Source: a bacterium (GTDB taxonomy: Bacteria; UBP18; UBA7526). From it: a stretch of DNA of 57,498 nt. The stretch is from the NCBI GenBank assembly GCA_030615855.1, contig JAUWYL010000005.1, forward strand, positions 1 through 57,498, in the 5' to 3' direction. Positions 1 to 57,498 of the stretch are shown piece after piece. The notes under the pieces were generated by a model. It was given only the letters and a program-made list of their open reading frames with translations. It was not told the origin of the DNA and did no database searches. Each line of letters starts with the position of its first letter. Within the stretch, counting starts at the first letter, position 1. The translations under genes were made by a program, and so were the position numbers.

Positions 1-153
1 TTTGGAATTTCTTTAGATTCCACGAGGGAATGTATTTCTGTATTCAATGTCTTAATCAGGCAATCGCTTATTGATAAAGCAGTATTTAAAGACCTACGTA
101 AGGATGGTCGAGAGATTACCAGTATGATTACTGGCTTAATCAATTCTTTGTAA
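1..153 (+). CDS. four-helix-bundle (S23-type) protein, C-terminal fragment
   Basis: Frame 1 is open from the window edge to a TAA at 151-153 and gives 50 residues ending in a MITGLINSL-like tail. The family of 23S rRNA intervening-sequence proteins (four-helix bundle proteins) typically ends this way, with an EI..M...LI.SL helix. The start lies upstream of the window, so only the last helix or two are visible. The function of the family is unknown. A second, complete member lies at 23478-23843, and like this one it adjoins repeat-rich intergenic DNA. The assignment rests on the tail pattern and the paralogue. Confidence 0.6.
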   Translation, partial: FGISLDSTRECISVFNVLIRQSLIDKAVFKDLRKDGREITSMITGLINSL

Positions 154-208
154 TTTTTTACTGTAAACTGTAAACTGGTTACTGTAAACTACCGAGTGAT
201 AACGAGGT
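154..208 (+). repeat. intergenic TTACTGTAAACT repeat ending in a GAGG leader
   Basis: This short gap is built from repeated ACTGTAAACT and GGTTACTGT units followed by a CCGAGTGATAACGAGGT-like end. The same composite (ACTGGTTACTGT units, then CCGA..., then GAGG) precedes genes at 43868, 46382 and near 57424. The terminal GAGG serves as Shine-Dalgarno for the gene at 214. Confidence 0.65.
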
Positions 209-213
209 ATGAA

Positions 214-1113
214 ATGGCAGTAGATATTAAAAAGGTCCTTAGCAGTTTGAAGGAGAGAAAAGAGACCATGCTCGTCTGGGGATTGGGAGTCGTTGCCCTC
301 TCTCTAGGGGTTTTTATCCTCATCGGTTATATCAGAGGGGTCTCCCCTCCTCCCATCTTGGAGGTGGTTGTCAGAAGAAAGAAACCCCTGAAAAGCAAGG
401 AAGAGATCATTGCCCAGCTCAAGGAGGCCCAGAAGATACCTCCCTTTGTTGACTATCACCATATCCTGACCAAAAACCTCTTCATGCAGTCCAGAATGGC
501 CCGGATTGAAGGGGAGAGGATAGTAGGAGTAGGGGGTTTTGTCCTGAAGGGGATCATAGAGAGACCGGAAACGAGAAGAATCGCCGCCCTCATTCAGGAT
601 CCAGGAGGCAAGGCCCATATTGTGGAGGCTGGCCAGATGATTGGCACCAGTGAAGTGAAGGTAATGGCCATTGACTTCAAGAACCAGAGCGTGGCCCTCA
701 TGGGCAAGGGCTGGAAGAAGCCCCAGGTCATCAGGCTGGCCAGAGAAGCCCTGGGAGAGAAGGCCCTGATCACCTTCCGGCCGAGCGAAAAGAAGAAAGA
801 AGTAGAAAAGCCAAAGGAGGTCACAGGGGAGGAGGCGAAGAAGGCCATGGATGCTGCAAAACGGGCCATGAGTGAGGCCGACTCCAGCATTGTCGATGCC
901 TCTACGGCAACAGATACCTCGGAAGCCATAGAGGAAAGGGACGTTGCTAAAAAGAAGTTAGAGGAGGCTCAGGAAGCATATCTCACCAAGGACTATGCTA
1001 CAACGAGGGATCTGGCTCTTGAGGCGGAGAAGCTGGCCAAGGAAGCAGTGGAATTAGTGGAGGAAGCCGAGACAGAGGCAGAAGAAGAGGAAGAGGAGGA
1101 AGAAGAGGAATAA
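214..1113 (+). CDS. GspC/PilP-like inner-membrane protein with acidic tail
   Basis: The protein has 299 residues. It has a short cytoplasmic N-terminus, one membrane segment near residues 20-40, and a periplasmic part. Residues 105-166 (FVLKGIIE through VEAGQMIG to ALMGKG) match the homology-region fold of GspC of type II secretion and PilP of type IV pili, which links the inner-membrane platform to the secretin. The C-terminal third is alanine- and glutamate-rich, probably helical, and ends in a run of glutamates. I chose the ATG at 214 over an upstream GTG at 196 because GAGGT (204-208) sits at the right distance. The secretin at 7197 is a plausible partner. No ATPase or pseudopilin genes are seen here, so pilus versus secretion cannot be decided. 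Confidence 0.6.
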   Translation: MAVDIKKVLSSLKERKETMLVWGLGVVALSLGVFILIGYIRGVSPPPILEVVVRRKKPLKSKEEIIAQLKEAQKIPPFVDYHHILTKNLFMQSRMARIEGERIVGVGGFVLKGIIERPETRRIAALIQDPGGKAHIVEAGQMIGTSEVKVMAIDFKNQSVALMGKGWKKPQVIRLAREALGEKALITFRPSEKKKEVEKPKEVTGEEAKKAMDAAKRAMSEADSSIVDASTATDTSEAIEERDVAKKKLEEAQEAYLTKDYATTRDLALEAEKLAKEAVELVEEAETEAEEEEEEEEEE

Positions 1114-1137
1114 AAGTGTGGAGAAAGGAGTAAAATC

Positions 1138-2355
1138 ATGATGAAGAAAATAGTATCAGGAGTTTTATTAATTCTATGGAGCCTTTTATTGAATGTTGCT
1201 ATTTTTGGAGCAGGGGAGGTAGTCGTCGTACCTGCCAGCCTGGATCACTTCTCGGTAACGGCACCCAGTGAGGTTACTGCGGGAAAGCTCTTCCCAGTAA
1301 CCATTACTGCTTGTGATTCCTTCGGGAATATAGTCACTGACTACCGCCTCTCTGGTAAGGGAGTGAAGATAACCACCAGCGGGATGGGGAAGATTGTCCC
1401 AGAGAGGATCGCTCCCTTAGAATTTAAGGATGGGGTAGCTCAGGTGAGCCTCACCTATGATCGGGCGCAGGATATCCTTTTCATCTCTACTGAGATAGAA
1501 GGGAAGGCCAGGGGGAGGAGCAATACCATAACCGTCCTTCCCTCCAAACTGGATCATTTTGTGCTTACCGTTCCCAGGGAGGCCAGGGCAGGGCAGGAGT
1601 TTACCATCTTCATCAGTGCCCGGGATGCCTTTGGGAATATTATCTCTGATTATTCCAGTAGAGGAAAGGAGCTCTCCCTCTTCGCTTCTGGGGAGGGGAG
1701 ACTCAATCCCTCCAAGGTAGAAGTTACCCAATTTAAAGAAGGGGTTACTTCCCTTAACCTCACCTACAATAAAGCTCAGAAGATCACCCTCACCTGTAAG
1801 GAGGAGGGAGAGAAGGCAGAAGGGGTTTCTTCTTCTCTGACCGTAAGGCCAGGGGTTTTCGATCACTTCCTCTTATCCTGTGCTCCTTCTGCCCGAGCCG
1901 GGAAAAGCTTCGAAGCCACCATTACTGCCTGTGATTCCTTCGGGAATGTGGTGACTGACTATCAAGCCACAGGGAAGGGAGCCCTTCTTTCCGTAACAGG
2001 AAGCGGAAAGCTCAATCCTTCCCAGATTCCTGCCTCTCAGTTTATAGATGGAGCGGCCAAGGTCAAGCTCTCCTATGACAGAGCAGAACCCATCACCATT
2101 AGTGCTAAGGAGGCTGTTCTAAAAGCAAGACCGGAGGTAAAAGAGGGGGTTTCCATCACTGTGGCAGGAAGGGAAGTCATGGTTGAGAGGATAGATGGGA
2201 TCAATGGCTGGGCCTACATCAGGGATGAGATAAGGTATGTCAACATCAGGATGGATAGCGATGTTCAAGATGTCTGGAGGGAGGTTCCCAGGGAAAAAAC
2301 CCCGGAGACCTACCAAGCCATTCAGAAACTCTTGAGGAAGAGAGGAGCTCAGTGA
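1138..2355 (+). CDS. secreted protein with three Ig-like repeats
   Basis: The protein has 405 residues with an N-terminal signal peptide (basic MMKK, then a hydrophobic core to about residue 25). Three tandem domains of about 100 residues start near residues 34, 136 and 241. Each opens with a (S/K/V)xDHF motif followed by AGK.F and a DSFGN(I/V)VTDY-like strand, which is characteristic of invasin/intimin-type bacterial Ig-like repeats. The last 70 residues are not part of a repeat and could contact another envelope protein. AAAGGAG lies just upstream, and ATGs at 1138 and 1141 are equally possible starts. Its stop overlaps the next start as GTGA, so it is translated with the TPR-AMIN protein. 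A structural or adhesive envelope role is inferred. Confidence 0.65.
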   Translation: MMKKIVSGVLLILWSLLLNVAIFGAGEVVVVPASLDHFSVTAPSEVTAGKLFPVTITACDSFGNIVTDYRLSGKGVKITTSGMGKIVPERIAPLEFKDGVAQVSLTYDRAQDILFISTEIEGKARGRSNTITVLPSKLDHFVLTVPREARAGQEFTIFISARDAFGNIISDYSSRGKELSLFASGEGRLNPSKVEVTQFKEGVTSLNLTYNKAQKITLTCKEEGEKAEGVSSSLTVRPGVFDHFLLSCAPSARAGKSFEATITACDSFGNVVTDYQATGKGALLSVTGSGKLNPSQIPASQFIDGAAKVKLSYDRAEPITISAKEAVLKARPEVKEGVSITVAGREVMVERIDGINGWAYIRDEIRYVNIRMDSDVQDVWREVPREKTPETYQAIQKLLRKRGAQ

Positions 2356-3656
2356 CTAAGAAACTGACCGTTGTTTTACTCGCTATTCTCCTTTCATTAT
2401 CCCTTCTTTCCAGTGAGTCATCCTCTCAGGAAATAGTCCGTCCGTCAGAGACGGCCGGATGGAAGGAGGACATCCTCATCCTTCTCAAGGTTGTCAAGAC
2501 TGTGGGAGATTATAAAGACCTTGTGGAACTCATCGAAGTTGCTCCTTCCCTGAAGGAGGACCCGGAAATAAGGAAAGCCTATATCACTTTTGCTCCTAAA
2601 GGGATGAGTCCCCCCAGCTGGGCAAGGGAAGAGAGGGTAGAAAAGGTAAAGGCCAAGAGAGTAGCAAAGGTGGAAGAGATTAAGGAGCCTGAAGAAAAGC
2701 GGGAGATAGAGATACCAAAGAAGATTGCAGTAGAAGTTAAAGAAGAAGCCCGGCCCCTGACAAAAGAAAAGAAGAAAGAAGTCAGGAAGCACTACCTGAT
2801 AGGAAAGAGATACTACAATGCCAAGGAGGATAGGAAAGCCATTGAGGAATTTAAAAAGGCGCTTGCCTTAGATCCTACCTACAAGAAAGCAATTAGATAT
2901 CTCTCCGAGAGCCACTATCACCTGGGAAGTAAGTATTATAGAGATAAGGATTATGGAAAGGCCATGGCAGAGTTTGAGAAAGCCCTGACTAAGAACCCCG
3001 AGCATAAGAAGGCCAAAGAATACTTCGCTAAATCACAAGCAAGAATAGAAGAAAAAGAGGAAAGGGCTCGGGCAGAAGAAGCGCGAAGGATTGCTCAGGA
3101 GGTAGGGGAACAGAAGAAACCCCTTGAGGTAGAGGAGAGACCCCCAATAGAGGTTATTAAGGAAGAGCCGGAAATAGAATCCCTTGAGAAAGTCGAAGTA
3201 GTGACTGAAGGTCCTCCAGAGAAGATTGTGGTTGCTAAGGAAGTTCCAGTTAAGAAGAAAGAACTCAAAGTGGAGATTGAGGAAGAATTGGGAGTAAGAC
3301 CCACTCCACTTCCCAAAGGAGCCAAGGTTATCCACTCTACAGATGTGGTTAGCGGGGTGAAGGCAGAAATGGTTGAAGGAAAAATGAGGGTAACCATCAC
3401 CCTTTCTGGCGAGAGGAAGTATACGGTATCTGAGAGGGGGCGACCACCTGCCATAGTCATCGACATCCCCCATACCATAAATGCTGTCTTTCCCGGAAGG
3501 GTAATGGTCAATCAGGGAGGGGTGAGAACGGTCGAGGTAATTCAGCATCGCGCGGTCCCCTTCGATGGAACACGAGTAATAATAAGGCTCTCCCGCTTTA
3601 AGGAATACGAGGTAAAGAGCAAAGAAAACGAAATCCATGTTGAGTTTGAGGAATGA
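2352..3656 (+). CDS. TPR and AMIN domain periplasmic protein
   Basis: The protein has 434 residues with a signal peptide in the first 25. A charged, lysine/glutamate-rich linker leads to two TPR units at about 144-225 (RYYNAKEDRKAIEEFKKAL and its partner). A long acidic low-complexity stretch follows, and then a C-terminal AMIN domain at about 326-434. AMIN domains bind peptidoglycan and are typical of PilQ secretins and AmiC amidases, and the secretin at 7197 also has one. The GTG start overlaps the previous stop (GTGA). It probably helps to position the secretin complex in the cell wall, which is inferred from domain sharing and proximity. Confidence 0.7.
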   Translation: MTKKLTVVLLAILLSLSLLSSESSSQEIVRPSETAGWKEDILILLKVVKTVGDYKDLVELIEVAPSLKEDPEIRKAYITFAPKGMSPPSWAREERVEKVKAKRVAKVEEIKEPEEKREIEIPKKIAVEVKEEARPLTKEKKKEVRKHYLIGKRYYNAKEDRKAIEEFKKALALDPTYKKAIRYLSESHYHLGSKYYRDKDYGKAMAEFEKALTKNPEHKKAKEYFAKSQARIEEKEERARAEEARRIAQEVGEQKKPLEVEERPPIEVIKEEPEIESLEKVEVVTEGPPEKIVVAKEVPVKKKELKVEIEEELGVRPTPLPKGAKVIHSTDVVSGVKAEMVEGKMRVTITLSGERKYTVSERGRPPAIVIDIPHTINAVFPGRVMVNQGGVRTVEVIQHRAVPFDGTRVIIRLSRFKEYEVKSKENEIHVEFEE

Positions 3657-4159
3657 TTAAGAAGATAGTAACTCTCTTTTTTATAATCGCTTTTATGGTG
3701 GGCACCCTCTGGGCAGAGGAGTCCATAGAACTGGAGATTAATTGTCCTGAAGAAACTAAAGACTCTCCAACTTCAGTGATTGAGATAATAGAAGAGGGGG
3801 AGATTTCAGAAGAGGAGCCAGTGGAAAAGGAGAAGAGGGAGAGTAGCCCCCTTCAGTTAAAGAAGAAATCCTCCTATCCCAAACTCCCTCTTTTGGAGCC
3901 CCTTCCCCTCTCTGGAATGAAGGCCAATAAAAAGATTATCTCCCGCCTGCTTAAAGATTTGAAGAGCAAAAACCCCGCCCTCCGCTGTTGGGCAGCAAGG
4001 AGCCTGGGAGAACTGGATATCCAGAAGGAGCGAGGCAAGGCAATAAGGGCTCTCAGAAAGGCCTTTAGGAAGGAAAAGCATCCTCAGGTAAAGGAAGCAA
4101 TAAAGGAGGTACTATTGAAATTAGAGGGCGAACTCCCAGAAACGAAGGCCTTTCTATGA
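3653..4159 (+). CDS. exported HEAT-repeat protein
   Basis: The protein has 168 residues. It starts with a signal peptide (MIKKIV, hydrophobic core, WAEE cleavage region), followed by an acidic, disordered-looking stretch to about residue 85. Residues 95-160 contain HEAT-like helices with the typical AARSLGEL and VKEAIKEVL patterns of PBS-lyase/HEAT proteins. Such repeats bind other proteins. The start overlaps the preceding stop (ATGA) and its own stop overlaps the next start, so it sits inside a tightly coupled envelope operon. No enzymatic motif is seen, and a scaffold role is inferred. Confidence 0.6.
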   Translation: MIKKIVTLFFIIAFMVGTLWAEESIELEINCPEETKDSPTSVIEIIEEGEISEEEPVEKEKRESSPLQLKKKSSYPKLPLLEPLPLSGMKANKKIISRLLKDLKSKNPALRCWAARSLGELDIQKERGKAIRALRKAFRKEKHPQVKEAIKEVLLKLEGELPETKAFL

Positions 4160-5061
4160 GATTAAAAAGAATACTACTCTTAGGTCTAATCTTCTCATTG
4201 ATTCAGACTTCAGCCTTACTTGCCCGAGTAGGCGATAGGCCCATGCCTGTAGGAGCCAGAGCTACCGGGATGGGGGGAGCCTTTGTCGCTGTGGCAGATG
4301 ATGCCTATGCCGCCTACTACAACCCAGCAGGGCTATCTCAGTTAAAGAGAAGAGAAGGAACAGTCACCTCTCTGGTAGATATGTCGACCAGAAATAAGTA
4401 CTTAGATTACGATGACATCGTCATCTATGCTAACCCAGATGAGAGGTATGGAGCCTGGGCAGGATGGTTTGTGGATAGCGGCTCACATCAGAAAGGAGCG
4501 AAGAAGCCAGAGTACTGGTACTGCTATTCCTATGGCAAGGAGGTTTTAAGGGGCCTCTCCTTGGGGGGCAACCTGCGCTATGTCTGGGGTAAAACCCGCC
4601 ATCCCAATGTGAGCGACCACGCTGGAGCCCTCGATCTCGCCCTTCTTTACCGTCCTGTTAGATGGTTTTCTGCTGGCTTCTTAATTCAGGATGTGAATGA
4701 GCCTGAGCATTGGAATGAGGAGTATGATATTAACTTTCGACCGGGAGTCGCCTTCCGTCCAGATAAACTGACCGTCATTGCCTGTGACCTATACGATGCT
4801 ACAGGAGAGACGGACGATACCTATCACGATGCCAGTCAGGATGTGAGAGTCGGCGTGGAGAGGTGGATTACAAAGCATAGGTACGTCGCTTTAAGGGGAG
4901 GGGCCTATCATCTTACTTCCCGGTATGAGGCCTATACTGGCGGTTTAGGTCTGAGGTTCGAAATAAATCAGATCGAATATAGGTTTGACTATGCCTACTT
5001 TGCTCACCAAAAAGGAGATGAGGAGGAGAGGCATTACTTGGGTCTTACCTTTGCCTTCTAA
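4156..5061 (+). CDS. PorV/UPF0164-like outer-membrane beta-barrel
   Basis: The protein has 301 residues with a signal peptide ending near residue 24 (LLARVGD). Just after it comes GARATGMGGAFVAVADD followed by YYNPAGL, the hallmark N-terminus of the PorV/PorQ/FadL-like UPF0164 family. The rest alternates short aromatic-rich strands as in a barrel, and the protein ends with phenylalanine (LTFAF), the usual outer-membrane insertion signal. Relatives act as outer-membrane shuttles or channels, and the exact substrate is unknown. It overlaps the HEAT protein by ATGA. A neighbouring GspC-like protein and secretin support an envelope transport context. Confidence 0.75.
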   Translation: MRLKRILLLGLIFSLIQTSALLARVGDRPMPVGARATGMGGAFVAVADDAYAAYYNPAGLSQLKRREGTVTSLVDMSTRNKYLDYDDIVIYANPDERYGAWAGWFVDSGSHQKGAKKPEYWYCYSYGKEVLRGLSLGGNLRYVWGKTRHPNVSDHAGALDLALLYRPVRWFSAGFLIQDVNEPEHWNEEYDINFRPGVAFRPDKLTVIACDLYDATGETDDTYHDASQDVRVGVERWITKHRYVALRGGAYHLTSRYEAYTGGLGLRFEINQIEYRFDYAYFAHQKGDEEERHYLGLTFAF

Positions 5062-5080
5062 GAATTGAACGATAAATAAA

Positions 5081-5500
5081 TTGAGAATATTAATTACAGG
5101 ATTGATAGTGGGAATGACCTTAATGGGAGGTGCCTGCTCTGGGACCCAGTCCAGAGGGAAAGTAATAACCGAGAAGAAAGTACCGGTGGTGAAGATAGGG
5201 AACCTGAAGAAGAACCCTTCGCTCTATTTAGGTAAAACGGTAACTGTAAAAGGGGAATATCGTGGCTGGAAGGCAGAGTGTGGTCCCCCTCCCGTAACTC
5301 GTAGCGATTGGGGAGTAAGGGATGAGACGGGCACCATCTATGTTACCGGGAAGCCAGCTTCTCATCTCGATCCTTATAAAGACATTGGCAGGAAAATTAC
5401 AGTAACCGGAACCTTTCATTTGAAGAAAAATCCCTATGCCCATCTTAAAATAGAGAATATTCCGTATATTAAGGCAGTGAAAATTGAAATAGGGAAATGA
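5081..5500 (+). CDS. lipoprotein with OB-like fold
   Basis: The protein has 139 residues. The N-terminus MRILITGLIVGMTLMGGAC is a lipoprotein signal with Cys19 as the likely lipidated residue. Residues 38-135 read like a small OB-type barrel: KNPSLYLGKTVTVKGEY, a tryptophan and cysteine-containing loop, an RDETGTIYVTG strand and a final strand. The start is a TTG, because no ATG or GTG fits near the signal peptide. That makes the exact start uncertain. OB-like lipoproteins of this type are widespread and mostly uncharacterised. It follows the beta-barrel gene by 19 bp. Confidence 0.6.
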   Translation: MRILITGLIVGMTLMGGACSGTQSRGKVITEKKVPVVKIGNLKKNPSLYLGKTVTVKGEYRGWKAECGPPPVTRSDWGVRDETGTIYVTGKPASHLDPYKDIGRKITVTGTFHLKKNPYAHLKIENIPYIKAVKIEIGK

Positions 5501-5507
5501 GAAGTGA

Positions 5508-5580
5508 ACCCCGTTAGAGATGACAGAATAAATTTAGATGTAAATTACGGTCGCCTTGGGCGACCTATCTCTAACGGGGT
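5508..5580. repeat. short inverted-repeat element carrying a start codon
   Basis: A 14-bp arm ACCCCGTTAGAGAT at 5508-5521 is repeated in perfect inverted orientation at 5567-5580. About 45 bp lie between, including a small hairpin (TCGCCTTGGGCGA). The last bases of the right arm, GGGGT, run into GAAGAAG and so form the GTG start of the protease gene. Related TAACGGG-ended elements occur at 14601-14832 and 47785-47901. It resembles a miniature non-coding mobile element. Confidence 0.75.
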
Positions 5581-7156
5581 GAAGAAGTATTGGATAGGAA
5601 TCATACTATTGGTACTTTTAGTAGCAGTTCCGGTTACTGCTTATTCCGATGCCTGGACATTCATGGTCTATCTCGATGGGGACAATAACTTGGAATCGGC
5701 TGCCATCGATGATTTCTTAGAGATGGCAGAAGTGGGCTCTGATATTAATGTCAATATCATCGTTCAGATGGATCGGGTATCTTTTGAAGTTTTAGATGCT
5801 ATTGGCCAAGGAGCATATGATGACACCAGCTACGGTAATTGGACAACGACAAAGAGGTTTCGTGTTGACTTGGATAGTACCCCGGTTGATAGCGACTCTG
5901 GTTTTATCTCTGATGAGGGTGAGTTGAATATGGGTGATCCCAATACCCTGAGCGACTTTGTAGACTGGGCAACTACCACTTACCCGGCAACCAATTATGC
6001 CCTAATCCTCTGGAATCATGGCGGCGGCTGGAGAGATGCGATAAAGGCTAAGGGGCTGAATAAAGATGCAATAAAGGCCATCTGCTGGGATGAGACAGAT
6101 AATGCCGATTGCCTCTATATGAATGAGGTGAAGAGCGCTCTCCTGAATATTACAGAGCATATGCACCTCATTGGCTTCGATGCCTGCCTGATGGGAATGA
6201 TAGAGGTTGCCCATCAGATATATAGTTATGGAAGCGTTATGGTTGGTTCTGAAACGATTGAGCCCAATGATGGCTGGCCATATGATACCATCCTCAGTGC
6301 AACCAATGGTTTAGTGAAAAATCCAAACTGGACAGCGAATCAACTGGGTGACTGGATAGTAGATACTTATATAGCCCAGACTGCTGCTGCATATAAAACT
6401 CAGTCAGCCATAGACCTTACAAAGATTAACGCCCTAGCCAGCGCTGTGGATAGCTTTGCCCAGGCATTGGGATATGACTCGGATATAGCAAACGCCCGGG
6501 CAAATGTTGAGGACTATTATTATCCGGCACATATTGACCTCTATCACTTCGCCTATCTCTGTAAGCAGTATAGTTCTAATTCAACCATCGATTCTCGCGC
6601 CCAGACAGTAATGGATAACGTCACCAGCGCGGTTATTACTGAGGGCCACGGCACTGACCATCCTAACTCTCATGGATTGGCCATCTATTTTCCCTCGACT
6701 GAAGCATCTTACGACAGCGATTATGGCACGCTCAGCATTAACTCTTTCGCTACTACCAATTGGGATGAGTTCTTGAGTAACTATTATAATCAGGTTGCTC
6801 CTCCGGGAGGAGACGGAGGGACAACGGGCACTGGAGGGGGAGGAAGTAGTGGTGGTAAAGTCTGCTTCATCGCTACAGCTGCCTACGGCAGCTACACGGA
6901 TGAGCACGGATTGATTACGGATTCTCACGGATCACCGATCACTGTTTTACAGAAATTCCGGGATGAATATCTCTTGACCAATGCCCCAGGAAGGGCCTTC
7001 GTCTCCTATTACGAAAGGATGAGCCCACCCATAGCAAGATACATTGAGAATAAAGAAGCCTTAAAAGCTATTATAAGATTTTATCTCAAACCAGTAGTCT
7101 GGTTGACTAAGAAAGTAACAAGTAATCCGTCTGTGACGGAAACATTGAACAATTGA
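5579..7156 (+). CDS. clostripain-family (C11) protease with CFI-box C-terminus
   Basis: The protein has 525 residues from the GTG at 5579, which puts a clean signal peptide first (VKKYW, hydrophobic core, VTAYSDA). The longer reading from 5504 would translate the inverted repeat. [14 protein letters not shown] opens the C11 peptidase domain. His147 (ILWNHGGG) and Cys203 (GFDACLMG) form the family's His-Cys dyad, so it should be an active cysteine endopeptidase. Residues from about 395 are a glycine-rich linker, then [10 protein letters not shown], the signature of the CFI-box C-terminal domain found on exported proteins, and a final hydrophobic helical stretch. It is exported and probably processed or anchored through that tail. 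Its place between the barrel and the secretin suggests it could be a substrate or a processing enzyme of that system. Confidence 0.8.
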
Positions 7157-7173
7157 GGATTAAAAAATATAAA
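7145..7173 (+). promoter_or_regulatory. possible sigma70-type promoter before the secretin gene
   Basis: TTGAAC at 7145-7150 and TATAAA at 7168-7173 are separated by 17 bp and lie 24 bp before the secretin start. The -35 box is inside the end of the protease gene. AT-rich DNA makes chance matches likely. Confidence 0.35.
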
Positions 7174-7196
7174 GATGATAGAGGAGGAAAAGAAGA

Positions 7197-9179
7197 ATGA
7201 GGAAGAATTTAAGAAGATGGCTGATTAGTCTAACACTATTGGCGACTCTGAGTTTAGGGATTGGTCTGGCTCTGGCACAGGAAGAAGAGGCATATTCACC
7301 AGAGGAGGTTGTTCCGATTGTCGAACCTGTAGCTCCGGTACCTGTCAAGCCGACCAACGCTGTTCAGAGCATAGAGGTTGTAGATCTGCCGGAGAAGGTG
7401 AGGATTATTATTACTACCACCCAGCCGGCGGAGTATATCATTGGCAAGGTATATAAGCCAAAGATGCTCTATGTGGACATTCTGAATTCGGTGAATGACC
7501 TTCCCAAGAGAAGGTTCCGGGTGAAGAAGGGACCAGTAAAGAGAATCAGGTCCAGTCAGTATCAGGTCCTTCCCACAGAGATCTCAAGAATTGTGGTAGA
7601 CCTTGATAGGTGGGTCAAACACGAGATAGCCAGGGAGGAGAATAAGTTATACTTAGAATTCTATAAGCCAGAAGTTCTGATTGCCAAGGCCCCACCAGAG
7701 GAGAAGGCCCCTCCTGAAGAAGAGAAAGTTCCTCCTGAAGAAGAGGAGAAGGTTCCCCTTCTTGAGGAGAGGCTGATCAGCGTTTCCTTTACTGATGCTC
7801 CCATGTCTGCGGTATTGAGCTTCTTAGCCGAGATGAGTGGCTACAATATCGTGGCCAGCGCTGAAGTAACTGCCGCGACGGTGACCATAACCCTCAAGGA
7901 TGTTCCGGTCATGACCGCCCTGAATACCATCCTGGAGATGCAGGGCCTGTGGTATAAGAAAGAGAAGAATATCATAAGGGTCATGACCATAGGGGAGTTC
8001 CAGGCCACTTTAGCGGTAAAGGCCGATTTAACCCGGGTATTCGTCCTCCAGCATGCCGATGCCGCAGGCTTAGCTGAGGTTCTGAATAGTGTCCTGGGAG
8101 GAGCAGTAATAAAGAAGGTACCCACAAAAGTTAGCCTCCGCGTTACTGAAAAGAGGGCTGGTGAATTCGCGAGAGCCGTTCAAGCCGCGAAGACCCTTCA
8201 TTTTAAGGGGAAGACCTTCGTCATCGCGGATGTGAGGACAAATTCTTTGATCATCACCACCGATGACCCCAGGAACTTCCTGATGCTTGAGAGGCTAATA
8301 AAGGAACTGGATACCGAGATCCCCCAGGTCCTCTTAGAAGTCATGATTGTTGAGGTGACCCTTGGCCCGGATGATACCAATATTGGTCTGCAGTGGGTCT
8401 GGGGAGATGTCAACCTCCCTGGTGGTCTCGATGGGGTGATGCACTGGGATGAGTTCGATGAGGGGACGGTGCCTGGGGTGACCGGAGCTGATACTGAGGA
8501 CCTCTACACTACAGAGCGTGGCCAGTATAAACTCATTCTCTGGAATGAGCATGTCAAAATACTCTTCCAGGCCATGCAGGAGACCCATAAGGTGGATGTC
8601 CTCTCCACTCCCAGGATTCTCACCCTTAACAACCAACCAGCGATGATTCAGGTAGGTTATGAGTATCCCGTGGTCATAGATGATGACTGGGTCTATAAGG
8701 ATATCGGGATAATCCTGAATATTACTCCTAAGATCAATGAGGCGAAGTTTGTCAACCTCAGCCTGAATCAGGAGATCACAGAGATCTATGGAACGAACAT
8801 CTATGGACTTCCCATATTCTCAAAGCGGATCCTAGAGTCCAGTGGCCTGGTGAAGGATGGTTATACCCTGGTTATTGGAGGACTGATCAAGACCTCCAAG
8901 ATAGATGCCGAGTATATGATTCCCTGGTTGGGTAAGATACCGGGATTGGGTTATCTCTTCAAGAGGAAGGAGAAGAGGACGGAGAATGTGGAGATCATGA
9001 TGTTCATCACTCCCTATGTTCTCACCAGCCCGGGAGAAGGGACGAGGGTGTCCAGGAAACAGGCAAGGGACCTCTCCACAGGGAAGGTCTCAGATAAGGA
9101 CATTCGTGTTCCAGAGGCAAAGATCGAGATACCGGAATTAGAAGAGGCCGAGATACCAGAGATAGAAGAGAAGAAGTAG
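7197..9179 (+). CDS. AMIN-domain secretin (PilQ/GspD family)
   Basis: The protein has 660 residues. A signal peptide is followed by a proline-rich stretch, an AMIN domain at about 57-155, and a repetitive PPEE linker. Then come a secretin/TonB short N-terminal domain near 195-270 (SVSFTDAPMSAVLSFLAEMSG), an N1-type ring domain near 278-380 (FVLQHADAAGLAEVLNSVLGG, then RTNSLIITTDD), and the secretin core from about 385. The core shows VDVLSTPRILTLNNQPA and the closing VIGGLIK, PWLGKIPGLGYLF and ITPYVL motifs. Secretins form the outer-membrane gate for type IV pili, DNA uptake or type II secretion. AGGAGG precedes the ATG. The AMIN domain favours the PilQ branch, and the adjacent com genes make a DNA-uptake role attractive, but that is an inference. 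Confidence 0.9.
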   Translation: MRKNLRRWLISLTLLATLSLGIGLALAQEEEAYSPEEVVPIVEPVAPVPVKPTNAVQSIEVVDLPEKVRIIITTTQPAEYIIGKVYKPKMLYVDILNSVNDLPKRRFRVKKGPVKRIRSSQYQVLPTEISRIVVDLDRWVKHEIAREENKLYLEFYKPEVLIAKAPPEEKAPPEEEKVPPEEEEKVPLLEERLISVSFTDAPMSAVLSFLAEMSGYNIVASAEVTAATVTITLKDVPVMTALNTILEMQGLWYKKEKNIIRVMTIGEFQATLAVKADLTRVFVLQHADAAGLAEVLNSVLGGAVIKKVPTKVSLRVTEKRAGEFARAVQAAKTLHFKGKTFVIADVRTNSLIITTDDPRNFLMLERLIKELDTEIPQVLLEVMIVEVTLGPDDTNIGLQWVWGDVNLPGGLDGVMHWDEFDEGTVPGVTGADTEDLYTTERGQYKLILWNEHVKILFQAMQETHKVDVLSTPRILTLNNQPAMIQVGYEYPVVIDDDWVYKDIGIILNITPKINEAKFVNLSLNQEITEIYGTNIYGLPIFSKRILESSGLVKDGYTLVIGGLIKTSKIDAEYMIPWLGKIPGLGYLFKRKEKRTENVEIMMFITPYVLTSPGEGTRVSRKQARDLSTGKVSDKDIRVPEAKIEIPELEEAEIPEIEEKK

Positions 9180-9370
9180 TAGAGATTTCAGCGAACGGTT
9201 GCCTGTATTAGGGGTGTGGATGGGTCGTGAGTAGTGGGTCGGGGATGAGTTGTGTGGATGGGGATATATTCCCCACCCTCACCCCCACAACCCGACTCAC
9301 AACACACAACTCACCCTTATCCCCGATGACTTAAGTAACCCTTCAACGTATAACGTAAAAGGAGGAGTTT
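9180..9370. repeat. intergenic long imperfect hairpin, shared with 54951-55276
   Basis: The gap contains GTGTGGATGGG and GAGTTGTGTGGATGGGGATA units followed by their complements (CCCCACAACCCGAC, CACAACTCACCC), so it can fold into a long imperfect stem. The block near 9250-9315 reappears in reverse orientation near 55065-55120. It ends with AAAGGAGGAG, which gives the lipoprotein gene its ribosome binding site. Confidence 0.65.
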
Positions 9371-10492
9371 ATGCGCCGGCCAATAATTGTAGGGCTGGTT
9401 ATCTGTTTATTCCTCTCCCTTTCCTGTGCTTCCACAAAAAGAGAGAAGAAAATTTCGAAGGCCAGGAAAGAGGTGGCCAGTGGCTACTATGAAAATGGAA
9501 GGGCCCATCTTAAAGAGGGCTTCATCATCGATGCCATAAGGGCGTTTGAGAAAGCTATTGAAGAGAATCCAGATAATCTAAAGGCTCACTACTACCTTGC
9601 CTTCTGCTATAAGGATAGGAAATATCCCGGCTTGGCCATAAGGGAATTCCAGGAAGTGGTGAGAATAAATCCCAAGATTACCGTGGCCTATTACCAGCTG
9701 GGAGACCTCTATCTCGGGAGCGGATTAAATGAAGAGGCCATCCTGGCCTATGAGAAGGTCTTGGAACACAAGCCAGAGCATGAAAAGAAGGCTGAGATCG
9801 AAACCACTCTCTTTACCCTCAATTATAATTTGGGAGTAACCCACTATAATAATGGGGAGTATGCCCAAGCAAAAGAGAGTTTCCAGAAAGTTCTGGAGAT
9901 TAAGCCAGAGGAGGAAAGGGTAAAAAAGCTTCTGGAGGAGATAGATGAAATCTTAGGGGTCACTAAACCAAAACCAGTGGTAACCAGAAAAGCCAAGGAT
10001 CTCATAGATCAAGGGATTAAGTATTATAACTTTGGCCAGTATGATACAGCCATCACTGAGTTTCAAAAAGCAGTAGAGAGCGATCCCAAATCTGTTAAGG
10101 CCCACCTCTACTTGGCCTGGGCCTATGAGAAGAAGGGAGAGAAGAAGAAGGCCATTGGGGAGTATCAGAAGATAACCGAGATCGATCCCAATCATCTGGA
10201 TGCCCATTATCGATTGGGAAAATATTATGATAGTGTGGGCCAGAAGGCTGAGGCCATAAAAGAGTATGAGAGGGTCCTATCTTTAAAACCGAGTAAGGAG
10301 AAACTTGAGAAGATCTCCCCTGTTCTCTATGCCTTCTACTATGAACAGGGGATGAAGGCCTATAACAAGAAGAAATACCAAGAAGCAAAAGAGCGTTTCC
10401 AGAAAGCACTAAAGGTCAAACCAGGTGATCCAGAGGCTACTGAGATGCTTTCCACAGTGAAAATGCTCCTCGAGGAGAAAGGGAGAGAATAG
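9371..10492 (+). CDS. TPR lipoprotein
   Basis: The protein has 373 residues. The N-terminus ends in LSLSC with Cys19 as the lipidation site. From about residue 35 on it consists almost entirely of tetratricopeptide repeats (YYENGRAHLKEGFIIDAIRAFEKAIE, FGQYDTAITEFQKAVE and others), at least eight units with two short gaps. TPR lipoproteins such as PilF/PilW help secretins assemble in the outer membrane. Its position directly after the secretin fits a pilotin-like role, which is inferred. GGAGGAG is placed 5-10 bases before the ATG. Confidence 0.75.
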   Translation: MRRPIIVGLVICLFLSLSCASTKREKKISKARKEVASGYYENGRAHLKEGFIIDAIRAFEKAIEENPDNLKAHYYLAFCYKDRKYPGLAIREFQEVVRINPKITVAYYQLGDLYLGSGLNEEAILAYEKVLEHKPEHEKKAEIETTLFTLNYNLGVTHYNNGEYAQAKESFQKVLEIKPEEERVKKLLEEIDEILGVTKPKPVVTRKAKDLIDQGIKYYNFGQYDTAITEFQKAVESDPKSVKAHLYLAWAYEKKGEKKKAIGEYQKITEIDPNHLDAHYRLGKYYDSVGQKAEAIKEYERVLSLKPSKEKLEKISPVLYAFYYEQGMKAYNKKKYQEAKERFQKALKVKPGDPEATEMLSTVKMLLEEKGRE

Positions 10493-10508
10493 GAAGGAGT
10501 AGGAAGAT

Positions 10509-11753
10509 ATGTCTCCTGTCAAAAAAAAGTTTATCCTAAGACTGGAAGATAAACTGATCATTCTTGTTGTCACCCTGATTATCGGTATTATGGTTGCTGT
10601 GACCATAGTTACCATCAGACGCGAACAGCAGGGGATGGAACTTAGCATGAGAGCCAAGGCAAAGGACCACTCCGAGATCTTAGCAATAAGCAACGTGGAA
10701 CAACTCTTGAAAAAAGACTATGTTGCCTTGGGGAGTGCGGTGGAGGAAGTAATTAAAAGAGACCCGGATATCGCCTATGTCGCCATCTATGATGAGGAGG
10801 GTCGCACCATGACCCGGAGCCGCAGCACTGCCTTAAGCGAAGAAACCTTCTCCTCAATCGATAGACTGCTCAAGGAATCCATTAAGATCACCCTGGCTAG
10901 TAAGATGGAGAGGATCCAGGTAGGGAGGGAAGAGACTCTCTACGATACTATCGTTCCCATCAAGGTTCCAGAACTTAAGGCTGCGCCAGTGGGAGCGGTG
11001 CGCATCGGGTTCACTACCGCACGCCTTAGGGAGAAGGCGGCTGAGGTCCGGAATCAGAATATCATGCTCACCGTGATCTTCATCTGTCTGGGCATGGTGG
11101 GAGCCCTGGTCATGGGGAAGATATTGAATAGACAGATCAGCGATCTCATCGCTGCCCGCACCGCCCCTGCCCGGGAAGAGATTTTACCCGGGGAGGAATA
11201 CGATCTGGAGAAGGAGTTGAAGAGGTATCTCCCGGAGTATGGGGAGAGGTTCGATGAGGTATATAAGAAACTCTCTCCCCAGGATCTCTTCGCCCTCTTC
11301 AAGGCAGCAAGGGAGATACCGACCGCCCTGAGCCTCAAAGAGGCCCTGAGGCTCAGCGCCCAGACCATCTCTGACATTATGAAGGTCTCGGAACTGGTCA
11401 TCTTCTTGAAGGATGAGAAGACCAGGGAAGTGAGAGCCAGGATGGGCTATGATATAAGTGGCCCCATGAGTGAGAAGACCTTGGCAGATATCAAGGTGGA
11501 GGAAGGAAGGGGGGAGGTCTGGATGGCCTCGGAGTTTGGAACCTCCTCTCCCATAGACACTCCCAAGCTAGGAAGTGGCATCGTTTCTCCCTTAGTAAGT
11601 AAGGAAAAGACCATTGGGGTGATTGAAATCAGGAGCCGACTATCCGGGGAGCCCTTTGGGAAGAAGGACCAATTACTCTTAGAACTTCTGGGGGGACTCA
11701 TCGCTACTTCCGTTGAGAAGGCGCAGGCCATAGAAGAAAGAAAGAAAGAATAG
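10509..11753 (+). CDS. membrane sensor-like protein with GAF domain
   Basis: The protein has 414 residues. A first membrane segment (about 16-36) and a second (about 184-206) enclose a periplasmic sensor-like region of about 145 residues with the IAYVAIYDEEGR pattern of PAS/CACHE-type folds. The cytoplasmic part has a helical linker and a GAF domain at about 270-408 (SLKEALRLSAQTISDIM, SGIVSPLVSKEKTIGVIEI). No histidine kinase, GGDEF or HAMP-kinase output is present, so it looks like a sensor without its own enzymatic output, or an adaptor. It is the last gene before a strong terminator, and it may monitor the envelope machinery encoded upstream. Confidence 0.65.
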   Translation: MSPVKKKFILRLEDKLIILVVTLIIGIMVAVTIVTIRREQQGMELSMRAKAKDHSEILAISNVEQLLKKDYVALGSAVEEVIKRDPDIAYVAIYDEEGRTMTRSRSTALSEETFSSIDRLLKESIKITLASKMERIQVGREETLYDTIVPIKVPELKAAPVGAVRIGFTTARLREKAAEVRNQNIMLTVIFICLGMVGALVMGKILNRQISDLIAARTAPAREEILPGEEYDLEKELKRYLPEYGERFDEVYKKLSPQDLFALFKAAREIPTALSLKEALRLSAQTISDIMKVSELVIFLKDEKTREVRARMGYDISGPMSEKTLADIKVEEGRGEVWMASEFGTSSPIDTPKLGSGIVSPLVSKEKTIGVIEIRSRLSGEPFGKKDQLLLELLGGLIATSVEKAQAIEERKKE

Positions 11754-11821
11754 CCCCCTATAAAAGCCCAGGAGGGCGAAAAGCCCCGAGGGGGCCTCGC
11801 CCCTTTTCGGGGGGCAATTGA

Positions 11822-11847
11822 AGGGGGAGAAATCCCCCTCTTTTTTT
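11822..11847 (+). terminator. Rho-independent terminator
   Basis: A 7-bp stem AGGGGGA/TCCCCCT closed by a GAAA tetraloop is followed by CTTTTTTT. A second GC-rich imperfect hairpin lies just upstream (about 11777-11811). This would end the secretin-TPR-GAF transcription unit and separate it from the competence genes. Confidence 0.8.
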
Positions 11848-11907
11848 AAGAAGATAGATACAGATGGGGATGGGATCCCTGATACCTACGTTATTGAGGA
11901 AAAATAG
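11848..11907 (+). pseudogene. relict C-terminal tail of a competence-type protein (DxDGDG motif)
   Basis: The frame ending at TAG 11905-11907 encodes KIDTDGDGIPDTYVIEEK. The same DTDGDGIPDT segment occurs at the end of the protein at 12779 and in the middle of the protein at 14831, with closely matching DNA. Here the upstream part is replaced by the terminator hairpin and no good start codon exists. It is most simply a leftover of a deleted ComEA-like gene. Its last codons now supply GAGGA as the ribosome binding site of the next gene. Confidence 0.65.
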
Positions 11908-11908
11908 A

Positions 11909-12760
11909 GTGGGCAAATCCCTTCTTAGAAAGCTACTCCTTACTCTTCTCATCGCCTCATTCCTTCTCCTAACCGTCTTCTCCCTCTCTGCCCAGAATTA
12001 CCTCCGGGTTACCTTCATCGACGTTGGGGAAGGGGATAGCTGTCTCATCCAGACCCCGGGAGGGAAGAATATCATAATCGATGGAGGGAAGACTAACCAG
12101 GGAAAGAAACTCCTCTCCTTTCTCAAGAAGAAGAGAATAAGGAAGATAGATACTATGGTGGCTACCCACCCAGATATGGACCACATCGGAGGACTATTGG
12201 CCATCTTAGATAGCAATATCGAGATCAAGAATGTTTTAGACTCTGGCCATAAGCATACCTCCTATGCCTATCAAGACTTCCTGCTCAAGGTGGCGGAAAG
12301 GAAAGATATAAAGTACTACCAACCGAGGGCGGGTCAGATATTCGATTGGGGGGAGGGATTGAAGGTCCAGGTCCTGAGCCCAGCCCATCTCTTTCACAAC
12401 GCCAACGACTCCTCCATAGTCATCAAACTCACCTATGGCTTAACCTCCTTCCTGTTTACTGGAGATGCTGGCTATCCCGCAGAGGACGAGATGGTAGCCA
12501 ACTTCAGGAAAGGGCTAAAGAGCACCATCCTGAAGGCCGGCCACCATGGAGCAAAGACCTCCACCTCTTCCTCTTTCTTAAATTATGTCAGACCAAGAGT
12601 AGCCATAATCAGCGTGGGCCCCAACTCCTACGGCCATCCCAATAAAGGGGTTCTCGATAGGCTTCAGGAGATAGGGGCCAAGGTCTATAGAACGGATGAG
12701 AGAGGGAATATTACCATAACTACTGATGGAAAGAAGTGCTGGATAGAGACTAAGCGATAG
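11909..12760 (+). CDS. secreted ComEC-like metallo-beta-lactamase domain protein
   Basis: The protein has 283 residues from the GTG at 11909, placed 7 bases after GAGGA. The longer frame would begin inside the relict DxDGDG sequence. Residues 1-28 form a signal peptide. The rest is a stand-alone version of the metallo-beta-lactamase domain found at the C-terminus of ComEC: VTFIDVGEGDSCLIQ, the metal motif THPDMDH with His87, Asp89, Asp91 and His92, then LFTGDAG, GHHGAKTS and YGHPN. ComEC relatives with this domain are thought to act on the non-transported DNA strand or on extracellular nucleic acid. It would be located outside the cytoplasm. Two further copies of the domain follow at 13493 and in ComEC. 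Confidence 0.8.
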   Translation: MGKSLLRKLLLTLLIASFLLLTVFSLSAQNYLRVTFIDVGEGDSCLIQTPGGKNIIIDGGKTNQGKKLLSFLKKKRIRKIDTMVATHPDMDHIGGLLAILDSNIEIKNVLDSGHKHTSYAYQDFLLKVAERKDIKYYQPRAGQIFDWGEGLKVQVLSPAHLFHNANDSSIVIKLTYGLTSFLFTGDAGYPAEDEMVANFRKGLKSTILKAGHHGAKTSTSSSFLNYVRPRVAIISVGPNSYGHPNKGVLDRLQEIGAKVYRTDERGNITITTDGKKCWIETKR

Positions 12761-12778
12761 GGAAAGAGAGTGAAATAA

Positions 12779-13375
12779 ATGTCCTTTTCTTCTGGTCAGA
12801 GAGTGGTGGTTATCATCCTTTTCCTGGCTTTTCTCTCTGGAGGAGGGGTTTTGGGCTATAGAATTATGAAGGAGTATCCAGAAATTACTTCCCAGCAGAT
12901 AGAAGTCTTCCCTGAAATTACCCCCCCACCTATTACTCCCCCACCTATTATTCCCCGACCTATTGAAGAACCGGTCTCACCCAGACCAGTAGTGGTGACA
13001 GAGAAGACTCCCATCAGGAAACTGGCGAGAAGGGAGAAAGAAAAACTCCAGAAGGCCTTGAAGATAAATATCAATACCGCCTCTTTAGAAGAATTGCAGA
13101 AGATACCCTATATCGGTTCTAAAAGGGCAGAGAAGATTATCAGTGGCCGACCCTACCAAAGTATTGAAGATATAATGAATGTTCATGGGTTTGGGGAAAA
13201 AACCCTTGAGAAGATAAAGGATTACATTACCGTTACCGGCAAGGGATTAGCGGAATATAAGCCTCCCGCGGAGAGGGTTAAATCTATAGAAGAAAGTAAA
13301 AAGAAGGTAAAAATCGTAAAAGTAGATACTGATGGGGATGGCATTCCCGATACCTGGGTCACCAAGCCCCAATAA
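12779..13375 (+). CDS. ComEA-like HhH protein with C-terminal DxDGDG motif
   Basis: The protein has 198 residues: a membrane anchor near residues 8-28, a proline-rich stretch with repeated PPIT/PPII units, and a helix-hairpin-helix DNA-binding domain at about 96-153. That domain shows KININTASLEELQKIP, IGSKRAEKII and GFGEKTLEKIKDYITV. The family (ComEA) binds double-stranded DNA at the membrane during uptake. Uniquely, a lysine-rich segment and VDTDGDGIPDTW follow the DNA-binding domain. The latter is a DxDxDGxxD-type calcium-binding loop as in thrombospondin type 3 and dockerin repeats. It sits 18 bp after the metallo-beta-lactamase gene. Confidence 0.8.
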   Translation: MSFSSGQRVVVIILFLAFLSGGGVLGYRIMKEYPEITSQQIEVFPEITPPPITPPPIIPRPIEEPVSPRPVVVTEKTPIRKLARREKEKLQKALKININTASLEELQKIPYIGSKRAEKIISGRPYQSIEDIMNVHGFGEKTLEKIKDYITVTGKGLAEYKPPAERVKSIEESKKKVKIVKVDTDGDGIPDTWVTKPQ

Positions 13376-13393
13376 ATAGTAGGAGAGTAAAAG

Positions 13394-13491
13394 AGTAAGA
13401 AAGTAGGAAAGTAGGCATTTCAATTGGAAAATTAGCACTTTTCTACTTTCCTTCTTTTATACTTTCTTACTCCCGAACGGAGTGAGGGTCA
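13394..13491. repeat. intergenic inverted repeat with CCGAACG...GAGG leader
   Basis: A left arm AGTAAGAAAGTAGGAAAGTAG (13394-13414) is mirrored by CTACTTTCCTTC...ACTTTCTTACT (13443-13471). CCCGAACGGAGTGAGGG follows and provides the ribosome binding site of the next gene. A relative of the whole unit occupies 45130-45261. Confidence 0.7.
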
Positions 13492-13492
13492 A

Positions 13493-14578
13493 ATGGTTGA
13501 GGCCTATGGAGTAGAGAAAGGGCCAGAAAAAAAGTCAAATAAAGGATTCTTCTCTTTAGTCATTATTCTGCTCCTACTTGCTTCCTCTACCTGGGGATTG
13601 GCCTTAAATGCCAACTGGCGCCAGGTGCTTTATGCTCCCTTTAAGGAGGCCTCTCTTCCCAGCCCTGTAGAGACTGATAAGGAGGCCCCTCTTCCCAGTC
13701 CTGTAGAGATTGAAGAGGAGGCCTTTCTTCCCAGCCCCATAGAGATTGAAGAGGTATATAAATCACCCGATGAGTTGACCATTACCTACTTCGATGTCGG
13801 CCAGGGATTGGCCCACCTCATCCAGATCCCTTCAGGAAAGGTAATTATCTATGATGCCGGAGAGGGAACGGACCCGGATCATAAGTATACCAAGTATCGC
13901 AATGCGGGAGCGAAGGCCATCCTTCCTGTCTTAAGAGGAGAACATATCAAGAAAATTGATGTTATTGTTGGTTCCCATCCCCACAGCGACCACCTGGGAG
14001 GCTTCCTCTCCATATTGAGTAGCAACGAGTTCGAGATAGGGGAGGTATTAGACCCCGGTATGGTCCATCCCACCCCCACCTATAATGCTTTTCTGGAACT
14101 GATAGAGAAGAAGGAGATGCCCTATCGGATTGTGAGGGATGGGGATATCCTGGATTGGGGTCCGGATGTCTTCGTCCAGATCCTCTCTCCTCCCAAAGGC
14201 GAATTATGGGGTCACGCCAATGAAAACTCGGTGACCATAAAGTTAGTCTATGGCAAAACCAGCTTCCTCTTCACGGGAGATATTGAGAAGAGAGCCATCA
14301 ATAGACTCATCGATGTGTATGGCCCGCGGATAAAGGCAGATGTTGTTCAGATTCCCCATCATGGCTCCAATACCTCAAACGATAGGGACTTCATTAGATT
14401 AACAGGAGCCGCTCACGCTGTAACCAGCGGTACTGGAGGACCACCATTTGGTCATCCTACCCCAGAGACCGTGAGGAGGTGGAGGGAGATCGGGGCCCAG
14501 GTTCACCACACCCATCTGGATGGAAATATCACCATTATTAGTAATGGGAAGAATATAAGCGTAAGGACTATGAGGTAG
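13493..14578 (+). CDS. membrane-anchored ComEC-like metallo-beta-lactamase protein
   Basis: The protein has 361 residues. A hydrophobic segment at about 19-40 anchors or exports it. Residues 52-87 are three tandem 12-residue repeats of the type EAxLPSPVExxx, probably an extended spacer. From residue 95 comes a complete ComEC-type metallo-beta-lactamase domain: ITYFDVGQG, SHPHSDH with His162, His164, Asp166 and His167, LFTGDIE, IPHHGSNTS and FGHPTP. All usual metal ligands are present, unlike the first copy, which has HPDMDH. It is likely an envelope-exposed metallohydrolase, possibly a nuclease. GAGGG at 13485 and ATG at 13493 set the start. Confidence 0.8.
   Translation: MVEAYGVEKGPEKKSNKGFFSLVIILLLLASSTWGLALNANWRQVLYAPFKEASLPSPVETDKEAPLPSPVEIEEEAFLPSPIEIEEVYKSPDELTITYFDVGQGLAHLIQIPSGKVIIYDAGEGTDPDHKYTKYRNAGAKAILPVLRGEHIKKIDVIVGSHPHSDHLGGFLSILSSNEFEIGEVLDPGMVHPTPTYNAFLELIEKKEMPYRIVRDGDILDWGPDVFVQILSPPKGELWGHANENSVTIKLVYGKTSFLFTGDIEKRAINRLIDVYGPRIKADVVQIPHHGSNTSNDRDFIRLTGAAHAVTSGTGGPPFGHPTPETVRRWREIGAQVHHTHLDGNITIISNGKNISVRTMR
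13646..13753 (+). repeat. three 36-bp in-frame tandem repeats
   Basis: Three consecutive 36-bp units (13646-13681, 13682-13717, 13718-13753) encode EASLPSPVETDK, EAPLPSPVEIEE and EAFLPSPIEIEE. They lie between the membrane segment and the metal-binding domain, and copy-number change would keep the frame. Confidence 0.85.
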
Positions 14579-14600
14579 AAAGGAGGTCTAACGGGAATGA

Positions 14601-14832
14601 ACCCCGCACCTCCTACTGTATTTATCATATTTATCTTTTGAAAATAGAAGAAGCAAGAACTGGATTGAGTTTACGCCGTTTAGACTCTAATCTACCAACA
14701 TATGAGAATAACTAATCTATTTAGAGTCGGTATCAAAACTATTGGAAAAACTACAGAACGATATTTGAGAGTCTAACGGGGTTTACTAAGTATAATACAG
14801 AATCTTATTGAATCATAAGGGAGGTGCGGGGT
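14601..14832. repeat. 232-bp element with inverted ends overlapping a start codon
   Basis: The 13-bp sequence ACCCCGCACCTCC (14601-14613) recurs in perfect inverted orientation at 14820-14832. Between lie GTCTAACGGGGT-like segments also seen at 5567-5580 and 47888-47901. The right end supplies both GGGAGG and the GTG start of the gene at 14831. No reading frame of note lies inside. It looks like a miniature inverted-repeat element. Confidence 0.7.
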
Positions 14833-15457
14833 GAAGAAGAATAGGAGGTGGTGGGTGAGTCTGGCCATCGTAGCCGTTCTCTTAGTGGGAGTAATCGGGA
14901 TTATCACCTACAGAGAGAGGTCTAAGAGGGCAAGATGGACAGAGGAGCCAGGGGAAGCAATCTATGAGGAGATGGTTCCTCCAGAGGAGGCGATGCCTTT
15001 AGAAGAACCAGAGATCGTGGAGGCCCCACCAGTGGTTCAGGTTCCCCCTCCTCGGGAACCAGTCCAAATAAAAGTCCCGGTAGCGGAAGAGAGGTTAGTG
15101 GAGGTCAAGGTGGAGGAGACTGCACCTCCCACCAAGGCCCCTTCCTTGGTGATGGAGAAGATAGATACCGATGGGGATGGGATTCCCGACACCTTTATTA
15201 TTAAGGGGGAGCCGGGCGCTGCTCCAACTCCGGTCAAGAAGGCAGCCAAGAAGAAGAGGGCGGCTGCGGCTGGGGGGAAGATCAGTATCAACACCGCAAG
15301 TGCCAAGGAATTGGAGACCCTGCCTGGTGTTGGTCCAGCTACGGCAAAGAAGATTATCGATGGCCGTCCCTATGGAAGCATTGAAGATATTACGAATGTG
15401 AAAGGGATTGGAGAGAAGTCATTTGCCAGGATGAAGAACCTAATTACCGTTGAATAA
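14831..15457 (+). CDS. ComEA-like HhH protein with internal DxDGDG motif
   Basis: The protein has 208 residues. It has a membrane anchor at about 9-27, then an acidic proline-rich region, then KIDTDGDGIPDTF near residues 111-122, then a lysine/alanine-rich linker, and finally a ComEA-type helix-hairpin-helix domain at about 151-208 (KISINTASAKELETLPGVG, GIGEKSFARMKNLITVE). Compared with the protein at 12779, the same two modules appear in the opposite order, so they have been shuffled. DNA binding at the cytoplasmic membrane is expected. The GTG start lies in the right arm of the inverted-repeat element. Confidence 0.8.
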   Translation: MKKNRRWWVSLAIVAVLLVGVIGIITYRERSKRARWTEEPGEAIYEEMVPPEEAMPLEEPEIVEAPPVVQVPPPREPVQIKVPVAEERLVEVKVEETAPPTKAPSLVMEKIDTDGDGIPDTFIIKGEPGAAPTPVKKAAKKKRAAAAGGKISINTASAKELETLPGVGPATAKKIIDGRPYGSIEDITNVKGIGEKSFARMKNLITVE

Positions 15458-15502
15458 CACGGATCATCGCGGATTACAACACGAATAGGCACAGATTCAT
15501 CT

Positions 15503-15563
15503 GTGGCAATGCTTAACTATTTATGCTCTCTAGGATGCTAACGAAGTGCATCCTATAATCTGT
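15503..15563 (+). repeat. 61-bp direct repeat, copy 1
   Basis: The block beginning GTGGCAATGCTTAAC and containing the hairpin AGGATGC...GCATCCT is repeated at 16393-16453 with about six differences. Both copies lie between ComEA-like genes. Confidence 0.8.
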
Positions 15564-15617
15564 GATATTTTGCCCACGCAGGAGACATACTCAAAATCCG
15601 CGTTTAAGGAAGAGGAA

Positions 15618-16253
15618 ATGGAAAAGAGTAAGAGGATGAGTATTATCGTAGTGGGAATCCTCTTAGTGGCCCTTATGATCGGTGTGGCCTATGTTGCCTC
15701 AGTTGCTGGAGTACCCCCCATATCGAGCATCACTCAGGTAAGCGTTGGCCAGAGGGCAACCCTGAAGGGAAACATAACCAGTGTCCGGGTCTTCAAAAAG
15801 GGAAGGACGATAAAAATCAGCGATGGAACAGGAAGCATAGATATCCTCATCTGGAATAACCTTTTCTACCAGATACCACAGAAAGCTTCTTTAATTCAAG
15901 GAACGAGCATCCAAGTAAGTGGAGAGATCGGTTCCTACAAGGGAAGACTTCAGATAAAACCAAGAAGTCCTTTTGATATTCGGATCGCAGGTGCTGCTTC
16001 CGCTGCTCCGGCCATTGCTCCCGCTGTCGTGCCCGCTACTCCAGTGGCTGTCCCGGTGCCAGTAACTACGGGGAAGATTAATATCAATACCGCCTCCCAA
16101 TCCGAATTAGAGAGCCTGCGCGGGATCGGACCGGCCAAGGCCCAGCTCATCATCGCTGGCCGTCCCTACGCCACGGTTGATGACCTGACCGAGGTGAAGG
16201 GCATCGGACCCAAGACCCTTGAGAAGTTGAGGCCTCGGATCACTGTCGATTAA
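15618..16253 (+). CDS. membrane protein with OB-fold and ComEA-type HhH domain
   Basis: The protein has 211 residues from the ATG at 15618, preceded by AGAGGAA. The longer frame from 15546 runs through repeat DNA. A membrane anchor spans about 10-30. Residues 38-115 resemble a nucleic-acid-binding OB fold (VSVGQRATLKGNITSVRVF, ISDGTGSIDILIW, SGEIGSYKGRLQI). An alanine/proline/valine linker leads to the helix-hairpin-helix domain at about 152-211 (KININTASQSELESLRGIG, GIGPKTLEKLRPRITVD). OB folds usually bind single-stranded nucleic acid, so this protein pairs a possible single-strand binder with a duplex binder. That combination fits the conversion of incoming duplex DNA to single strands, which is inferred. 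Confidence 0.75.
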   Translation: MEKSKRMSIIVVGILLVALMIGVAYVASVAGVPPISSITQVSVGQRATLKGNITSVRVFKKGRTIKISDGTGSIDILIWNNLFYQIPQKASLIQGTSIQVSGEIGSYKGRLQIKPRSPFDIRIAGAASAAPAIAPAVVPATPVAVPVPVTTGKININTASQSELESLRGIGPAKAQLIIAGRPYATVDDLTEVKGIGPKTLEKLRPRITVD

Positions 16254-16392
16254 ACGCGAATCCACGCGAACTGGAAAGCAAAGACGAAAGACAATTAGGA
16301 CACGAATGAGCGCGAATAGTAGATACTGGATGCTGGATCCTTGATCCTTGATCCTTATCCTTGGTTACGTCTGTCTTTTAGATCTGTGATCC

Positions 16393-16453
16393 GTGGCAAT
16401 GCTTAACTATTTATACTCTCTAGGATGCCAGCGAAGCGCATCCTGTAATTTGT
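16393..16453 (+). repeat. 61-bp direct repeat, copy 2
   Basis: Second copy of the block at 15503-15563, with the same AGGATGC...GCATCCT hairpin. The rest of the 16254-16490 gap holds short repeats such as GCGAATCCACGCGAA and tandem CCTTGATCCTT units. Confidence 0.8.
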
Positions 16454-16490
16454 TTCTTATCTGTGTGAATTCGTGTTTAAAGGGAGAAGT

Positions 16491-17285
16491 ATGTTTAAAC
16501 TCTCTCATTTGGAACGAGTCGTTTTCTTCTCTCTCCTAGGAGCCTTAACTCTGGGAAGCATTCTCTATATGGTGAAGATACTCCTCACCCCCCTTCCCGA
16601 AATCCTCCCCCCTCCAGAAAGGGAGGTGAGACGGGAAGTCATTCCGCAACCAGTGGTCCTTCCTGAGCCTGAGATCCTCCCTGAGCCAGAGATCATTACC
16701 AAGCCGCCTTCCGAGCCAACCCCAGAAATGCCTCCCGCTCCAAAGGAAATTACTATTCGCATCACGGGAGCAGTGAATAAGCCCGGGGTCTATTGTTTCA
16801 TTGAGGGGGCAAAGATCGTTGATGCAGTAAAGGCTGCGGGAGGGGCAAGGGGGGACGCCCTTCTGGATGTTATGCGGCTTGCCCAACCCCTGGAGCATGG
16901 CTCGGAGATTGTCATCTCCCGAAAGTTCGATGCCCAAGCCTTCAGAAGGAAACTCCTCTCCTATGGACCGGAGCATGTCTACACCACAGAGGAGCTAATG
17001 CTGGCCTATGGTAGGCCTGAAGAAGAGATAAAGAAGAAAAAGGAAGAGAGACCCAAAGAGGAGGAAGAAAAACCCAAGCCAAGTGAAGAGGGGAAGATAA
17101 ATATCAATACCGCAGCAAAGGAAGAGCTCCAGACCCTGCCCGGTATTGGACCAAAGAAAGCAGAGGCCTTCATAAGATATAGGGAGGAACATGGCCCTTT
17201 CCAAGAGACCTCTGATATCACGAAGATCCATGGCATCGGGCAGAAGACCTACGAGAACCTGAAGGATAAGATTACCGTGGATTAG
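16491..17285 (+). CDS. comEA: ComEA with SLBB and HhH domains
   Basis: The protein has 264 residues and is the canonical ComEA layout. It has a membrane anchor at about 8-30, a proline-rich stretch with PEPEI repeats, an SLBB domain at about 86-145 (ITGAVNKPGVYCFIEGAKIVDAVKAAGG), a charged lysine/glutamate linker, and a helix-hairpin-helix domain at about 202-264 (NINTAAKEELQTLPGIGPKKAEAFIRYREEHGPF split over two helices). ComEA is the DNA receptor of natural transformation, and the SLBB part probably mediates assembly. I chose the ATG at 16491 because GGGAGAAG precedes it, rather than 16473. Confidence 0.85.
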   Translation: MFKLSHLERVVFFSLLGALTLGSILYMVKILLTPLPEILPPPEREVRREVIPQPVVLPEPEILPEPEIITKPPSEPTPEMPPAPKEITIRITGAVNKPGVYCFIEGAKIVDAVKAAGGARGDALLDVMRLAQPLEHGSEIVISRKFDAQAFRRKLLSYGPEHVYTTEELMLAYGRPEEEIKKKKEERPKEEEEKPKPSEEGKININTAAKEELQTLPGIGPKKAEAFIRYREEHGPFQETSDITKIHGIGQKTYENLKDKITVD

Positions 17286-17294
17286 GAGAGAAGA

Positions 17295-17969
17295 GTGTTT
17301 AAACTATCCCGTTCTGAGCAGTTGGTCATTCTTTTCCTTGTAGGAGTGATCCTGGTGGGAGGTGCTGTGGCCTCTGTTAAGAAGTATCTGGAAAATAAGG
17401 AGAAAGGGCATCTCCTGACCGCAGAAAGCATTACCTCGCTTGAAGAAGAAGTTGCCCCTAAGAGGATTATCATCCACATTACGGGGGCAGTGAAGAGGCC
17501 CGGGGTCTATCACTTTAAAGAGGGAGCAAGAGTCATCGATGCCGTGAAGGCAGCTGGTGGACCAGAGGAGGATGCCCTTCTCGACATCCTGAACCTCGCT
17601 CAACCCATGGAAGATGGCTCCAAGATCGTTGTCTCCCAGAAGTTCGATGCCCAGGAGTTTAAAAAGAGGCTTCTCTCCCATGGACCAGAGCATGTCTATA
17701 CCACAGAGGAGTTAAAGTTAGCCTATGGTGAGATGAAAGAAAAAGAAGAAAGGAAACTCAAAAGAAAGATAAAAGAAGAAGTAGCCCCAAAAATAAACAT
17801 AAACACTGCCACCCTCCAAGAGATTCAAACTCTGCCCAACATCGGTCCAAAGAAAGCAAAAGCCATCATCGCTAACCGCCCCTATTCAAGCATTGAAGAG
17901 ATTACCAAGATTCATGGGTTTGGCCCTAAAATTTATGGGGTATTGAGGGATAAAATTACCGTGGAATGA
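17295..17969 (+). CDS. comEA: second ComEA with SLBB and HhH domains
   Basis: The protein has 224 residues and starts with GTG only 9 bp after the previous stop. It begins MFKLSRSEQLVIL like its neighbour (MFKLSHLERVVFF) and has the same order of parts: an anchor at about 10-28, an SLBB domain at about 56-115 (ITGAVKRPGVYHFKEGARVIDAVKAAGG), the shared YGPEHVYTTEEL-type segment, and a helix-hairpin-helix at about 165-224. The proline-rich spacer of the neighbour is missing. This is clearly a tandem duplicate that has diverged. Two SLBB-ComEA proteins could form hetero-oligomers, or bind DNA of different kinds. Confidence 0.85.
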   Translation: MFKLSRSEQLVILFLVGVILVGGAVASVKKYLENKEKGHLLTAESITSLEEEVAPKRIIIHITGAVKRPGVYHFKEGARVIDAVKAAGGPEEDALLDILNLAQPMEDGSKIVVSQKFDAQEFKKRLLSHGPEHVYTTEELKLAYGEMKEKEERKLKRKIKEEVAPKININTATLQEIQTLPNIGPKKAKAIIANRPYSSIEEITKIHGFGPKIYGVLRDKITVE

Positions 17970-17972
17970 AGA

Positions 17973-20396
17973 ATGCGCCTGTCTGCCGACGAGGCAGGAA
18001 TGAACGCGAATAATAAACGCAAATCTTCGCGAATAAAATATCCACTCCTTATTATTGTTCTCACTTATATTCTAGGTATTATCCTTAGCCATCTTCTTGA
18101 CCTTCCCTTCCCCTTTCTCTTCCTCACCCTTACCTTCCTTCTCCTCTCTTTCTTTCTATCCTTTAAAAGAGGGAATCTCACCCTTTCCACCATCTTCCTC
18201 ATCTTCTCCCTTATTTTAAGCGGCTTTCTCTATCATAAACTCTTTGTCTCCTGTCTTACTCCTTCTGGGTTGGATGAATTCTTGGGGAAAAAGGTAGAGA
18301 TTATTGGAACGGTCTCCTCCTTTCCAGAGGCAAAAGAGGAGAGAACCTCCTTTGCTCTGAAAACAGAGGAAATAGATGGGAAAAGGATGGGATCCAGAAT
18401 AGAGGTCAGTATCTTCCATGCCAAAGACTTCTACCGTGAGGCAGAAATAAAGAAATCCTCCTTTCAGTATGGAGATAGGATCAGATTTCGGGGAAGATTG
18501 GAGAGACCTCCTGCCTCTCGAAACCCGAAGGGTTTCGATTATCGAAGTTATCTCTTGGGAAGGAAGATCCCTGCCCTGGTCTATTTGAGGGAGGAGGAAA
18601 TAGAGATTCTGGGGAGAGAGGGAGGAAATCCCCTATCTCGGGTCGGTCTCTTCTTCCGTCAGCACCTCATGGAGACTATTGACCAGACCCTTCCTTCCCT
18701 TCAGGGAGGGGTGCTCAAGGGGATCCTCCTTGGCAGGAGGGGGGAACTTCCTCCAGAAATAGAAAAAGACTTCATAGATACTGGGGTAGTTCATGTCTTG
18801 GCGGTCTCTGGCCTCCATGTAGGCCTCATTACCTTCATCTTCGGGGCCTTCTTCGCCATTCTTCGTCTCCCTAAAAGGATAAGTGCCCTTCTCCTCATTC
18901 TCATCATCTTTCTCTATGCCCTCATGGTTGGTCCCCGCCCCTCTATCCTGCGAGCCTCGATCATGTTTGGAATAGGCACCCTTGCCTACTACCTTCAACG
19001 GAAGAGGGAACTATACAATTCCCTTGCCTTGGCGGCCCTCATCCTCCTTCTTATAAACCCTCTTTTTCTATTCAACATTGGGTTCCAGCTCTCCTTTATA
19101 GCGGTTCTCTCCATCTTATATCTCTATCCCAGGATCTGGCCCAAATTGAAATCTCTATCTCACTATCTCGGGGGTTTAATGGCCGTCTCTTTGGCTGCCT
19201 GGATTGGGGTAGCGCCTCTAATCGCTTATCACTTCAACTACTTTACTCCAGTGGCCCTTCTGGCCAATCTCTTTGTCGTACCTTTAGTCACTATTGTCGT
19301 TGCCTTGGGTTTTCTGGCAACCATCTTCTCCTTCTTTCTTCCCTTAGCCCATCTCTTCTCTCATGCCAACTGGCTATTCCTAACCCTACTCGTTAAGGCG
19401 GTTAACTTCTTCAATTATTTTCCGGGAGCAGGAATAAGAGTTATTACTCCTTCTCTTTTTTTCATTGGTTTCTATTACTTAGGTATTGTCGGGCTGATAA
19501 ATTTTAGACGTTCCCCCTTGATAAGAAAAGTAGTTTTTATTGGAACCCTATGCTTAATAGCCTTCTTCATCTGGGGAAATATCTTTACCCCTCAAAGTGA
19601 TCTCCTAAAGGTCACTTTCTTGGATGTTGGTCAGGGAGACTCCATTTTCGTTCAATTTCCAGATAAGAAGAATATGCTCATCGATGGAGGAAGTGGAAGA
19701 TATGATACCCTCCCTTCCTACCTCTGGGACCAGAGAATAAGAAGGATCGATTATCTTATCTCCACTCATCCCCATACCGATCACTTAGGAGGTCTGATAG
19801 GGGTTCTTTCTAATTTTAGGGTAGGAGGAGTAATAGAGAGTGGCCAGGAGCATACCTCTTTCACCTACAAAAAGTTTTTGGAGATTATGAAAGAGAAGAA
19901 GATCCCCTACCGGATAGCCAGAGCAGGCCAGAAATTGGAAAGTAATCAAAATAATATACGGATCGATATTTTGCATCCTCAAGAAGAACTCATAGAGTAT
20001 GGAGGCTCTCAACTGAATAATAACTCAATAGTAGTAAAGCTGACCTATGGGAAAGTAAGTTTCCTTTTTACTGCTGATATCGAGAAAGAGGCAGAGGGGT
20101 TACTGGTTAAGAAGTATGGCCTAAGGCTCAAGAGTACCATCCTCAAGGTTCCCCATCAGGGGTCTAAGACTTCTAGTACTTTAAAATTTTTAGAGAAAGT
20201 TTCTCCAGAGTGTGCTATAATAAGTGTCGGTGCCCGAAATCCCTTTGGCCATCCCCATCCTGAGGTATTAAAGAGATTCCAGAATCTAGGAATCAAGGTA
20301 TATCGCACAGATGAAGAGGGAGCAGTTATTATAACTACAGATGGCAGGGATTATTGGGTTAATACTATGCGGGAAAAACAAAGACTAGGAAAGTGA
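17973..20396 (+). CDS. comEC: ComEC/Rec2 DNA-uptake channel
   Basis: The protein has 807 residues with the full ComEC architecture. It has two N-terminal membrane segments, a soluble DUF4131-type domain (about 90-220), the competence transmembrane domain (about 240-530, with VLAVSGLHVGLITF and GPRPSILRASIMFGIG), and a C-terminal metallo-beta-lactamase domain from about 545. That last domain shows VTFLDVGQGDSIFVQFP and THPHTDH with His599, His601, Asp603 and His604. The usual PHHGS motif reads PHQGS (Gln729). The ATG at 17973 and an in-frame ATG at 18000 are both near a repeat hairpin (17978-17998), so the first ten residues may not be natural. ComEC carries single-stranded DNA across the inner membrane. 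Confidence 0.9.
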   Translation: MRLSADEAGMNANNKRKSSRIKYPLLIIVLTYILGIILSHLLDLPFPFLFLTLTFLLLSFFLSFKRGNLTLSTIFLIFSLILSGFLYHKLFVSCLTPSGLDEFLGKKVEIIGTVSSFPEAKEERTSFALKTEEIDGKRMGSRIEVSIFHAKDFYREAEIKKSSFQYGDRIRFRGRLERPPASRNPKGFDYRSYLLGRKIPALVYLREEEIEILGREGGNPLSRVGLFFRQHLMETIDQTLPSLQGGVLKGILLGRRGELPPEIEKDFIDTGVVHVLAVSGLHVGLITFIFGAFFAILRLPKRISALLLILIIFLYALMVGPRPSILRASIMFGIGTLAYYLQRKRELYNSLALAALILLLINPLFLFNIGFQLSFIAVLSILYLYPRIWPKLKSLSHYLGGLMAVSLAAWIGVAPLIAYHFNYFTPVALLANLFVVPLVTIVVALGFLATIFSFFLPLAHLFSHANWLFLTLLVKAVNFFNYFPGAGIRVITPSLFFIGFYYLGIVGLINFRRSPLIRKVVFIGTLCLIAFFIWGNIFTPQSDLLKVTFLDVGQGDSIFVQFPDKKNMLIDGGSGRYDTLPSYLWDQRIRRIDYLISTHPHTDHLGGLIGVLSNFRVGGVIESGQEHTSFTYKKFLEIMKEKKIPYRIARAGQKLESNQNNIRIDILHPQEELIEYGGSQLNNNSIVVKLTYGKVSFLFTADIEKEAEGLLVKKYGLRLKSTILKVPHQGSKTSSTLKFLEKVSPECAIISVGARNPFGHPHPEVLKRFQNLGIKVYRTDEEGAVIITTDGRDYWVNTMREKQRLGK
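17978..17998. repeat. GC-rich hairpin repeat at the comEC start
   Basis: A small hairpin with stem CTGCC/GGCAG and loop GACGA lies between two candidate comEC start codons. Similar CCGAAGG...CCTACGGGGCAGGC hairpins occur at 20398-20431 and 44636-44674. Confidence 0.6.
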
Positions 20397-20397
20397 G

Positions 20398-20530
20398 CCC
20401 CGAAGGACAAGCCTACGGGGCAGGCAGGTGAAATAGTGAAACGGAGAAGGGGGGAAACGGAGAAAGGGAGAAGAATTACCGATTCACCGTCTCTCCGATT
20501 CCCCGATTCAAAAAAGCGGGGAGGTAGGAG
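20398..20530. repeat. intergenic GC-rich hairpins
   Basis: This gap holds a CCCCGAAGGACAAGCCTACGGGG hairpin-type repeat (about 20399-20421), then GGAGAAGGGGGGAAACGGAG units answered by CCGTCTCTCCGATTCC, a second imperfect stem. The final GGGGAGGTAGGAG provides the ribosome binding site of the next gene. Confidence 0.6.
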
Positions 20531-21049
20531 ATGAGTATTCTGACCAGGGGGGAGATTCTGAAGGAGATTAGGAAGGGAAGGATAAAGATCGAGCCCTTCG
20601 ATGAGTCGAAGGTGGGGCCGGGTTCTGTGGACCTTCATCTGGGGAACGAGTTCCGGGTATTCAAGAAGGTGCACAATGTCATCCATGTCTCAGAAAGGAC
20701 CTCCCATGAGCAGGTAACTGAGGTAGTAAAGGTGAAGAAGCATTTTGTCTTGATGCCAGGAGAGACAATCTTAGGGATTACAAGAGAGAAGATCACCTTG
20801 CCCAGTGACATCTGTGGTTGGCTTGAGGGAAGGAGTAGGTTCGCTCGATTCGGTCTCCTGGTCCACATCTCAGCCAGTTTCATGCATCCTGGGATCGCCA
20901 ACCACCAGGTCCTGGAGATTTCGAATTTTAGTCCTATGCCCTTGGCCATCTATCCTGGGACGCCCATCTGCCAGTTCATCTTTCAGAGAACGGTTGGGAA
21001 GGCAAAATATCACGGGAAATATAGGGCTCAGGATGAGACGAACTTTTAG
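20531..21049 (+). CDS. dcd: dCTP deaminase / dUTPase family protein
   Basis: The protein has 172 residues, the usual length of Dcd. Family motifs are GPGSVDLHLGNEF near residue 30, LMPGETILGITREKITLP near 75-92, WLEGRSRFARFGLLVH near 97-112, and the active-site strand VLEISN. The closing region has PLAIYPGTPICQFIF. Dcd converts dCTP to dUTP, while relatives are bifunctional or pure dUTPases, and I cannot separate these here. Its 3' end overlaps the AllH-family gene by 17 bp, which ties a pyrimidine-nucleotide enzyme to the carbamoyl locus downstream. AGGTAGGAG precedes the ATG. Confidence 0.8.
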   Translation: MSILTRGEILKEIRKGRIKIEPFDESKVGPGSVDLHLGNEFRVFKKVHNVIHVSERTSHEQVTEVVKVKKHFVLMPGETILGITREKITLPSDICGWLEGRSRFARFGLLVHISASFMHPGIANHQVLEISNFSPMPLAIYPGTPICQFIFQRTVGKAKYHGKYRAQDETNF

Positions 21050-21905
21050 TGCCTTCTCTTTCGATACCAAGTTACCCCCTAGATTTGGGGGAGAAGTCCA
21101 AAGCGTCTTCTCTAAAGCCTTCAATATTAGAACAGAAGAGAATGAACTTATCTCTATTGTGACAGCTGAAAAACTAAATGGTCCCAATCGCATTCTCCTT
21201 AAACTTCCCGAAGATGAAGATTTCATTTCTTTTGGGATAAAAAAGGGGGCAAAAACAGTAGGAACTGCTCAGGAGATAAGTATTGATAACGGAAATTTCC
21301 TCATCTCTTTAGAGAAAGCGAAGAAATGGTCATCTAAAATTGAGATAAAAGAGAAGACATTAAGTTCTCGAGTAAGAGACAACTTGTTTGGCTCATTTCT
21401 CCAAAAAGATTTTTCAACCGAAAAAGAAAGAAACAGCGTTTCTCAAGAATTAAGAGTTCGGATTCAAGAATTGATTAAATCCACTAAAGAAAGAGATTCT
21501 TCCAAAGTTTCAGAAAATGTCAAGAGCCTCATTGGCTTTGGAGAAGGACTTACTCCTTCAGGAGACGATTTTTTAGTAGGATTCATTGCCCCTTTACATT
21601 TTCTGGACAATTCAGAACTCTATCCTCTTTTAAAAAAGATAAAAAGAATCATTAACTTGGAGAAAGAGAAAACTACTTTCTTGAGTGGGAAGTTCTTGGA
21701 ATACGCCTGCCAAGGTAGATTCCCAGAAACAATTCTGAATCTAATAGAAACGATCTTTTCTAGAAATAGAAAAGAGGTCAAGGAAGCGGCCAAAAAGTGT
21801 TTAGACTTTGGTGCCACTTCGGGAAGAGATACTCTTCTTGGAGTTTTGGCAGGCCTTTCTTTAAGAGTAAAGGAACTAGAAAATGATTCTAAAGAATATC
21901 GTTAA
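21033..21905 (+). CDS. allH: DUF2877 protein, oxamate carbamoyltransferase subunit AllH family
   Basis: The protein has 290 residues from the ATG at 21033, which overlaps the end of dcd. The longer frame reads through dcd in another frame and is not credible. The C-terminal half has the family signature IGFGEGLTPSGDDFLVGF and FGATSGRDTLLGVLAGL. E. coli AllH (YlbF) belongs to this family, and allFGH together encode oxamic transcarbamylase. That enzyme splits oxalurate to oxamate and carbamoyl phosphate. The other two subunit families follow in this locus. Its stop overlaps the fdrA start by 23 bp. The substrate here may differ from oxalurate. Confidence 0.75.
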   Translation: MRRTFSAFSFDTKLPPRFGGEVQSVFSKAFNIRTEENELISIVTAEKLNGPNRILLKLPEDEDFISFGIKKGAKTVGTAQEISIDNGNFLISLEKAKKWSSKIEIKEKTLSSRVRDNLFGSFLQKDFSTEKERNSVSQELRVRIQELIKSTKERDSSKVSENVKSLIGFGEGLTPSGDDFLVGFIAPLHFLDNSELYPLLKKIKRIINLEKEKTTFLSGKFLEYACQGRFPETILNLIETIFSRNRKEVKEAAKKCLDFGATSGRDTLLGVLAGLSLRVKELENDSKEYR

Positions 21906-23421
21906 GAAAGATACCTATCAGGATTCTGTCTTCTTGATGTCCATTGCCAGTAGGGTAAAGTCTTTAGAAGGTATAGAGGAAGTATCCTGCCTAATGGGAA
22001 CTCCAGAGAATAAAAAACTATTGGCCGAGGTAAATCTTTTAACTAAGGAGGGAGAAGAAGCAAAGTCCAATGACCTCTTGATTGCTATTTCTGCCCGGGA
22101 CAAGATGGCTATTGAAAAGACATTGGAGGAGATCAAAAAATTATTGGCGGAGAAAAGGGTTAGAAAAGAAGAAGGTGAGGCAATTTTACCTAAGAGCCTG
22201 GATTCTGCCCTTGACCAATTGCCAGATGCCAATCTTATTCATATCTCTATTCCCGGAAGGTATGTGAGATGGGAAGCAGAAAAAGCCTTAGAAAGGGGCT
22301 TAAACCTCTTCATCTTCAGTGACAATGTTTCCGTAGGGGATGAGTTAGAGTTAAAGAGAATGGCTAAGAGGAAAGGCCAGTTAGTCATGGGTCCAGACTG
22401 TGGAACAGCGATAATCAATGGTGTGGCCTTAGGATTTGCTAATGTAGTCAGAAGAGGGAATATTGGAATTGTTGCTGCTGCGGGAACAGGACTGCAGGAA
22501 GTCTCTTGTCTAATCCATCAGGCTGGCTTGGGAATCTCTCAGGGTATTGGAACTGGGGGAAGGGACCTATTAAAGGGGATCGGTGGAATTACCATGCTTC
22601 AGGGAATAAAGGCCTTGGAGAATGACCCAGATACCAGGATAATCCTCTTGATCTCCAAGCCTCCAGCAAAGGAAGTAGCAGATAGAATAATAAAAGAGGT
22701 AAAGAAGGCTAAGAAGCCCTTTGTCATAAATTTCTTAGGAAGCAAACCAGGCGAAGAGACTAAAAGAATACACTTTGCTTCTACCTTAGAGGAGACAGCC
22801 CATAAAGCGATAGCCCTGAGCAAGAAAGAAAAGTATAAATCTAAAGTATTCAGCGAGAGAAAAGAAAGAATAATCTCTTTAGCAAAAAGAGAACCCTCAA
22901 AACTTAAAAATAGACAGAAGTATATTCGAGGATTATTCTCTGGGGGAACACTATGTGATGAGGCCATGCTCATCTTAAAAGATTTAGTGGGTGATATCTA
23001 TTCCAATATCCCCCTAAAACCCTCTCTGAAGTTAAAGAACAGTAATTTGAGCCAAAAGAACTCTTTAGTTGACTTAGGAGATGATGAGTTTACCAGAGGA
23101 AGGCCCCATCCCATGATTGACTTCACCTTAAGGAATGAAAGGATTATCCAGGAGGTAAAGAATCCAGAAACAGCGGTAATCCTTTTGGACATCGTCTTGG
23201 GTTATGGCGCCCATCCTGATCCAGCGAATGCCTTGGCTCCAGCAATAAAGGAGGCAAAGGAAAGGAATGTCTTAGTAGTGGCCTCCTTATGTGGCACAGA
23301 GGGCGATCCCCAGGACTATAAGAGACAGAAGGAAGAATTAGAGAAGATGGGAGTAATCATTATGCCTTCCAATGCTCAGGCAGCGAGGTTCACTGCCCTG
23401 GCAGCCACAAAACGCAGATGA
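21883..23421 (+). CDS. fdrA: FdrA-family protein (oxamate carbamoyltransferase AllF)
   Basis: The protein has 512 residues, close to the usual FdrA length. It resembles the ADP-forming acyl-CoA synthetase fold, with an N-terminal CoA-binding-like half containing MGPDCGTAIINGVALGFAN and GNIGIVAAAGTGLQEVSCLIHQAG. The C-terminal ligase-like half has LDIVLGYGAHPDPA and VASLCGTEGDPQ. E. coli FdrA was renamed AllF as a subunit of oxamic transcarbamylase. The gene begins inside allH, so the two are translationally coupled. Together with DUF1116 and DUF2877 it should form a carbamoyl-phosphate-generating complex in the cytoplasm. No carbamate kinase is visible in the window. Confidence 0.85.
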   Translation: MILKNIVKKDTYQDSVFLMSIASRVKSLEGIEEVSCLMGTPENKKLLAEVNLLTKEGEEAKSNDLLIAISARDKMAIEKTLEEIKKLLAEKRVRKEEGEAILPKSLDSALDQLPDANLIHISIPGRYVRWEAEKALERGLNLFIFSDNVSVGDELELKRMAKRKGQLVMGPDCGTAIINGVALGFANVVRRGNIGIVAAAGTGLQEVSCLIHQAGLGISQGIGTGGRDLLKGIGGITMLQGIKALENDPDTRIILLISKPPAKEVADRIIKEVKKAKKPFVINFLGSKPGEETKRIHFASTLEETAHKAIALSKKEKYKSKVFSERKERIISLAKREPSKLKNRQKYIRGLFSGGTLCDEAMLILKDLVGDIYSNIPLKPSLKLKNSNLSQKNSLVDLGDDEFTRGRPHPMIDFTLRNERIIQEVKNPETAVILLDIVLGYGAHPDPANALAPAIKEAKERNVLVVASLCGTEGDPQDYKRQKEELEKMGVIIMPSNAQAARFTALAATKRR

Positions 23422-23474
23422 CTACAGATAAAGGAGTAAGGAATAAGGAATAAGGAGTAAGGAGTAAGTAGGAA
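23422..23474. repeat. AAGGAGTAAGGAATAAGG tandem units left of the four-helix-bundle gene
   Basis: Short direct units (AAGGAGTAAGGAATAAGG and variants) fill the gap before 23478. The opposite side of that gene (23844-23902) is filled with TTACTACTTGTTACTTACT units, so the gene lies between imperfect inverted repeats. Confidence 0.55.
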
Positions 23475-23477
23475 GTG

Positions 23478-23843
23478 ATGGAAAAGAAGGTAAGAAAGGT
23501 CGAAGATCTCTTAGTTTACCAGAGAGCGATGAAACTCTTTGATGAATTCATGGAAGAAGACCTTCCTCTTTTGAGTAAACATTTTGCGGGAAGGGAATTG
23601 GCCAGACAGCAGGTAAGAAGCCTTGATTCCATCTGTGCCAATATGGAGGAAGGCTTTGGGAGAAAAGCAGGCAAGGAACATAAAAATTTCTTCCGGATAT
23701 CAAGAGGTTCTACAGGCGAGAGTAAGGGAAGATATAGAAGATGCAAAAAATTCTTATCCCAGAAAACAATAGAGAAAAGAGTAGGACAATTGAGTGAAAT
23801 CCAAGCTATGCTCAATTCCCTACTAAGCAAACTAAGGGATTAG
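23478..23843 (+). CDS. four-helix-bundle (S23-type) protein
   Basis: The protein has 121 residues. It begins with VRKVEDLLVYQRAMKLFDEF, the typical first helix of four-helix-bundle proteins related to 23S rRNA intervening-sequence proteins. ARQQVRSLDSICANMEEGFGR and a GSTGESKGRYRR turn follow, and it ends in a helix with the EIQAMLNSLLSKL pattern. The usual SLxExxTxL third-helix motif is altered. The family has no established function, and relatives include the Avd accessory protein of diversity-generating retroelements. ATG 23478 follows GGAAGTG, and a GTG at 23475 is possible. It splits two carbamoyltransferase-locus genes that normally lie together, so it looks like an insertion. Confidence 0.8.
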   Translation: MEKKVRKVEDLLVYQRAMKLFDEFMEEDLPLLSKHFAGRELARQQVRSLDSICANMEEGFGRKAGKEHKNFFRISRGSTGESKGRYRRCKKFLSQKTIEKRVGQLSEIQAMLNSLLSKLRD

Positions 23844-23902
23844 CCCTTTCACTTACTACTTGTTACTTACTACTTACTACTTTTTTTAAAAGGTAGGGAG
23901 AT
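23844..23902. repeat. CTTACTACTTGTTACTTACT units right of the four-helix-bundle gene
   Basis: This gap repeats ACTTACTACT units, the approximate complement of the AGTAAGTAGG units on the left side of the gene, and then has a T-run and AGGTAGGGAG as the ribosome binding site for the next gene. Confidence 0.55.
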
Positions 23903-24985
23903 ATGGACTATTTAATTAAGAAGGCCAAGAAGAAGGATTTTTCTCTCTACAAGATAGGCCCGGATGGGAAGGGGGTAAAGAGGTATATTATCTCTACTCT
24001 CCAGACACGCAAGATATGCAACATTCCGGAGATCATGGGCTTTGAGTATATAAGCACTCTCCAGGAAGGAATGAAGAAGATCTTAAAGAACCTTCCTTTT
24101 CATCGTTTCGATGATAAAAGTGTCTCTGTCTTACATTTCCTAAGAGGAGGACTTAACTTCGGCCTCCCCTTTCTTCTCCACAAGGTCTATGGCTTCAATA
24201 GGCACTTCTCTTCCTTTATCACCTCCCAGAGATATAAGAAAAGAGGGAAGTGGTCAATAAAGTTAGACCAGTATCGCAAGTTTTCCATTCCGGAAGATGC
24301 TAACATCTTCTTAGGGGATGTCATTGCTACCGGAACCACCATAGAGAATGGATTGGGAATACTTTATAGAAGATGTTTGGAAGAAAAGAAGAATATCAAG
24401 AACTTCATCGTCTTTACCATTGGTTGTTATAAGGCGGAGAAGATCTTGGAAAAGTTCGATAGGCTCTTCAGGAAATCATTCGACTATCAGAATACCTATC
24501 TCTATTACTTAGAAGGAAGGTTTGGCCTGCCAGAGAAGAGGAAGGATTTTAGAATCTGCCTTCCGGGAACAGACCTCATCAGATATCCCGCCCTCCTCTC
24601 CCCGGAGTTCGAACTATTCCAGTATGAGAAAATATCTTATCCCTTGGAGAGATGCACCATCTACGATGTGGGCTCCCGCTCCTTTGAATGCCTTACTCAC
24701 TTAGAAGATGTTATCGACTATTGGAAGAAACTATCTCTTACCGGAATGACCCTCTATGAGGCTTATAAAGAGAGGTGGCCAGAGAGGGAATATAGTTCGT
24801 TTGAGAGTTTGAGAGAAGCAAAGAGAAGAACCTGGAAGAATATGGATCCAAAGTTAATTAAAAATCTCTATGAAACATACCGAAGGAGATGGACTCCAAA
24901 GAGAATAAGAGAGGCCAAGAAGAAAGATTCTCTCAAAAAATTCTGTACTCAAAGAATAAAAGAAATAAAGAAATTAATGAAGTGA
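23903..24985 (+). CDS. phosphoribosyltransferase-like protein, unusual family
   Basis: The protein has 360 residues. Two segments look like a type I phosphoribosyltransferase. VSVLHFLRGGLNFGLPFLL resembles the ILRGG...LP loop of uracil phosphoribosyltransferase, and IFLGDVIATGTTIENG at about 134-149 resembles the PRPP-binding loop. In the latter the usual DD pair reads GD, so PRPP binding may be changed. Residues 200-270 contain an LPGTDLIRYPALLSPE segment I do not recognise, and the last 100 residues are basic and helical with repeated (Y/K)(E/R)RW(P/T) motifs. It lies between FdrA and the DUF1116 subunit. Its role is unknown; a nucleobase- or nucleotide-handling enzyme or sensor would fit the locus. 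Confidence 0.6.
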   Translation: MDYLIKKAKKKDFSLYKIGPDGKGVKRYIISTLQTRKICNIPEIMGFEYISTLQEGMKKILKNLPFHRFDDKSVSVLHFLRGGLNFGLPFLLHKVYGFNRHFSSFITSQRYKKRGKWSIKLDQYRKFSIPEDANIFLGDVIATGTTIENGLGILYRRCLEEKKNIKNFIVFTIGCYKAEKILEKFDRLFRKSFDYQNTYLYYLEGRFGLPEKRKDFRICLPGTDLIRYPALLSPEFELFQYEKISYPLERCTIYDVGSRSFECLTHLEDVIDYWKKLSLTGMTLYEAYKERWPEREYSSFESLREAKRRTWKNMDPKLIKNLYETYRRRWTPKRIREAKKKDSLKKFCTQRIKEIKKLMK

Positions 24986-24989
24986 AAAA

Positions 24990-26387
24990 ATGACTGGGTT
25001 ATTCGGCAAGAAATTAAAGGTCATCGATCTGGGGCTGGAGTCCTTTCACGATTCCTTACAGGAACAGGGAGTGGAGGTTTTGCATGTCGATTGGAAACCT
25101 CTTTCTTCCAGAGCAAGAATATTGTCTAAACTCGATAATCGAGCGATTGATAAAGTAAATGAAGAAGCGGTTAAGAGGATGATTGATTCTCAGCCGATAC
25201 TGGTAGACATTAAACAGGCCAAGGATGTTATTCCGGGAATGAGCAAGAGGACCATTCTTCATGCTGGGCCTCCCGTAGAATGGAAGAAGATGTGTGGACC
25301 AATAAAGGGAGCAGTAATGGGTGCTCTGATCTATGAAGGATTGGCAGAGAACCCGAAAGAGGCAAAGAAATTAGTAGCCAGTGAAAAGATTAAATTTTCC
25401 CCCTGTCACCATCATAATGCGGTAGGACCTATGGCCGGCGTTATCTCGGCCTCTATGTATGTCTTCGTGGTCAAGAATCAAAGATTCGGTAATTATGCTT
25501 ACTGCACCTTAAATGAGGGATTAGGGAAGGTATTGAGGTTCGGTGCCTATAGTGAGGAAGTAATCGAGAGGCTTAAGTGGATGGAGAAGGTCCTCGCTCC
25601 GGGCTTGAAGAAAGCGGTAAAAATATCCGGGGGAATGAATATCAAGAACCTTACTGCTCAGGCACTGCAGATGGGGGATGAGTGCCATAACAGGAATGTT
25701 GCTGCCACCTCATTATTTTTAAAGGAGATTACCCCTCATCTCCTAAAGACCGATTTGAATAAAAAGACAATAGGAGAAATAATTGAATTTGTTTCGGGAA
25801 ATGTCCATTTCTTTCTGAATATCTCCATGGCGGCCTGCAAGGCAACTGCAGATACTATCTTAGGATTTAAGAATAGTTCCCTGGTGAGCGTCATGGCCAG
25901 AAATGGAACAGATATCGGAATAAGGGTGGCAGAATTAGGGGAGAGATGGTTTACTGCAAAAGCCGGGATGCCTAAGGGACTATACTTTGCCGGCTATAGC
26001 GCCAAGGATGCCAATCCCGACTTAGGGGATTCCACAATATCAGAGGTCGCCGGCATTGGGGGATTTGCTATGGCCTCTGCTCCAGCTATCGTCCAGTTCA
26101 TAGGAGGAAGTCCTCAGGATGCCATAAAATACACCAAAGAGATGTATGAAATTACTGTCGCAAAACATAGTATTTATAAAATTCCCACCCTTGATTTTAT
26201 AGGGACACCAATCGGTATCGATATCAGAAAGGTGGTTGAGACCGGGATTACCCCATTCATCAATACCGGGATTGCCCACAAAAAACCGGGCATCGGCCAG
26301 ATAGGAGCCGGCATCCTGCGCGCCCCCATGAGCATCTTCGAAGAAGCTCTTACTACCTTCGCATCTTCGAAGATTGGAAGACCGTAA
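24990..26387 (+). CDS. allG: DUF1116 protein, oxamate carbamoyltransferase subunit AllG family
   Basis: The protein has 465 residues and starts 5 bp after the previous stop. It matches DUF1116 (E. coli YlbE/AllG): VLHVDWKPL near residue 35, HAGPPVEWKKMCGPIKGAVMGAL near 90-112, FSPCHHHNAVGPMAGVIS near 130-147, QMGDECHNRN near 230, and SVMARNGTDIGIRVAELG near 300. The CHHHNAVGPM and GDECHNRN stretches are rich in potentially catalytic or metal-binding residues. With AllF and AllH it makes the complete set for an oxamate-type transcarbamylase, which transfers a carbamoyl group to phosphate. Confidence 0.85.
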   Translation: MTGLFGKKLKVIDLGLESFHDSLQEQGVEVLHVDWKPLSSRARILSKLDNRAIDKVNEEAVKRMIDSQPILVDIKQAKDVIPGMSKRTILHAGPPVEWKKMCGPIKGAVMGALIYEGLAENPKEAKKLVASEKIKFSPCHHHNAVGPMAGVISASMYVFVVKNQRFGNYAYCTLNEGLGKVLRFGAYSEEVIERLKWMEKVLAPGLKKAVKISGGMNIKNLTAQALQMGDECHNRNVAATSLFLKEITPHLLKTDLNKKTIGEIIEFVSGNVHFFLNISMAACKATADTILGFKNSSLVSVMARNGTDIGIRVAELGERWFTAKAGMPKGLYFAGYSAKDANPDLGDSTISEVAGIGGFAMASAPAIVQFIGGSPQDAIKYTKEMYEITVAKHSIYKIPTLDFIGTPIGIDIRKVVETGITPFINTGIAHKKPGIGQIGAGILRAPMSIFEEALTTFASSKIGRP

Positions 26388-26426
26388 TAAGCTCAAATTT
26401 TCCTTTCTTTTCCGTTGAATCTATAG

Positions 26427-26432
26427 TATAAT
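26427..26432 (+). promoter_or_regulatory. TATAAT -10 box before the aldehyde oxidoreductase gene
   Basis: A perfect TATAAT lies in the 89-bp gap before the ferredoxin oxidoreductase gene. The -35 region is only TTTCTT-like. A start of a separate transcript here is plausible but not certain. Confidence 0.4.
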
Positions 26433-26476
26433 GTTGATGTTAAATGAGAAATGAGGCTTGCTTGTAGGAGATAGAG

Positions 26477-28372
26477 ATGGGGAAGTATAAAGGTTATCAT
26501 GGAAAGTATATCAGGGTTGATTTGACGAAGGAAGAAGTTAAGGTTCTGGACCTGCCAGATGATCTCATTGAGAACTATCTGGGAGGGAATGGCTTTGGGA
26601 TAAAGATCCTCTGGGATGAGGTTCCTCCAGAGGTCGATGCCTTAGACCCAGAGAATAGGCTCGTCTTTGCTACCGGCGCCTTGAATGGGACCCTCTGGCC
26701 CTGTTCTGGTCATTTAGAGGTAATTAGCAAATCGCCCTTGACGGGAATCTATGGTGATGCCAATGCTGGTGGCTTCTTTGCCCCAGAACTACGCTTTGCG
26801 GGCTACGATATGATCGTCTTTCAGGGAAAGGCAGAGAGGCCGGTCTATCTATGGATTAAAGACGATGAGATTGAACTAAGGGATGCCAAACATCTCTGGG
26901 GAAAAGATACCCTTACCACCCAGAGGATGATCAGAGAAGAGTTGAAAGATGAGAAGATTAAGGTGGCCTCTATCGGCCCGGCAGGGGAGAATCTGGTCAA
27001 ATTTGCCTGCATCGTAGTCACTGAGAATCGTACCCTTGCTCGGGCAGGAATAGGAGCCGTAATGGGAAGTAAAAACTTGAAAGCAATTGCGGTGCGTGGA
27101 ACAAAACAAGTTTCCCTAAATAATCCAGAGGAGCTTAAGAAGGCCGCCACTTTGGCAAGGAAGGCCATAAGGGAGAATGAGTTCACCGCAGGAGAGCATA
27201 AGTATGGAACAGCAGGTTTAGTAAATATTGTCAATGAGGTGGGAAGATTCCCCACCCGGAATTTACAAGCCGGACACTTTGAAGAGGCGGATAAGATTAG
27301 TGGTGAAGCCTTGGACGAGAAGCACTTTGTGAGACACCAGGCCTGCTATCGCTGTCCCATTGCTTGTGATAAGGTGATGGAGGTGAGGGAAGGAGAGTAT
27401 AAGGGGACGGTGACCTCTTCCTTAGAGTATGAGACACTATGTTCCCTGGGAGCAAAGTGTGGCAATAGCAATTTAGCCTCCGTTATTAAGGCCAATGTCA
27501 TCTGCGATAGCATGGGAATGGACACCATCTCTGCCGGAGGGGCCATCTCCTGGGCCATGGAGTGTTACGAGAAGAGAATACTAACTAAGGAAGATACGGA
27601 TGGCCTGGACCTTTCCTGGGGAAATTATCATTCCATAATTACCCTATTGGAGAAAATTGCCAAAAGAGAGGGATTTGGTGGTCTATTAGCAGAAGGTTGT
27701 AAGAGAGCAGCAGAGAAGACTGGCAAGGGTTCGGAATATTATGCCATGCATATCAAAGGGATGGAGATCCCCGCCCAGGATGGAAGGAGCCAGCAGTCCA
27801 TGGGATTAGCCCATGCAACCTCTAATAGGGGAGCAGACCACTTGAAGGGATTCCCTACCATTGATGAGACCGGCTATGCCGGAGCAGCCATAAAAAGGTA
27901 CGGAGAGGATAAGATGCCGGAGATAATAGATGGCATCCAGACCAAGTATAAGCCCCTTGTGGTGAAGGATGGGGAGGAGTTCTGCGCCGTCATTGACTCA
28001 TCGGGGATCTGTAAGTTCGGAACATTATTTCCTCCCGCCATCTACTGGGATCTTCTGACTCCCGGAATAAAGTATGCTACTGGACTGGATGTTGATGTTC
28101 CCAGACTGAAAAAGATTGGGGAGAGGATATACAATCTTCAGAGATGTTATAATATCCTTTTGGGAATCTCGAAGAAGGACGATACCCAGCCAGAGAGACT
28201 CTTAAAAGAGCCCTCTCCTTCTAAGAGAGCCAAAGGCCATGTGGTCTACTTAGATAAGATGCTGCCTGAGTATTATAAACTTAGGGAATGGGATGAGGAG
28301 ACCGGCTATCCCACGAGGAAGAAGTTAGAAGAACTAGGCTTAGGCTTCGCTGCTGATAAACTGAATTTATGA
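26477..28372 (+). CDS. aldehyde:ferredoxin oxidoreductase family protein
   Basis: The protein has 631 residues, the length of tungsten-pterin AOR enzymes. Family features include YLGGNGFGIKILW near residue 36, the pterin-binding SPLTGIYGDANAGGFFAPELRFAGYD near 90-115, NRTLARAGIGAVMGSKNLKAIAV near 180-205, and the iron-sulfur ligands Cys290, Cys293, Cys297 (CYRCPIAC) and Cys512 (SGICKFG). Known members oxidise aldehydes with ferredoxin, or reduce carboxylic acids. In this locus it may act on a carbonyl or heterocyclic intermediate of nucleobase breakdown, which is inferred from position only. TAGGAGATAGAG precedes the ATG. It should be cytoplasmic and oxygen-sensitive. Confidence 0.9.
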   Translation: MGKYKGYHGKYIRVDLTKEEVKVLDLPDDLIENYLGGNGFGIKILWDEVPPEVDALDPENRLVFATGALNGTLWPCSGHLEVISKSPLTGIYGDANAGGFFAPELRFAGYDMIVFQGKAERPVYLWIKDDEIELRDAKHLWGKDTLTTQRMIREELKDEKIKVASIGPAGENLVKFACIVVTENRTLARAGIGAVMGSKNLKAIAVRGTKQVSLNNPEELKKAATLARKAIRENEFTAGEHKYGTAGLVNIVNEVGRFPTRNLQAGHFEEADKISGEALDEKHFVRHQACYRCPIACDKVMEVREGEYKGTVTSSLEYETLCSLGAKCGNSNLASVIKANVICDSMGMDTISAGGAISWAMECYEKRILTKEDTDGLDLSWGNYHSIITLLEKIAKREGFGGLLAEGCKRAAEKTGKGSEYYAMHIKGMEIPAQDGRSQQSMGLAHATSNRGADHLKGFPTIDETGYAGAAIKRYGEDKMPEIIDGIQTKYKPLVVKDGEEFCAVIDSSGICKFGTLFPPAIYWDLLTPGIKYATGLDVDVPRLKKIGERIYNLQRCYNILLGISKKDDTQPERLLKEPSPSKRAKGHVVYLDKMLPEYYKLREWDEETGYPTRKKLEELGLGFAADKLNL

Positions 28373-28505
28373 GGGTTACTACGCTTCGCTGTTACTACCA
28401 GTTACTACGCCCCGCTGAAGACGGGACTGTTACTAACAGTTGCCTTTGTAACTTCTCGTAACCGATAGTAACCGATTAGTAACCTTTAGTAACCGATACC
28501 TACTT
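28373..28505. repeat. GTTACTA-type palindromic spacer
   Basis: The gap is made of GTTACTA/TAGTAAC units on both strands around a small hairpin (CCCCGCTGAAGACGGG). Closely related spacers occupy 35249-35391 and 53695-53836. It runs into AAAGGAGG at 28506, the ribosome binding site of the next gene. Confidence 0.7.
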
Positions 28506-28521
28506 AAAGGAGGAAAAAGAA

Positions 28522-29769
28522 ATGATGGACCTCATTATTAGGAATGCTAAGACAAGAGAAAAGGATGGCAGAGTAGATATTGCCATCAAGGGAGCGAAGA
28601 TTAGGAGAATAGCCAAGAAGTTAAATGGAAAAGCGAAGAATGAAATTGACGCTAAGGGAGGTTTAACTACTCCTACATTCGTCGATCCCCATCTACATTT
28701 AGATAAAGCTCTGATTAGCGAAGTAGTGAGAGAGAATGTTACGGGAACCCTAACCGAGGCCATTGAGATTATCTGGAATAAGAAGAAAAGATATACCATA
28801 AAGGATATTGTTTCTCGGGCAGGAAAGGCCATTGAGTGGGGAGTAAAGAATGGGACGACCATCTTCAGGACCCATGTGGATGTCGATAATATCGGAAAAT
28901 TGATGCCTTTGAAAGGATTATTAGAGGTGAGAAAAGAGTATCAGGATGTCTGTGACATTCAGATTGTGGTCTTTCCCCAGGAAGGAATAATAAAAAATAA
29001 GGGAACAGAAAAACTAATGCGTCAAGCGATGGAATTAGGAGCAGATGTAGTAGGGGGAATGCCCTATAATGAATATACTTATGATGACTCTAAGAAGCAC
29101 ATCGATATTGCCTTTCAGATCGCCAAAGAGTTTGATGTTGACATCGATATGCACGTGGATGAGACGGATGATCCGGATGCCCGAACCTTAGAGTACTTAG
29201 CAGCCAAGACAATAAAGGAGGGTTGGCAGGGAAGGGTCACTGCTGGTCATACCTGCGCCTTAGCGGCTTATGATGATCTTTATGCCTCCAAGGTAATCGG
29301 GATGATAAAAGAGGCAGAAGTAAATATGATTACCAACCCGGCAACGAACTTGATGTTACAGGGGAGATTCGATAAACAACCCATCCGGCGTGGAATTACC
29401 AGGGTAAAAGAACTCTTAGAGGCTGGGGTGAACGTCTGCTATGGCCAGGACTGTCTAAAGGATACTTTCTATCCCACCTGGGGAAGGGAGGATATGTTAG
29501 AAGTAGGTTTAATTACTGCCCATGCGGCACAGTTTACTATGCCAAAAGAGATTGAGATTCTATTCGATATGCCCACCATAAATGCTGCCCAGGTATTGAG
29601 ACTTAAGAACTATGGGATAAAGGTGGGAAATCCGGCCAGTCTAAACATTATAGATGCCCGCAATGTCCAGGAGGCCTTCCGCACCCAGGCAGATAGGCTC
29701 TATGTCATAAGGAAAGGAAAAGTCATCGCCCGAACCAAGACCATCTCAGAGCTCTTTAGGAAGAGATAG
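28522..29769 (+). CDS. cytosine-deaminase-like amidohydrolase
   Basis: The protein has 415 residues (414 if ATG 28525 is used) with AGGAGGAAAAAGAA in front. It is an amidohydrolase of the cytosine deaminase branch: FVDPHLHLDKAL near residue 51 gives the first two metal histidines, FRTHVDVDN near 115, DIDMHVDETDDPD near 212, TAGHTCAL near 240, and the branch-specific GQDCLKDTFYPTW near 311. CodA deaminates cytosine, while relatives act on isoguanine, ammelide derivatives or creatinine. Deamination of a pyrimidine or related ring fits the neighbours (uridine phosphorylase, dCTP deaminase family). The exact substrate cannot be read from sequence. Confidence 0.8.
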   Translation: MMDLIIRNAKTREKDGRVDIAIKGAKIRRIAKKLNGKAKNEIDAKGGLTTPTFVDPHLHLDKALISEVVRENVTGTLTEAIEIIWNKKKRYTIKDIVSRAGKAIEWGVKNGTTIFRTHVDVDNIGKLMPLKGLLEVRKEYQDVCDIQIVVFPQEGIIKNKGTEKLMRQAMELGADVVGGMPYNEYTYDDSKKHIDIAFQIAKEFDVDIDMHVDETDDPDARTLEYLAAKTIKEGWQGRVTAGHTCALAAYDDLYASKVIGMIKEAEVNMITNPATNLMLQGRFDKQPIRRGITRVKELLEAGVNVCYGQDCLKDTFYPTWGREDMLEVGLITAHAAQFTMPKEIEILFDMPTINAAQVLRLKNYGIKVGNPASLNIIDARNVQEAFRTQADRLYVIRKGKVIARTKTISELFRKR

Positions 29770-29784
29770 AAGGAGGTAAAATAA

Positions 29785-30552
29785 ATGAAGTTAATTGATC
29801 TTACTCAGCCTTTGAGTGTTTTGACACCTGCCTGGCCAACCTATGAACCATTGCAGGTGAAGTTCTTCAAAAGGTTGGCTCCCAACGGGGCCAATGGACA
29901 ATTGATCACTACTTCCAACCATGTGGGGACCCACTTAGATGGGGCATTACACTTCTGCACCCATGGAAGGGATATCGCCTCCATTCCCTTAGAGGACTTA
30001 TATGGCGAGGCAGCGGTAGTCGACCTCTCGGATATGGCAGAGGATTATGGTATCTATACCTCTAAAGATATTACTGACCGGATAGAGGTGAAGAAGAAAG
30101 ATATTTTAATCATCAATACTGGATACCATAGGTATGCCTGGGATCAGCCAGAGGCGGATGAGGTGAGATATATGTGCAAGCATCCCGGTCCTACTATAGA
30201 GTTCGCTGAATGGTGCAAGAAGATGGAGATTAAATGGATCGGGGTTGACTGCGGCTCAGCGGACCATCCCATGAATACCAAGATAAGGGACTGGATGCCT
30301 CGTTTAGCCAGGGAGTGTAACGAATACTTTAAGAAGAAATATAAGAAGAGCATTGAAGAGATCTTCCCTCCCGACCATTATCAATTGATGCACATTCAAT
30401 TATTTCCCCACGACATCATCCATGCTGAGAACTTAGGGGGAGAGATAGATAAGATATTGAATAAGAGGACCATCGTGGGCTGCTTCCCCTGGAGGTTTAT
30501 GGGAGGAGAATCGGCATTCTGTAGGATAGTAGCCTTCGAAAAAGAAGGTTAA
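29785..30552 (+). CDS. cyclase-family (kynurenine formamidase-like) metal hydrolase
   Basis: The protein has 255 residues with AGAAGGAGG before the ATG. It starts with LIDLTQPLS, and HVGTHLDGALHF near residue 52 is the family's HxGTHxDxxxH metal-binding motif. GVDCGSADHP near 155 and a late PHDIIHAENLGG, then PWRFMGGESAFCR, complete the fold. Relatives hydrolyse formylkynurenine, isatin or other amides and lactams. The longer insertion around residues 170-200 is typical of one subgroup. It probably opens a ring or amide in the pathway, possibly after the cytosine-deaminase-like enzyme. That order is inference. Confidence 0.8.
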   Translation: MKLIDLTQPLSVLTPAWPTYEPLQVKFFKRLAPNGANGQLITTSNHVGTHLDGALHFCTHGRDIASIPLEDLYGEAAVVDLSDMAEDYGIYTSKDITDRIEVKKKDILIINTGYHRYAWDQPEADEVRYMCKHPGPTIEFAEWCKKMEIKWIGVDCGSADHPMNTKIRDWMPRLARECNEYFKKKYKKSIEEIFPPDHYQLMHIQLFPHDIIHAENLGGEIDKILNKRTIVGCFPWRFMGGESAFCRIVAFEKEG

Positions 30553-30613
30553 TATCGGTTAAAAACGGTTATTAACCACTATTAACTGATATTAACTGTT
30601 ATTAACTTTAGAA
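30553..30613. repeat. GTTATTAAC-type spacer
   Basis: The gap repeats GGTTATTAAC, TATTAACTG and ATTAAC units on both strands, an AT-rich variant of the GTTACTA spacers. It ends just before CAGGAGG of the next gene. Confidence 0.55.
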
Positions 30614-30624
30614 CAGGAGGAATC

Positions 30625-31362
30625 ATGGAGAAAGAGTATCACATTGGTTTGAAGAAGGGGGATGTGGGAAGGTATGTCCTACTACCTGGTGACCCGGCAA
30701 GGACAGAGATCATTGCCAAGCACTTTGAGAATGCCCAGGAGGTGGGATTTACCAGGGAGTATCGGACATTTACTGGGATGGTAGAAGGGATTAAGATCTC
30801 CACTACCTCTACTGGTATCGGTTGCCCATCAACTGCTATAGCCATTGAGGAATTAGCGAAGATTGGAGCGGATACCTTCATCAGGGTGGGAACCGCTGGC
30901 TCCTTGCAGAAAGAGGTGGAGTTAGGCGATGTTGTTATCTCTACCGGGGCAGTAAGAGAGGAGGGGACAACCAGACAGTATGTCCCTCTAAGTTATCCGG
31001 CGGTTGCCGATTTAGAGGTAACCAATGCCTTAGTGGAAGCAGCCAAGAAGTTAGGCCTTCCTCATCATACAGGTATCGTCCACTGCAAGGATGCCTTCTA
31101 TACTGAAGGGGCAAAAGATCTGCCCCTGGCGGAACATAATGAAGAGATGTGGAAGGCCTGGTATCGCTCAAATGTCCTGGCCACCTCCATGGAATCCAGT
31201 GCCTTATTCGTGGTCTCTTCAATAAAGAAGTTAAGGGCGGGAGAGGTAATGGCCATCATTGGACTTACCTATGCCGATCAGCCCATTGAGAAGAAGGTAG
31301 GGATTACCGAAGCAATAAAGATCGCCATTGAAGCAATAAAAATACTGGAAAAGGGCAGGTGA
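30625..31362 (+). CDS. udp: uridine phosphorylase
   Basis: The protein has 245 residues, typical of PNP/UDP family members. YVLLPGDPARTEIIAKHF near residue 17 carries the phosphate-binding loop, STGIGCPSTAIAIEEL near 61, RVGTAGSLQ near 86 (the second phosphate-binding arginine), and MESSALFVVSS near 188 is the ribose-binding motif. Uridine phosphorylase converts uridine and phosphate to uracil and ribose 1-phosphate. GTTRQYVPLSYPA near 112 is typical of uridine rather than purine phosphorylases. It should feed free pyrimidine bases to the catabolic enzymes encoded upstream. GGAGGAATC precedes the ATG. Confidence 0.85.
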   Translation: MEKEYHIGLKKGDVGRYVLLPGDPARTEIIAKHFENAQEVGFTREYRTFTGMVEGIKISTTSTGIGCPSTAIAIEELAKIGADTFIRVGTAGSLQKEVELGDVVISTGAVREEGTTRQYVPLSYPAVADLEVTNALVEAAKKLGLPHHTGIVHCKDAFYTEGAKDLPLAEHNEEMWKAWYRSNVLATSMESSALFVVSSIKKLRAGEVMAIIGLTYADQPIEKKVGITEAIKIAIEAIKILEKGR

Positions 31363-31455
31363 GCAAGCGGGAAAGTGAGCAGGTGATCGGTGATCAGTGA
31401 TCAGTAATCGGTCTATCTGTGCTAATCCGTGTTGTTATCCGTGATAATCCGTGTT
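31363..31455. repeat. GTGATCAGT and AATCCGTGTT repeat spacer
   Basis: Short repeated units GTGATCGGTGATCAGTGATCAG and then AATCCGTGTTGTTATCCGTGATAATCCGTGTT fill this gap. They end just before AAAGGAGG at 31458-31465. No RNA fold of a known class was recognised. Confidence 0.55.
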
Positions 31456-31473
31456 AGAAAGGAGGAATCTAAA

Positions 31474-31602
31474 ATGAGAAAAGAACCATCGGAGAAGGTA
31501 TCGCAGAAGAAGATAACCTTTGATGTCAGGGAACTGGAGCCACTCTTGAGCCCACCTCCGATGAATGAAAAACTTAAGATTCCCAAGGAAGTAGTTGTTT
31601 GA
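31474..31602 (+). CDS. small hypothetical protein (42 residues)
   Basis: A short frame with a strong ribosome binding site (GAAAGGAGG ending 8 bases before the ATG) encodes a charged peptide starting MRKEPSEKVSQKKITFD, with a PLLSPPPMNEKLKIP middle and ending in three valines. Its TGA overlaps the TTG start of the nuclease gene (TTGA), so translational coupling is likely. I do not recognise the family. The good binding site and the coupling make it more than a chance frame. Confidence 0.5.
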   Translation: MRKEPSEKVSQKKITFDVRELEPLLSPPPMNEKLKIPKEVVV

Positions 31603-32429
31603 AGAGTAAACAGAGCGATCTTTTCGAGCATTTCTTTGGTAAAGAGAAGTCATCACCAAAGTCAGAGAAGAGACCCTTAGTCCTGAGCTATTCCCAGATA
31701 AGTACCTATCAGCAGTGTTCCCTCAAGTATAAGTTTCAGTATATAGAGAGAAGACCCACCAAACCTAGCCCCCACTTAGACTTCGGCCAAACCATCCACA
31801 ATACCCTAAAAGACTTCCACAAAGAATTTGATCCTAAAAGAACAAGCCTGGAAGATCTATTGAATCTCTATGAGAAGAACTGGGTGGCCGAGGGATACGA
31901 GAGCAAGGAGAAGGAAGAGGAGTTTAGGAGAGAGGGAGAGAGGATACTCAGGGATTATTATCAGACAGCGATAAGAAATCCTAATGTTTCCCTTTATCTG
32001 GAGGAGAATTTCAAGTTTCGCATGGGGGATTGCGAGATCTGGGGAAAGATCGATAGGATCGATAGGCTTCCTGATGGGGGATGGGAGATCATAGACTATA
32101 AGGCAGGTAAAAGAAGAATAGGAGAGGCAGGATTAGAAGCCGACCTAAATCCTTCAGCGATTGATGAGAACTTCCAGTTATCCCTCTATTATCTGGGCTG
32201 TAAGGAGAAGTTCAAGAGAGCCCCAGAGAAGGTGAGCCTCTACTATTTGAAGTATAATCAGAAGTTAAGTACCACCAGGAGACCAGAGCAGTTGAGGGAT
32301 GTGGAGAGGATTGTAGGTGAGGTTGCCTCTAAGATCAGGGAGAAGAGGTTTGAAGCAAAAAAGGGACCCCTATGCCCCTGGTGCGATTATAAGGAGCTCT
32401 GTCCGGCCCTCAAAGAAACTCGCCGTTAG
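31599..32429 (+). CDS. RecB/AddB-type PD-(D/E)XK nuclease domain protein
   Basis: The protein has 276 residues with a TTG start overlapping the upstream stop. LSYSQISTYQQCSLKYKFQY near residue 30 and DFGQTIHNTLKDFH near 61 are the opening motifs of the PDDEXK_1 (AddB/RecB C-terminal) family. The nuclease motif appears as GKIDRIDRLPDGGWEIIDYKAGKR near 145-168. Four cysteines (one in QQC, then CPWCDYKELC near the end) match the iron-sulfur cluster of AddB and Cas4-like nucleases. It is a stand-alone nuclease, without a helicase domain, and probably works in DNA repair. The adjoining polA supports that. No CRISPR components are near, so Cas4 is unlikely. Confidence 0.8.
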   Translation: MKSKQSDLFEHFFGKEKSSPKSEKRPLVLSYSQISTYQQCSLKYKFQYIERRPTKPSPHLDFGQTIHNTLKDFHKEFDPKRTSLEDLLNLYEKNWVAEGYESKEKEEEFRREGERILRDYYQTAIRNPNVSLYLEENFKFRMGDCEIWGKIDRIDRLPDGGWEIIDYKAGKRRIGEAGLEADLNPSAIDENFQLSLYYLGCKEKFKRAPEKVSLYYLKYNQKLSTTRRPEQLRDVERIVGEVASKIREKRFEAKKGPLCPWCDYKELCPALKETRR

Positions 32430-32581
32430 AGACTTAATCGCTGTTTTTTCTCACCAGTTTATTTCCCTTTCATCGTATCGGAACTTCAATGCAACCACGG
32501 ATTAGACGGATTAGACAGATTTAAAAATCCGTGGAAATCTGTGAAATCTGTGGTTATCTATCTTGTTTTTTTGGAAATTTT
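32430..32581. repeat. spacer with CCACGGATT inverted repeat
   Basis: CCACGGATT at 32495-32503 pairs with AATCCGTGG at 32526-32534, with related GACGGATTAGACAG and GAAATCTGTG units around. No clear promoter or ribosome binding site stands out before polA. Confidence 0.55.
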
Positions 32582-35248
32582 ATGGCCAAGAAGAGACTCT
32601 TCTTAATTGATGGGAATGCCTATATCCATAGGGCCTTCCATGCCTTGCCTCTCCTCACTACTTCTCGAGGAGAGATAGTAAACGCTGTCTATGGCTTTAT
32701 CAGGATGATACTGAAAATCTTGCGAAAAGAATCCCCGGATTATATGGCGGTCTGCTTCGATTATCCGGCACCCACCTTCCGCCATAAGGTATATGAGGAG
32801 TATAAGGCCACCAGGAAAAGGGCTCCAGATGAACTACGAAGTCAAATCCCCCTGGCCCATGAGATTGTCAGAGCATTGAATCTGGCCCTCTTTGAGAAAG
32901 AGGGGTATGAGGCGGACGATTTAATTGCCACCCTTTCAGAAAGAGCAAAGAAGGAAGGGATAGAGACCGTCATCGTCACTGGGGATAAGGATGCCTTACA
33001 GCTGGTCGATAAATCTATCTCAGTCTTAAATGAGTCCAAGGATATCTCGTATAACGAGGAGGAGGTAAAAGAAAGAACAGGCGTTACTCCTAGACAGATA
33101 ACTGATTTTATGGCCCTTATGGGTGATCAATCGGATAATGTTCCCGGAGTAAGAGGGGTAGGACCCAAGACCGCTACCCAACTCATCCAGAGGTTCGGAA
33201 GCATTGAGAATTTATATCAACACCTAGATGAGATAGGGGGAAAACTAAAGGAGAGGCTGAAGGATTCAAGAGAGGATGCCTTTCTCTCGAAGAGATTAGT
33301 TATCTTAGAGGAGAATGTTCCTTTAAAATTCGGGATCTCCCATTGTAGAATAAAACCACCCAAGAGAGAAGAACTTTTGGGCCTTCTCCACAGGTTAGAA
33401 TTTCGAAGTCTCATCGCTGAGCTGGTCACCACTAAGGAAGAGAAGCGGGTTAGCTACTCTACCATCCTCTCCAAGGATGATTTTGAGAGGCTACTAAAGG
33501 ATTTAAGGAAAGTCCCCTTAGTCTCTATTGATTTTGAGACCACGGGAAAGGACCCCATGGCCGCCTCTCTGGTAGGCATCGCTCTATCTCTAAAGCCTTT
33601 CTCTGCCCATTACGTTCCTCTTATCCATTCCTATCTCGGGGCCCCAGAACAACTGGATAGGGAATATGTCTTAAAAGAGCTAAAGCCTATCCTGGAGAAT
33701 GAGAGAATAAAGAAGTATGGACAGAATATAAAATATGAGATTATTCTCTTGAAGAGGGAAGGAATAGATTTAAAAGGAATATATTTTGATACCATGGTCG
33801 CCTCCTACCTCTTGAACCCCGCGAAGCTAAATCACAACTTAGGCGACATCGCCATTGAATACCTGGGCCATAAGATGACTCCAATAAGTGAGTTAATTGG
33901 TAAAGGCAAGAAAGAAATTACTATGGATGAGGTGGAGATCGAGAGGGTCACTCCCTATGCCTGCGCTGATGCGGACATCGTTCTTCGTTTGGCAGAAATC
34001 ATGGAGCCGAAGTTAAAGGAGAAAGGCTTAGAAGGACTCTTTCATAAGGTGGAGATGCCTCTGGTAAGGGTGCTGGCAGAGATGGAGAGGGACGGGGTTC
34101 TTATTGACAAGGAATATCTTGGATCTCTATCAAAGGAATTTGCTTTAGAGCTAAAAAAATTGGAGAAGAAAATCTACTCCCTGGCAGGGGGGGAGTTCAA
34201 TATCAATTCCCCCAAGCAGCTCTCTTATATCCTATTTGAGAAGTTAAAACTCCCCGTAATAGAGAAGACCAAGACCGGATACTCTACAAAAGAAGCAGTC
34301 CTAAGGGAATTAACCCCCAGTCATAAATTACCCAGCCTACTTATCAAATATCGGGAACTGGCCAAACTCAAGTCAACCTACATCGATGCTTTACCTTTAC
34401 TTATCAATCCTATAGATGGAAGGGTCCATACCTCCTTTAATCAGACCGTGACCGCTACCGGAAGGCTTTCCTCCTCTGAACCCAACCTGCAGAACATTCC
34501 CATAAGGACAGAGTTGGGAAGGAAAATCAGGAAGGCCTTTATTCCTAAAGAAGGTTCTATTCTATTATCCGCCGATTACTCCCAGATAGACCTCAGGGTC
34601 TTGGCCCATATCTCGAAAGACAAGAGTTTGAGAGACGCCTTCTTCAAGGACGAGGATATTCACTCCCGAACAGCATGTGAGATCTTCAGTATCTCAAAGA
34701 AAGAGGTCACTCCCGAACTACGCAGAATCGCAAAGACTGTAAACTTCGGCCTCTCCTATGGCATGAGCCCTTTTGGCCTCTCTAAAGACTTAGGCATCCC
34801 TTTGAAAGAAGCCGAGAAGTACATCACAAAATACTTTGAGAGGTATAGAGGGGTGAAGAAGTATATTGAGGAGATCATCGAAGAGGCGAAAGAGAAGGGC
34901 TATGTTATCACATTACTTAAAAGAAGAAGATATATTCCAGAGATAAATCACCCGGATCCCAGGCTCTCCAACTTTGCTAAAAGAGTGGCCATTAATACTC
35001 CCATACAAGGGACCTCTGCGGATATCATCAAGGTGGCCATGCTTGAGATAAGTGAGAGAATAAAGAAAGAAAGACTAAAAACCAAGATGACTATTCAGAT
35101 CCACGATGAACTCCTCTTCGAGGTTCCCGAGGATGAAGTAAAGGAAGTATCAAGATTAGCCAAGGAGATTATGGAGGGTTCAATAGAGTTAGAGGTCCCC
35201 ATAAGAGTCGATATAAAGATGGGAAAGAGCTGGGCAGAAATCCACTAA
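32582..35248 (+). CDS. polA: DNA polymerase I
   Basis: The protein has 888 residues from the ATG at 32582 (KKRLFLIDGNAYIHRAFHAL). The longer frame would begin in the repeat spacer. All three parts are present. The 5'-nuclease occupies about 1-290 (VTGDKDALQLV, GDQSDNVPGVRGVGPKTA). A 3'-5' exonuclease domain (about 300-470) has intact motifs SIDFETTG, an NIKYEIILL segment and YACADADIVL, so proofreading should work. The polymerase domain has motif A DYSQIDLRVLAH, motif B RRIAKTVNFGLSYGM and motif C QIHDELLFEV. It fills gaps and processes Okazaki fragments. Confidence 0.95.
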   Translation: MAKKRLFLIDGNAYIHRAFHALPLLTTSRGEIVNAVYGFIRMILKILRKESPDYMAVCFDYPAPTFRHKVYEEYKATRKRAPDELRSQIPLAHEIVRALNLALFEKEGYEADDLIATLSERAKKEGIETVIVTGDKDALQLVDKSISVLNESKDISYNEEEVKERTGVTPRQITDFMALMGDQSDNVPGVRGVGPKTATQLIQRFGSIENLYQHLDEIGGKLKERLKDSREDAFLSKRLVILEENVPLKFGISHCRIKPPKREELLGLLHRLEFRSLIAELVTTKEEKRVSYSTILSKDDFERLLKDLRKVPLVSIDFETTGKDPMAASLVGIALSLKPFSAHYVPLIHSYLGAPEQLDREYVLKELKPILENERIKKYGQNIKYEIILLKREGIDLKGIYFDTMVASYLLNPAKLNHNLGDIAIEYLGHKMTPISELIGKGKKEITMDEVEIERVTPYACADADIVLRLAEIMEPKLKEKGLEGLFHKVEMPLVRVLAEMERDGVLIDKEYLGSLSKEFALELKKLEKKIYSLAGGEFNINSPKQLSYILFEKLKLPVIEKTKTGYSTKEAVLRELTPSHKLPSLLIKYRELAKLKSTYIDALPLLINPIDGRVHTSFNQTVTATGRLSSSEPNLQNIPIRTELGRKIRKAFIPKEGSILLSADYSQIDLRVLAHISKDKSLRDAFFKDEDIHSRTACEIFSISKKEVTPELRRIAKTVNFGLSYGMSPFGLSKDLGIPLKEAEKYITKYFERYRGVKKYIEEIIEEAKEKGYVITLLKRRRYIPEINHPDPRLSNFAKRVAINTPIQGTSADIIKVAMLEISERIKKERLKTKMTIQIHDELLFEVPEDEVKEVSRLAKEIMEGSIELEVPIRVDIKMGKSWAEIH

Positions 35249-35391
35249 AGATGGTTACTACGCTTCGCTGTTACTATCGGTTACTACGTCCCGATAAAAT
35301 CGGGACTGTTATTACCGGTTGCTTCTGTAGTAGTCATTTGTAACTGTTCGTAACTGATAGTAACCATTCGTAACTGTTAGTAACCCTTTTG
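35249..35391. repeat. GTTACTA-type palindromic spacer with GTCCCGAT hairpin
   Basis: The spacer resembles 28373-28505: GGTTACTACGCTTCGCTGTT opens both. A perfect hairpin GTCCCGAT-AAA-ATCGGGAC lies at 35288-35306, and GTAACTG units follow. It ends before AGGAG of coaE. Confidence 0.7.
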
Positions 35392-35403
35392 CAGGAGCAG
35401 AGA

Positions 35404-36018
35404 ATGCTGGTTGTTGGTCTGACAGGTGGCATGGCATCTGGGAAGAGTGTGGTAAGTAAAACCCTGAGAGAACTTGGTCTGCCGATAATCGATGCTGATC
35501 TAATCGCCAGGGAAATGGTGAGGCCGAATGAAATAGGTTATAGAGAGATTGTAGACTATTTCGGGAAAAAGATTCTCAATCCAGACCAGACCATTAATAG
35601 AAGAAGATTGGCTAAGATAATCTTCAGTGATTCTAAAGAAAGGGAAAGACTCAACTCTATCCTTCATCCCAAAATAGTTAAGAAGATAAAGAAAAGAATA
35701 CTAAATTTTAAAGAGAAGGGAGAGAAGATAGTCATTGTGGATGCTGCCCTCTTAATCGAGGCCGGACAATTACCCTTAGTTGATGAACTTATTGTAGTTA
35801 CCGTGAGTCCTAAGATTCAGGTCAGGCGTCTGGCTCAAAGGGATCACCTAACAGAGAAAGAGGCCCGGGAGAGGATCGCCACCCAGATGCCCTTATCTGA
35901 AAAGGCGAAACTAGCTGATTATATCATTGATAATAGTAGTTCAGTTAAGAAAACCATAAAGAGAACAAAAGAGGTCTACAACCGGCTGCGTTTGACAATT
36001 GCGGGTAAAAAAGAGTAA
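35404..36018 (+). CDS. coaE: dephospho-CoA kinase
   Basis: The protein has 204 residues from the ATG at 35404, which follows GCAGGAG at a good distance. A TTG at 35389 would add five residues. LVVGLTGGMASGKS contains the P-loop, followed by IIDADLIAREMV near residue 30, LHPKIVKKI near 90, VDAALLIEAG near 112, and RLAQRDHLTEKEARERIATQM near 142-162, the CoA-binding part. It phosphorylates dephospho-CoA in the last step of coenzyme A synthesis. It lies between polA and rho, a common type of neighbourhood. Confidence 0.93.
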   Translation: MLVVGLTGGMASGKSVVSKTLRELGLPIIDADLIAREMVRPNEIGYREIVDYFGKKILNPDQTINRRRLAKIIFSDSKERERLNSILHPKIVKKIKKRILNFKEKGEKIVIVDAALLIEAGQLPLVDELIVVTVSPKIQVRRLAQRDHLTEKEARERIATQMPLSEKAKLADYIIDNSSSVKKTIKRTKEVYNRLRLTIAGKKE

Positions 36019-36021
36019 AAT
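35992..36021 (+). promoter_or_regulatory. promoter for rho inside the end of coaE
   Basis: TTGACA at 35992-35997 and TAAAAT at 36016-36021 are separated by 18 bp and lie just upstream of the rho ribosome binding site (TTGAGGTG). The -35 box is a perfect sigma70 match. Confidence 0.5.
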
Positions 36022-36042
36022 ATATTTTTGTTGAGGTGAAAG

Positions 36043-37296
36043 ATGGATATCGTTGCCCTAAAAGAAAAAACCATCTCTGAGTTAAGCGATGTAGCCCGGA
36101 AGATGAAGATTCCGGGAATAGGGAATTTGAGGAAGCAAGAGCTTATCTTCAAGATATTAGAGGCCCAAACGAAGGAGGAGGGTCTTTTATTTGGGGAGGG
36201 GGTCTTGGAGATTCTTCCCGATGGCTTCGGTTTCCTGCGTTCCCCCAATACTAACTATCTTCCTGGCCCAGATGACATCTATATCTCTCCCTCTCAGATT
36301 AGGCGCTTCAGCCTCAGGAAAGGGGATATCGTCTCCGGGCAGATTCGTCCCCCCAAGGCGGACGAGAAGTTCTTCGCCCTACTCAAGGTAGAGGCGGTAA
36401 ACTTTGAGAACCCGGAACTGGCTAAGGAGAAGATACTATTCGATAACCTTACTCCCCTCTACCCTACGGAGAGGATTAGACTGGAGACGGGAAAGGATGC
36501 CATCTCTGAGCGGGTTATGGACTTATTGACCCCTATTGGAAAGGGTCAGAGGGGATTGATCGTCTCTCCTCCCAGGGCGGGGAAGACCATTCTATTGCAG
36601 AAGATTGCCAACTCCATCACCACCAACCATCCAGAGATAATCTTAATCATTCTCTTAGTTGGGGAGAGGCCAGAGGAAGTGACGGATATGGAACGTAGCG
36701 TCAAAGGAGAGGTCATTGCCTCCACTTTCGATGAGCCAGCCAGCCGCCACGTCCAGGTGGCGGAGATGGTATTGGAAAAGGCTAAGAGGCTTGTAGAGTA
36801 TAAAAAGGATGTGGTCATTCTTTTGGACTCCGTCACCAGGTTGGCCCGGGCCTATAATACCACCTGCCCCCATTCAGGAAAGATACTGACCGGTGGGGTG
36901 GATGCCAATGCTTTGCCCAAGCCCAAGAGATTCTTCGGCACCGCCCGAAATATTGAGGTGGGAGGCTCCTTAACTATTTTAGCTACTGCTCTCATCGATA
37001 CCGGGAGCAAGATGGATGAGGTAATCTTCGAGGAGTTCAAAGGCACAGGGAATATGGAACTGGTTCTCGATAGAAGGCTGGTGGATAGAAGGGTATTCCC
37101 GGCCATCGATATCTCACGAAGCGGAACGAGGAAAGAGGAACTTTTATTGGATAAGGAGGATCTGAGTCGCATCTGGGTCTTAAGGAAGATATTGAGTACT
37201 CTCAATGTTGTTGAGAAGATGGAACTCTTAATTGACAAGCTGAAGAAGACCAAGACCAATAAGGAATTCCTGAAAACTATGAATCAAGGAGGCTAA
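36043..37296 (+). CDS. rho: transcription termination factor Rho
   Basis: The protein has 417 residues. It has the N-terminal Rho_N helix part ([27 protein letters not shown] split over the first 40), the cold-shock-like RNA-binding domain ([16 protein letters not shown]), and the RecA-type ATPase with the P-loop [40 protein letters not shown] and the Q/R-loop [10 protein letters not shown] follow. All features for an active hexameric RNA helicase are intact. GTGAAAG and the GAGG before it set the start. It is followed by rpmE after one base, a widely conserved pairing. Confidence 0.95.
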
Positions 37297-37297
37297 T

Positions 37298-37519
37298 ATG
37301 AAAGAAGGGATTCATCCTAAGTATGTAGACTGCACCATTACCTGTGCCTGCGGAAACGTCATCCATACCAGAGCGACCAAGCCCAGCATCAGAGTGGAGA
37401 TCTGTTCTGCTTGCCATCCCTTCTTCACGGGGAAGCAGAAGCTGGTCGATACCGCAGGAAGGGTGGAAAGGTTCAGGAGAAAGTACGGATTGGGCGAGAA
37501 AAAAGAAGAGAAGAAATGA
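37298..37519 (+). CDS. rpmE: ribosomal protein bL31
   Basis: The protein has 73 residues. [16 protein letters not shown] opens the protein, CxCGN and a later [25 protein letters not shown] complete it. The C-x-C and C-x-x-C pattern shows the zinc-binding version of L31, which is normally used when zinc is plentiful. It sits directly behind rho, and its stop overlaps the start of the yqhQ-like gene (ATGA). Confidence 0.95.
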
Positions 37520-38364
37520 GGGTGAGGGTTGGAGGGCAGGCGGTCATTGAGGGGGTGATGATGAGAACCTCCCATGCTCTGGCCATTGCCCTAAGAAAAG
37601 AGGATGGAGAAATCTTGGTAAAGAAGGAGATCCTTCCTTCCCGCCATCTTCTCTTAAAGAAGCCCATAAGCCGAGGGGCAATTGCCCTATGGGAGGCACT
37701 GGTCATCGGCTATAAGGCCTTAGCCTTCTCTGCCAAGAAGAGTAAAAAGGAGGAGAAGGAGATATCAGGTTTTGCTCTGGGCCTTACCATGATCTTCGCT
37801 TTTGGTTTAGCAATCCTCTTTTTTATCCTCTTGCCCGCCTTCCTAACTAGTTTATTTCAGATTAAGAGTAGCATTCTCTTTAATCTGGTGGATGGTCTCA
37901 TTCGCCTTCTCCTCTTCTTTAGTTATCTCTGGGCCATCTCTCGGCTAAAAGAGATTAAGAGATTATTTGCTTATCATGGGGCAGAGCATAAGGTGGTCTA
38001 TACCTACGAAGCTGGGGAAGATTTAACTATAGAGAATGCCAGAAATAAGAGCACCCTTCATCCCAGATGTGGGACGAACTTCATCCTTATCTTCTTAATC
38101 ATGAGTATCCTGCTATTCTCTCTATTGGGAAGAGCTACTTCTCTTGAGACCCATCTACTGCGCTTCTGCCTCATTCCTATCATCGCTGCTTTTGCCTATG
38201 AGATCATCAGGTTCTCTATGAAGAAGAGATGGCACTTCATCAACTTCCTCGGCCTACAACTTCAAAAAATTACTACCGGGGAGCCCACGGACGACCAGAT
38301 TGAAGTGGCCCTGGTTGCCTTAAAAGAAGTTCTGGCTCTAGAAGAGAATAGAGCAGATAACTAG
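37516..38364 (+). CDS. yqhQ: DUF1385 membrane protein (YqhQ family)
   Basis: The protein has 282 residues from the ATG at 37516 that overlaps the rpmE stop. The longer frame would run through rpm[22 protein letters not shown] is the family signature, and [18 protein letters not shown] and [15 protein letters not shown] in the second half are also diagnostic. Four or so hydrophobic segments make it an integral membrane protein. The function is not settled. The rpmE-yqhQ-prfA-prmC order is commonly conserved, which supports the assignment. Confidence 0.88.
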
Positions 38365-38480
38365 GTTACGTTTATCGGTTGCGTCTTTTTACGAACGACG
38401 ATAGACGATAGCCGAAACGAGCCGCGTAACCGTTCAACGTAGAACGGAAGACGGATTTTATACTTAATAGGGGAACAAAG
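38365..38480. repeat. spacer with GGTTACG...CGTAACC inverted repeat
   Basis: GGTTACGTTTATCGGTTGCGTC near 38368 is roughly complementary to GACGATAGCCGAAACGAG...GCGTAACC up to about 38430, forming a long imperfect stem. CGTTCAACGTAGAACGG follows and resembles sequence near 9345. Confidence 0.6.
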
Positions 38481-39548
38481 ATGTTAGAGAAGTTAGCTGA
38501 TCTTGAAAAAAGATTCCGGGACCTGGAAAGACTCCTCTCCGATCCAGAAATCGTTGCTGACCGAGTAAAATATCAGAAGTTGGCCAAGGAGCGCTCCCAG
38601 ATAGAACCCTTGGTGAAGAAATACCAAAGATATGAGAAGGTAATCAGGCAGATGGATGAGGCCCAGGAGCTCTATATCTTGGAGAAGGATTTAGAATTCA
38701 AGGCTCTGGCAAGGGCAGAACTCGACAATTTATCGAAAGAGAAGGAGACCCTGGAGAGGGATCTAAGACTCCTTTTGATTCCTCCCGATCCCAATGATGA
38801 GAAGAATACCATCATAGAGATAAGAGCCGGCACCGGAGGAAATGAGGCCGCTCTCTTTGCTGGAGACCTCTTCCGCATGTACTCTAAGTATGCTCAGAGG
38901 AAGGGGTGGAAGATAAATATCCTAAGCGCCCATCCCGGGGAGGTGGGAGGCTTTAAGGAGATTATCTTCTCTATAGAAGGGGATAAGGTATACAGTAGAT
39001 TCAAGTATGAGAGTGGGGCCCATCGGGTTCAGAGAGTGCCGGTCACTGAGGCCGGAGGAAGGATTCACACCTCGGCGGCAACGGTGGCCGTACTACCCGA
39101 GGCAGAGCCTATAGATGTTCAAATTAAATCAGAGGATCTACAGATCGAGACCTTTCGGGCTACTGGCGCGGGAGGGCAGCACGTCAATGTCACCGACTCT
39201 GCAGTGAGGGTCACCCATCTCCCTACCAAGATAGTCGCCTCTTGCCAGGATGAAAGGTCCCAGCATAAGAATAAGGCCAAGGCCTTGAAGATTCTTTATG
39301 CTCGACTCTTCGATTACTTCACTCAGGAGCAGATCAGGAAGAGGGCCCAGGAGCGAAGGATTCAGATTGGGACTGGGGATAGAAGTGAGCGCATCAGAAC
39401 CTACAACTTCCCTCAGGGACGAGTAACCGACCATCGCATCAACCTTACCCTTCATAAATTGGATACCATCTTAGAAGGAGAGATAGAAGAACTGATCCAG
39501 AGGTTACAATCAGAGGATCAGATAAAGAAGTTGGAGAAGATGAAGTGA
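38481..39548 (+). CDS. prfA: peptide chain release factor 1
   Basis: The protein has 355 residues. HRVQRVPVTEAGGRIHTSAATVAV contains the anticodon-like P-V-T tripeptide of RF1, which reads UAA and UAG. TGAGGQHVNVTDSAVRVTHLPT contains the catalytic GGQ loop that PrmC methylates. The C-terminal RERSE-type segment DRSERIRTYNFPQGRVTDHRI is typical. GGGGAAC precedes the ATG. Its stop overlaps the GTG start of prmC, the enzyme that modifies it. Confidence 0.95.
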   Translation: MLEKLADLEKRFRDLERLLSDPEIVADRVKYQKLAKERSQIEPLVKKYQRYEKVIRQMDEAQELYILEKDLEFKALARAELDNLSKEKETLERDLRLLLIPPDPNDEKNTIIEIRAGTGGNEAALFAGDLFRMYSKYAQRKGWKINILSAHPGEVGGFKEIIFSIEGDKVYSRFKYESGAHRVQRVPVTEAGGRIHTSAATVAVLPEAEPIDVQIKSEDLQIETFRATGAGGQHVNVTDSAVRVTHLPTKIVASCQDERSQHKNKAKALKILYARLFDYFTQEQIRKRAQERRIQIGTGDRSERIRTYNFPQGRVTDHRINLTLHKLDTILEGEIEELIQRLQSEDQIKKLEKMK

Positions 39549-40411
39549 GATTAAGAGACGCTTTCCGTCAAGCCCATCGAGATCTGGGGAATTTTTTGGA
39601 AGCTGAGGTACTCCTCAAGTCTTGCTTAGGCCTTGAGAGACAAGATATTTACTTGAATCCAGATCGCGGTTTAACCCGCTATGAACTGAATCTTTTAGAA
39701 GAAGCAATAGAGAAGAGAAAGGATCGTTTACCCTTAGCTTACATTACTGGAAAGAAGGAGTTCTATTCTTTAGGGTTCAGAGTTACTCCAGATACCTTCA
39801 TCCCTCGTCCAGAGACAGAATTTATTGTGGATGCTGTTTTAGAAAAATTACCAATTACCAATTACCAATTACCAATTACCATAGTAGATTTGGGAACAGG
39901 CTGTGGGAATATCGCTATTACCTTAGCGAGGTATATTCCTCACTCCAGAATATATGCTACGGATATCTCTAAAAAGGCTTTAGAGGTAGCAGAAGAGAAT
40001 GCCAGAAAGCACAGAGTAGAAGATAGGATTACCTTTTTGGAAGGCGACCTCTTCTCTCCTTTGGAAAATTATTACTTGGAAGGAAAGATAGACTTTTTAA
40101 TCTCCAATCCTCCCTATGTTATGAGAAGTGAGATCAACTCCTTAATGCCTGAAGTAGCAAATTATGAACCGCACATCGCCCTGGATGGAGGAGAGGATGG
40201 GCTTTTCTTTTATGGAAGGATAATAGAGAAAGCACCCCTATATTTAAAGCCCAGAGGCTACTTAATTCTGGAGTTAGGAATAGATCAAGCCTCCCAAGCA
40301 AAAGAAACGGTTAAAAAGACCTTAGAGTTTGAATCTATAGAAGTTGTTAAGGATTACAGCCAGATAGAACGGGTAATTGTGGCCCGGAGAGCAGTGATCA
40401 GTAATCAGTAA
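39545..40411 (+). CDS. prmC: release-factor glutamine methyltransferase
   Basis: The protein has 288 residues with a GTG start coupled to prfA (GTGA). The N-terminal helical domain includes PLAYITGKKEFYSLGF, and TFIPRPETEFIVDAVL precedes the methyltransferase fold. SAM-binding VDLGTGCGNIAITLA and the catalytic SNPPYV motif are intact. It methylates the glutamine of the GGQ loop in release factors. Between the two domains the gene carries five perfect 7-bp units AATTACC (39846-39880), read as LPITNYQLPIT. Its last codons run into a GATCAGTAATCAGTAAT-type repeat, so both the interior and the tail have been shaped by repeat DNA. Confidence 0.93.
   Translation: MRLRDAFRQAHRDLGNFLEAEVLLKSCLGLERQDIYLNPDRGLTRYELNLLEEAIEKRKDRLPLAYITGKKEFYSLGFRVTPDTFIPRPETEFIVDAVLEKLPITNYQLPITIVDLGTGCGNIAITLARYIPHSRIYATDISKKALEVAEENARKHRVEDRITFLEGDLFSPLENYYLEGKIDFLISNPPYVMRSEINSLMPEVANYEPHIALDGGEDGLFFYGRIIEKAPLYLKPRGYLILELGIDQASQAKETVKKTLEFESIEVVKDYSQIERVIVARRAVISNQ
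39846..39880 (+). repeat. five tandem 7-bp units (AATTACC) inside prmC
   Basis: Five exact copies of AATTACC lie in frame-cycling fashion within the interdomain linker of prmC. Loss or gain of one copy would shift the reading frame. Confidence 0.9.
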
Positions 40412-40545
40412 TATGGGTAATGGGATGTGAGATGTGGGATTTGGGATTTTTTATCGCACATCACATATCACACATCGCCTTTATCTATCTTCCCCTATTT
40501 TTTTACTGTTCACAGATCACAGTTCACAGATTATAAGGAGCAAGT
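40412..40545. repeat. spacer with GATGTGAGATGTG hairpin
   Basis: GATGTGAGATGTGGGAT near 40425 faces ATCGCACATCACATATCACACATC near 40454-40477, giving a long imperfect stem around a T-rich loop. CACAGATCACAGTTCACAGATTAT units and AAGGAG of murA follow. Confidence 0.65.
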
Positions 40546-41799
40546 GTGGAAAGAATTATTATCACTGGTGGAGAGAGACTAAAGGGTAGAGTGGGAATAA
40601 GTGGTTCAAAGAATGCCGCCCTTCCCATTATGGCCGCTACCTTATTGACCAATGGAGTAACTACTCTATCGAATATCCCCCGTCTTAAGGATGTTACCAC
40701 CATGGCCCGGGTATTAAGAACCCTGGGGGCCAAGGTAGAATTTAGGGAAAGGGAACTGAAGATCGATACTACCAATGTCGATCGCTTCCTCGCTCCCTAT
40801 AATCTGGTGAAGACCATGAGGGCTTCCTTCCTGGTCTTCGGACCTCTTTTGGCAAAGTTGGGTAGGGCGAGGGTCTCTCTGCCTGGAGGATGTGCCATCG
40901 GCTCCCGCCCCGTAGACCTACATCTGAGGGGATTTAAAGAGTTAGGAGCAGAGGTGAGCATGGGGGGTGGCTATACCCAGGTGAAGAGGGATGGACTGAT
41001 CGGTGCTGAAATCTATTTAGACTTCCCTTCTGTGGGGGCCACAGAAAATCTTATGATGGCTGCTACCCTGGCTAAGGGGAAGACCACTATAGAGAATGCG
41101 GCTAAAGAGCCAGAGATTGTGGATCTGGCAAACTTCCTGAACAAAATGGGAGCAAGGATTAAGGGAGCGGGAACGGACACCATCAGGACTATCGGGGTAA
41201 AGGAACTGAAGGGAACAGATTACTCCATCATCTCGGATAGGATCGAGGCCGGAACCTATATCATCGCCTCCGCCATTACCAAAGGAGATATTATCTTAGA
41301 GGGCGCCAAGATTGATCACTTGGAATCTCTGGTTACTAAACTCCATGAGGCGGGAGTAGAGATTAAGGATGAGGAGGGGGCGATTAAAGTAAAAGCAAGA
41401 AGAAGAATCAAAGCCGTAGATGTCAAGACCATGCCCTATCCTGGTTTCCCCACAGACATGCAGGCCCAGTTCATGGCCCTCATGAGCATTACCCCGGGAA
41501 TGAGCATGATTACTGAGACGGTATTTGAGAATAGGTTCATGCACGTTTCAGAACTTTTAAGAATGGGAGCAGATATTAAGATTGAGGGATCGAGAGCCGT
41601 AATAAAAGGGATAAGGTCCTTGAGTGGGGCACCGGTCATGGCTACTGACCTGAGGGCCTCTGCGGCCCTTATCTTAGCCGGCCTGGTTGCTGAGGGAAAG
41701 ACAGAGATCTCTCGTATCTATCACCTAGATCGGGGATATGAGAGGATTGTAGAGAAACTTTCCAATTTAGGAGCAAAGATAGAGAGGGTAACGGTATGA
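40546..41799 (+). CDS. murA: UDP-N-acetylglucosamine 1-carboxyvinyltransferase
   Basis: The protein has 417 residues with a GTG start after AAGGAGCAA. It catalyses the first committed step of peptidoglycan synthesis. Key motifs are [15 protein letters not shown] near residue 20, [12 protein letters not shown] near 92, [16 protein letters not shown] near 113-128, and [14 protein letters not shown] near 300. The active-site cysteine in PGGCAIG is present, so it should be of the fosfomycin-sensitive type. [13 protein letters not shown] near 370 closes the fold. It overlaps hisD by ATGA, as part of a gene order in which murA leads the his genes. Confidence 0.95.
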
Positions 41800-43181
41800 A
41801 AGTCTTAAAGAGCGGCACTAAAGAGGCTAAAAGAAGGATTGAAAGGATACTGAACCGCAAGACCCTTCTGGAAGATAAAAGATTAGAGAAAAAGGTCAGA
41901 GAAATCATTGAAGATGTACGAAAGAAAGGCAATAAGGCCCTCTTAAGATATACTAAGAAGTTCGATGGAGTCTCTCTTTCTTCTAAAAGATTAAGGGTCA
42001 GTAGAAAAGAGATTGAAGAAGCAAAAAGATTAGTAAATAGAGATTTTATAGAGGCATTAAAGAAGGCCTATCAGAATATCAGAAGATATCACGAAAAACA
42101 ACTTCCCAAATCCTTTAAGATTTCTTCTCGAGAAGGAGTGATTTTAGAGGAAAGATACCAGCCAATAAAGAGGGTGGGCCTCTATATTCCGGGAGGAAGG
42201 GCCCCCTATCCCTCAACTGTCCTAATGGCTGGCGTTCCTGCTGAGATAGCAGGAGTAAAAAAGATTATTATGGTTTCTCCCCCTCAAAGGGATGGGAGAT
42301 TAAGTCCCTACATTTTAATGGCAGCGGATTTAGTAGGAATAGGCGAAATCTATAGAGCGGGAGGAGCCCAGGCCATTGCTGCTTTGGCCTATGGTACAGA
42401 GACCATTCCCAAGGTAGACAAGATCGTCGGTCCAGGAAATATCTACGTTACCTTGGCAAAGAAGTTGGTTTATGGTGAGGTAGACATCGATATGCTCGCT
42501 GGGCCAAGTGAGATATTAATCTTGGCAGATGAGAGTGCTAATCCTTCATTTATCGCATCTGATCTAATTGCACAGGCAGAACATGATAAACTATCCTGGC
42601 CCCTCCTTATCTCTACTTCTTTAAGATTAGCCCGAAAAGTAGAGCAGGAGATTAGAAAGCAGGTTAAATCTCTGAAGCGGGGCGAGATAATCAATGCTTC
42701 CTTAAAGAATAATGGAGCCTTAATTATTACTAAAAACTTGAAGGAAGCAATCAATCTTGTCAATGAGATTGCACCAGAACACCTGGAGATTATGACCAGA
42801 AATCCAGGACAAGTAGCGAAGAAGATTAGAAATGCTGGTGCTATATTCCTGGGTCCTTATTCTAGTGAGTCAGTGGGAGACTATATCGCTGGACCAAGTC
42901 ACATCCTGCCTACCAGTGGGACAGCGAGATTCTATTCTCCTTTAGGAGTGAGGGATTTCATGAAGTCTTCCCACATTATCTCTTATTCTAAAGAAGCCCT
43001 AAAAAGAGAGGCGAAAGAGATTATAGAACTTGCCCGAAGAGAAGGCCTGGATGCCCACGCTCAAGCAGTAAAGATTAGACTGCAACCGCAGAGAACACCA
43101 AATTATCGTAAAAAGCGCAAAAAATCTTCGCGGACTTCGCGGACTTTTAGCGGCCTTAGCGGTTGCAAGGGAGGAGATTAA
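41796..43181 (+). CDS. hisD: histidinol dehydrogenase
   Basis: The protein has 461 residues. It oxidises histidinol to histidine in two NAD-dependent steps. Motifs are [20 protein letters not shown] near residue 125-145, [30 protein letters not shown] split near 187-215, [14 protein letters not shown] near 230-243, [10 protein letters not shown] near 258-267, and [23 protein letters not shown] split near 350-375. The zinc and catalytic residues appear intact. The natural end would be near residue 428 ([10 protein letters not shown]). The final 33 residues, basic and serine-rich, are translated from an inverted repeat (43081-43167). This extension is odd but probably harmless. Confidence 0.93.
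43081..43167. repeat. inverted repeat embedded in the 3' end of hisD
   Basis: TGCAACCGC at 43081-43089 and GCGGTTGCA at 43159-43167 are perfect complements and enclose GCGGACTT-type direct repeats. The element is translated as the hisD tail, and GGGAGGAG right after it serves hisB. Confidence 0.75.
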
Positions 43182-43182
43182 A

Positions 43183-43806
43183 ATGGCAAAGAGAATGGCA
43201 GAGGTGAAGAGAAAGACGAAAGAGACAGATGTTAGATTGAAACTCAATCTCGATGGAGAAGGAAAGTGTAAGGTGAAGACCGGTATCGGGTTACTGGACC
43301 ATATGTTGGAACTCTTTGCCTTTCACGGCTTATTCGATTTGGAGATTGAGGCAAAAGGGGACCTGCAGGTTGACATCCACCATACTAATGAGGATATCGG
43401 CATTGTTTTAGGTCAGGCGTTTAAGGACGCTCTGGGCGATAAAAAGGGAATAAAGAGATTCGGTTCTGCTTCGGTCCCCATGGAAGACGTATTAGCCCAG
43501 GTGACTTTAGACATAAGCGGTAGAAGCCATTTTCAAAGTGAACTCGAATCTGCTGCACCAATCGCAAACGAAGAAGATATAAAATATTCTAAACAAGATT
43601 TTGACCATTTCTGGGAAGCGTTTGCCAAACACGCCGGGATTAATCTGATTATTGAGAAACCAAAGCTTTTTCCATCGGCGCATGGGCCTGACATCCATAC
43701 ACTATTAGAACCTGTCTTTAAAGGCCTTGGTCTTGCCCTGCGTCAGGCTGTGGAGATTGACCCCCGCAGAAAAGATGTACCTTCTACAAAGGGCATTATT
43801 GATTAG
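43183..43806 (+). CDS. hisB: imidazoleglycerol-phosphate dehydratase, divergent C-terminal half
   Basis: The protein has 207 residues. The first half is orthodox: RKTKETDVRLKLNLDGEG, TGIGLLDHMLELFAFHG and DIHHTNEDIGIVLGQA carry the first metal histidines. VPMEDVLAQVTLDISGR also fits. The second half departs from the family. The usual TLHI...NxHHxxE region reads INLIIEKPKLFP...DIHTLLEPVFKG, so one histidine of the late HH pair is threonine and the earlier histidine is isoleucine. The ending PSTKGIID is normal. Codon use in this half (CGT, CGC, GCG, CAA) also differs from the neighbours. It may be a divergent functional form, or partly transferred. Confidence 0.82.
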   Translation: MAKRMAEVKRKTKETDVRLKLNLDGEGKCKVKTGIGLLDHMLELFAFHGLFDLEIEAKGDLQVDIHHTNEDIGIVLGQAFKDALGDKKGIKRFGSASVPMEDVLAQVTLDISGRSHFQSELESAAPIANEEDIKYSKQDFDHFWEAFAKHAGINLIIEKPKLFPSAHGPDIHTLLEPVFKGLGLALRQAVEIDPRRKDVPSTKGIID

Positions 43807-43867
43807 TAATCAAACTGTTAACTGGTTACTGTTAACTGGTTACTGACCGAACGATAGTGAGGTCACC
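43807..43867 (+). repeat. CTGTTAACTGGTTA repeat with CCGAACG...GAGG leader
   Basis: Two CTGTTAACTGGTTA units are followed by CCGAACGATAGTGAGGTCACC directly before the hisA ATG, where GAGG is the ribosome binding site. It is the same composite as at 154-208 and 46273-46381. Confidence 0.7.
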
Positions 43868-44593
43868 ATGCTTATCATACCAGCCATCGATCTTATCGAA
43901 GGAAGATGTGTAAGATTACGAGAGGGCAGGTTATCCTCTGAAGAAGTCTATTCTAAAGAGCCGGTTGCCGTAGCCGAATTGTGGGAACTGAAAGGAGCAG
44001 AAAGATTACACATCGTTGACTTAGACGGTGCCTTTGAAGGAGAACCCCAGAACCTAAAAATAGTCAAAAGAATTGCTAAAGGTGTTAAAATCCCCATCCA
44101 GTTCGGGGGCGGAGTAAGAAGTCTAAAGACCATCAGAGAGGTTCTGGATTGTGGTGTGGAATATGTGATCTTAGGAACTACTGCCATCTCCCAACCAGAA
44201 TTCGTTAAAAGAGCAATAAAGAAATTCGGGAAGAGGATAATGGTGAGCATCGATGCCTCTAATCTAAAGGTTAGAGTCCGAGGATGGGAGAAGAAAACCA
44301 GAAAGACCGCCCCCATCTTAGCCAAAGAGATAGCAAAATTAGGAGTAAAGAGTATTATCTTCACTGATATAAAGAGGGACGGAGCTTTAAGAGGGCCGAA
44401 CATCTTCCAGATTAAGAAGATGCTAAAAGCAGTAGATATTTCCTTAATAATCTCCGGGGGGATCTCTTCTTTAGAAGACATAAAGAAATTAAAACCCCTA
44501 GAGAAGAAAGGCCTATCTGGGGTCATTGTGGGCAAGGCCCTCTATACTGGCAGAGTAGATTTAGAAAAAGCCATTGAAATAGGTAATCGGTGA
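43868..44593 (+). CDS. hisA: phosphoribosylformimino-AICAR ribotide isomerase
   Basis: The protein has 241 residues. IPAIDLIEGRCVRLREG opens the barrel with the catalytic aspartate, IVDLDGAFEG and IQFGGGVRSLKT follow, and IIFTDIKRDGALRGPN holds the second catalytic aspartate. LIISGGISSLEDIK and VIVGKALYTGR give the phosphate-binding loops. It performs the isomerisation step of histidine synthesis. HisH and HisF, which normally flank HisA, are not in this window. The ATG follows the repeat-derived GAGG. Confidence 0.93.
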   Translation: MLIIPAIDLIEGRCVRLREGRLSSEEVYSKEPVAVAELWELKGAERLHIVDLDGAFEGEPQNLKIVKRIAKGVKIPIQFGGGVRSLKTIREVLDCGVEYVILGTTAISQPEFVKRAIKKFGKRIMVSIDASNLKVRVRGWEKKTRKTAPILAKEIAKLGVKSIIFTDIKRDGALRGPNIFQIKKMLKAVDISLIISGGISSLEDIKKLKPLEKKGLSGVIVGKALYTGRVDLEKAIEIGNR

Positions 44594-44712
44594 ACAGTGA
44601 TCGGTTATCTGGACTCAATTTCTAATTCCTAATTCCCCCCGAAGGAAAGCCTTCGGCTTCCTACGGGGCAGGCAATTTCCAATAACTTATTAACTACCAT
44701 TGGGGGGCAATA
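44594..44712. repeat. spacer with CCGAAGG/CCTACGG hairpin
   Basis: TTTCTAATTCCTAATTCC units lead to a GC-rich hairpin repeat (CCCCGAAGGAAAGCC...TTCCTACGGGGCAGGC, about 44637-44674) and AATTTCCAATAAC. A GGGGGG run lies just before the hisI ATG. Confidence 0.6.
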
Positions 44713-45129
44713 ATGAAAAGACTACTTGAGAGATTGAAGTTCGATGAGAAGGGTCTCATCCCGGTCATCATTCAGGATGTTGATACCAATGAGGTCTTGA
44801 TGCTCGCCTATATGAATGAGGAGGCCTTCATCATGACTATGGAGACCGGGAAGACCCACTTTTGGAGCCGATCAAGAGAGAAATTATGGCTAAAGGGCGA
44901 GGAATCAGGAAACTATCAGCAAGTAGAGGATGTCTACTTTGACTGCGATGCAGATACCCTTTTGATTAAGGTGCGCCAGGTAAGAGGCGCCTGCCACAAG
45001 GGCTACTGGTCCTGCTTCTATCGCCAGATGAAGAAGGAAGGAGAGGTAAAGATAGTGGGAAAGAAGGTCTTTGAGCCTAGCAAGGTCTATGGCCCGAAGG
45101 AGACCATGAGAAGACCTACGAAGCCTTAA
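44713..45129 (+). CDS. hisI: phosphoribosyl-AMP cyclohydrolase
   Basis: The protein has 138 residues, the single-domain form without the HisE pyrophosphohydrolase. [23 protein letters not shown] near residue 17, [17 protein letters not shown] near 47, and [15 protein letters not shown] near 76 carry the metal-binding CDxD motif. [12 protein letters not shown] provides the later zinc cysteines. It opens the purine ring in histidine synthesis. The tail after residue 110 is longer than usual. A separate hisE would be needed elsewhere. Confidence 0.93.
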
Positions 45130-45261
45130 AGCGAAGCAAGAAGTAATAAAGTAGGAGAGCAGAAGAGAAGAAAAGTAGGAACTGAAAGAGACAAAGCCAA
45201 AAGAGAAATACTTTCTTACTTTCCTACTTTGATACTTTCTTACTCCGAACGAAGTGAGGTA
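45130..45261. repeat. AAAGTAGGA/CTTTCTTACT inverted repeat with CCGAACG...GAGG leader
   Basis: AAAGTAGGAGAGCAGAAG and AAAAGTAGGAAC on the left are mirrored by CTTTCTTACTTTCCTACTTT on the right. CTCCGAACGAAGTGAGGT then supplies the trpD ribosome binding site. It is closely related to 13394-13491. Confidence 0.7.
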
Positions 45262-45264
45262 AAG

Positions 45265-46272
45265 ATGATCAAAGAAGCGATTGGTAAACTCATTGAGAAG
45301 AAGGATCTGACCCGGAAAGAGATGGTCGGGGTGATGAACGAGATCATGACCGGAAATGCCACTCCCTCCCAGATAGGAGGGTTTCTAACCGCCCTGAGGC
45401 TAAAAGGGGAGACAGTGGAGGAGATTACCGGAGCGGCCCTGGTCATGAGAGAAAAGGTGACCAAGATAAGGGTGAAGAAGGAACCCATAGTTGATACCTG
45501 TGGAACAGGAGGAGACCTCCCCAATACCTTCAATATCTCAACCATCGCCGCCTTTGTTGTTGCGGGATGTGGTCTGGCGGTGGCAAAGCATGGGAATCGA
45601 GCAGTATCCAGTCAATGTGGAAGTGCCGATCTTCTAGAAGGATTGGGGGTCAACCTCGATGTCGAAGTAGAAACTGTTGAGAGATGTATTGAAGAGATTG
45701 GAATTGGTTTCTTGTTTGCTCCCCTTTTGCATGGGGCAATGAAGTATGCTATTGGGCCTAGGAGGGAGATGGGAATCCGGACGATATTCAATATCCTGGG
45801 ACCCTTGACCAATCCAGCAGGTGCCCAGGTTCAGGTCTTAGGAGTCTATAGTGACAAACTCACCCAGACCATTGCTGGAGTATTGAAAAACTTAGATTCT
45901 AAGCATGCCTTTGTAGTTCATGGTGAGGATGGATTGGATGAGATTACCACCACCTCTCCTACTAAAGTCTCTGAATTAAAAGAGGGGAAGGTCACCACCT
46001 ACTCCATTAAGCCAGAGGACTTTGGTATAAAAAAAGCAAAGTTGGATAATATCTCGGGAGGGAATGTTCCCCATAATGTGAAGATTGCCCATGATGTTCT
46101 GGAGGGAAAGAAAGGGCCTCAGGGGGACATCGTTCTTCTAAATGCCTCTGCGGCCATCGTTGCTGGTAACAAGGCAAAAGATTTAAAAGAGGGGATTAAA
46201 TTGGCAGAGGAAGCCATTGACTCTGGACGGGCAAAGGAGAAGCTAGAACTACTTAAGAAATATTCTAAATAG
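45265..46272 (+). CDS. trpD: anthranilate phosphoribosyltransferase
   Basis: The protein has 335 residues from the ATG at 45265, which follows GTGAGGTAAAG. The longer frame begins in the repeat. [18 protein letters not shown] near residue 32, [18 protein letters not shown] near 76 (the PRPP-binding glycine loop), [19 protein letters not shown] near 105-123, and [12 protein letters not shown] near 175 are all present. It joins anthranilate to PRPP in tryptophan synthesis. TrpE and TrpG are absent from the window. Confidence 0.94.
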
Positions 46273-46381
46273 TGATCGGTGGAATAGAGGTTTACAGTAA
46301 CCAGCGAACAGTAACCAGTCTTTTCTATTCACTTCACTGTAAACTGGTTACTGGTTACTATCCGAGCAAAGCGAGGGTGAA
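46273..46381. repeat. inverted TTTACAGTAACCAG/CTGGTTACTG spacer with GAGGG leader
   Basis: GTTTACAGTAACCAGCGAAC on the left is complementary to GTAAACTGGTTACTGG on the right. CCGAGCAAAGCGAGGGTGAA then leads into trpC, and GAGGG acts as the ribosome binding site. Confidence 0.7.
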
Positions 46382-47167
46382 ATGGTTGGAGAACTGGAAA
46401 GCATCATCGCCTACAAAAGAAAAGAGATAGAGAGAGACAAAATAAAGATGCCTTTGGAAACCCTGAAGTCTAAGATCACTGATTTACCTCCTACAAGGGA
46501 CTTTAAAGAGACCATATCAAAGGAGGGCCTGAACCTCATTGCTGAGATAAAGAGGGCCTCCCCCTCTAAAGGAGTAATTAGAAGAGAGTTCAATCCAGTA
46601 GAGATTGCCAAGATCTACCAGGAGTCTGGAGCAAGCGCCATCTCTGTCTTGACCACAGAAAAGTTCTTCTATGGAAGCCTGGACTTTCTTTCTCAAGTAA
46701 AGGAAGTGACCACCATTCCCATCTTACAGAAGGACTTCATTGTCGATGAGTATCAGATATATCAGGCGAGAGCAAATAAGGCAGATGCCATACTTTTGAT
46801 TGCTTCTATTCTGGTTGAAGCCCAGATAAATAGCTTCTTAGAATGTGCCCATGGCCTGGGATTGGATTGTCTGGTAGAGGTCCATACCAAAGAGGAACTA
46901 GGCAAGGTCTTGGCTACCAAGGCCCAGATCATTGGGATCAATAATCGAGACCTGATGACCCTGACTACTGATTTATCTACTACTCTGACCCTAAGCAAAT
47001 TAGTTCCTAAGGATAGAATATTGGTGAGTGAGAGCGGCATCGAGACCCAGGAGGATGTGAAGAGACTTCAAGAGTGTGGAGCGAAGGCTATCTTGGTCGG
47101 AGAGTCCCTGATGCGCGCCCCAGACATCAGCGCCAAAATGAAGGAACTTTTAGGAAAGACCAAGTGA
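46382..47167 (+). CDS. trpC: indole-3-glycerol phosphate synthase
   Basis: The protein has 261 residues. LIAEIKRASPSKGVI near residue 51 holds the catalytic lysine, SAISVLTTEKFFYGSLDFL near 85, PILQKDFIVDEYQI near 115-128, LVEVHTKEEL near 160, IGINNRDL near 182 and LVSESGI near 213 follow in the standard order. It closes the indole ring in tryptophan synthesis. The stop overlaps the GTG start of trpF (GTGA). GAGGGTGAA lies just before the ATG. Confidence 0.95.
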   Translation: MVGELESIIAYKRKEIERDKIKMPLETLKSKITDLPPTRDFKETISKEGLNLIAEIKRASPSKGVIRREFNPVEIAKIYQESGASAISVLTTEKFFYGSLDFLSQVKEVTTIPILQKDFIVDEYQIYQARANKADAILLIASILVEAQINSFLECAHGLGLDCLVEVHTKEELGKVLATKAQIIGINNRDLMTLTTDLSTTLTLSKLVPKDRILVSESGIETQEDVKRLQECGAKAILVGESLMRAPDISAKMKELLGKTK

Positions 47168-47784
47168 CCTGGATTAAGATATGTGGGATTACCAATATTG
47201 AAGACGCTTTAAAGGTAGTCGAACTGGGAGCAGATGCTTTGGGGTTTGTCTTCTATGAGAAGAGCCCCCGTAAGACTACTAAAGAGAAGGCAAAAGAGAT
47301 TATTAGTTCCCTACCAAAAGAGGTAGTCAAGGTCGGTCTCTTTGTTGATGAGTTAGAGGAGAGGGTAAACGAGATTACTTCTTATTGCAACTTTGATATC
47401 TTACAGTTCCATGGAGATGAGACTCCAGATTACTGCAAGAAGTTTCCTCAGAAAATAATCAAGGCCTTTAGGATTAAGGATAAAGAAAGTTTAGTAAACA
47501 TTCCAAAGTATGAGGTAGATTATTATCTCTTAGACGCCTATAGCCAAGTCGCACCGGGAGGAACGGGAAGGACATTTAACTGGGAATTAGCAATAGAGGC
47601 TAAGAAGTTCGAAAGGCCAATCATCCTCTCTGGAGGATTGAACCCAGAGAATATCATAGAGGCCATAGAAAAAGTCTCACCCTTTGGAGTAGATGTCTCA
47701 AGTGGAGTAGAGTCATCCCCGGGCAAAAAGGACCATAAGAAGCTAAAAGAGTTCATTACTAAGGTGAAAGGTTTTGAAATATGA
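47164..47784 (+). CDS. trpF: phosphoribosylanthranilate isomerase
   Basis: The protein has 206 residues from the GTG at 47164, coupled to trpC. The longer frame reads through trpC in another frame. WIKICGITNIEDALKVVELGAD contains the catalytic cysteine, GFVFYEKSPR near residue 33, LQFHGDETPDYC near 78, LLDAYSQVAPGGTGRTFNW near 122-140 with the catalytic aspartate, ILSGGLNPENI near 155 and VDVSSGVES near 177. The isomerisation precedes the TrpC reaction. The TrpA and TrpB genes are not nearby. Confidence 0.94.
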   Translation: MTWIKICGITNIEDALKVVELGADALGFVFYEKSPRKTTKEKAKEIISSLPKEVVKVGLFVDELEERVNEITSYCNFDILQFHGDETPDYCKKFPQKIIKAFRIKDKESLVNIPKYEVDYYLLDAYSQVAPGGTGRTFNWELAIEAKKFERPIILSGGLNPENIIEAIEKVSPFGVDVSSGVESSPGKKDHKKLKEFITKVKGFEI

Positions 47785-47901
47785 ATCCCATTAGACCTTC
47801 CTAGGTCTGGAGGGATTAGGTCAAAGGCTTTTAAAATGAACCAAACGAAGTATCTCTTTTATTCATTTTTCCAGTGATAAAATAAAGAGGTCTAACGGGA
47901 T
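47785..47901. repeat. inverted-repeat element ending on the leuD start codon
   Basis: ATCCCATTAGACCT (47785-47798) is mirrored by AGGTCTAACGGGAT (47888-47901) with one mismatch. About 90 AT-rich bp lie between. The final AT of the right arm forms the first two bases of the leuD ATG. It belongs with 5508-5580 and 14601-14832. Confidence 0.75.
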
Positions 47902-48397
47902 GAAACTGAAAGGAAGAGCCCATAAATTTGGCAACGACGTAAATACAGACTATATCATTTCTGGAAGATATAAGTTCAAGACCTTAGATATGAGAGAGTT
48001 AGCCAAGCATGTTATGGAGGATTTAGACCCCAACTTCTACAAGAAGATTAAGAAAGGAGACTTCATCGTTGCCGGGAGGAACTTCGGCTGCGGCTCCTCA
48101 AGGGAGCAGGCTCCTCTAGCCATAAAGTATGCTAAAATCTCAGGTATAATTGCCAAATCATTTGCCCGCATATTCTATCGGAATGCCATAAACATCGGTC
48201 TTCCAGTGATGGAGTGCAATACGGACAGGATCAAAGAGGGCGATGAGTTAGAGGTTGATTTAGAGGAAGGAATAATCTATAATAAGAGTAGGAAAAAGAA
48301 GATAAAGTTCAAGCCCCTGTCAAGATTCATGATTGAGATATTAAAGGATGGGGGATTGGCCGCCCACTTCAAAAAATACGGCACATTTAAATTGTAA
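47900..48397 (+). CDS. leuD: 3-isopropylmalate dehydratase small subunit family
   Basis: The protein has 165 residues, the size of the LeuD-type small subunit. KFGNDVNTDYIISGRYK near residue 6, GDFIVAGRNFGCGSSREQAP near 52-71 with the substrate-binding GCGSSREQ motif, and IIAKSFARIFYRNAINIGLP near 82-101 are diagnostic. It partners with a LeuC-type large subunit that is not in this window. Depending on that partner it could act in leucine synthesis or as homoaconitase or aconitase-like. The following dehydrogenase leaves both options open. Confidence 0.85.
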   Translation: MKLKGRAHKFGNDVNTDYIISGRYKFKTLDMRELAKHVMEDLDPNFYKKIKKGDFIVAGRNFGCGSSREQAPLAIKYAKISGIIAKSFARIFYRNAINIGLPVMECNTDRIKEGDELEVDLEEGIIYNKSRKKKIKFKPLSRFMIEILKDGGLAAHFKKYGTFKL

Positions 48398-48409
48398 AGG
48401 AGAAAAAAA

Positions 48410-50772
<2,363 letters not shown>

Positions 50773-50774
50773 CC

Positions 50775-50803
50775 TTGACGTCTCAAGAGAAATAACATAT
50801 TAG
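50775..50803 (+). promoter_or_regulatory. promoter for the ArsR-type regulator
   Basis: TTGACG (50775-50780) and TATTAG (50798-50803) are spaced by exactly 17 bp. The start of transcription would lie just upstream of the palindrome at 50824-50833, so a repressor bound there could block it. Confidence 0.5.
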
Positions 50804-50823
50804 TTGTGTTTTAGATGGAACCA

Positions 50824-50833
50824 TTCGCGCGAA
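50824..50833. promoter_or_regulatory. palindrome TTCGCGCGAA, possible operator
   Basis: A perfect 10-bp palindrome inside the 17-bp block ACCATTCGCGCGAAAGG (50820-50836), which recurs at 51146-51162 behind the regulator gene. Its place just downstream of the putative -10 box fits autoregulation. Confidence 0.45.
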
Positions 50834-50852
50834 AGGGCCTATAGGAGGCGAT

Positions 50853-51131
50853 ATGAAAGATGCAGAGAGTTTATTAAAATCCGTAGCCAATAGAAAAAGG
50901 TTAACTATCCTTTGGCTATTGCGCCGGGAAGGTGAAAAATCAGTCAGTGAGATTGCCCAGAGAATAAAGCTTTCTTTCAAGAGCACTTCAAAGCACCTAT
51001 TAAGGCTGGAAAGAGCAGGATTCGTCATTCGAAGGCAAAAAAGCTTCTGGGGCTATTACTCTATTAGCGAACATATGCCGGAAAGGAACAGAGTTGTTTT
51101 GAGATTTTTGGAAAGGAATTTCTTTAAATAG
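50853..51131 (+). CDS. ArsR-type winged-helix regulator
   Basis: The protein has 92 residues, a minimal winged helix. SLLKSVANRKRLTILWLLRREG is the opening helix of ArsR proteins, SVSEIAQRIKLSFKSTSKHLLRLERAGFV gives helix-turn-helix and recognition helix, and RRQKSFWGYYSIS the wing. It has no cysteine pair, so metal sensing of the usual ArsR kind is unlikely. TAGGAGG lies just before the ATG. It has its own promoter and two palindromic sites on either side. No target gene can be named. Confidence 0.8.
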   Translation: MKDAESLLKSVANRKRLTILWLLRREGEKSVSEIAQRIKLSFKSTSKHLLRLERAGFVIRRQKSFWGYYSISEHMPERNRVVLRFLERNFFK

Positions 51132-51149
51132 TGTAAAATTATTCTACCA

Positions 51150-51159
51150 TTCGCGCGAA
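51150..51159. promoter_or_regulatory. second TTCGCGCGAA palindrome within a hairpin
   Basis: The same palindrome as at 50824-50833, here enclosed by ATTCTACC and GGTAGAAT arms (51141-51168), so that it can also fold as a hairpin at the end of the regulator transcript. Confidence 0.45.
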
Positions 51160-51187
51160 AGGTAGAATAGATGTTCTATGCTTGTGA

Positions 51188-51217
51188 TTGACAGGATAAG
51201 AGAAAGTGTGGTAGTAT
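51188..51217 (+). promoter_or_regulatory. promoter for the tRNA cluster
   Basis: A perfect TTGACA at 51188-51193 is followed after 18 bp by TAGTAT (51212-51217), with TATAAC overlapping. The tRNA-Lys gene begins 17 bp later. Confidence 0.55.
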
Positions 51218-51233
51218 AACATAGGTAATTTGC

Positions 51234-51309
51234 GGGCCGCTAGCTCATCAGGTAGAGCACCGCCCTTTTAAGGCGGGTGTGACAGGTTCGAGTCCTGTGC
51301 GGCCCACCA
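51234..51309 (+). tRNA. tRNA-Lys (anticodon TTT)
   Basis: A 76-nt cloverleaf: acceptor GGGCCGC pairs with GCGGCCC, the anticodon loop reads CTTTTAA with TTT, the T-loop is GGTTCGAGTCC, and a CCA end is encoded. Confidence 0.95.
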
Positions 51310-51315
51310 TAAAAT

Positions 51316-51392
51316 GTCCCCATCGTCTAGCCTGGTTAGGACACCAGGTTTTCAACCTGGCAGCAGGGGTTCAAATCCCCTTGGGGACACCA
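51316..51392 (+). tRNA. tRNA-Glu (anticodon TTC)
   Basis: A 77-nt cloverleaf: acceptor GTCCCCA pairs with TGGGGAC, the anticodon arm is CCAGG-TTTTCAA-CCTGG with TTC, the T-loop is GGGTTCAAATCCC, and CCA is encoded. Confidence 0.95.
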
Positions 51393-51462
51393 ACCTACGC
51401 CAAGGCTTCGGTTGGCAGGCCAGTAAAAGGGCTTGCCCGCCGTAGCTTTAGCGAAGGCGGGC
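51393..51462. repeat. GC-rich dispersed hairpins between tRNA genes
   Basis: CCTACGCCAAGGCTTCGG..TTGGCAGG (about 51393-51419) is one hairpin. GCCCGCCGTAGC with TTTA loop and GCGAAGGCGGGC (51435-51462) is the second, and its right arm overlaps the first four bases of tRNA-Val. Confidence 0.7.
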
Positions 51463-51533
51463 GCTTAGTTCAGAGGAAGAACGCTTCCCTTACAAGGAAG
51501 AGGTCGTAGGTTCAAGTCCTACAGCGCCCACCA
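51459..51533 (+). tRNA. tRNA-Val (anticodon TAC)
   Basis: A 75-nt cloverleaf: acceptor GGGCGCT pairs with AGCGCCC, the anticodon arm is CTTCC-CTTACAA-GGAAG with TAC, the T-loop is GGTTCAAGTCC, and CCA is encoded. Its 5' end coincides with the end of a dispersed hairpin. Confidence 0.95.
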
Positions 51534-51578
51534 AAATGCGAATAATTGTGAATATAAAATGGGAATAATAAACTGGGA

Positions 51579-51623
51579 CGCGAATACTCGCGAATTTATT
51601 CGCGTAGTTTCGCGGTTTTTTTT
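51579..51623 (+). terminator. terminator of the tRNA cluster
   Basis: Two nested 6-bp stems CGCGAA/TTCGCG (outer 51579-51584 with 51609-51614, inner 51589-51594 with 51599-51604) are closed by a TTTA loop and followed by eight T residues (51616-51623). Confidence 0.7.
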
Positions 51624-51648
51624 AGATTCGCGTTGCTTTCCGCCAAAT

Positions 51649-51681
51649 CCGTCCGACCGTCCGGAAGAGACGGACGGACGG
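51649..51681. repeat. CCGTCCG hairpin repeat
   Basis: CCGTCCGACCGTC (51649-51661) pairs with GACGGACGGACGG (51669-51681) with one mismatch. The following GAGCGGAGCGAAG leads into the next gene. Confidence 0.65.
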
Positions 51682-51712
51682 AGCGGACAGGCGTGTCTGA
51701 GCGGAGCGAAGA

Positions 51713-52873
51713 ATGGGAAGAGCATTCGTTACTGATGGACAATGGAGAAAGACACTTGCGGTAGTCCGTTCCTTGGGAGAGAAGGGGATTGAGGTTACCG
51801 TAGGGGAGAATACCAGATTTGCCACCACCCTTTTCTCAAGATATGCTACTAAGAAAGTAATCTATCCTTCTCCCAGAACCAAACCGGATGCTTTTATTGA
51901 TTATTTATTAGATGAGTTGAAGCAGACATCCTACGATGTTCTCTTTCCTATGGAAGAGGAAACTTTACTTCTCGTGGCAAAGAATAAAGAAAAAATTTCT
52001 AAACTTACTTATCTCTTAATTCCTGATCATGAGAAGATCGAGTTTACCCGGAATAAGAAGAATATAATTAAAAAGGCCCGGGAGTTAGATATCTCTTGCC
52101 CCAAGACCTGGTTTATTGAAGATATTGATGAAGTAGAAAGAATTGCTAAAGAGATTGAGTATCCAGTAGTGATTAAGCCCCAGGTGAGTTTCGGCTCCTA
52201 TGGTATTAAACGAGTAAGAAACGAGAAAGAATTAATCTCAAAATATAAAGAGGCTCATAAAATTTATCCTCTCCCCCTAATTCAGGAATCTATTCCCCAG
52301 GAAGGGGAAGCCTTTGGAGTGAGTGCTCTGTTCAATAAAAATTCTAAACTTCGTGCCGTCTTCGTCCATAAGAGGCTAAGGGAATACCCGGTTACTGGAG
52401 GCCCAAGTACCTTAAGAGAAAGCGTGAAAAATCCTAAAGTTCAAGAGATGAGTTTAAAATTATTGAAGGCTCTAGATTGGATAGGGGTAGCCATGGTGGA
52501 GTTTAAAGTAGACCCCAGAGATGGAGAACCGAAACTGATGGAGGTCAATCCCCGGTTCTGGGGCTCATTGCAACTTGCCATTCTATCTGGGGTGGACTTC
52601 CCGTATCTCATCTATCGGATAGCAAAGGAAGGGGATATTGAACCGGTCCTTGATTATAAGACAGAGGTAAGATGCCGCTGGATGTTCCCAGGAGATTTTC
52701 TTCATCTCTTCTCTAATCTAAGAAGGTTCAGATGGACTTCTGGCTTCTTTAATTTTAAAACAAACTATGATATATTATCCTTAAGAGACCCCGGTCCCAT
52801 TTTGGGTAGAATATTATCAGTCTATAGCCTTTTCTCCCAGAAAGAGATGAGAAGGCTATTATTCAGGAGATAG
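51713..52873 (+). CDS. ATP-grasp enzyme of unknown substrate
   Basis: The protein has 386 residues. The N-terminal preATP-grasp part (RAFVTDGQWRKTLAVVRSLGEKGIEV) and the YDVLFPMEEETLLLVAKN segment are followed by the ATP-grasp fold: YPVVIKPQVSFGSYGIKRV near residue 150, PLIQESIPQEGEAFGVSALF near 186, and MEVNPRFWGSLQLAI near 276-290 with the metal-binding E and N. Such proteins ligate carboxylates to amines or thiols, and this group resembles carbamoyl-phosphate-synthase-like ATP-grasp proteins found in cell-surface loci. It ends 1 bp before the deacetylase gene, so the two likely modify a cell-surface glycan or peptide together. The substrate is unknown. Confidence 0.75.
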   Translation: MGRAFVTDGQWRKTLAVVRSLGEKGIEVTVGENTRFATTLFSRYATKKVIYPSPRTKPDAFIDYLLDELKQTSYDVLFPMEEETLLLVAKNKEKISKLTYLLIPDHEKIEFTRNKKNIIKKARELDISCPKTWFIEDIDEVERIAKEIEYPVVIKPQVSFGSYGIKRVRNEKELISKYKEAHKIYPLPLIQESIPQEGEAFGVSALFNKNSKLRAVFVHKRLREYPVTGGPSTLRESVKNPKVQEMSLKLLKALDWIGVAMVEFKVDPRDGEPKLMEVNPRFWGSLQLAILSGVDFPYLIYRIAKEGDIEPVLDYKTEVRCRWMFPGDFLHLFSNLRRFRWTSGFFNFKTNYDILSLRDPGPILGRILSVYSLFSQKEMRRLLFRR

Positions 52874-52874
52874 C

Positions 52875-53693
52875 ATGCTCAATGCTTTGACGGTTGATGT
52901 TGAGGATTGGTATCATATCTGTGGAATGGAGGATATCTTTCCTCCTTCTAAATGGGATGAATATGAGGATCGGGTCTCAATTGGCTTAGAAAAGCTATTA
53001 GATATCCTAAGAGAAAAGAGAGTAAAGGCAACCTTTTTCATCCTGGGATATGTGGCCCAGAGGAATCCTGGGGTTGTAAGATTAATAAAGAAGGATGGTC
53101 ATGAGATCGCCACCCATGGATATGGCCATATTCAGGTTTACAGGCAGACAAAGGAAGAGTTCAGAAGAGATTTAAGGAAATCAATAGAGATTATTGAGGA
53201 GATAAACAAGAATAAGGTTATTGGTTATCGGGCACCAGAATGGTCGATAAGGAAGGATACTTACTGGGCGCTGGACATCTTAAAAGAGGAAGGCCTGGAG
53301 TACGATTCCAGCATCCTGAAGGCGAGACTCATAGGGGAACCCACAATTAATAGATACTCTCATAAGGTTAAAACAAAGAATGGAGAGATATTTGAGTTTC
53401 CTCCCACCATTATGAGGACCTTTATGGGGAATATGCCCATCGCCACTGGTTGGGGATTACGGTTTGGCATCTGGTGGGATATCAAGAGAACCGTTAGGAA
53501 TCTGAATAAAAAGGGAGTGCCAGCGCTATTCTGCATCCACCCCTGGGAGTTCGATCTGGAGCATCCCAAGGTGAAGCTTCCTTTTTGGAGGAACTTCGTC
53601 CATTATACAAAAATAAGGAGCACTTCTTATAAATTGCACAAATTGCTTGAAGAATTTGAATTTGGGCCAATAAGAAAAGTCCTCAAACTGTAA
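52875..53693 (+). CDS. polysaccharide deacetylase family protein
   Basis: The protein has 272 residues. ALTVDVEDWYHICGMED opens with the metal aspartates of NodB-type deacetylases in the DVEDW form typical of exopolysaccharide and exosortase loci. KATFFILGYVAQRNP, GHEIATHGYGHIQVY (the H-x3-H motif) and IGYRAPEWSIRKDTYWALDIL follow, and FCIHPWEF provides the catalytic histidine. The C-terminal LHKLLEEFEFGPI is like that of PEP-CTERM-associated deacetylases. No signal peptide is obvious. It should remove acetyl groups from a glycan, with the ATP-grasp protein as partner. Confidence 0.85.
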   Translation: MLNALTVDVEDWYHICGMEDIFPPSKWDEYEDRVSIGLEKLLDILREKRVKATFFILGYVAQRNPGVVRLIKKDGHEIATHGYGHIQVYRQTKEEFRRDLRKSIEIIEEINKNKVIGYRAPEWSIRKDTYWALDILKEEGLEYDSSILKARLIGEPTINRYSHKVKTKNGEIFEFPPTIMRTFMGNMPIATGWGLRFGIWWDIKRTVRNLNKKGVPALFCIHPWEFDLEHPKVKLPFWRNFVHYTKIRSTSYKLHKLLEEFEFGPIRKVLKL

Positions 53694-53694
53694 A

Positions 53695-53836
53695 TGGGGG
53701 CTACAAACGGCTACAAACGGTTACTAACGGTTACGAATTTGGTTACTAACAGTTACTAAAAATTGTGGCAACCGATAGTAACCGCGAAGCATAGTAACTA
53801 ATAGTAACAGCGAAGCGTAGTAACTAGCGACTGAAG
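53695..53836. repeat. GTTACTA-type spacer
   Basis: CTACAAACGG, GGTTACTAACGG and TAGTAAC units on both strands fill the gap, including GCGAAGC-type pieces as at 28380 and 35258. GAAGGGAG before 53847 is the ribosome binding site. Confidence 0.7.
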
Positions 53837-53846
53837 GGAGCTTTGA

Positions 53847-54950
53847 GTGAAAGCGACTTTTCCCCATGTGGGAAGGATGGATATCTTCATAAAGGGAATG
53901 ACTAAGGCCTTAGGCATGGAGGCTGTAGTTCCTCCCACAAACTCCAAGAAGGCCTTGAACTTAGGGGTAAAGTATGCTCCGGAGTTCGTCTGCCTACCCT
54001 TCAAGTTAATGCTCGGGAATCTGATAGAGGCCTTAGAGAAAGGGGCAGATACCATTATCTTAGTCAGTGATAGAGGTCCCTGCCGTTTAGGATTATATGG
54101 ATTACCTCTACAGATCATATTAAAGAACTTAGGATATAAGTTTAATTGGGTCACTTTGGATAGCCCCCAGGCTATAAAGAGCTCCTTCCAGTTGGGGATG
54201 ATAAAGGGAGTAGAGAAGTATCGGGATAAACTTACCTTCATGGATGGATTACTCGCCTTCCACTTCGGCTGGAAGAAGATGCTCGCCACAGAAGAAATTG
54301 AGAGGCTCTCCTTAAAGATTAGACCCTATGAGATAAACAAAGGGGATACCACAAAGGTCTTCTATCAGGGGATGAGAGCAATTGAAGAGGCAGAGAATCT
54401 ATACGATCTGAAGAAAGCAAAGAATAAGGCGATAAGGAATTTGAAAAACATCTCTCAGGATAGGAGCAGAAAGCCCCTTAAGGTAGCTATCGCTGGGGAA
54501 ATCTTCGTCGTCCTGGACTCCTTCGCTAACTTGGATATTGAGAAGAAACTGGGAGAACTGGGCTGTGAGGTGGATAGAACCATATGGTTCTCCACCCATA
54601 TCTTGCATCATCTGGGACTGGATAAGTTCATGAGAAAGAGCAAGAGGAAAGCCATCCAGGCAGCAAGGCCCTATCTCAAGTATCATGTGGGTGCAGAGTG
54701 TAATGCCACCGTAGGATATGCCATTCTATATGCCAAGGAGGGATACGATGGCTTCATTCATCTTATGCCCTTCACCTGTATGCCGGAGTTTGTGGCCGGT
54801 GGGGTCTTGACCCGGGTGAGCAAGGACTATGACATTCCCATATTCACTGTGGAACTGGAGGAGCACTCCTCCCAGACCCATCTCATGACCAGATTAGAGG
54901 CCTTTGTCGAATTGTTAAAGCGGCGACGGAATCAGCGAAGTAACCAGTAA
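53847..54950 (+). CDS. acyl-CoA dehydratase activase-related protein (COG3581-like)
   Basis: The protein has 367 residues with a GTG start after GAAGGGAG. It begins KATFPHVGRMDIFIKGMTKALG, then VKYAPEFVCLPFKLMLGNLIEALEKGAD and SDRGPCRLGLYG. GEIFVVLDSFANLDIEKKLGELG and HVGAECNATVGYAILYAKEGYDGFIHLMPFTCMPE in the second half contain further conserved cysteines. This matches the family that appears as a domain in large acyl-CoA dehydratase activases, where the cysteines resemble those of 2-hydroxyacyl-CoA dehydratase subunits. The activity is unproven. A paralogue begins at 57424. Confidence 0.75.
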   Translation: MKATFPHVGRMDIFIKGMTKALGMEAVVPPTNSKKALNLGVKYAPEFVCLPFKLMLGNLIEALEKGADTIILVSDRGPCRLGLYGLPLQIILKNLGYKFNWVTLDSPQAIKSSFQLGMIKGVEKYRDKLTFMDGLLAFHFGWKKMLATEEIERLSLKIRPYEINKGDTTKVFYQGMRAIEEAENLYDLKKAKNKAIRNLKNISQDRSRKPLKVAIAGEIFVVLDSFANLDIEKKLGELGCEVDRTIWFSTHILHHLGLDKFMRKSKRKAIQAARPYLKYHVGAECNATVGYAILYAKEGYDGFIHLMPFTCMPEFVAGGVLTRVSKDYDIPIFTVELEEHSSQTHLMTRLEAFVELLKRRRNQRSNQ

Positions 54951-55276
54951 CCAGTTAACAGTTTACAGTAAAAAAATAAGAGAGCATCAGATAACCAGAT
55001 TATTAGATAAAGAAAGACAGATATCAAAATACCAGGATAAAGGTGAGCTGTGGGTTATGTGTCGGGTTGTGGGGGGTGAGGGTGTAGAATATATCCCCAT
55101 CCACACAACTCACTACCCATCCCTACCCTCAATCAATCTGGGATTCTGAATTCTTATTCTGAGACTCTGATGTTCTGATAATCTATAATTTTGCTGGTTA
55201 CTGTTCGCTGGTTACTGTAAACTATCTAGACTGATCACCGTTCACTGATTACAATATCACCTATAGGAGGTTTGAA
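54951..55276. repeat. 326-bp spacer with nested inverted repeats
   Basis: No gene is seen. AGTAACCAGTTAACAGTTTACAG at the left is answered by CTGGTTACTGTAAACT at the right. A GGGTTGTGGGGGGTGAGGG.../...CCATCCACACAACTCAC stem in the middle is the reverse counterpart of 9216-9315. AGGAGG just before 55277 is the ribosome binding site of the next gene. Confidence 0.65.
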
Positions 55277-56236
55277 ATGGATACCTATTTAGGAATCGAT
55301 GTGGGATCAATAAGTACCAATTTGGCAGTCATCGATGAGGAAAAAAGAGTTTTAGCCTGGGAGTATCTCTTGACTGGGGGAAGACCAATAGAAGCGGTTC
55401 AGAAGGGCCTGAGGGGGATGGAGAAAAAGTTTGCAAAGGGACTTGAGATAAAGGGGGTGGGCTCTACAGGGAGTGCCCGGCACCTAACCGGAATACTGGT
55501 GGGAGCAGATACGGTGAAGAGCGAGATCATTGCTCATGCCGTGGCTGCCTCCCATCTCATCCCGGAGATTAATACCATCTTCGAGATCGGGGGACAAGAT
55601 TCAAAGATCATCATCGTTCGGGATGGAGTAGTGGTGGACTTCGCCATGAATACCATTTGTGCTGCGGGCACTGGCTCCTTTCTGGACCATCAGGCCCAGA
55701 GGCTGGGAGTTCCCATAGAGGAGTTCGGGGATTTGGCTACCAGAGCAAAAGCCCCCACCAGGATCGCGGGAAGGTGCACGGTATTTGCCGAATCAGATAT
55801 GATCCATAAACAACAGACCGGACATGCTACAGAGAATATCGTGGCTGGTCTCTGTCAGGCCTTAGTGAGAAATTACTTAAATAATGTGGGCAAGGGGAAG
55901 GATATCCTTCCACCGGTCGTCTTCCAGGGGGGGGTGGCAGCGAATAAGGGAATGAAGGCTGCCTTTGAGGAGGAGCTAGGATATGAGGTTATTGTCCCAG
56001 AATATTATCATGTTATGGGAGCTATCGGTGCCGCCATACTTGCCCAGGAGACGATAGTTCAGACGAAGAAGACGAAATTCAAGGGCTTTAAGGTGAGTGA
56101 GGTAGATTATAAGACCCGCTCCTTCGAATGTACCGGCTGCCCCAACCTCTGCGAGGTAATTGAGGTCTTGATGAATGGAGAGGTTATCTCAAGATGGGGG
56201 GATCGGTGCGGAAAGTGGGAGGTGTTGGAAAAGTGA
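55277..56236 (+). CDS. acyl-CoA dehydratase activase (ASKHA ATPase)
   Basis: The protein has 319 residues with AGGAGG in front. LGIDVGSISTNLAVID is the phosphate-1 loop of the BadF/HgdC family, FEIGGQDSKIIIV and MNTICAAGTGSFLDHQA are its most typical motifs, and RCTVFAESDMIH carries the second cluster cysteine. PVVFQGGVAANKGMKAAFEE is the adenosine motif. The homodimer normally binds one [4Fe-4S] cluster and passes an ATP-driven electron to a dehydratase or reductase. The last 50 residues add CTGCPNLC and a CGKW cysteine, a C-terminal motif found in the large multi-domain activases. Confidence 0.88.
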   Translation: MDTYLGIDVGSISTNLAVIDEEKRVLAWEYLLTGGRPIEAVQKGLRGMEKKFAKGLEIKGVGSTGSARHLTGILVGADTVKSEIIAHAVAASHLIPEINTIFEIGGQDSKIIIVRDGVVVDFAMNTICAAGTGSFLDHQAQRLGVPIEEFGDLATRAKAPTRIAGRCTVFAESDMIHKQQTGHATENIVAGLCQALVRNYLNNVGKGKDILPPVVFQGGVAANKGMKAAFEEELGYEVIVPEYYHVMGAIGAAILAQETIVQTKKTKFKGFKVSEVDYKTRSFECTGCPNLCEVIEVLMNGEVISRWGDRCGKWEVLEK

Positions 56237-56329
56237 AAGTAGGCTACAGGCTGCAGGCCACATGCTACAGGCTGCAAAAACTTGAAGCCTGGGGCTTGAG
56301 GCTTGAGGCTTGAGAGAGCGGAGCGAACG
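56237..56329. repeat. spacer with GCTACAGGCTGCA and GGCTTGAG direct repeats
   Basis: GGCTACAGGCTGCA occurs twice and GGCTTGAG three times in a row. GAGAGCGGAGCGAACG then leads to the ATG at 56330, like the leader before 51713. Confidence 0.65.
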
Positions 56330-57313
56330 ATGGCCATCAAAGTAGGCATTCCCAGGGCCCTTTTATACTATCGTCTCTATCCTTTTTGGAAGACATTCTT
56401 CAGTTCTTTAGGAATAGAGGTAATAGTCTCGGGCAGGACCACTAAGAAATTATTGAAAGAAGGCCTGAAGTATGCGCCGGATGAGGCCTGCCTATCGATA
56501 AAGGTAGCCTTCGGCCATGTGCAAGACCTAATGGACAAGGTGGACTATCTCTTTCTACCAAGATTGGTAAGCCTGGAAAGGGGGACCTACATCTGCCCCA
56601 AGTTCATCGGCTTTCCGGATATGATAAGGAGTGCTTTTGATAACCTCCCCCTTTTAATCGATACCTCCTTTAACCTGAGGAGAAGGCCAAGCAATTTATT
56701 TTTTCCTATGTATCGGGTAGGAAGAATCTTTAAAAGGTCCTTTCTTTCCATCTATGGGGCATATAAGAAGGCTTTAGAGGAGGAATCTAAATACCTATCA
56801 TCTCTTCGTAAAGGCAACCTACTTCCCGGGGTCCTTTCTAGTTGGGAAAAGAAAAGAGCTCTCAGACCATCCAATCCCAAAGGGAATCTCTGCATCGCTT
56901 TAGTCGGCCATCCCTATAATCTCTATGACTCCTTTGTCAATCTCAATATCATTAAGAAGTTAGAGGATCTGGGTGCCAGAGTAATTACCCCGGAGATGGT
57001 GTCTCCTCTCGAGATTAAGAAAGAAGCAGACAAGATTCCCCAGGAGGTCTACTGGAGCCTGGGAAGAGAAATCGTGGGAGCGAGCTTCTATCTCCTGGAA
57101 TCGAAGTCCATAGATGGTATGATTCACCTGGGCTCCTTTGGCTGTGGTCCGGACTCCTTCCTAAGGGAATTGATAGCTGATAGAGCAAGAAAGCATCAAG
57201 AGATCGCCTATCTCTCCCTCATCCTTGATGAGCATACTGGGGAGGCAGGAATAGTCACAAGATTAGAGGCCTTCATTGATTTGATTCAGCGGAGACGAAT
57301 GCTCAAGAGTTAA
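56330..57313 (+). CDS. DUF2229 acyl-CoA dehydratase activase-related protein (COG3580-like)
   Basis: The protein has 327 residues from the ATG at 56330. The frame extends to 56303, but that part is repeat. KVGIPRALLYYRLYPFWKTFFSSLG is the DUF2229 opening, YAPDEACLSIKVAFGHVQDL and RGTYICPKFIGFPDM carry conserved cysteines, and GMIHLGSFGCGPDSFLRELIADRA near residue 262 is the second diagnostic part. In many bacteria this domain is fused between activase domains in proteins of over 1000 residues. Here it is a separate gene behind the activase. It may form an electron-transfer complex with its neighbours. Confidence 0.78.
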   Translation: MAIKVGIPRALLYYRLYPFWKTFFSSLGIEVIVSGRTTKKLLKEGLKYAPDEACLSIKVAFGHVQDLMDKVDYLFLPRLVSLERGTYICPKFIGFPDMIRSAFDNLPLLIDTSFNLRRRPSNLFFPMYRVGRIFKRSFLSIYGAYKKALEEESKYLSSLRKGNLLPGVLSSWEKKRALRPSNPKGNLCIALVGHPYNLYDSFVNLNIIKKLEDLGARVITPEMVSPLEIKKEADKIPQEVYWSLGREIVGASFYLLESKSIDGMIHLGSFGCGPDSFLRELIADRARKHQEIAYLSLILDEHTGEAGIVTRLEAFIDLIQRRRMLKS

Positions 57314-57423
57314 CAGTTTACAGCGAACAGTTAACAGTGAAAAAACTGGTTACTGTACACTGGTTACTGGTTACTCTCCGAACGGAGCCCTGAACCGTAC
57401 GGTTCAGGGCGGAGCGGGGAACT
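57314..57423. repeat. TTACTG repeat with CCGAACGG leader interrupted by a palindrome
   Basis: ACAGTTTACAGCGAACAG and CTGGTTACTGTACACTGG units are followed by CCGAACGGAG. A 22-bp perfect palindrome (57388-57409, centred on CCGTACGG) is set into the leader, and CGGAGCGGGG follows before the last gene. Confidence 0.75.
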
Positions 57424-57498
57424 ATGAAACCAACTTTCCCTCACATGGGAACCATTGGGGTTCTGGGCGAAGCCATCCTCAGGCGCTTTGGCCGGGAG
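57424..57498 (+). CDS. acyl-CoA dehydratase activase-related protein (COG3581-like), N-terminal fragment
   Basis: Only 25 codons are inside the window. MKPTFPHMGTIGVLGEAI closely resembles the start of the protein at 53847 (KATFPHVGRMDIF), so it is probably a paralogue. The frame is open to the window edge. GCGGGG lies 3-8 bases before the ATG. Confidence 0.55.
   Translation, partial: MKPTFPHMGTIGVLGEAILRRFGRE

Follow-up and report, generated by a model that had tools for sequence, protein, structure and literature searches.

The oxidative pyrimidine pathway of Rhodococcus comprises a uracil dehydrogenase, a barbiturase and a ureidomalonase. The known barbiturase belongs to the AtzD family and is unrelated to the Cyclase family of hydrolases (PMC4051656). 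In E. coli, the three-subunit AllFGH oxamic transcarbamylase, which is biochemically proven and forms carbamoyl phosphate from oxalurate, is encoded together with the carbamate kinase AllK (PMC11326118). The reductive uric acid pathway with YgeW is an anaerobic nucleobase route in which phosphorolytic ureido release yields carbamoyl phosphate and then ATP (PMC12507026). E. coli also carries the uncharacterised yahEFGHIJ cluster, with AllH, FdrA and AllG, a carbamate-kinase-like YahI and an amidohydrolase, YahJ.

Each of these systems is partly mirrored in a locus from a bacterium of a poorly known lineage (UBP18; UBA7526), located in a 57,498-nucleotide stretch of DNA (contig JAUWYL010000005.1, assembly GCA_030615855.1; the window). 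The locus shares the three subunit families and the proposed phosphorolysis with E. coli AllFGH, but contains a putative ring oxidase and ring opener where E. coli has the linear AllC and AllD steps, and lacks allantoin-pathway genes. Barbiturate and ureidomalonate are proposed intermediates in common with Rhodococcus, whereas the ring opener would come from the Cyclase rather than the AtzD family, ureidomalonate would undergo phosphorolysis with energy capture rather than plain hydrolysis by ureidomalonase, and a tungsten-type aldehyde:ferredoxin oxidoreductase (AOR) occupies the place of a Mo enzyme in the window's family. The yah cluster is similar in its transcarbamylase genes (AllG 47% identical), but YahJ shares only 28% identity with the window's deaminase and neither Cyclase nor Mo hydroxylase is annotated in yah. 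The YgeW pathway differs in being reductive, in using other ring-opening enzymes and in relying on YgeW, an ordinary carbamoyltransferase unrelated to AllFGH. KynB and isatin-hydrolase-type proteins (PF04199) share the fold family and metal-ligand pattern of the window's Cyclase, but similarity is only remote and the gene context is different.

We propose, with a probability of about 0.58, that the locus encodes oxidative pyrimidine catabolism in an anaerobic form that conserves energy, carbamoyl phosphate capturing part of the energy of uracil. No account of such a route was found in the literature searched, most subscription journals and bioRxiv preprints lying outside its scope, and the core operon, widespread in anaerobes, appears to be undescribed.

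Gene content of the locus

Pfam and NCBIfam profile searches of the window's proteins assigned a gene set at 20531..31362, entirely on the + strand and flanked by ComEC and PolA. The dCTP deaminase (DCD) and AllH genes overlap by 17 bases and AllH and FdrA by 23 bases, with remaining gaps of 4-149 bases within the set; promoter and terminator scans of the locus returned nothing above chance. Two genomes of the same genus, G001 and G002, are syntenic over the set and G003-G005 over parts of it, and genes of the set were 68-99% identical within the window's own family. The genes named in a first-pass annotation of this DNA were all present at nearly identical coordinates, the phosphoribosyltransferase (PRTase)-like gene only through a weak sub-threshold match. 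That annotation had also reported no allantoin genes, which was borne out between ComEC and PolA, where the Pfam and NCBIfam profiles detected none of AllB, AllC, AllD and AllE. Linkage in relatives had been set as a test in advance, and the gene set was found linked in genomes of the family and its core linked across phyla.

All three AllFGH-type transcarbamylase subunit families are present and linked: AllH (21033..21905; PF11392 3.4e-28), FdrA/AllF, which has a CoA-ligase fold (21883..23421; NF004760 513 bits, cut-off 433), and AllG (24990..26387; PF06545 1.2e-97). Along its length FdrA shares 38% identity with E. coli AllF, and AllG shares 46% with E. coli AllG, which forms a lone long branch in the AllG tree, apart from the Cyclase-linked AllG sequences. 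Unlike the AllK-containing E. coli operon, the locus holds no carbamate kinase. A search of the wider genome, a check suggested by the first-pass annotation, located one on another contig, with further copies in G002, G003 and G004, ruling out the absence of a carbamoyl-phosphate sink. That this kinase is unlinked to the window's operon counts against the pathway we favour.

The Cyclase-family (KynB-like) metal hydrolase (29785..30552; PF04199 1e-34) is the proposed opener of the barbiturate ring. Its HxxxHxDxxxH motif and later H/E positions (H46, H50, D52, H56, H203 and E215), which we take to be metal ligands as in KynB, were invariant in the alignment, and its best PDB match was only remote (8.5e-11). 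No activity is known to us for this Cyclase clade and the known barbiturase is of the unrelated AtzD family, two points against the proposal. For the ring-opening step we prefer the Cyclase-family protein as candidate; no AtzD-family barbiturase was detected in the locus by Pfam and NCBIfam profiles.

Two enzymes of the operon could supply uracil. The cytosine-deaminase-like amidohydrolase of the CodA subfamily (28522..29769), proposed to convert cytosine to uracil, scored 421.4 bits against its NCBIfam subfamily model, just below the cut-off of 438. It matched E. coli CodA over its full length and kept the equivalents of the metal ligands, Gln156, Glu217 and Asp313, residues presumed to have the roles that they have in CodA, whilst the residue beside the Asp313 equivalent is Cys rather than the Asp of CodA. 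Relatives of this deaminase at E<1e-90 were confined to genomes encoding the Cyclase (5/5), and in another bearer of the module (G055) the CodA relative adjoins a cytosine permease scoring over its cut-off. The uridine phosphorylase (30625..31362; TIGR01718 292.9 bits, cut-off 280.3) would release uracil from uridine, and the order deaminase, Cyclase, uridine phosphorylase recurs in an Elusimicrobia locus (L036).

Three further genes are less readily placed. The DCD (20531..21049; TIGR02274 147.5 bits, cut-off 92.8) could be a housekeeping enzyme that is merely co-transcribed. A 23S-rRNA-IVP-type four-helix-bundle protein (23475..23843; PF05635 1.6e-15), missed by the first-pass annotation, has no counterpart at the same place in loci L019 and L021 and probably stands outside the pathway. 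The PRTase-like protein (23903..24985) had been called phosphoribosyltransferase-like; its PRTase-CE match was weak and below cut-off, whilst its DVIATGTT motif does resemble a PRPP loop. Both the window's family and Elusimicrobia keep this gene between FdrA and AllG, with homologues 43-45% identical at the same position in L037 and L131; its predicted structure was poor (pLDDT 42) and was set aside. The PRTase-like protein is left unexplained by our proposal and counts against it. Pathway roles for DCD and for the PRTase-like protein, both in the set as first described, are unproved; linkage of DCD to AllH was seen in the window's own family only.

Distribution of the core module

We surveyed 107 AllG loci from many phyla and, separately, 242 diverse genomes. 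A close Cyclase relative occurred in 80 of the 107 loci, mostly directly after AllG (53/79 pairs, gap -60 to 150 bases), and the Mo subunit of a three-subunit xanthine-dehydrogenase-type Mo hydroxylase in about 57. Across the 242 genomes, AllG was encoded by 25/25 with the Cyclase compared with 4/217 others (Fisher 3e-30). The window's own genome was the only one of these 25 without a Mo hydroxylase, which was present in the 24/24 other Cyclase-encoding genomes and in 69/217 (32%) lacking the Cyclase (Fisher 1.5e-11). Clostridium magnum combines these elements in one run, AllH-FdrA-AllG-Cyclase-GNAT-thiolase-DUF35-Mo hydroxylase-uracil permease-carbamate kinase. Permeases of the module clusters best matched uracil/pyrimidine models in 19 of 22 tested, four passing the uracil-permease cut-off of 477 (642.7, 619.5, 639.0 and 703.1), whilst three were more like xanthine permeases. 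Amidase, nitrilase or CoA-transferase genes were found in 35 loci, neighbours that would suit a dicarboxylic acid amide as product, and XdhC, MocA, YqeB and PucR-type genes lie near some clusters.

The core is thus a widespread module, normally accompanied by a Mo hydroxylase and often by a uracil permease. The earlier idea of pyrimidine catabolism to carbamoyl phosphate through an AllFGH-type enzyme is retained here as the likely function, with the amendment that the core is not unique to the window. The window's peculiarity is an AOR in the operon and a genome missing the Mo hydroxylase of other bearers.

Proposed ring oxidation in the window's family

The AOR (26477..28372; AFOR_N 5.6e-84, AFOR_C 3.7e-137) has 1AOR as its closest structure, and its orthologues are 92-94% identical in G001, G002, G003 and G005. 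The alignment showed retention of Cys290/293/297/512, Glu319 and His455, the last two equivalent to Glu313/His448; we assume these to be the Fe-S cysteines and catalytic residues known from P. furiosus AOR. The Mo hydroxylase (MoCoBD_2) was absent from 6/6 genomes of the window's family, and genome incompleteness is an unlikely cause, the naive product of incompletenesses across the six being 3.5e-5. With the Mo hydroxylase lacking and an AOR kept in the operon, ring oxidation in this family is best assigned to the AOR as candidate enzyme. Tentatively, then, this tungsten enzyme may take the Mo hydroxylase role within an undescribed, widespread energy-conserving pathway, converting uracil to barbiturate with electrons passed to ferredoxin, a step we hold as less certain than the others and regard as rather doubtful. 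The AOR retains the residues of ordinary aldehyde oxidation, which counts against uracil hydroxylation, and to our knowledge no AOR hydroxylates a pyrimidine.

Proposed pathway and alternatives

In the proposed pathway, uridine phosphorylase and the CodA-like deaminase would deliver uracil, which would be hydroxylated at C6 to barbiturate by the Mo hydroxylase in most bearers and by the operon's AOR in the window's family. The Cyclase-family metal hydrolase would open barbiturate to ureidomalonate (N-carbamoyl-malonamate), and the FdrA-AllG-AllH complex would phosphorolyse this, releasing carbamoyl phosphate and malonamate. The precedent is the action of E. coli AllFGH on oxalurate (N-carbamoyl-oxamate), a compound one CH2 shorter than ureidomalonate. 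Carbamate kinase would then convert carbamoyl phosphate and ADP to ATP, ammonia and CO2. We infer every reaction and the order of steps, the AOR step above all, and the case rests on which genes are present, on their synteny and co-occurrence across the phylogeny, on the type of permease and on the absence of Mo hydroxylase from the family. Two absences count against it, no malonamate amidase in the locus and no NCS2 uracil permease in the window's genome, as do the three permeases of 22 that are more like xanthine permeases.

Of the alternatives, the one that survives best bears on the AOR step alone, and the other steps of the proposal could hold alongside it. It is possible that the AOR is a co-transcribed detoxifier, with uracil oxidised by another enzyme encoded elsewhere in the genome, or barbiturate or ureides obtained from neighbouring organisms, as the five AOR-family genes of the genome and its missing NCS2 permease would allow. 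Against this stands the fixation of the AOR in the operon, with 92-94% identity across the family, in the only Cyclase-encoding genomes found without Mo hydroxylase.

Less probably, the module acts on another ureide-forming ring, such as a purine product or hydantoin, the latter converted through parabanate to oxalurate, with an ordinary oxalurate transcarbamylase. The oxalurate activity of E. coli AllFGH, the XdhC, MocA, YqeB and PucR-type neighbours and the three xanthine-like permeases are in keeping with this, but most permeases are of pyrimidine type, four of them over the uracil cut-off, and the operon itself encodes a relative of cytosine deaminase as well as a uridine phosphorylase. 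The lone branch of E. coli AllG, away from Cyclase-linked AllG, also argues against such a substrate, and oxidation of the hydantoin CH2 to C=O takes two oxidations whereas uracil to barbiturate takes one. The allantoin/oxalurate pathway as such was rejected on account of that separate branch and the lack of allantoin genes in the locus.

Still less probable is a hydrolytic variant in the window's family, in which the Cyclase would open the unoxidised pyrimidine to ureidoacrylate, the transcarbamylase would yield carbamoyl phosphate and 3-aminoacrylate, the latter would hydrolyse to malonate semialdehyde, and the AOR would oxidise this to malonate with ferredoxin. This variant gives the AOR its ordinary aldehyde chemistry, consistent with the full conservation of its catalytic residues and Fe-S cysteines and with the family's want of a Mo hydroxylase that could form barbiturate. 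The window's Cyclase, however, is 72-77% identical to Cyclases of Mo-hydroxylase genomes, several encoded in one cluster with the Mo hydroxylase, making a different substrate unlikely, and we know of no uracil hydrolysis by such a Cyclase. That unrelated genes of salvage and redox metabolism lie together here by chance, as the bystander-like DCD and IVP protein might suggest, is dismissed by genome- and locus-level co-occurrence across phyla, including the 242 genomes.

Biological implications

If correct, the proposed anaerobic oxidative pathway would provide genes and an energy yield for uracil catabolism in anaerobes, with the nucleobase repaying ATP via carbamoyl phosphate. It would assign a function to one clade of the Cyclase family and, because the allantoin-pathway enzyme of E. 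coli seems to be an outlier, a role to many bacterial and archaeal FdrA, AllG and AllH genes. Cultured bearers such as Clostridium magnum allow tests now. Should the AOR step also be right, the chemistry of tungsten AORs would extend from aldehydes to an aromatic ring.

A ten-gene operon conserved within the family

The ten-gene set occupies positions 20531-31362 of the forward strand, between ComEC and PolA, in the order dCTP deaminase, AllH, FdrA, 23S-rRNA-IVP four-helix protein, PRTase-like protein, AllG, tungsten-type aldehyde:ferredoxin oxidoreductase (AOR), cytosine-deaminase-like amidohydrolase (AMH), KynB-like metal hydrolase (PF04199; Cyclase) and uridine phosphorylase. Two gene pairs overlap, with other internal gaps of 4-149 bases. 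Gene order was identical in both genomes of the same genus (G001 and G002), with partial stretches in three further family members (G003-G005). The gene set, which the first-pass annotation had read as a nucleobase-to-carbamoyl-phosphate catabolic locus, thus stands, since its genes are present, tightly packed on one strand and syntenic in relatives, with proteins 68-99% identical among family genomes.

The IVP-type gene (23475-23843) interrupts the stretch from FdrA to the PRTase-like gene; none lies at that place in loci L019 or L021. An extra 337-residue ORF separates the PRTase-like gene and AllG in G001 (L019 8238-9251). Upstream of ComEC, four successive ORFs carry ComEA-like helix-hairpin-helix tails (14831-17969), the Pfam check covering the first.

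AllG and Cyclase within a wider module

Scanning one genome per species recovered 80 named AllG loci which, with loci of other genomes, gave 107 from bacteria and a few archaea. Some of the loci counted were recovered by ranking hits on their similarity to the window AllG. Near AllG were a Cyclase relative (80/107), the Mo subunit of a xanthine-dehydrogenase-type (XDH) enzyme (57/107) and an NCS2 permease (31/107), with Cyclase mostly directly following AllG (gap -60 to 150 bases in 53 of 79 same-strand pairs). Clostridium magnum DSM 2767 (L039) carries the run AllH-FdrA-AllG-Cyclase-GNAT-thiolase-DUF35-XDH(FAD, FeS, Mo)-permease-carbamate kinase. Archaeal MAGs also held AllG loci (L103 and L048; Pyrodictiaceae, Undinarchaeales), the module in L103 being complete, with carbamate kinase and Mo hydroxylase as well as Cyclase.

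A panel of 242 genomes was compared, mostly one per family and nearly all of at least 90% completeness. AllG was encoded by 29 of them and Cyclase by 25; each of the 25 also encoded AllG, which left four AllG genomes without Cyclase (Fisher 3.4e-30, genomes treated as independent). With the window's genome (G000) set aside, the Mo-hydroxylase large subunit (PF20256), present in 93 of the 242, occurred in 24/24 Cyclase-bearing genomes against 69/217 without Cyclase (Fisher 1.5e-11, genomes again treated as independent). On G094 contig C86 (224206-225828), off the AllG contig, lies a tandem pair of Cyclase-family matches of a divergent type (43-49% identity).

Two downstream tails were never found together (0/107 loci; Fisher 1.2e-6): GNAT-like protein/thiolase/DUF35 (29/107) and CoA-transferase/amidase/nitrilase (35/107), the latter suiting amide hydrolysis with subsequent CoA activation of the acid. 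Both are missing from the window. The former is exemplified by L039 12288-14520, alongside 28 other loci, and its DUF35 member is BbsA-like; the GNAT-like protein matched no Pfam family, and a 231-residue member is predicted to fold as GNAT.

In the AllG tree, the window sequence falls among Elusimicrobial and Eremiobacterial sequences, and the PRTase-like gene is found at some of those loci too. Placement of E. coli AllG is unsure because it forms a lone long branch. In E. coli K-12, yahE-yahJ (L129 6926-13508) encodes AllH, FdrA and AllG a second time, together with an amidohydrolase and a carbamate-kinase-like protein. YahG falls among carbamate-kinase-linked Bacillota loci, and yahEFGHIJ is thus a second, uncharacterised relative.

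Candidate substrate and chemistry

Of 22 cluster permeases, 19 scored higher against uracil or pyrimidine permease models than against the xanthine model, and the remaining three were more xanthine-permease-like. Scores of four (L039, L059, L067 and L086) lay at 619-703 bits, above the 477-bit cut-off for uracil permease. The order AMH-Cyclase-uridine phosphorylase recurs in the Elusimicrobium L036 (58-73% identity). Relatives of the window AMH (E<1e-90) occurred in five of 242 genomes, all Cyclase-bearing, and adjoined Cyclase in G088, Mo hydroxylase in G084 and, in G055, a cytosine permease scoring over its cut-off. The window AMH aligns with E. coli CodA along its full length. Its substrate is likely cytosine, not certainly so, because Cys rather than Asp follows the catalytic Asp and its score falls slightly below the cytosine-deaminase subfamily cut-off.

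In the proposed route, uracil would be hydroxylated once, at C6, to barbiturate, whose ring would open to ureidomalonate; phosphate would then cleave this to malonamate and carbamoyl phosphate, which with ADP would yield ATP. E. coli AllFGH has proven activity interconverting oxalurate with oxamate and carbamoyl phosphate (PMC11326118). Oxalurate is N-carbamoyl-oxamate, whereas ureidomalonate, as N-carbamoyl-malonamate, is one CH2 longer. In Cyclase alignments the KynB-family metal motif and further His/Glu positions were invariant, with only remote likeness to solved KynB structures; known barbiturase belongs to the unrelated AtzD family (PMC4051656). No published description of the route was found in open-access papers, and an earlier account may exist elsewhere.

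For carbamoyl phosphate, G000 contig C39 carries consecutive genes (L018 1-5010) for a YgeY-type hydrolase, two carbamoyltransferases of uncertain type, neither scoring above an NCBIfam cut-off, and carbamate kinase. G002, G003 and G004 encode this kinase at 89-97% identity; searches of G001 (75% complete) and G005 (53% complete) did not recover it. In the Elusimicrobia-like G210 and G084 the kinase shares a contig with Cyclase, at a distance of 11 to 17 kb, and in G210 both carbamoyltransferases recur with it about 10 kb from Cyclase.

An oxidoreductase variant

G000 was the sole Cyclase-bearing genome of the 25 without a Mo-hydroxylase large subunit; PF20256 was likewise absent from all five other family genomes, and G000 has no NCS2 permease. 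The operon AOR is 92-94% identical in G001, G002, G003 and G005, has no relatives above 50% identity outside the family among 242 genomes, and is 48-49% identical to its nearest paralogues within G000. Five AOR-family genes lie on contigs C2, C6, C8 and C10 of this 1.4 Mb genome, which lacks an XDH-type large subunit. Despite a conserved place in the operon, the AOR might act outside the pathway, a doubtful but serious alternative; the other main rival, an improbable one, is a hydrolytic route whose malonate semialdehyde it would oxidize. The operon AOR retains the four Fe-S cysteines and Glu/His pair of Pyrococcus furiosus AOR. The simplest reading, to which we assign a probability of roughly 0.28, is that in this family it may replace the Mo hydroxylase.
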